Positions 1 to 20,263 of a DNA stretch of 20,263 nt are shown piece after piece. Numbering within the stretch: the first letter of the stretch is position 1; every line of letters starts with the position of its first letter. The stretch spans positions 1-20,263 of the IMG/VR virus record IMGVR_UViG_3300010149_000244. One strand, written 5' to 3'. A program made the translations under genes and the position numbers. The stretch comes from a virus. The notes below the pieces were generated by a model that saw only the letters and a program-made list of their open reading frames with translations, did not search any database and had not been told where the DNA came from.

Positions 1-1479
1 ATGAATGCGTTTATCCAAGAAATGGATAGCAAAATGGCGGCAAAGTCATTCAAGTACTTCTTTACAGAAATACTGGGCTTTCATTACAGTCATCACCATG
101 AATCATGGGAAACAGGACTAAACGAACACCGTTACTACTGTGTTAAAGCAAGTCGGGACCACGGTAAATCCACTTTGTTTATGGCCTATGCTCTTTGGAT
201 AGCCGCATTCAAACCGGGAACACACATCATGATTTTTTCTCACTCCCTTGAACAGACACTTGAACACATGCGATTTATCCGCAATAACATTGAGAGTGCT
301 GACATTTTGCGACACCTAAAGCCCGAAGGTGGGCGACCGTGGGCTAAGTCTTACTTTGAGTTCACCAACGGTAGCCGTCTAATGGCTAAGTCGGTTGGTG
401 GTGCAACTCGTGGTTTCCACCCCGATGTGGTAGTATGCGACGATATTCTTTGGGGTACAACTGGTGGAGAACTACAGCGAGCCGCTGACTGGTTCTACGG
501 TGTTTTACTCCCTGTTCTGCACCACTCATCTCGTTTGATGATGGTAGGTACACCGTTCAGTTACAACGATTTGTACGCCGAATTGGAAGAAAAAGAAACA
601 TTCCGTGTCGAGACATACCCTGCAATTGACGGTGAAGGTAACGCTCTTTGGCCGGAACGGTGGAATCTCGAAGCACTTGAACAACGGCGTATGTCAATGC
701 CCGCTATCCAATTCAGCCGTGAATACCTGTGTGAACCTATTCACGATGTTGCGAGTATGTTCCCCGCTACTATTCTCAATGAGGCTCGTAACACAGATTT
801 GGTATTACTCGATAGGGCTGATACCGAGTATGATGAAGAGGGTAATCCCGCTGGCGTATTCGGTCAACACTTTATCGGATGGGACACAGCAATCGCTTCG
901 GATAAGAACGCTGACTACACAGCCATGCTTGTTTTGCGTACACCGCCCGGTGAGAATGTAAAACAAATTGTTGGCATAGTTCACGAGAAGGGACTTGGTG
1001 GTTTGGCACAGAAAAAACACATTCTTACTCTCAACAGTCGTTTTCAGCCGGATTTAATTGAACTTGAAGGTAACAATTTTCAGCGAATGTTTGCCGCTGA
1101 ACTTCAAGACATGAGAGGGGATATTCCTATTCGCACCTTTATGACAACTCGCCAGCGCAAAGAAAGCATGTTCATGTCTTTGCTTATGGCGTTTGAACAA
1201 GGACAAATCCAATTACCATATGGTGATGAGCGAAGTCGTACATTTACACATAAATTAGAAGAAGAACTCAACCGATTCGGTATGCAAAAAAATGGGCGAC
1301 TTGAATCGGTGGGAACGCACGATGACTTGGCAATGGCACTTGCTTTAGCGAACTGGGGAACGAAAGAGTTCAAAGGTTCAGTACAACTACTCGATGATAT
1401 ACTACCCGGATTGGATGAGTATATCGGCGGAAAAACACACAGAAACAAAGGAACTGGCGACGGATGGTTAATACCATGA
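1..1479 (+). CDS. terL: Terminase large subunit (packaging ATPase and nuclease)
   Basis: This is the DNA-packaging motor: an ATPase that drives DNA through the portal into the prohead, fused to a nuclease that cuts the concatemer. The 492 residues match usual TerL length. Walker A is S51-R-D-H-G-K-S-T58 with K56 as the ATP-binding lysine. Walker B is the hydrophobic run before C146-D147-D148, with Asp in the place of the usual catalytic Glu. The C-terminal RNase H-fold nuclease shows G293-W-D295-T, then a second acidic cluster L352-I-E-L-E356-G-N, and finally H440-D441-D442. These three acidic patches are the typical metal ligands. The ATG is the first base of the window, so upstream sequence cannot be checked and a longer N-terminus is possible, although length and motif positions look complete. 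No small terminase gene is recognisable downstream; it may lie to the left. The call is secure. Confidence 0.95.
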   Translation: MNAFIQEMDSKMAAKSFKYFFTEILGFHYSHHHESWETGLNEHRYYCVKASRDHGKSTLFMAYALWIAAFKPGTHIMIFSHSLEQTLEHMRFIRNNIESADILRHLKPEGGRPWAKSYFEFTNGSRLMAKSVGGATRGFHPDVVVCDDILWGTTGGELQRAADWFYGVLLPVLHHSSRLMMVGTPFSYNDLYAELEEKETFRVETYPAIDGEGNALWPERWNLEALEQRRMSMPAIQFSREYLCEPIHDVASMFPATILNEARNTDLVLLDRADTEYDEEGNPAGVFGQHFIGWDTAIASDKNADYTAMLVLRTPPGENVKQIVGIVHEKGLGGLAQKKHILTLNSRFQPDLIELEGNNFQRMFAAELQDMRGDIPIRTFMTTRQRKESMFMSLLMAFEQGQIQLPYGDERSRTFTHKLEEELNRFGMQKNGRLESVGTHDDLAMALALANWGTKEFKGSVQLLDDILPGLDEYIGGKTHRNKGTGDGWLIP

Positions 1480-1509
1480 TTTATCCGTTTAATGAATGGG
1501 GATTTTAAA

Positions 1510-1833
1510 ATGAAAGAAGACGATAAAAAGAAAAAGAAAGGTATGGTTGTTGTAATTGCACTTGGTGGTAAGCCGCCTAAGTCACCGGAACACACCGCTG
1601 ACCCCGATGAAAAGAAAAAAATGGATGATGCTTGGCGATTTTTGAAAGCATATTACACCGAAGAACAAGTGGCTGAAATGGAAAATATGTCACCCGAAGA
1701 CGCATGGAATCGTAAAAATGAAATAACTATGGATAGGAACGATAAATGCATGGGTTGTAATAAAACACTTAATTTAGGCGACCTTGAATACGGTGCTTGT
1801 TTAGAATGTAAAACATCTACAAGCGGTAGGTGA
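1510..1833 (+). CDS. Small Lys-rich protein with C-terminal zinc ribbon
   Basis: This is an unrecognised protein of 107 residues. A basic, acidic and Lys-rich N-terminus is followed by a short hydrophobic strand (about residues 12-19), then a helical, charged middle. A four-Cys ribbon lies at the C-terminus: C80-x2-C83-x13-C97-x2-C100. That is a plausible single zinc site for nucleic-acid or protein binding, but no function is shown. I chose the ATG at 1510 because a GGGGAT ribosome-binding site lies about 8 bases before it. An in-frame ATG at 1492 has no such signal. The gene follows the terminase by 30 bases and abuts the next small gene. It is the first of four tiny genes between terminase and the homing-endonuclease protein. 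Confidence 0.75.
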   Translation: MKEDDKKKKKGMVVVIALGGKPPKSPEHTADPDEKKKMDDAWRFLKAYYTEEQVAEMENMSPEDAWNRKNEITMDRNDKCMGCNKTLNLGDLEYGACLECKTSTSGR

Positions 1834-1838
1834 ATGAT

Positions 1839-2033
1839 ATGAGTTGCGATTGCGGTCACTGTGTAGGCATGGATAGTGCCTTTGATTTTTTAGAAAAGAA
1901 ACTATGCCCTGCCGGTAAAGCGGCGGCTAAGAAAAAGTTCGATGTTTACCCATCAGCGTATGCTAATGGATGGGCTGTTCAATACTGCCGTGGTAAGTTT
2001 AAAGGAAAAAAGAAAGGGGGTAAGAAAAAATGA
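1839..2033 (+). CDS. Small basic protein with YPSAYAN motif
   Basis: This protein of 64 residues starts with a Cys-rich stretch (C-x-C-x2-C), has a helical middle, a central F-D-V-Y-P-S-A-Y-A-N motif and a Lys/Gly-rich tail. The YPSAYAN motif recurs, from my memory of the families, in tiny proteins of marine phages and large eukaryotic viruses of unknown function. The ATG at 1839 is chosen because AGGTGA, which contains the TGA of the preceding gene, sits about 5 bases upstream. A GTG at 1830 in the same frame lacks that spacing. Its stop overlaps the start of the next gene. The basic tail suggests nucleic-acid binding, but this is only inference. Confidence 0.75.
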   Translation: MSCDCGHCVGMDSAFDFLEKKLCPAGKAAAKKKFDVYPSAYANGWAVQYCRGKFKGKKKGGKKK

Positions 2034-2191
2034 AACTTAAGAAACCCTCTTGCTGTTGCGGTGGTACAAAGAAAACACCCTGCGTTTGCATGATAGAAGG
2101 AAACCAATGTTCCGCTTCTTCTCCGAAGTGTCCCTGTTACGCTCTTATTGACAAACAAAAAGACATTAAGAAAATGGTCGGTGTTCTTTGA
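2030..2191 (+). CDS. Tiny Cys-rich protein
   Basis: A 53-residue reading frame fills the space between its neighbours exactly. The ATG overlaps the previous TGA by four bases (ATGA), and the next ATG follows its TGA directly. It has eight cysteines (8, 9, 10, 18, 20, 27, 34 and 36) in the first 36 residues, arranged as CCC, C-x-C, C and C-x-C. The rest is a Lys-rich helix. A G-rich ribosome-binding site (AGGGGGTAAG) lies about 7 bases before the ATG. The Cys pattern could bind one or two metal ions or form disulfides. I do not recognise a family. The tight packing and codon-like composition support a real gene despite its length. Confidence 0.65.
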   Translation: MKLKKPSCCCGGTKKTPCVCMIEGNQCSASSPKCPCYALIDKQKDIKKMVGVL

Positions 2192-2512
2192 ATGACACGC
2201 TGTTCTTGCTGTCATGATGTTCTTATTGTAAAGAACTTGAATCGCTGGTTCAAAGAAAAGTGGGTAGATGTATCACGCAAGAACAAAGACGGTAAGCATC
2301 CACCATGCGGGCGTTCTAAAGCAAGTAAATCAAGCAAAGGCTATCCTAAGTGTAGGCCAAGTGTCAAAGTCAGTGGTAAAACGCCAAAGACCAGCGGCTC
2401 AATGTCCGAGGGTCAAAAGCGAGCCGCTACAAAACGCAAGCGAGCCAAAAAGCAAGGCGTAGGTGGTAAGCCTACAATAGTCAAGAGTGTTTTGGTGGTA
2501 AGGACTAAATGA
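2192..2512 (+). CDS. Small basic viral protein, DUF5872-like
   Basis: This protein of 106 residues opens with C-S-C-C, then L-N-R-W-F-K-E-K-W-V-D-V-S-R, followed by P-P-C-G-R-S and G-Y-P-K-C-R-P-S, and ends with a Lys/Arg-rich tail containing S-E-G-Q-K-R-A-A. This W-F-K-E-W-V-D / C-G-R / Y-P-K-C-R-P layout matches, from memory, a family of small proteins of unknown function found in phages and giant algal viruses (I believe DUF5872). The strong positive charge fits DNA or RNA binding or a packaged protein. Its ATG directly follows the stop of the preceding small gene. The ribosome-binding site is weak (GGTCGGTG), so translational coupling is likely. The family match is fairly confident; the role is unknown. 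Confidence 0.8.
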   Translation: MTRCSCCHDVLIVKNLNRWFKEKWVDVSRKNKDGKHPPCGRSKASKSSKGYPKCRPSVKVSGKTPKTSGSMSEGQKRAATKRKRAKKQGVGGKPTIVKSVLVVRTK

Positions 2513-2533
2513 TAGGACAATGAGGTAGTCAAT

Positions 2534-3832
2534 ATGTGGGGTAGTGCAATCGTTGGGGATGTGTATGATGCACCTGCTATTGTTGGTGATGACTTCACTA
2601 AAAGTGTGTACAACACTCTCACTCAACATCCCGATTATGTGCATAAGTCTGTACCGGTCAAAAAAGAATCAAGTTTATTTTTTAATGAAGAGATAAAATC
2701 ATATAACTTTCCCAAAAATGGTGATGGTTGGCTTGAGTCAACATACGGTAAAAACGCAGATTCTATAATTCGTATGTGTCGTAAAATGCGAAGAAACGAC
2801 AAAAGTAATCGAGATATGATTGATGCTATTATTGATGATGTGAGAACCATAAAAGCAATGGAGGTTGAAGCAACAATTAACAATTTATCATGGAGTGATG
2901 GACTACATGACACTATTCGCTACATGGGGTTAAACGACCGTTCATTAAAATCACTGCGAAAGTTTGGAGAGTCGAGAAGCACAGGACTTCAACAGGCTTG
3001 TCAAATGTTCTTGAAAGCCACATCTGTTCTTTCTATGTTAAATGAAATGGATGATTGGGGTGTAGAAGAACAAGAAAATTGGGTTGATGCTATGCAGATG
3101 CGTAAGGATGCTCAAAAAATGTGGCGTGGAACTTTACATCAAATTGATTCTATTTCAAAAGACGATAAAACAACATTAGAGTTTGTTTCAAAACAATTGG
3201 ATGAAAACGGTGAATTGAATAGTCGTGAAATTGTTCGTCGAGGTGTAGGTGTTCTACACAAGTCCGTTACGCCCAGTAAAGTCGGTATGTTGATAAAAAT
3301 GTACGGTGAAGAATTAGACATATACCGAGGGCATAGTCGTGGCATGTTTGTAAAAATGGGTACAAACGGTTTGATTATCAAAGACATTTGGGCTTATGCG
3401 GCAGGTTTTCTTGATGCTGATGGTAGTATATTTATCAGTGAAAGAGGTGAACCAAGAGCGACATTTGTAGCAACTGGTGATAGAGGTAAAGACCAATGCG
3501 AAAGTTTGCATAAAGCACTTGGATGTGGTCGTTTAGTCCTTAATCAAAAAATACATAAAAATAGTAACCGAAGTCTTCACCGTCTTGTTTTTCAATCAAA
3601 AGACGATTTACGCCAATTACTCAAAGGTATTCTACCACACTTACAAATGAAATCGCTACAGGCAAAGGCTGTTTTGACATTCATTGATTCAAAAGACAAG
3701 TTGAGAAAAGACGAATTACATAAACTCGTAACCTTCAATAATTGGAAAGATGATAAAAAGAAGGCCGACAACCTCTTGTCTAAGTGGGGCTTGGATGCTG
3801 ATACCATAGGTGGATTTGCGGAGGGATTGTAA
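2534..3832 (+). CDS. Protein with C-terminal LAGLIDADG homing-endonuclease domain
   Basis: This protein of 432 residues has two parts. Residues 1 to about 280 are mostly helical, charged and unrecognised. Residues 287 to about 400 carry one LAGLIDADG motif, A290-G-F-L-D-A-D296-G-S, followed by the expected strand and basic-residue pattern. D296 corresponds to the metal-binding acid. A single motif means the enzyme would act as a homodimer cutting a pseudo-palindromic site. Such domains drive copying of their own gene into unoccupied alleles, but here it is fused to a longer protein and sits in frame between terminase and portal. The start at 2534 follows TGAGGTAG by about 6 bases. The stop overlaps the portal ATG (TAATG). 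The N-terminal part may be an older structural or packaging protein that acquired the endonuclease, or a DNA-targeting region. Endonuclease domain: confident. Activity: unproven. Confidence 0.8.
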   Translation: MWGSAIVGDVYDAPAIVGDDFTKSVYNTLTQHPDYVHKSVPVKKESSLFFNEEIKSYNFPKNGDGWLESTYGKNADSIIRMCRKMRRNDKSNRDMIDAIIDDVRTIKAMEVEATINNLSWSDGLHDTIRYMGLNDRSLKSLRKFGESRSTGLQQACQMFLKATSVLSMLNEMDDWGVEEQENWVDAMQMRKDAQKMWRGTLHQIDSISKDDKTTLEFVSKQLDENGELNSREIVRRGVGVLHKSVTPSKVGMLIKMYGEELDIYRGHSRGMFVKMGTNGLIIKDIWAYAAGFLDADGSIFISERGEPRATFVATGDRGKDQCESLHKALGCGRLVLNQKIHKNSNRSLHRLVFQSKDDLRQLLKGILPHLQMKSLQAKAVLTFIDSKDKLRKDELHKLVTFNNWKDDKKKADNLLSKWGLDADTIGGFAEGL

Positions 3833-5607
3833 TGGCAGACGATGATAGTAGAATAAGTAGATTTTTAGGCGCACTTGGGAAACCATTCAAGCGTAAGCAA
3901 TCCCCAACTCCTACCATGCCACTTTGGACAAGTGGTATTCAAGAACCAGTTATGGCGCAAGGAATTACCATACCTGCTTTGTATGCTGTAAGCACAGAAT
4001 GTTTGATTCTAAGAACTGTACTTTCAAAAATACGACAAGAGATGTTCCGAAGAGGACATTATTTTGAAAAGCGTTTTCATAAAAAATGTAACGATTGCGG
4101 TGAAGAATACCAACATGATGTTGAGTCTTGTACTACATGTGGCGGGCAAGTGCGTGACCCCGACCATGATGAATTAACTTATGTGAAATGGTTACTCAAT
4201 CAAGAAAACAGTATGGAACAAGCGTTTATTCATATTCTAAATGAAATTGAAAATGACCTTAATATTGTTGATGATGCGTTCTTAATTTTAGTCAAAGAGT
4301 ATTATATTGACCCCGAATCGAAAGAAGTAGCGTTTTTCCGTGTTAAAGAACTTATTCGTGGCGACCCTATTTTCATGCGTATTGTCGCTGACAAGCGTGG
4401 TGTTCGTGGTGGGCGATACAAAGTCTGTCGAATCCATAGGGACCAAGTTAAGACACATGCAGAAAGTGATACCTGTGAAGTATGCGGTAGCGATTTACAT
4501 GATGTTCATTATGTCAATATGGCCGGTAGTGGTAAAACACAGTATTTCATTGAAGGTGAAGTGCTTCACTTGAGTAAATACAATCCGTCTAAACTCTATG
4601 GTCGTTCACCTGTCAATACAATGTGGCGACAAGCAATGACACTTACAGCAATGGACAACTACATGTACACTTCTTATCAAAAGCGAAGAATGCCAAAAGG
4701 TATTATTTCAGTTACGACTGATAACCTTGAGTCAATGAAATCGTTTTGGAAGTCTGTTGATGAAAAAATGGAGCGTGACCCGCATTACATTCCAAAGGTT
4801 GGTATTGAAAGTCAAACAGGCCGTGGTGGTGTCAATTGGATTAAGTTTATGGACACCTTAGAAGAGATGCAATATATCGCTGTTCGTGATGAAATACGCA
4901 ATCGCATCGCCGCTTACTTTGGTGTGTCAAGCGTCTTTATGGTTGACAGTGGTAAATCCGGTGGTTTGAGTAATGAAGGTATGCAAATACTTGTTACAAA
5001 TCGTGCTGTTGAGTTTGGACAAAAAACTTACACCGAAGTTTTGTTTCCTAAAATGCTGAAACAAATGGGTGTTCACGATTGGAAACTCACACTTTATCCA
5101 AATGAAGAAGAAGACGAAATCACTCGACTACGCCGTGATGAACAAGAACTCAATGTTGCACAGCGTATGACACAACTTGGATTCACTGCTGATTTAATTG
5201 ATGGTGAATCAAGTAGCGATATTCGATTCGTCTATCGTAAACCTCCACCTCAACCAGCCGCACCTCCGGGCGGCGCACCACCTCCGGGCGGCGCACCACC
5301 TCCTATGATGCCACCGGGCGGCGGTATGCCACCGCCTATGATGGGTGGCGGTATGCCAATGGGTGGCGCACCCATGATGAGAGGTATGCCTCCGGGTATG
5401 CCAATGGGTGGTATGCCAATGCCACCACCTCAACCGGGTGGACAGGGTATGGGACTTCGTAATAGAGGGCCAGCCGCACCTCAACGCCGTACATCGGCTG
5501 GTAGTGGCTCTCCTGTAACAAGTGTACAACAAAGAGGGCCACAGCCCTCAATAGGACAACAAAATAGTAACGCTCTCATGAATGCAAGAAACTTCAAGGG
5601 TGCATAA
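3832..5607 (+). CDS. Portal protein with two zinc ribbons
   Basis: The portal forms the dodecameric ring at one capsid vertex through which the terminase pumps DNA and to which neck proteins attach. The 591 residues, the position two genes after the terminase and before the protease and capsid genes, and the core with S-K-L-Y-G-R-S-P and repeated helices after it fit the family. Two zinc sites are inserted in the N-terminal half: C86-x2-C89-x10-C100-x2-C103, and C199-x2-H202-x12-C215-x2-C218. Such ribbons are unusual in bacterial phage portals. Residues about 471-542 form a low-complexity Pro/Gly/Met-rich tail made partly by an 18-base tandem duplication. The start overlaps the preceding stop (TAATG) and has GGAGGG upstream. 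The portal call rests on context and overall pattern; a database profile search would settle it. Confidence 0.85.
   Translation: MADDDSRISRFLGALGKPFKRKQSPTPTMPLWTSGIQEPVMAQGITIPALYAVSTECLILRTVLSKIRQEMFRRGHYFEKRFHKKCNDCGEEYQHDVESCTTCGGQVRDPDHDELTYVKWLLNQENSMEQAFIHILNEIENDLNIVDDAFLILVKEYYIDPESKEVAFFRVKELIRGDPIFMRIVADKRGVRGGRYKVCRIHRDQVKTHAESDTCEVCGSDLHDVHYVNMAGSGKTQYFIEGEVLHLSKYNPSKLYGRSPVNTMWRQAMTLTAMDNYMYTSYQKRRMPKGIISVTTDNLESMKSFWKSVDEKMERDPHYIPKVGIESQTGRGGVNWIKFMDTLEEMQYIAVRDEIRNRIAAYFGVSSVFMVDSGKSGGLSNEGMQILVTNRAVEFGQKTYTEVLFPKMLKQMGVHDWKLTLYPNEEEDEITRLRRDEQELNVAQRMTQLGFTADLIDGESSSDIRFVYRKPPPQPAAPPGGAPPPGGAPPPMMPPGGGMPPPMMGGGMPMGGAPMMRGMPPGMPMGGMPMPPPQPGGQGMGLRNRGPAAPQRRTSAGSGSPVTSVQQRGPQPSIGQQNSNALMNARNFKGA
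5263..5298 (+). repeat. 18-base tandem duplication in portal tail
   Basis: Two identical copies of CCTCCGGGCGGCGCACCA lie head to tail (5263-5280 and 5281-5298), each encoding P-P-G-G-A-P. Shorter degenerate copies (GGTATGCC, CCACCG and similar) continue to about 5455. The segment is far more G+C-rich than its surroundings. It likely arose by replication slippage and varies in length between relatives. Confidence 0.9.
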
Positions 5608-5650
5608 AGACTCTTAAAGAGCGACAACATGGGATAAGGCAGGGCTGAAT

Positions 5651-6007
5651 ATGGATTTAATCAAAATGGACCCAATGGCAAGAAAAATGGAAGAACACCA
5701 AAAAGCGTTTATCACCGCACTGACAACCGGTGATGCTAATTTGGCAAAACAACATTTGAATGAAGTACGCAAAGTTGCAGACTACCTTTCCGAAGACTTG
5801 TCTGCCGCTATTGCTAAATCGGAAAGTGGACTTTCACAAGGTCCAAACGACATTTACGCAGGTGGCGCACCAGTTATGAAGTTCGACAACCGACCTGCTT
5901 CGGCTCAATCTCTTCAAGGACAGCGACTACAAGGCTCAACTCGTACAGGTGTTAAACCTTCAAACTATACTCGTGTAACTGGTACTTTTGGCCGTTACCA
6001 ACAATGA
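5651..6007 (+). CDS. Small helical protein after portal
   Basis: This protein of 118 residues is not recognised. The first half (about residues 5-58) is strongly helical and charged. The second half is Gly/Ser/Gln-rich and probably disordered, ending T-G-T-F-G-R-Y-Q-Q. It follows the portal by 43 bases. An AGGGCTGA ribosome-binding site precedes the ATG at 5651. Its own TGA is the first three bases of the TGAGGTG signal serving the next gene, so the two are likely translated in tandem. Position suggests a minor head component or assembly factor, but nothing in the sequence proves it. Confidence 0.8.
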   Translation: MDLIKMDPMARKMEEHQKAFITALTTGDANLAKQHLNEVRKVADYLSEDLSAAIAKSESGLSQGPNDIYAGGAPVMKFDNRPASAQSLQGQRLQGSTRTGVKPSNYTRVTGTFGRYQQ

Positions 6008-6017
6008 GGTGTTTATT

Positions 6018-6353
6018 ATGACTGAACAATCGGATGCGGAACGATTGATGGGTGTCCTTATTACTAAAATGGAAAGCATGGATAATGACCTTGATTCACT
6101 CAAGAGAGAAAACATGCGCCTTCAAAAAATGATTTCAAACCCAACTAAAATGCTTAAAAAAATGGGATTAGTCAAAGCAACTACCCCGCTTACAGAAAAT
6201 GTCATGAACGATGCATTCCGAAATGACATGACTGATGATTCAATAATGAAAGGGGTAAACTCTTCTGTTCCCCAAACTAATGAAGAGTTCCATAACATGT
6301 CGTGGGAGGATATTCACGAAATGGCTCTATCAGCAAAAGAGAATGAGGTGTAA
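6018..6353 (+). CDS. Small coiled-coil protein with scaffold-like C-terminal peptide
   Basis: This protein has 111 residues. An N-terminal heptad-like helix (about residues 3-45, rich in Met, Leu, Lys and Glu) should form a coiled coil. The C-terminus carries V-P-Q-T then N93-M-S-W-E-D-I-H-E-M-A, closely matching the last segment of the protease/scaffold protein (N-M-S-W-D-E-V-H-N-L-A), including the preceding V-P-x-T. In both proteins the peptide lies 20 or fewer residues from the end. In several tailed viruses the scaffold C-terminus binds the capsid protein, so this protein may also be recruited to the prohead. The ATG at 6018 is preceded by TGAGGTG with 6 bases spacing; longer readings from 5988 overlap the preceding gene. 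No family recognised. Confidence 0.8.
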   Translation: MTEQSDAERLMGVLITKMESMDNDLDSLKRENMRLQKMISNPTKMLKKMGLVKATTPLTENVMNDAFRNDMTDDSIMKGVNSSVPQTNEEFHNMSWEDIHEMALSAKENEV

Positions 6354-6355
6354 AC

Positions 6356-6829
6356 ATGAAGCCACGATTTGAACCAATAAGTTACGAAGTTAAACAAATG
6401 CTTGAAAAAGCAGAACGACTAAACAATCGTATAGAATTACTTGAAAAAGCAAAGTGTGATTGTGGTAAAGAGCCATGTAAATGTAAAGACTGTCCTAAAT
6501 GTGGTTCTAAAATGAACAAAATGGGTTGCATGAAAATGGGCTGTGGTGGTAAAATGGAAAAGGCTGACCCTTTGGCTGACCCAAAACCACTTCCAAAAGA
6601 AAAAATCACTGATGTAAACCCACACATGGTTACTGAATCCGGTGGACAAACAAAAACTGCTTACTATACTACCAACGGTAACACCATTGAATATGAGGAT
6701 GGTAAACCAAAGCGAGATAAACATGACAAGAAAGTTGACTTAAGTAAACTCGGTGGCCGCATGAATCCTCATGCTGGTACTGGTGCTGAAAGAGAAGACA
6801 CAGAAGGCGGAACTGAACGAAAGTATTGA
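6356..6829 (+). CDS. Cys-cluster protein with disordered C-terminus
   Basis: This protein of 157 residues starts with a helical segment (about 8-33), followed by eight cysteines in thirty residues (34, 36, 41, 43, 46, 49, 58 and 63) in C-x-C, C-x-C, C-x2-C and spaced single patterns, interspersed with Lys and Met. The remainder is polar and Pro/Gly-rich. The cluster could hold two metal ions, resembling a zinc knuckle or metallothionein-like site, but the exact topology is unclear. The ATG follows GAGGTG by 5 bases. Its TGA forms the beginning of TGAGGTG for the next gene. Located between portal and the giant protein; function unknown. Confidence 0.8.
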   Translation: MKPRFEPISYEVKQMLEKAERLNNRIELLEKAKCDCGKEPCKCKDCPKCGSKMNKMGCMKMGCGGKMEKADPLADPKPLPKEKITDVNPHMVTESGGQTKTAYYTTNGNTIEYEDGKPKRDKHDKKVDLSKLGGRMNPHAGTGAEREDTEGGTERKY

Positions 6830-6838
6830 GGTGGTTAC

Positions 6839-7009
6839 ATGACAAAGGTAGCCATTAAGAAAGCAAATCCAAGTTCCTCGATGCGTGAAGAGAGTGAAAG
6901 TGGCGCACCTATCGCTTGTCGCACATGTGGGGCTAATGCTCGTGAGGGTTGCAAATTGTATGACGGAATGGATATTTTTGCTTGTCCAAAGTTTCAACCG
7001 CTATCATAA
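6839..7009 (+). CDS. Tiny zinc-ribbon-like protein
   Basis: This is a 56-residue protein. The N-terminal half is polar. The C-terminal half has four cysteines, C27-x2-C30-x7-C38-x10-C49, with F and P near the last one, a compact single-zinc arrangement. The start is well supported: TGAGGTG (containing the upstream stop) lies 5 bases before the ATG. The gene fills the interval before the giant protein, whose ribosome-binding site GGCGGTGA begins immediately after this gene's TAA. I do not recognise a family. Confidence 0.75.
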   Translation: MTKVAIKKANPSSSMREESESGAPIACRTCGANAREGCKLYDGMDIFACPKFQPLS

Positions 7010-7021
7010 GGCGGTGAAAAT

Positions 7022-10000
7022 ATGGTAGCAGAACAATTCAATATCGCTAAAGACGAATTACTGCTTTCATTAGCCGATGGTAATGACTTAGCGTTTAGTG
7101 CCGCTGAATACATTATTGCTTGGGAATCTCTTAACAAAGCCCCTACAGACACACTTTCAAAGTCGTTAAAATATACGGCTGAACTAATTCAAAAAGAAGA
7201 AGACAAAGCCGCAAAAGTAGAAAAAGTCAAGTCCTATAAAGAAGGTCCGGGTTTTCTTCTTGCACATCATCATACTCATGGTGAACAGACAAACCATGTT
7301 TGGAAGGACAGTTTATCGGGTGCTGACAATGTGAGAGAATCTCACGCTGTATGGCCTCGGTATGTACCTACTTCATCTCATCCATATCGAGAGCATAATT
7401 ATCCTTTTCACCATACTAATCACCCTCTTTTGCGAATGGACTCAAGTAAAGGTAATGCTGGTTATGTTGAAGTTTTACGAAGTCATATTTTTGGCGGTCA
7501 TTCTAAAGAAGAAGCGCAAATGGAAAAAGAGTTTCAAAAGTATTTAGAAACGAAGAAAAGTCCATTGGTACACGGATATAACGGTAAAAAAATCCTCGGC
7601 TCGTTGAGACATCATAAATCAAATTATAGCCATCAACATGACCTTTACGAGCGAGATTACCAACGCTGGAATAAACTTAACAGTGATTTGAAAGACCAGT
7701 ATCTCGCTGATGGTCGTTCAGCAGAAGAAACTGAAAATCGTTTACGAGTGGACCATTTTAATCAAAGAGCAAAGCAGTGGCAAAGCGGCGGGTATGTTGT
7801 AGATGAAAACGGTGATAATCATGCTGTTGGATTAGGACAAGAGGGGTATCACCTTGGTCTTGAATGGCTTAATCCCGAAGAACGCACAGCCGTAATGCGT
7901 CATCTACATGAAAAAGGAGTTGACAATCATAATGAAATAAAGTTACCAAATGGTGAGTTTATCCCTACGGCTCGATTGACTTGGAACAATTTAATGCGTC
8001 GTACACCGGAAAAGAACTGGGCGTTAAGAGCAAGCGGTCACTTTGGCCCAAACGGTCATTTACGACAAGAAACACTTGAGGGTGACTTTAGACAAGGTGA
8101 TAACCGTTTTTCACAAGGTGTAATCGGAGAGGCGGCTCATACTTATGAAATAGGAGGACAACCAATTTCACATTACATTGCAGAAGCGATACATAATCGC
8201 TTTGGGATAGAACTACCCGATGGTGATAATGAAGGAGTCGGGAAACCATTTGACATTCTACCAAGACTCGGTTTACATTCAAAGCCGGTTCAAGACAGTT
8301 ACTCGTTGAAAGACTTACGGGCTGGTACATTTAAACACTATAAAAAATCAAAAGGAATGGACCCGAAGCATACTCGTATGCCAATGGAGGATGTTCTATT
8401 CCTTGCAGGTTATGACCCTAAAACACGAAAGCCGCTTCTTAATCACCCTATATACGGAGAAATGGATGGTCCGATTATCCCGCTTCATGACTTAGAACAG
8501 ATGGAGTCGGAGGCTAAATCTCATGGCTCTTTGTCTTCATTGGCTAAAGAGATGAGAACTGACCTCGCTTATTTACAATCTCCGCATGGTCCTCATCCCG
8601 ATGAAGAAAAACCTAAGTTTTGGCGATTTGATAAGGGTGGTAATCATACTATAGGACCAGCAAAGTTTTGGAGTAAACCTTTCGCTCAAGTTGGTGGTGC
8701 TGATATGACTTTGGCTACTTACAATGAGAATGTACACAGTGTTGCTCATAATGAAGACGAATTAACAGAAGAAGAAAAAATCGAACAGGCGTATGCAAAC
8801 ATAGCGAGTAATGAGCCTGTGGATATTACCGGTGGGGCGCAAAACGAAGACACTGCACACATCCCAACTCCGTTTCAACAAAAAAAGAAAGACATGTCAT
8901 CCCCCTCTACTTCGGGGTTATTTGAAGTAAATGAGCAACATCACGGCCAACTACACCCCAATCCAATTAACATGGCTTTAGGGATGCACTTTGGGCCGGA
9001 GAAATCAAGAGAAATAGGACAAGTTGAAAAACAAAAAGGAGGTGCTACCAAGTTTGTAAGGTTTCAAGACGGTGATATTCTACAAAATCTATTCTCACCT
9101 GCTAATGCCTTTACAAAAACCAGTAGCGGTGATAAGCATAATTGGACATTACATCAATCAACTTACAACCCTCAACTACTACATTCTCTCCGTACAATGA
9201 GTAATGATGAAAAAAAGAAACTTAAAGTTGATACTATTAAACAAACTTTACATTCACATAATCCATTAAAAACATCTCAACCCGAAAGCACCTATGGAGC
9301 GCATACATCGGATGCACCTATTGGTGAGAAAGCAAGAGCAAATCATTGGCGAAAAACAATGTTGGGGCAAACATTAGACCCCTACAAACCGCAGAAAAAC
9401 TCGGTTCAACCATTGAAGGACTTAATGAGTGGAAACATTCCTGTAAGTTTTGGAGTGGACCATGAGGATTACATGGATTTTTTGGGGTGGGGTGTTAAAC
9501 AACCCAATTTTAACAATGTAAAAAACTACATTACTTCGCCGGATAGCGCAAAAGCCTTGCGTATTTTGACAGCAATAGCAAAAGAAACTGGGAGTAATTC
9601 TCCTAATCGTATTCTAAACAACATTAACGATTTGACAGAAGACAACCCAATGTATGCTGATATTAAACATCGTATGGAAAAAGAGGGTTCATACCTTAAC
9701 GACGGGGATATAGACGAACTTAAAGGGTGGTTAAATAGTTTTGAAGTACAATTACGGCAGAAAAAGGGTAAAGAGGCGGAAGCGAAAAACCAACGCAGTA
9801 AAACCAGCATTCAAGCAACAGAAGACACAACATTTACTACAAGAACTATTGACTCCGCATTGAAGTTTGGTGGTATGCTTCCTGCAATGCAAAAAGAAAA
9901 AGAATTGAGTGAGCGATTGAATGTTATTACTGAAATGATACAATACATGGATTCACCGGAACAGGTACAATCATTAAGACGGGAATTAGATGAAGGGCAA

Positions 10001-12868
10001 GTAGAATTGAATAGGTTACAACGCCGTTCAAGTGAATCTGCTCTTGGTAAACAACCTACACGCTGGAAAACCGATGCTGGTTTTATTGACAAAGTGGCTA
10101 AAAATAGTCGTAACGCTGTCCTTGAAGCCGCAAAAAAATTATTACCTATAGTTATGGAACATGACCCAAATCATTTTGACATTAACGACCCGGAGAAGTT
10201 TATGGCGAATCATAACCGTTTAATGTATGACGCTGAACGGTGGCTTGCAAATGCAGACCATAGTGTACACGGTATCAAAGCACCTGTTTACAGAACATCG
10301 GATGAAAGTAAAACAGTTACTTCAAAGCAAAAAGGCTTTCATCGTGATGTAATGAGTCACATGCTCGACAACAGTTTTGAATTAAACGGTAACATGACAC
10401 CCGATGAAGTCTTAGAAGGTATGGGATTAGAAGGTAAGACAAGTCAACAAAAAGCACGATTAAGAGAACATGTACAAAAAATAATTGATGAGTCAAATGT
10501 AAGAGAAGTTCCGTTGCGTGTTGCGACTGTCGGACAGTTAATGACGAGTGGTAATTTTGATGACGAGTTTTCACTTCATCGTATTCACGCTGATGAACAA
10601 TTCGCTCAAGACTATCAAGACGGTGGAATACACACTGCTATTGATAACGCTCAATCGAGAACTAAAAACTGGAAAGCACATCCTATTCATGGTATAGTAG
10701 GTACTGTCGGACAGCATAGATTTGACTCATCGCAATATGGTAGTAATATGTCAAACAACGGTTTATCCTACTATCCAGCCGGTGGTAAACTCGATGTGCA
10801 TAACAGATTAGGTGCTGGTAAAGGTGGTAAAAAGCCTTACACGAGAAGAACAAAAAATTACCTTGATAGTATTGTAAGTTTAGATATTGATGCTGTAAAT
10901 GCTGATAATATGACACCTACGCAAGAAATTGTGAGAACGCTTGGTATTAACGGTGAACCAGTACCTATTGGTGGGGTTAATCCTTCTTCATTCGGAATTA
11001 TGCCTACACACACTGGTGCTGATGTAGTCCACTCTTCTGCTGTCCCTCAACAGTCATCATTTGGTATCGAGTTTGATTCTCAAGGACAACCATCGGTCGG
11101 TACTTACACTGAACCTCAATTATACCATCCTACTTGGCAAGGTGCATTAGAGGAACTCCACGGCACAGATATGACAAATCATTTGTTGGAAACATTACCA
11201 CCACATCAAAATCCTACTCCACCTTTTATGGATTATGACAAAGAAACTTTTGATATATTCGGAGAAAACAACCCTACTGCTCTTAACTTGAGTGAAATGA
11301 GTGAATATATTACTTCTCTTTTAAATCCCGATGTGCTTTTGACAAAAGCCGATGATGCTGAATGGTGTCCTCCGGTAAGACCGATGCACCGCATATTCGA
11401 TTTAAGTGACCTTGAACACCTAAGAGGGTTTAGCGGTTCATGGGTAGTCAGTAAGTGGTACGATGGTAAGCGAGTTATTATCGTACAAAACGATAATGAA
11501 ATCACTACTTATGATGAAAATGGGCGCAAGGTTGGATTAAAGAAAGCATTCAAAGAAAGCCTCGCTGAATTAAACGACAATAACTTTGTCATTGATGGTA
11601 TTGTAGGTGAAGAAGACTTGAACATTATTGATATTATCAACTATGATGATACCAATGTTGCTGAAATGTTAATGCATGAACGCATGAAAGTTCTAAGAGG
11701 GCAGTTCGATAGCCATGAAAATGTCATCATTCCCGGCCCGCATGATACAAAAATGACTGATGATGAGGGTCTTGAAGACGCTGTTAAAATCCTACAAGAA
11801 GACCACGGTATAGTTTTGTTACGAGATAATAAATCCACATACATGAAAGGAGAGCGTCGTCATCCTAAGTGGTTGTTATTGCGTGAAAGTCGTGATTTTA
11901 ACTTTATCATTCTTGACCGTCGAGGTAAAGGACCATACACATATCAACTTGGTGCAGGGCCGATTCTTGACGGTGAAGCATTAGGTAATCGTGCCGTCAC
12001 ATACAAGAACAATTTCTACATGGATGTAGGTACAGCCCACAGACAACAAAGAACCTTCAAAGTTGGCGATATAGTAAGAGCAACTGTAACAGGAGTTACA
12101 AAAAAGCGTAGAAAAAATCGAGATGTGTTCAATGTACAAGTGCGTGAAATAGAAAGTGAAGGTGAAGGTGAAGGTGCGGCCAGTGCTGAATCATTAGACC
12201 TTATGACAAAATCGTTTGCACCTTTGCTTATACCCCATGATATAGAATACAATGATGGTGTATTACAAGTTATACTCAAAGGTGTAGATACAGTATCGTA
12301 TCAAGTTACACATATGGATGACAACTGGTATCTACATGACCCTTCTTCGGCTTTAGGTGATTTGACTAAATCGAATTATTCTCTCACTCTTGCTGAAAGC
12401 CTTCATCCGTTTTGGCATTCAGTAGCACCGTTGATGCTTGACGGTCATCTCGTAAAAACAGAAATGGATGAAAAGAAAGTGCCAAGTCGTAAAAGACAAG
12501 AAGAACAATCAGCCGGAGTTCTTGATGCTAAAGACGATAACCGCCTTCTTAAACCATCAACTAAGAAGGCTCTTGATGTAATTAGTCGTGCTTTAGACAG
12601 ACTCGCTAAAGAAAAACTTACTTGGACAGGGCCGAAAGGTTTGGGTATTGACATGGCTACACCGGTAGAATCACCAAGTGGTCCTACGAGATTAACAGAA
12701 GAAAGTAACTTACCCGACTATGATGGTAAAGTAAGACCGGATGAAAAGGATGGTGTTGATTCGGATGATAAAAAGAAAAAACCCATTACGCATGTTGAAA
12801 TGAAGACTGATGCAGACGAGTCTATCGTTTTAGATGATGAAGACGGTACTCCTACTCTTTCAGTGTGA
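7022..12868 (+). CDS. Giant head-region protein with degenerate DNA-ligase-like domain
   Basis: This protein has 1948 residues, more than a quarter of the window. The N-terminus has a short helical segment, then a His-rich stretch (about residues 82-138). A long unrecognised middle includes a probable coiled coil near 950-1005. Residues about 1450-1715 follow the layout of ATP-dependent DNA ligases: S1477-K-W-Y-D-G-K-R (motif I region), V1523-I-D-G-I-V (motif III), D1594-H-G-I-V-L-L (motif IV), K1616-W-L-L-L-R (motif V), then an OB-fold-like V-G-D-I-V-R-A-T-V. Key residues are altered: the K-x-D-G lysine position is Trp with Lys one residue earlier, motif III DGE is DGI, motif IV Glu is His, and motif V K-x-K is L-x-R. 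The domain is therefore probably non-catalytic, perhaps DNA- or nucleotide-binding. The tail is acidic. Position between portal and protease suggests a virion or ejected protein. Start has GGCGGTGA. Confidence 0.85.
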   Translation: MVAEQFNIAKDELLLSLADGNDLAFSAAEYIIAWESLNKAPTDTLSKSLKYTAELIQKEEDKAAKVEKVKSYKEGPGFLLAHHHTHGEQTNHVWKDSLSGADNVRESHAVWPRYVPTSSHPYREHNYPFHHTNHPLLRMDSSKGNAGYVEVLRSHIFGGHSKEEAQMEKEFQKYLETKKSPLVHGYNGKKILGSLRHHKSNYSHQHDLYERDYQRWNKLNSDLKDQYLADGRSAEETENRLRVDHFNQRAKQWQSGGYVVDENGDNHAVGLGQEGYHLGLEWLNPEERTAVMRHLHEKGVDNHNEIKLPNGEFIPTARLTWNNLMRRTPEKNWALRASGHFGPNGHLRQETLEGDFRQGDNRFSQGVIGEAAHTYEIGGQPISHYIAEAIHNRFGIELPDGDNEGVGKPFDILPRLGLHSKPVQDSYSLKDLRAGTFKHYKKSKGMDPKHTRMPMEDVLFLAGYDPKTRKPLLNHPIYGEMDGPIIPLHDLEQMESEAKSHGSLSSLAKEMRTDLAYLQSPHGPHPDEEKPKFWRFDKGGNHTIGPAKFWSKPFAQVGGADMTLATYNENVHSVAHNEDELTEEEKIEQAYANIASNEPVDITGGAQNEDTAHIPTPFQQKKKDMSSPSTSGLFEVNEQHHGQLHPNPINMALGMHFGPEKSREIGQVEKQKGGATKFVRFQDGDILQNLFSPANAFTKTSSGDKHNWTLHQSTYNPQLLHSLRTMSNDEKKKLKVDTIKQTLHSHNPLKTSQPESTYGAHTSDAPIGEKARANHWRKTMLGQTLDPYKPQKNSVQPLKDLMSGNIPVSFGVDHEDYMDFLGWGVKQPNFNNVKNYITSPDSAKALRILTAIAKETGSNSPNRILNNINDLTEDNPMYADIKHRMEKEGSYLNDGDIDELKGWLNSFEVQLRQKKGKEAEAKNQRSKTSIQATEDTTFTTRTIDSALKFGGMLPAMQKEKELSERLNVITEMIQYMDSPEQVQSLRRELDEGQVELNRLQRRSSESALGKQPTRWKTDAGFIDKVAKNSRNAVLEAAKKLLPIVMEHDPNHFDINDPEKFMANHNRLMYDAERWLANADHSVHGIKAPVYRTSDESKTVTSKQKGFHRDVMSHMLDNSFELNGNMTPDEVLEGMGLEGKTSQQKARLREHVQKIIDESNVREVPLRVATVGQLMTSGNFDDEFSLHRIHADEQFAQDYQDGGIHTAIDNAQSRTKNWKAHPIHGIVGTVGQHRFDSSQYGSNMSNNGLSYYPAGGKLDVHNRLGAGKGGKKPYTRRTKNYLDSIVSLDIDAVNADNMTPTQEIVRTLGINGEPVPIGGVNPSSFGIMPTHTGADVVHSSAVPQQSSFGIEFDSQGQPSVGTYTEPQLYHPTWQGALEELHGTDMTNHLLETLPPHQNPTPPFMDYDKETFDIFGENNPTALNLSEMSEYITSLLNPDVLLTKADDAEWCPPVRPMHRIFDLSDLEHLRGFSGSWVVSKWYDGKRVIIVQNDNEITTYDENGRKVGLKKAFKESLAELNDNNFVIDGIVGEEDLNIIDIINYDDTNVAEMLMHERMKVLRGQFDSHENVIIPGPHDTKMTDDEGLEDAVKILQEDHGIVLLRDNKSTYMKGERRHPKWLLLRESRDFNFIILDRRGKGPYTYQLGAGPILDGEALGNRAVTYKNNFYMDVGTAHRQQRTFKVGDIVRATVTGVTKKRRKNRDVFNVQVREIESEGEGEGAASAESLDLMTKSFAPLLIPHDIEYNDGVLQVILKGVDTVSYQVTHMDDNWYLHDPSSALGDLTKSNYSLTLAESLHPFWHSVAPLMLDGHLVKTEMDEKKVPSRKRQEEQSAGVLDAKDDNRLLKPSTKKALDVISRALDRLAKEKLTWTGPKGLGIDMATPVESPSGPTRLTEESNLPDYDGKVRPDEKDGVDSDDKKKKPITHVEMKTDADESIVLDDEDGTPTLSV

Positions 12869-12908
12869 AAGAAACATTCTATATACCATGACAATGAATC
12901 GGAGGGTA

Positions 12909-14300
12909 ATGTTGTCCTTAAAGCGACCCACCTCCGGCATTGCTCTCATTAAGGGCAGTTCCGATATGGTTATCGCTGGCTACGCATCAGTTGAACTGGT
13001 GGACAAGCAAGGCGACCTTATTACTCGTTCAGCACTAAAGGATGCATTTGGCGGATTCATGAAGAGTGAGAAGTTCCGTAATGTTCAACTCGCTCACTCA
13101 AATATTCAAGTTGGAGAAGTTATTGACTCCTATGTAGATTCAAATGGTCGGATGTGGAAGTCCGAAGTTGATGATGCCGGTATGTTTGTCGTTGTTTCAC
13201 TTCGCAACGATATTGAAAAGGCTCGTGAAGTGGCCGCAGAAATCCGTAAAGGTAATCTGCAAGGATTTTCCATCGGTGGACAAGCATTCAAGAGAGTGCG
13301 AAAATCGGATGGGGAACATGGAGACTACCAAGAAATTAGTAAAATGGAACTGCACGAAATAACGATATGTGAAAAAGGGATTAACCCCGAAGCGCAGTTT
13401 CGTATTTTAAAGGAGGACACCCACATGACAACAGAAAATGATTTGAATAATGTAATGAGCAGACTTGAAGCACGACTTGACGCTATGGAAAAAGGCGAAA
13501 TGCCTCCCGGCCTTAAGGAACATATGAACGATAAAAAAGACGATTCCGACGATGAAAAGAAGGAAAACCCATTCGCCGCAAAAAAAGACGAAGAAAAGGA
13601 TGACGAGGATATGAAAGACGACAAAATGTATGCAAAGAGCGAGTACAGTGATGTAATTACTGCTGAATACCTAAACTGGATGGAGGACACTCTCAAATCC
13701 GCTGGTGTTGACACTATGCAAGCACGAACACACTTCGATAATTTGGAAAAGGCGCAACTTGGCGGCTTCGACAACCCCGATGCTGTTGATGGTGCTGACT
13801 ACTTCGCCGGACAAGTCCGAGGTCGAGGTCAAGAAAACGGTTCACCTTCAACCGGTGCAATCTCCGCAATCTCTTCAACTGGTGGTAAAACACCATCCGG
13901 CGCACTTGGGCCTGTTTCAATGGCTAAGGGTTACATTAACCCAAGCAATGTTTCAGCATCCGATGTTGAAGCCGCTTACGAAGTTTACAAAGCCGCCGCA
14001 ATGGAACAAGGATTCCGTGGCGACCTTGAATCTCAATTCGCATCTCGCTTTGCAGAAGAACAAAAAATTGCAAAGCATGAAGCAGAAAAAGCCGAGTTCG
14101 ACGCTCGTGCGCCTCTTAACGAAGTCATGAAGTCAATTAACGCACTAAGTGAGCGTATTGATAACATTGGTATTCAAGGAACATCAATTCAAAAGTCGGC
14201 TTCTTCATCTAATGTTGAAGTCCCATCCACACAAGACTTGAGTAACATGTCTTGGGATGAAGTACACAATCTCGCCGGTTCGGTCATTCGAGGGGCTTGA
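12909..14300 (+). CDS. Prohead protease fused to scaffold (U35/HK97 type)
   Basis: This is the maturation protease that cleaves scaffold and capsid N-termini inside the prohead. From the ATG at 12909 it has 463 residues. Residues 1-170 are the protease: catalytic His in L-A-H63-S-N, Ser in G-F-S121-I-G-G, and an acidic partner in the E147-L-H-E150 strand, followed by the typical I-N-P-E-A. Residues 173-463 are scaffold-like: coiled coil, a Lys/Asp/Glu-rich stretch, then Ala/Glu-rich helices, ending with N-M-S-W-D-E-V-H. I chose 12909 because GGAGGG lies just upstream. Spacing is short, so the adjacent TTG at 12912 is a possible start, and ATGs at 12888 and 12894 are alternatives without a ribosome-binding site. 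An in-frame internal start at 13425 should make scaffold alone. It lies directly before the major capsid gene. Confidence 0.9.
   Translation: MLSLKRPTSGIALIKGSSDMVIAGYASVELVDKQGDLITRSALKDAFGGFMKSEKFRNVQLAHSNIQVGEVIDSYVDSNGRMWKSEVDDAGMFVVVSLRNDIEKAREVAAEIRKGNLQGFSIGGQAFKRVRKSDGEHGDYQEISKMELHEITICEKGINPEAQFRILKEDTHMTTENDLNNVMSRLEARLDAMEKGEMPPGLKEHMNDKKDDSDDEKKENPFAAKKDEEKDDEDMKDDKMYAKSEYSDVITAEYLNWMEDTLKSAGVDTMQARTHFDNLEKAQLGGFDNPDAVDGADYFAGQVRGRGQENGSPSTGAISAISSTGGKTPSGALGPVSMAKGYINPSNVSASDVEAAYEVYKAAAMEQGFRGDLESQFASRFAEEQKIAKHEAEKAEFDARAPLNEVMKSINALSERIDNIGIQGTSIQKSASSSNVEVPSTQDLSNMSWDEVHNLAGSVIRGA
13411..13416 (+). promoter_or_regulatory. Internal ribosome-binding site for free scaffold
   Basis: AGGAGG, preceded by further A residues, lies 8 bases before an in-frame ATG at 13425 inside the protease gene. 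It is among the best matches to the anti-Shine-Dalgarno in the window and sits exactly at the boundary between protease and scaffold regions. This suggests an intentional second start rather than chance. Confidence 0.75.
13425..14300 (+). CDS. Predicted free scaffold protein (internal start)
   Basis: In-frame translation from the internal ATG at 13425 would give 291 residues identical to the C-terminal part of the protease fusion. It starts with a helix (about residues 4-23), followed by a very acidic/basic Lys-Asp-Glu stretch, a G/S-rich linker with T-G-A-I-S, and long Ala/Glu helices, typical of scaffolds. It ends with the N-M-S-W-D-E-V-H peptide, which may dock on the capsid protein. The arrangement parallels phage lambda, where Nu3 scaffold is made from an internal start in gene C. 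The strength of AGGAGG and placement at the domain border are seen; actual production is inferred. Confidence 0.6.
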   Translation: MTTENDLNNVMSRLEARLDAMEKGEMPPGLKEHMNDKKDDSDDEKKENPFAAKKDEEKDDEDMKDDKMYAKSEYSDVITAEYLNWMEDTLKSAGVDTMQARTHFDNLEKAQLGGFDNPDAVDGADYFAGQVRGRGQENGSPSTGAISAISSTGGKTPSGALGPVSMAKGYINPSNVSASDVEAAYEVYKAAAMEQGFRGDLESQFASRFAEEQKIAKHEAEKAEFDARAPLNEVMKSINALSERIDNIGIQGTSIQKSASSSNVEVPSTQDLSNMSWDEVHNLAGSVIRGA

Positions 14301-14307
14301 AAATAAA

Positions 14308-14332
14308 AAAAAAATAATGGAGAGTGAAATAT
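14308..14332 (+). promoter_or_regulatory. Capsid gene leader, copy 1
   Basis: AAAAAAATAATGGAGA followed by GTGAAATAT lies immediately before the capsid ATG. Nearly the same leader precedes the next gene. GGAG is 10 bases before the ATG. An unstructured A-rich leader could promote efficient ribosome loading. Confidence 0.6.
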
Positions 14333-15433
14333 ATGGCACGAGACTACATACGAAGCGTAACTGACATGGAACGGTACTTTTACGGTGCTGGTAATGCAAT
14401 GGGATATTCCTACAGCGGTAGCGAATTGCTCAAGGCTGACAGCCCAATGATGAGTACTACAGCAGGAACTTACCAAGCGATTTATGGTCGCAAGGTTTGG
14501 TCGCAATTGAACCAAGAGTTCAATGCATTCTCAATTCTACCAAAGCGACCTTGGGAACGCAGTGGATGGCGAGTCATCACTGAACGACCTTCGTTCAGCG
14601 TTGGTGGCGGTGTTGCAGAAAACGCAACTCTACCGGACACTACCAAGCCTACCTTCCAACACATTGCCGCAAAGCCAAAGACGATTGTTCACACATTCGA
14701 CATGAGCGAAACCGCAATGTTCCTTGCTGACAAGGATGACGGACTGGGTGACATTCGCTCAATCCTCAAAGAAGAAATGGGTAAGCACCACGCCGAGCAT
14801 ATCAATAAAATGTTGCTCGTTGACAAGGCTACCGTTGCTGGAAACGATTTCGAGTCTCTTGACCGTATCGCTACTGGCCTCGTTGCTGGTTCAGCAGAAG
14901 ACATCTACTCGATTGACCGAAGTGAAAACTCTTGGTCTGTTGCAGAAGAAGACTCCAACGGTGGTACTGACAGAACTCTTTCTCTCGACCACTTGGACAG
15001 TATTTTCCAAAAGTGTTGGACTCGTGGTGGTAATCCAAAGGTTATCCTCACTGGATATGACACTTTGATGCGCCTTCAACAACTTCTACAATCGCAACAG
15101 CGTTTCATGGAAGAAAAGCGTATCACCCCTACCTACAATGGTGTTAAGGGTGTACCGGGAATTGAAGCAGGATTTATCGTTGCTACTTACAACGGTGTTC
15201 CTATCATCCCATCTAAGGATGTTCAAGCAGACACATTGAGCCGTATGTATTTCCTCGACACGGATTACCTCTACTTCTCTACTGCTATCCCAACGCAATA
15301 CTTTGAGTCCGGTATCGAAACCGGCGACCCATTCGCAATCAACCGTCTTGGACAAGAAGGAATGTATCGAACTATGGGAGAACTATGGACTACTTTCTTC
15401 GGAGGACACGCTTCAATTCGTGACCTAAAGTGA
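14333..15433 (+). CDS. Major capsid protein (HK97 fold)
   Basis: This is the shell-building protein of 366 residues. It follows the protease/scaffold gene. The N-terminal region (about residues 1-60) is helical with M-S-T-T-A-G and could be the part removed during maturation, although no cleavage site is provable. The centre shows the usual HK97-type alternation: a segment F-S-I-L-P-K-R-P-W, E-N-A-T-L-P-D, a strand with T-F-D-M-S-E-T-A, then helix E-M-G-K-H-H-A-E-H-I-N-K, and a later P-I-I-P-S-K-D strand. The codons favour C-ending forms (AAC, GAC, TTC), unlike the A+T-rich genes to the left, as expected for a highly expressed gene. Start ATG at 14333 has GGAG 10 bases upstream; a GTG at 14324 is less likely. 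The fold is inferred from pattern and context. Confidence 0.9.
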   Translation: MARDYIRSVTDMERYFYGAGNAMGYSYSGSELLKADSPMMSTTAGTYQAIYGRKVWSQLNQEFNAFSILPKRPWERSGWRVITERPSFSVGGGVAENATLPDTTKPTFQHIAAKPKTIVHTFDMSETAMFLADKDDGLGDIRSILKEEMGKHHAEHINKMLLVDKATVAGNDFESLDRIATGLVAGSAEDIYSIDRSENSWSVAEEDSNGGTDRTLSLDHLDSIFQKCWTRGGNPKVILTGYDTLMRLQQLLQSQQRFMEEKRITPTYNGVKGVPGIEAGFIVATYNGVPIIPSKDVQADTLSRMYFLDTDYLYFSTAIPTQYFESGIETGDPFAINRLGQEGMYRTMGELWTTFFGGHASIRDLK

Positions 15434-15444
15434 TGGTGATTGAG

Positions 15445-15469
15445 AAAAAAATAATGGAGATGAAATATT
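15445..15469 (+). promoter_or_regulatory. Capsid-type leader, copy 2
   Basis: AAAAAAATAATGGAGA followed by TGAAATATT directly precedes the ATG at 15470. The first 16 bases are identical to those before the capsid gene at 14308-14323, and TGAAATAT is shared after one base of difference. It suggests matched expression of the two proteins. Confidence 0.6.
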
Positions 15470-15934
15470 ATGGCAACACAAACAGAAGTACACAAAGGCA
15501 TGACAATCAGTTACGAAACTGGTGACTTTACTGACGGCACAGTTGATGTCCTCTTGGACCTTGACTTGCGAACAGGAACACCAAATAGTGAAACAGGTTG
15601 GTTGGATGGTAACTCCGGTGGTTCTTACCCCGGTAATCTTACAGGTTTCAAAGCAAGTAACGCTGACGGCAATGCCGCTGGTAGTATGCGCTTGATTACT
15701 GTTGCATTCACACTCGCTGATGCGGCTGAACAAACAATGGTTTTCACCGCTGGTGTTTCAAAAATTATTGGAATCCTCGGAACTACTTGTGCAGTAGCAG
15801 ATAAGACACTATCCGCTACCTTTACCAATGTAGGTACTGCGGCTTTTGCTAAGACTGGTGGCGCACTTCCGGGCCTCACTCTTCACGGTGAAGCGGCTGG
15901 CGCAGGAACAGTTACAGCAATTGTACTCAATTGA
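15470..15934 (+). CDS. Probable capsid decoration or head-stabilising protein
   Basis: This protein of 154 residues is rich in Gly, Ala, Thr and short beta strands with no long helices, ending V-T-A-I-V-L-N. It directly follows the capsid gene. The leader is nearly identical to that of the capsid gene, implying similarly high production. In tailed viruses the gene right after the major capsid often encodes the decoration protein that binds the mature shell in hundreds of copies. No specific family is recognised, so the role rests on position, composition and shared leader. Its TGA begins a TGAGGTG signal for the next gene. Confidence 0.6.
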   Translation: MATQTEVHKGMTISYETGDFTDGTVDVLLDLDLRTGTPNSETGWLDGNSGGSYPGNLTGFKASNADGNAAGSMRLITVAFTLADAAEQTMVFTAGVSKIIGILGTTCAVADKTLSATFTNVGTAAFAKTGGALPGLTLHGEAAGAGTVTAIVLN

Positions 15935-15944
15935 GGTGGGCTAA

Positions 15945-16325
15945 ATGCCTACTGTTACCTTTTTAGGTCCGTTCTTTGAGCGACCGATGCGACATACAAT
16001 GGGTATGTGGACTCGTGGTGAAATAGTCGAAGTAAGTCAACAATGGCTTGACGAATGGCGACATACACTGCCTACTTCACTCTTTTTGATTGAAGGTGAA
16101 GAAGAAAATACCACAGACGCAGGTAATGACGGTTTACCCGACACAGGGTGGAGTCGTAAAGACATTATCACATGGTTAAGGAATAAAAATATCTCGACAG
16201 GAAGCGGTTATCTCACGAAGACAGCCGGACTTAAACTTGTAGAAGAATATTTGAATCCCGCACCCGTTGAGGAAACTTTAAGTCAAGTCGAAGACACCAC
16301 AGAAACAACAGGAGATGAAGAATAA
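15945..16325 (+). CDS. Small protein with HeH/SAP-like C-terminal segment
   Basis: This protein of 126 residues has an N-terminal strand-rich part with F-L-G-P-F-F-E-R-P and W-T-R-G-E-I-V-E-V, then about residues 62-104 with G-W-S-R-K-D-I-I-T-W-L and T-K-T-A-G-L-K-L-V-E-E-Y-L. Two helices separated by a loop resemble the HeH or SAP-type helix-extension-helix found in phage head-neck genes. The C-terminus is acidic. Start follows TGAGGTG by 6 bases; the stop overlaps the next ATG by one base (TAATG). The first part could be a neck-ring or capsid-joining protein. Function unproven. Confidence 0.75.
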   Translation: MPTVTFLGPFFERPMRHTMGMWTRGEIVEVSQQWLDEWRHTLPTSLFLIEGEEENTTDAGNDGLPDTGWSRKDIITWLRNKNISTGSGYLTKTAGLKLVEEYLNPAPVEETLSQVEDTTETTGDEE

Positions 16326-16651
16326 TGGCCGCAAGCACAGCAACAATTGACCCCCGACCAAGCGTATTTGGAGATAGAATGATTATAACCGGTAGTTTTA
16401 CTGCTGGTGACACAGGAGTTCTCGCAATTGATTTAAGTTCCCACTTTTCAAGCATTGATATGGCACATGCTAATTTTGCAGGTGACATCGCCCCAATGAC
16501 AATCAATGATACAGGTGGTGCTGGCGACCAACAGGATGTCTTTATCAACCCACTTTGTAACATTGATGGAACAAATGTACGCATCGCATCCGGTTTAGTC
16601 GGACACCCTCTAATCGCCGGAACTTTCATGGCAATCGGTCGTCGCTCTTGA
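16325..16651 (+). CDS. Small beta-rich head/neck-region protein
   Basis: This protein of 108 residues is not recognised. It is beta-rich, with G-D-R-M-I-I-T-G-S-F-T-A-G-D and a Gly/Ala C-terminal region ending G-T-F-M-A-I-G-R-R-S. The I-T-G-S-F pattern recalls small phage proteins between capsid and connector, but I cannot name one. It is translated from a TAATG overlap with the preceding gene, and its TGA starts a TGAGGTG signal for the next one. Context suggests a minor head protein. Confidence 0.75.
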   Translation: MAASTATIDPRPSVFGDRMIITGSFTAGDTGVLAIDLSSHFSSIDMAHANFAGDIAPMTINDTGGAGDQQDVFINPLCNIDGTNVRIASGLVGHPLIAGTFMAIGRRS

Positions 16652-16662
16652 GGTGATGACAA

Positions 16663-16866
16663 ATGGCTTCACTGACTAAAGTAGGCGTAAAGTGCTTTGG
16701 CCCTTTTTCACCTAAAGAAGTAAGCGCACCTGCTACATGGGCGGCGACGGTTGAAGACCTTATCCAAGCGGTTGCTGATTCAAGCAGTACGAGTTCTGTA
16801 ATTGATACCGAAGTGTTTCCTGTGTTGGGTAACATTTTTGTTATGGTGACATACCAACTCGCTTGA
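16663..16866 (+). CDS. Small unrecognised head/neck-region protein
   Basis: This protein of 67 residues has an N-terminal beta segment with V-K-C-F-G-P-F-S-P-K-E-V, a short helix (about 28-40) and a hydrophobic C-terminus G-N-I-F-V-M-V-T-Y-Q-L-A. The C-terminal stretch is too short and mixed to be a clear membrane span. TGAGGTG lies 7 bases before the ATG, and its own TGA starts the next TGAGGTG. Both signals support it as a real gene. No function can be assigned. Confidence 0.7.
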   Translation: MASLTKVGVKCFGPFSPKEVSAPATWAATVEDLIQAVADSSSTSSVIDTEVFPVLGNIFVMVTYQLA

Positions 16867-16877
16867 GGTGAGTAGGT

Positions 16878-17177
16878 ATGGGATTCGATGTTCGTTCTCT
16901 TGACCTTAGTGACATGGTTCGCTCGAAGAAGCAAGGCGTTAAAGTTGATACTGACTACGGTTCTTCGGCTGTAACGAATGAACAAAACCCACTTAAGGGT
17001 ATTACATCTCAACAGCGTAACCGCAACCGTAATATCGGTGATGTGATGAACATAGGTGCGGGAACACGCTGTAAGCACTGCGGCTTTCTTCATTTTCTAT
17101 GGAGAGCCACATGTGGTAGTTGCGATAAACCAATGGAATATAACTTAGAAAATCGTGACGAAAAGAACAGGTTGTGA
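16878..17177 (+). CDS. Zinc-ribbon protein
   Basis: This protein of 99 residues has a polar N-terminus and a C-terminal ribbon C65-K-H-C68-x10-C79-G-S-C82. This is the same C-x2-C-x10-C-x2-C spacing as the first ribbon in the portal. The ribbon is followed by a charged tail. Such ribbons bind one zinc ion and usually mediate nucleic-acid or protein contacts; here no partner is visible. The start follows TGAGGTG by 7 bases. Its stop lies four bases before the next ATG. It belongs to the run of small neck-region genes. Confidence 0.8.
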   Translation: MGFDVRSLDLSDMVRSKKQGVKVDTDYGSSAVTNEQNPLKGITSQQRNRNRNIGDVMNIGAGTRCKHCGFLHFLWRATCGSCDKPMEYNLENRDEKNRL

Positions 17178-17181
17178 AAGG

Positions 17182-17865
17182 ATGAAAGTACTAATTAAAG
17201 CCGTAATGCCTCACCGACAAAAAGTTCTTACTCAAGACGGCCAAGAAATGCGCCTTCAACAATGGGCGAACAAGCAAGCCGCTTCTGCTCTCCGTGGTGC
17301 TGGCGGCGATGCTCAAGGTGAACAATTCTCACAGTCTCGTGATATGCTCATGAGAGATGCTGTAGAGAACCCGGAGAAGCATGGACTAAAGTTTATGGGC
17401 GAGAGGCTACCCTTTGAGGGGCAAAACCTCCAAGAATCGCTTAGTGAACCTACTTTTGACAACGAGGCTGATAAAGAAATAGCGGATTTTCACCATGAAG
17501 AAGAATTACGCACTCATGGTAAGGATGAAAGCGAAATAGAAAGGGATGCTCGTTATCCGGGTGGTGTTAAATTACCCGGAGAAGAATTGCCTAATTTGTT
17601 TGACAGTGAAGGTAAACTCCGTGATGGTATGCCGCCCGAAGAAGAAGAGTTCGACCCCGATGCCGAGGCTGAACACATGCGTCGTATCATGAACTCTCGT
17701 GATGTTCCTATGCGTGATGCTTGGAGTATATTGAAAAATGACGAGAAATGCCCGATTCATGGTGATAAATTAGAAATGACAGGCGACCATGCTCTTGATA
17801 ATGAGACAGGACCATCGTTCTGTCCTACTTGTGCTAACATGACAGATAAAGAACGGCGAATGTGA
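17182..17865 (+). CDS. Acidic protein with C-terminal zinc site
   Basis: This protein of 227 residues is strongly charged. The middle (about 95-175) is Glu/Asp-rich with helical segments. The C-terminus carries C190-P-I-H193-x20-C214-P-T-C217, a probable zinc site with one His. No family recognised. I chose the ATG at 17182, right after the preceding stop, rather than the GTG at 17155, which would overlap the zinc-ribbon gene. The upstream AGGTTGTGA is a weak ribosome-binding site, so coupling to the preceding gene is likely. Its position before the connector suggests a head assembly or neck role, but this is inference only. Confidence 0.75.
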   Translation: MKVLIKAVMPHRQKVLTQDGQEMRLQQWANKQAASALRGAGGDAQGEQFSQSRDMLMRDAVENPEKHGLKFMGERLPFEGQNLQESLSEPTFDNEADKEIADFHHEEELRTHGKDESEIERDARYPGGVKLPGEELPNLFDSEGKLRDGMPPEEEEFDPDAEAEHMRRIMNSRDVPMRDAWSILKNDEKCPIHGDKLEMTGDHALDNETGPSFCPTCANMTDKERRM

Positions 17866-17879
17866 GGGGGGGGTAATGT

Positions 17880-19454
17880 ATGCCAATAGTATTCAGTCCC
17901 GGTGAGCCGGAAACTCGGCCTCTCTACCCCTCCGAGACTGTGTACACTACCGCCCAAAAAGTCGCTGACCTACTCGACATTGGCCCAAGTGAGGCTGTTC
18001 TTGTCAGTTCCGACAGTGCTACTGATGGTGTGTTTGTCACTGGCGGCGACTATCGAAGTATAGGATTCAGTGTAGGTGATACCATACTGATATACTCCGA
18101 TGCTGACCCTATGGGTTTTGAAAAAGTTATTACTGCTATTACCAGTTCAGCCAGCGGTGTAAAACTGGCTTTCAGTGGTAGTATTACGGCGGCTGACTAC
18201 CAAGCGGCTGACAATACATATGTGCAAAATCAAGCATCGTTTACTGATGGGCGCACTCGTGGAATGACGAAAACCAAAGTGGACCATGTTATTCTCAAAA
18301 TGCAAGACCGCATAGACAATCTTACTCGCAACGCTTGGCGACCTTATTTGGTTTCAGCCGAGTACATCAACTTCGATACCTACAAGCCATACCGACGACG
18401 ATACTATACTGATTATGTCGGCACTGCACCCCTGCTTTTTAGGAATATTCAGCAAATCCTTCGCCTTGAACTATGGCAAGGTGCTGATTATCGTGAAATT
18501 GGTGCGGCAGAAGCCCGTATCAAGTTCAATGATGTTTCCGCCCTTGCTTCGGCGGCTGTTTACATGTCACCCGGTAATGGTAAAGTAGCCACTCTCGCTC
18601 AAGGAACGGGTACAGGACAGTGGCGTGATGACTTTGATGCCGCTACCGTTGCTCAAAACTTTGCTGATTTAATCAATAAAGAAGACCGTGTAAGTAAAGC
18701 GGCTGTTGACTTCTTAACAACGGGTGGTACAGGTTATACTTTAGAAGGCTCAACATCTAATGTTGCTGTTCATAACGAGTTCTATGCTACTGCAAATGCT
18801 GACTATGGTACTGGTGTAGTCAAAGTTACAAGTATGCGGGGTGTAAAAAGCGGTGAAGTATGCAGTATGGTTACTACATCCTCGGACATCGAGATAGACC
18901 AAACGCAGACAAACAGCACTACTTTTTCAAGTCTTGATTCTACTACAGTCAATGTAGCATCTACCACAGGTTTCGTAGATGCTGGCGTGGCTATAGATGC
19001 AAGCGGTGATGTGTTCCAATATACAGGTAAGACCGCTACATCATTTACAGGATGCGTAGCGGTCACAGGTACTTTAGGTGCTATAACAGGGACTATCACT
19101 CAACAATCACTCTTGGTTGACCTACAGGGTGGTAGTGGTAGCGGTGACAGCGCACGACTCCGTGATTGGTGGCTCGACCATGAAATGGGTATTATTTACT
19201 TCAACAACTCTTATCCTTTCTTTGAATGGAATGCTATTAAAACAAGTTACATTTACGGTGAAAGGTATTTAGAAAAGGCCATTGAAGACATCTGTACAAA
19301 AATGGTAGCAATTGAATTACTCATGTCCGATGACCGTTCAGTGCTTATTCCCGAAGGAACTCAAAACATTGACCTTGCCAGCAAGGTGCAACTCTACCAA
19401 GCCGAGATTGACCGAACCCTACCAAAGTATGTTGAAATGGTGGTCTTTGAATGA
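17880..19454 (+). CDS. Head-tail connector/adaptor with inserted beta domain
   Basis: This protein of 524 residues is much longer than standard gp6-like adaptors. An N-terminal part (about 30-100) has helix and beta features. A helix around 130-160 includes K-V-D-H-V-I-L-K-M-Q-D-R-I-D-N-L, and the C-terminal helical region (about 455-515) with A-I-E-D-I-C-T-K-M-V-A-I-E-L-L fits the helical core of portal-binding adaptors. Between them sit beta-rich segments, including residues 346-404 with T-T-V-N-V-A-S-T-T-G-F, a pattern common in virion proteins. It likely binds below the portal and seals the head. The start at 17880 is preceded by a G8 tract serving as ribosome-binding site. The stop overlaps the next ATG (ATGA). 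Fairly confident of neck role, less of the exact family. Confidence 0.7.
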   Translation: MPIVFSPGEPETRPLYPSETVYTTAQKVADLLDIGPSEAVLVSSDSATDGVFVTGGDYRSIGFSVGDTILIYSDADPMGFEKVITAITSSASGVKLAFSGSITAADYQAADNTYVQNQASFTDGRTRGMTKTKVDHVILKMQDRIDNLTRNAWRPYLVSAEYINFDTYKPYRRRYYTDYVGTAPLLFRNIQQILRLELWQGADYREIGAAEARIKFNDVSALASAAVYMSPGNGKVATLAQGTGTGQWRDDFDAATVAQNFADLINKEDRVSKAAVDFLTTGGTGYTLEGSTSNVAVHNEFYATANADYGTGVVKVTSMRGVKSGEVCSMVTTSSDIEIDQTQTNSTTFSSLDSTTVNVASTTGFVDAGVAIDASGDVFQYTGKTATSFTGCVAVTGTLGAITGTITQQSLLVDLQGGSGSGDSARLRDWWLDHEMGIIYFNNSYPFFEWNAIKTSYIYGERYLEKAIEDICTKMVAIELLMSDDRSVLIPEGTQNIDLASKVQLYQAEIDRTLPKYVEMVVFE

Positions 19455-19822
19455 GCGTGAGAGAGTTCACCAAAGCCGGAGACAACTTTCACACTCAACT
19501 TACTCAAATGTATGTTAAAGACAAGCAGTTGCAACAGCAAATGCGAGATGAGTTTACTCAAGAACCCGAAGACTTTCGGAAAAGAATGATGGACATAGAG
19601 GCTACTGCTCAAGGATTACAGAAAACTGATAGTGGTTACTTTAACACTTCAAGTAGAAAACAAGCCACTGACAAAGAAATGGAAAAGTTACTGAAAGCCA
19701 CCGATGATGCCATGCTACGGCAAAATCCAAAAATGGCGGAAAATAACCTTCAATTTAAGGATGGCTTTATTATTCCTTTACACTTCAAAGAACTTAGCGA
19801 CAAAATAGAAGGTGGTATCTAA
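19451..19822 (+). CDS. Small helical neck/tail-region protein
   Basis: This protein of 123 residues is mostly helical and charged (Gln, Lys, Glu and Met-rich), with a C-terminal F-K-D-G-F-I-I-P-L-H-F-K-E-L strand-turn-helix. It overlaps the connector stop by four bases (ATGA) and the next start by one base (TAATG), so it is translated as part of the same run. Position between connector and a tail-completion-like gene suggests a head-closure or tail-joining component. I do not recognise a family. Confidence 0.75.
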   Translation: MSVREFTKAGDNFHTQLTQMYVKDKQLQQQMRDEFTQEPEDFRKRMMDIEATAQGLQKTDSGYFNTSSRKQATDKEMEKLLKATDDAMLRQNPKMAENNLQFKDGFIIPLHFKELSDKIEGGI

Positions 19823-20263
19823 TGGTAGCGACATGGACTGAATCACTCGATGTTGTCATAGGTTTATTTCAAACTGAATGGAATAGGGCGAACACCAGCA
19901 ATGTACGCCCTGTAGTGCTTGATATTGCAGACACTTCGCCGGAAAGAGGAAAGCGTCTTGACCTTCAACGGCATGATTATGTCCTGTGCTACGAGACAGC
20001 GCACAACGAAGAAGCACCCGAATTATTCTACGATTTTGTCACTTCTCGTATCAATATCACCGTTGACATGCGAACAATTAAGGGTAGGAAGCATCTGCAA
20101 GCACTTGAGAACGAAGTGCGTAGGGTAGTTCATAGTAAGCGAAAGGGGGATGGAGTAAGTTTTGACCGTTTAGTTTTCAAGACCCGCACCGACCTTTCCG
20201 ACCGTAGCAAGCAATTATTCCGCATGACATTCCAAATAGAAGTAGTAATTCTCGCAGAAGCAA
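19822..20263 (+). CDS. Partial tail-completion/terminator-like protein
   Basis: The frame is open from the ATG at 19822 to the window edge (147 codons, no stop), so the C-terminus is missing. The N-terminus has a helix with S-L-D-V-V-I-G-L-F-Q-T-E-W, then P-V-V-L-D-I-A, D-Y-V-L-C-Y-E, D-F-V-T-S-R-I-N-I-T-V-D-M-R-T, a helix L-E-N-E-V-R-R-V-V, and a final strand M-T-F-Q-I-E-V-V-I. This alpha/beta order resembles small tail-terminator or neck proteins that cap the tail tube. Together with the preceding genes this supports that role. The family is inferred from pattern and order. Confidence 0.65.
   Translation, partial: MVATWTESLDVVIGLFQTEWNRANTSNVRPVVLDIADTSPERGKRLDLQRHDYVLCYETAHNEEAPELFYDFVTSRINITVDMRTIKGRKHLQALENEVRRVVHSKRKGDGVSFDRLVFKTRTDLSDRSKQLFRMTFQIEVVILAEA

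Follow-up and report, generated by a model that had tools for sequence, protein, structure and literature searches.

The window analysed in this study, a stretch of 20,263 nucleotides spanning positions 1 to 20,263 of the IMG/VR virus record IMGVR_UViG_3300010149_000244, encodes a giant protein among its head genes. Sequence comparison and the predicted structure confirm that residues ~1447 to 1715 of this protein correspond to a genuine ATP-dependent DNA ligase core, comprising a nucleotidyltransferase (NTase) part and an OB fold. Judging from its residues, the domain is almost certainly catalytically dead, and it was probably retained within the giant protein to bind a ligand non-covalently. 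Since the catalytic residues were lost, yet the domain is conserved about as strongly as the capsid protein, this 'DNA ligase' probably serves as a repurposed binding module rather than as an enzyme.

Gene neighbourhood and sampling of relatives

The following genes frame the domain in the window.

1..1479, + strand: large terminase subunit
3832..5607, + strand: portal protein
7022..12868, + strand: giant late protein ORF, 1948 residues, with the pseudo-ligase near its C-terminus
12834..14300, + strand: prohead protease (Peptidase S78), directly 3' of the giant ORF and overlapping it as listed
14333..15433, + strand: major capsid protein (MCP), SU10/HVTV-1 type

The giant ORF and the order of its ligase motifs were as reported in the first-pass annotation. 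We collected 153 distinct complete homologous ORFs (median length of 1916 residues) and assessed each neighbour in those with sufficient flanking sequence. The prohead protease was located directly downstream in 146 of 146 loci, the MCP was nearby in 121 of 121, and the portal gene was found at most 4 kb upstream in 92 of 94. This gene order suggests that the giant protein is likely to belong to the virion or prohead.

These viruses resemble magroviruses, a group known solely from metagenomes; they are marine and related to viruses of planktonic archaea. A family B polymerase was present in 10 of 12 related records, including two in which the domain was 100% identical to that of the window. 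The MCP and the portal protein of the window displayed 37% and 29% identity, respectively, with those of HVTV-1. According to the literature, magroviruses are related to Druskaviridae (PMC12999244). No magrovirus record appeared among the tblastn matches of the domain or the giant protein in INPHARED phages: the whole giant protein had no match, and five domain members retrieved nothing beyond five chance-level Klebsiella phage records (E of 4 to 8, one query). No relative was found in the collection of genome contigs that was scanned.

Relatives were obtained from scans keeping the best 80 of 136, of at least 557, of at least 531 and of 387 matches, which sampled the nearer relatives; the best 80 of 136 and the best 80 of 387 came from scans with peptides of the domain. 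Overlapping fragments of one contig account for several loci. The domain was present in 296 of 308 fetched loci. Some of these were fetched by the domain's own conserved peptides, including the sets behind the first dN/dS comparison and the tail-block conservation reported below, so that the domain conservation in those sets is partly selected. The residues read in loci fetched by the capsid protein, given below, served as the control for this bias. Among capsid-fetched loci, the domain was found in 114 of 114 of those with at least 4.5 kb of upstream sequence (28 of the 142 loci had less and were excluded). Residue counts are based on 161 rows, consisting of 160 distinct domain sequences and the window. 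An alignment of 68 members was derived from these rows by dropping sequences of fewer than 280 residues or with at least 90% identity; one alignment step removed identical rows and rows below 40% of the length.

Homology to ATP-dependent DNA ligases

The domain was divided into two parts.

11360..11887, + strand: NTase part, residues 1447-1622 (Pfam PF01068, AlphaFold2 model, fold match)
11888..12166, + strand: OB-fold part, residues 1623-1715 (model aligned to 2cfm; MAFFT alignment with the HGTV-1 ligase)

The earlier description of a ligase-like domain was borne out by profile searches. Against Pfam DNA_ligase_A_M (PF01068), the window scored 16.4 bits as a whole protein and 23.6 bits as the domain alone, both below the cut-off of 26.2. 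The same profile was matched by all 68 diverse relatives at E ≤ 0.01 (best value of 1.6e-8), and its cut-off was passed in 17 of 38 relative records (4/10, 6/10, and 7/18). When the family profile was compared with PDB sequences, the seven best matches were DNA ligases, with the Thermococcus enzyme 4eq5 at 6.1e-7. When hhalign was used to compare the family profile with one intact sequence, the HGTV-1 ligase, no significant match was obtained (E of 0.27); the motif map therefore rests on MAFFT and HMMER.

Structure prediction pointed in the same direction. A first AlphaFold2 model, built from 19 close sequences, was poor (pLDDT of 52.7). The model retained for the domain had a pLDDT of 88.2 and aligned with the Pyrococcus ligase 2cfm with a Z score of 21.6 over 276 residues of the NTase and OB parts (rmsd of 5.5). 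The NTase part alone superposed on human LIG1 with an rmsd of 2.3 Å over 175 residues, and Foldseek returned an E value of 5.9e-13 for the domain model. Chance resemblance to ligases is ruled out by the Pfam and PDB profile matches, the fold match, and the pattern of motif conservation.

The snurportin-1 m3G-cap-binding domain is a non-catalytic ligand binder of nucleotidyltransferase fold, devoid of an OB domain, in a eukaryotic nuclear import adaptor. The snurportin profile PF21974 was matched weakly by 6 of 68 members (best E of 4.9e-6), and PDB snurportin chains matched the family profile with E values of 0.013 to 0.024. These matches were weaker and rarer than those to ligases. Our literature search for a link between snurportin and the nucleotidyltransferase fold returned nothing relevant.

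In six giant proteins, Pfam reported no ligase DNA-binding domain, and all other Pfam domains scored below their cut-offs, the weak matches including a type VI secretion system effector family (E of 0.47, one protein). In 38 records of 48 to 109 kb, the only PF01068 match was the giant ORF, which was cut by the contig end in some of them. RNA_ligase (PF09414) and NAD ligase (PF01653) were each found in 0 of 16 records. HVTV-1 had no PF01068 match, the HGTV-1 ligase used as a positive control scoring 93.3 bits.

Loss of the catalytic residues

The ligase motifs were mapped to the following remnants.

11381..11398, + strand: residues 1454-1459, the PMHRIF strand, corresponding to the ligase P-M-L stretch preceding motif I
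11447..11473, + strand: motif I remnant V-S-K-W-Y-D-G-K-R, residues 1476-1484, with G1482 and R1484 kept
11456-11458, + strand: W1479, occupying the position of the catalytic Lys of motif I
11588..11605, + strand: motif III remnant V-I-D-G-I-V, residues 1523-1528, with I1527 at the Glu position
11621..11644, + strand: motif IIIa remnant N-I-I-D-I-I-N-Y, residues 1534-1541
11801..11827, + strand: motif IV remnant D-H-G-I-V-L-L-R-D, residues 1594-1602, with the Glu position at 1596 and R1601 in place of Lys
11828..11872, + strand: motif IV-V loop NKSTYMKGERRHPKW, residues 1603-1617
11870..11884, + strand: motif V remnant W-L-L-L-R, residues 1617-1621, with L1619 at the first Lys position

Among the matches listed, the catalytic position of motif I was occupied by Lys in none of 157 readable rows (4 more were gapped). 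Lys was likewise found in none of 104 capsid-fetched loci, 3 others being gapped. The first-pass annotation had considered this Lys to be displaced by one residue. We found otherwise, as both HMMER and MAFFT align W1479 with the catalytic Lys without a gap. Residue 1478 is Lys in just 78 of 157 readable rows and otherwise V, H, A, D or another residue; K1478 is ruled out as a shifted nucleophile because it is not conserved. All 157 readable rows retain the Arg of motif I (R1484).

The changes proposed for motifs III and V were confirmed. At the Glu position of motif III, set by alignment with the LDGE of the HGTV-1 ligase, I, V, F or M was present in 158 of 158 readable rows among the matches listed (3 gapped), and a hydrophobic residue in 105 of 105 capsid-fetched loci; DGE is thus replaced by D-x-(I/V/F/M). 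The first Lys of motif V is L, M, V or I in 68 of 68 aligned members and hydrophobic in 107 of 107 capsid-fetched loci; the second is R, K or another residue. For motif IV, Glu had been thought to be replaced by H1595, and our alignment instead places it at 1596. That position contains D in 52 of 161 rows, E in 42, K in 25, G in 15 (including the window), and other residues in the remainder. The position is unconstrained, so that Glu is present there in some relatives.

The earlier interpretation is supported in part. Homology, fold, gene order and the disappearance of catalytic residues from all readable relatives speak for a degenerate and inactive ligase encoded between portal and protease; the roles suggested for it are candidates.

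Selection acting on the domain

In eight pairs, dN/dS was 0.011 to 0.048 for the NTase part and 0.135 to 0.317 for residues 1-1440, dS being near saturation in several of these pairs. In a comparison with the capsid protein (dN/dS of 0.057 to 0.145) sharing six pairs with the first set, the NTase part had the lower ratio in eight of eight pairs; the capsid protein also had a lower dS than the domain in every pair, and dN alone was lower for the domain in six. The domain is under strong purifying selection, with constraint at about the level of the capsid protein. A block of the C-terminal tail, residues 1851-1900, was as conserved as the domain (0.81). Gene decay confined to the window's virus is ruled out because the Lys is absent from all readable relatives and the domain is strongly constrained.

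The region of the PMHRIF strand is the most conserved element (mean entropy of 0.20 bits for residues 1453-1459), and the motif IV-V loop ranks second among the stretches measured (0.57 bits). D1602, Y1607, R1613, and W1617 were invariant in 68 of 68 members. On balance, this conservation favours a ligand-binding cleft at the former active site over mere filler.

Comparison with known systems

As in the archaeal ATP-dependent DNA ligases 2cfm and 4eq5, the domain combines NTase and OB folds, the motif order, the P-M strand, D/E-G-x-R, and a motif IV-V loop of the form S-x-Y-x-x-G-x-R-x-x-x-W. Unlike these enzymes, it lacks the catalytic Lys, the motif III Glu and the first Lys of motif V, is fused into a giant head-region protein, and has no ligase DNA-binding domain reported by Pfam. 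Relative to the HGTV-1 ligase, the segment from motif III to motif IIIa is shorter by ~24 residues.

Passages of several reports describe magroviruses as encoding an 'ATP-dependent DNA ligase' (PMC10768690; PMC10160649; PMC7318539), as does PMC12999244. In one excerpt, ligase and prohead protease genes of a group A magrovirus contig lie in a stretch matched by one 678-bp read (PMC7318539). The giant ORF, which shares this protease neighbourhood, is very probably the published ligase. The accounts in print, as far as the passages go, count the ligase among the replication and repair functions, whereas the domain of the window lies among morphogenesis genes and is devoid of catalytic residues. 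The enzyme is not called inactive in PMC12999244 or in the passages of the other magrovirus papers, and the titles retrieved on dead ligases concern TRIM/RING ubiquitin ligases, degraders and pseudoenzymes.

Possible roles of the domain

The domain derives from an ATP-dependent DNA ligase of archaeal/eukaryotic type, of which it represents the catalytic core, and its adenylylation chemistry was presumably lost before the sampled magrovirus-like viruses diverged. Hydrophobic residues stand in place of those lost from the former active-site cleft, with R1484, R1601, D1602, and R1613 kept. The dead domain would have been retained in the head as a scaffold or for non-covalent binding. During head assembly, packaging or ejection, the cleft could hold a DNA 5' end or nick, a partner protein, or else a nucleotide or RNA.

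It is possible, though not probable, that the domain acts inside the virion as a clamp, recognizing a 5'-phosphate end or a nick and holding or protecting the genome terminus during packaging or after ejection. The strict retention of the motif I Arg and the nearly invariant motif IV-V loop are consistent with this role, as these positions are presumably on the nick and 5'-phosphate side of ligases. We also take R1613 to have the same spacing to Trp as R771 of LIG1, the residue mutated in 7l35. The OB fold is kept, and its net charge in the window is +8. However, the median OB charge in the 68 members is -3, the net charge of the NTase part is -11 in the window (median of -7 in the members), and the ligase DNA-binding domain was not reported in the six giant proteins. 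The acidic NTase part argues against plain DNA binding, the OB part of the window being positively charged.

Recruitment of the ligase core as an architectural or protein-interaction fold for the scaffold or head assembly, with the portal, protease or capsid protein as partners, is a somewhat doubtful explanation. The constant neighbourhood, the capsid-like level of constraint, and the acidic NTase part would all fit. The strictest conservation, however, falls in PMHRIF, G-x-R, R-D, and STYM..G.RHPKW, which we assume to surround the former active site, and this suggests a ligand cleft beyond packing.

An effector of the polyvalent-protein type, injected with the DNA and acting early on host replication or defence, for example as a decoy for ligase partners, is unlikely. 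The precedent is DarA of phage P1, described in PMC12810830 as an internal head protein, co-ejected and cleaved by the head protease; the giant protein is likened to it by description. HVTV-1 gp115 (1313 residues), annotated as a zeta toxin, occupies the same gene slot, also being a large protein encoded between portal/head-assembly genes and the prohead protease. Against this reading, the giant protein has no homology to gp115 by blastp or phmmer, the six giant proteins have no other Pfam domain above cut-off, and a PIP-like motif was not found with the one pattern searched. It is highly improbable that the domain still works as a ligase or nucleotidyltransferase by some unusual chemistry, despite the published name and the Glu at the motif IV position in some relatives, since the motif I Lys occurs in no readable row, its neighbour 1478 is variable, and the motif III and V residues are gone.

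Retention as a non-covalent binding module thus remains our preferred interpretation. We tentatively propose that an entire lineage of marine archaeal viruses may have turned a DNA ligase into a virion component, in which the remodelled active site of the dead enzyme would recognize a genome end, a nick or another ligand within the head. The viruses would then have no ligase of their own, at odds with the published descriptions of their genomes. If so, the view that magrovirus genomes encode a functional ATP-dependent ligase would be corrected, and magroviruses would depend on the host ligase. The domain provides a clear viral case of a replication enzyme fold that was disarmed, yet is held under approximately capsid-level selection among head genes.

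A ligase fold in the giant protein

The pseudo-ligase domain, which comprises a nucleotidyltransferase (NTase) part (residues 1447-1622) and an OB part (residues 1623-1715), belongs to the following product of the window, an IMG/VR virus record 20,263 bases long:

7022-12868: giant protein of 1948 residues, within the head-gene block.

Judged from the window alone, the resemblance to ligases is weak. The Pfam profile DNA_ligase_A_M scored 16.4 bits against the whole protein and 23.6 bits against the domain, both below the cut-off of 26.2, and phmmer retrieved the Thermococcus DNA ligase 4eq5 from the PDB with an E-value of 0.0036. The question is settled by the relatives. IMG/VR was scanned with either the domain or the capsid protein as the query, and at least 308 loci were returned, some being overlapping pieces of one contig; the domain was present in 296 of 308 among the matches listed. 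PF01068 was matched by all 68 diverse relatives (best E-value 1.6e-8), and the two NCBI DNA-ligase models with the most hits by 63 and 62 of them, the window's scores falling below the cut-offs of these models. The top seven PDB sequences retrieved with a profile of the family were all DNA ligases (4eq5, E-value 6.1e-7), followed by snurportin chains (0.013-0.024).

Structure prediction by AlphaFold2 was poor with 19 close sequences only (pLDDT 52.7) and good with the alignment of the 68 relatives (pLDDT 88.2, pTM 0.81). The 50 PDB chains listed by Foldseek were all DNA ligases or ligation complexes (best E-value 5.9e-13). VIA-align superposed the model on the Pyrococcus ligase over 276 residues spanning the NTase and OB parts (Z 21.6, rmsd 5.5) and on human LIG1 over 175 residues (Z 20.7, rmsd 2.3). 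The best viral fold match in BFVD was A0A516LT18 (827 residues, 24% identity, E-value 3.2e-22), which may represent a further lineage of this domain; tblastn searches of the phage collection did not detect a similar record.

Loss of the catalytic residues

Motifs were mapped by alignment with the intact ligase of the archaeal virus HGTV-1 (K-V-D-G-Y-R, L-D-G-E, E-E-G-I-I-V-K, and W-Q-K-R-K). W1479 aligned with the catalytic lysine, I1527 with the motif III glutamate, residue 1596 with the motif IV glutamate, R1601 with the motif IV lysine, and L1619 and R1621 with K-x-K; HMMER alignment with 4eq5 placed motif I in the same register. Among 161 rows (160 distinct sequences and the window), the catalytic position was occupied by W (82), M (55), Y (9), F (6), L (4) or I (1), with four gapped rows and lysine in none of 157. 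All 158 readable rows had I, V, F or M at the motif III glutamate position, and all 68 diverse relatives had L, M, V or I at the first lysine position of motif V. The motif IV glutamate position was unconstrained (Glu in 42 of 161). Since several scans had used peptides of the domain itself, the count was repeated on loci fetched by the capsid protein alone: lysine was again absent from the catalytic position (0/104), and positions 1527 and 1619 were hydrophobic in 105 of 105 and 107 of 107 rows, respectively.

The first-pass annotation was right in reading DGE as DGI and K-x-K as L-x-R. Its proposal that the lysine was displaced by one residue did not hold: position 1478 is K in 78 rows, most of the remainder having V, H, A, D, T, L, I or S, and this variability indicates that the lysine was not simply shifted. 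The histidine that it assigned to the motif IV glutamate was the wrong residue. Taken together, the profile matches, the modelled fold and the lost catalytic residues bear out its main reading, that of a pseudo-ligase.

Constraint on the domain

In 59 distinct domain-fetched sequences, majority identity per 50-residue block was 0.75-0.86 in residues 1451-1700 versus 0.42-0.67 in residues 1-1450; the C-terminal tail was also conserved in parts (0.76 in 1701-1750, 0.81 in 1851-1900). For eight pairs, dN/dS was 0.011-0.048 in the NTase part, 0.135-0.317 in residues 1-1440 and 0.081-0.169 in residues 1716-1948. In a second set of eight pairs, six of them in common with the first, the NTase value fell below the capsid protein's (0.057-0.145) in 8/8 pairs, below the portal's in 6/7 and below that of the protease's catalytic part in 6/8. 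All these dN/dS ratios are rough because dS was high in several pairs and lower in the capsid gene than in the domain. By dN itself, the domain was below the capsid protein in six of eight pairs. Mean entropy was 0.20 bits in PMHRIF and 0.57 bits in the motif IV-V loop versus 1.38 for the NTase part, and R1484, D1602, Y1607, R1613 and W1617 were invariant in 68 rows. These segments presumably lie around the former active-site and nick-binding cleft, as in ligase structures.

A constant place among the head genes

The head-gene block of the window reads large terminase, portal, small genes, giant protein, S78 prohead protease, and SU10/HVTV-1-type capsid protein. Complete ORFs, 153 of them distinct, had a median length of 1916 residues, with 195-233 residues C-terminal of the domain. 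The protease lay directly downstream in 146 of 146 complete ORFs with enough flanking sequence, and the capsid protein downstream in 121 of 121 with enough sequence. The portal was no more than 4 kb upstream in 92 of 94, both misses being the loci L069 and L284. These loci carry the domain in ORFs of 543 and 838 residues, respectively, instead of about 1900; assembly errors and split genes are possible readings. After 28 of the 142 capsid-fetched loci were left out for having less than 4.5 kb upstream, the domain was found in all 114 testable loci.

Three neighbouring features were observed in the window. The portal (gene at 3832-5607) has, at residues ~81-109, an insert that resembles a zinc ribbon and contains paired CxxC motifs (Pfam DZR, E-value 0.0042, below cut-off). 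The ORF between terminase and portal (2534-3832) has a weak C-terminal LAGLIDADG-like match (E-value 0.06, below cut-off), possibly from a homing endonuclease insertion. The best phage-collection matches of the terminase (1-1479) are Bacteroides phages (28.8%), whereas capsid and portal match haloarchaeal viruses; by these matches, the head genes are mosaic.

The gene slot resembles that of gp115 of the haloarchaeal virus HVTV-1 (1313 residues, annotated as a zeta toxin), although homology between gp115 and the giant protein was not detected. By eye, gp115 (6539-10480 of the HVTV-1 locus) has a P-loop-like stretch near its N-terminus and an ADP-ribosyltransferase-like C-terminal end; the available text of PMC8651126 mentions an ADP-ribosyltransferase among HVTV-1 genes, the gene being unspecified. 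DarA of P1, an internal co-ejected head protein according to the available part of PMC12810830, is similar by analogy only.

Possible roles of the domain

Without the catalytic lysine, enzyme-AMP should not form, and the domain would work through binding, independently of adenylylation. A dead nucleotidyltransferase fold serving as a ligand binder has a precedent in snurportin-1, which was weakly matched by 6 of the 68 members. Both the conserved gene order around the domain and the selection acting on it suggest a role in the head or prohead. A clamp on DNA ends is attractive, as the motif I arginine and the OB fold are retained, but the NTase part carries a net negative charge, -11 in the window (68 relatives: median -7, range -20 to +8), and the charge of the OB part takes either sign (+8 in the window; relatives: median -3, range -13 to +11). 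This charge pattern makes protein binding or scaffolding nearly as likely as the DNA-end clamp.

Lysine is found in 72 of 72 rows both at K1442, upstream of the domain (mostly followed by S/E/A/N and D/E, these residues varying among more distant relatives), and at K1730, downstream (followed mostly by S/A/G). Since these conserved lysines flank the domain, it may be excised from the giant protein. In the capsid protein (14333-15433), all 65 of 65 rows share K-A-D close to the N-terminus (residues 34-36, counting from 14333), and the HVTV-1 protein has it too, as S-K-A-D; it is a candidate prohead-protease cut site.

The published magrovirus ligase

The capsid protein and the portal are closest to those of haloarchaeal HVTV-1 and its kin (identity to HVTV-1 of 37% for the capsid protein and 29% for the portal). 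PolB was present in 10 of 12 related records, including both with a domain identical to that of the window, and related records span up to 109 kb. Magrovirales are viruses of marine Poseidoniales with genomes of 90-110 kb and PolB, related to Druskaviridae (PMC12999244; PMC8651126, available text). The virus of the window and its relatives fit this order by gene content, record length and likeness to HVTV-1 rather than by comparison with a named magrovirus genome. In magrovirus papers, an ATP-dependent DNA ligase is counted among the replication genes (PMC12999244, PMC10768690 and PMC10160649). The region of a group A magrovirus contig to which one 678-bp read matched is described as containing genes for a ligase and a prohead protease (PMC7318539). 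The window shows this arrangement too, and a second PF01068 ORF was not found in 38 records of 48-109 kb (10 + 10 + 18), which may all be fragments. The published ligase is thus very probably the giant ORF. RNA-ligase and NAD-ligase families were absent from 16 records, which may be fragments too.

The ligase fold and the annotation of the gene as a ligase are already known. The literature searched, which did not include the 2017 source paper and one 2025 paper, held no account of catalytic loss across a large viral lineage. What appears to be new is that the catalytic residues are gone throughout the lineage, yet the domain persists, as part of a giant head-region protein, under constraint similar to that on the capsid protein.
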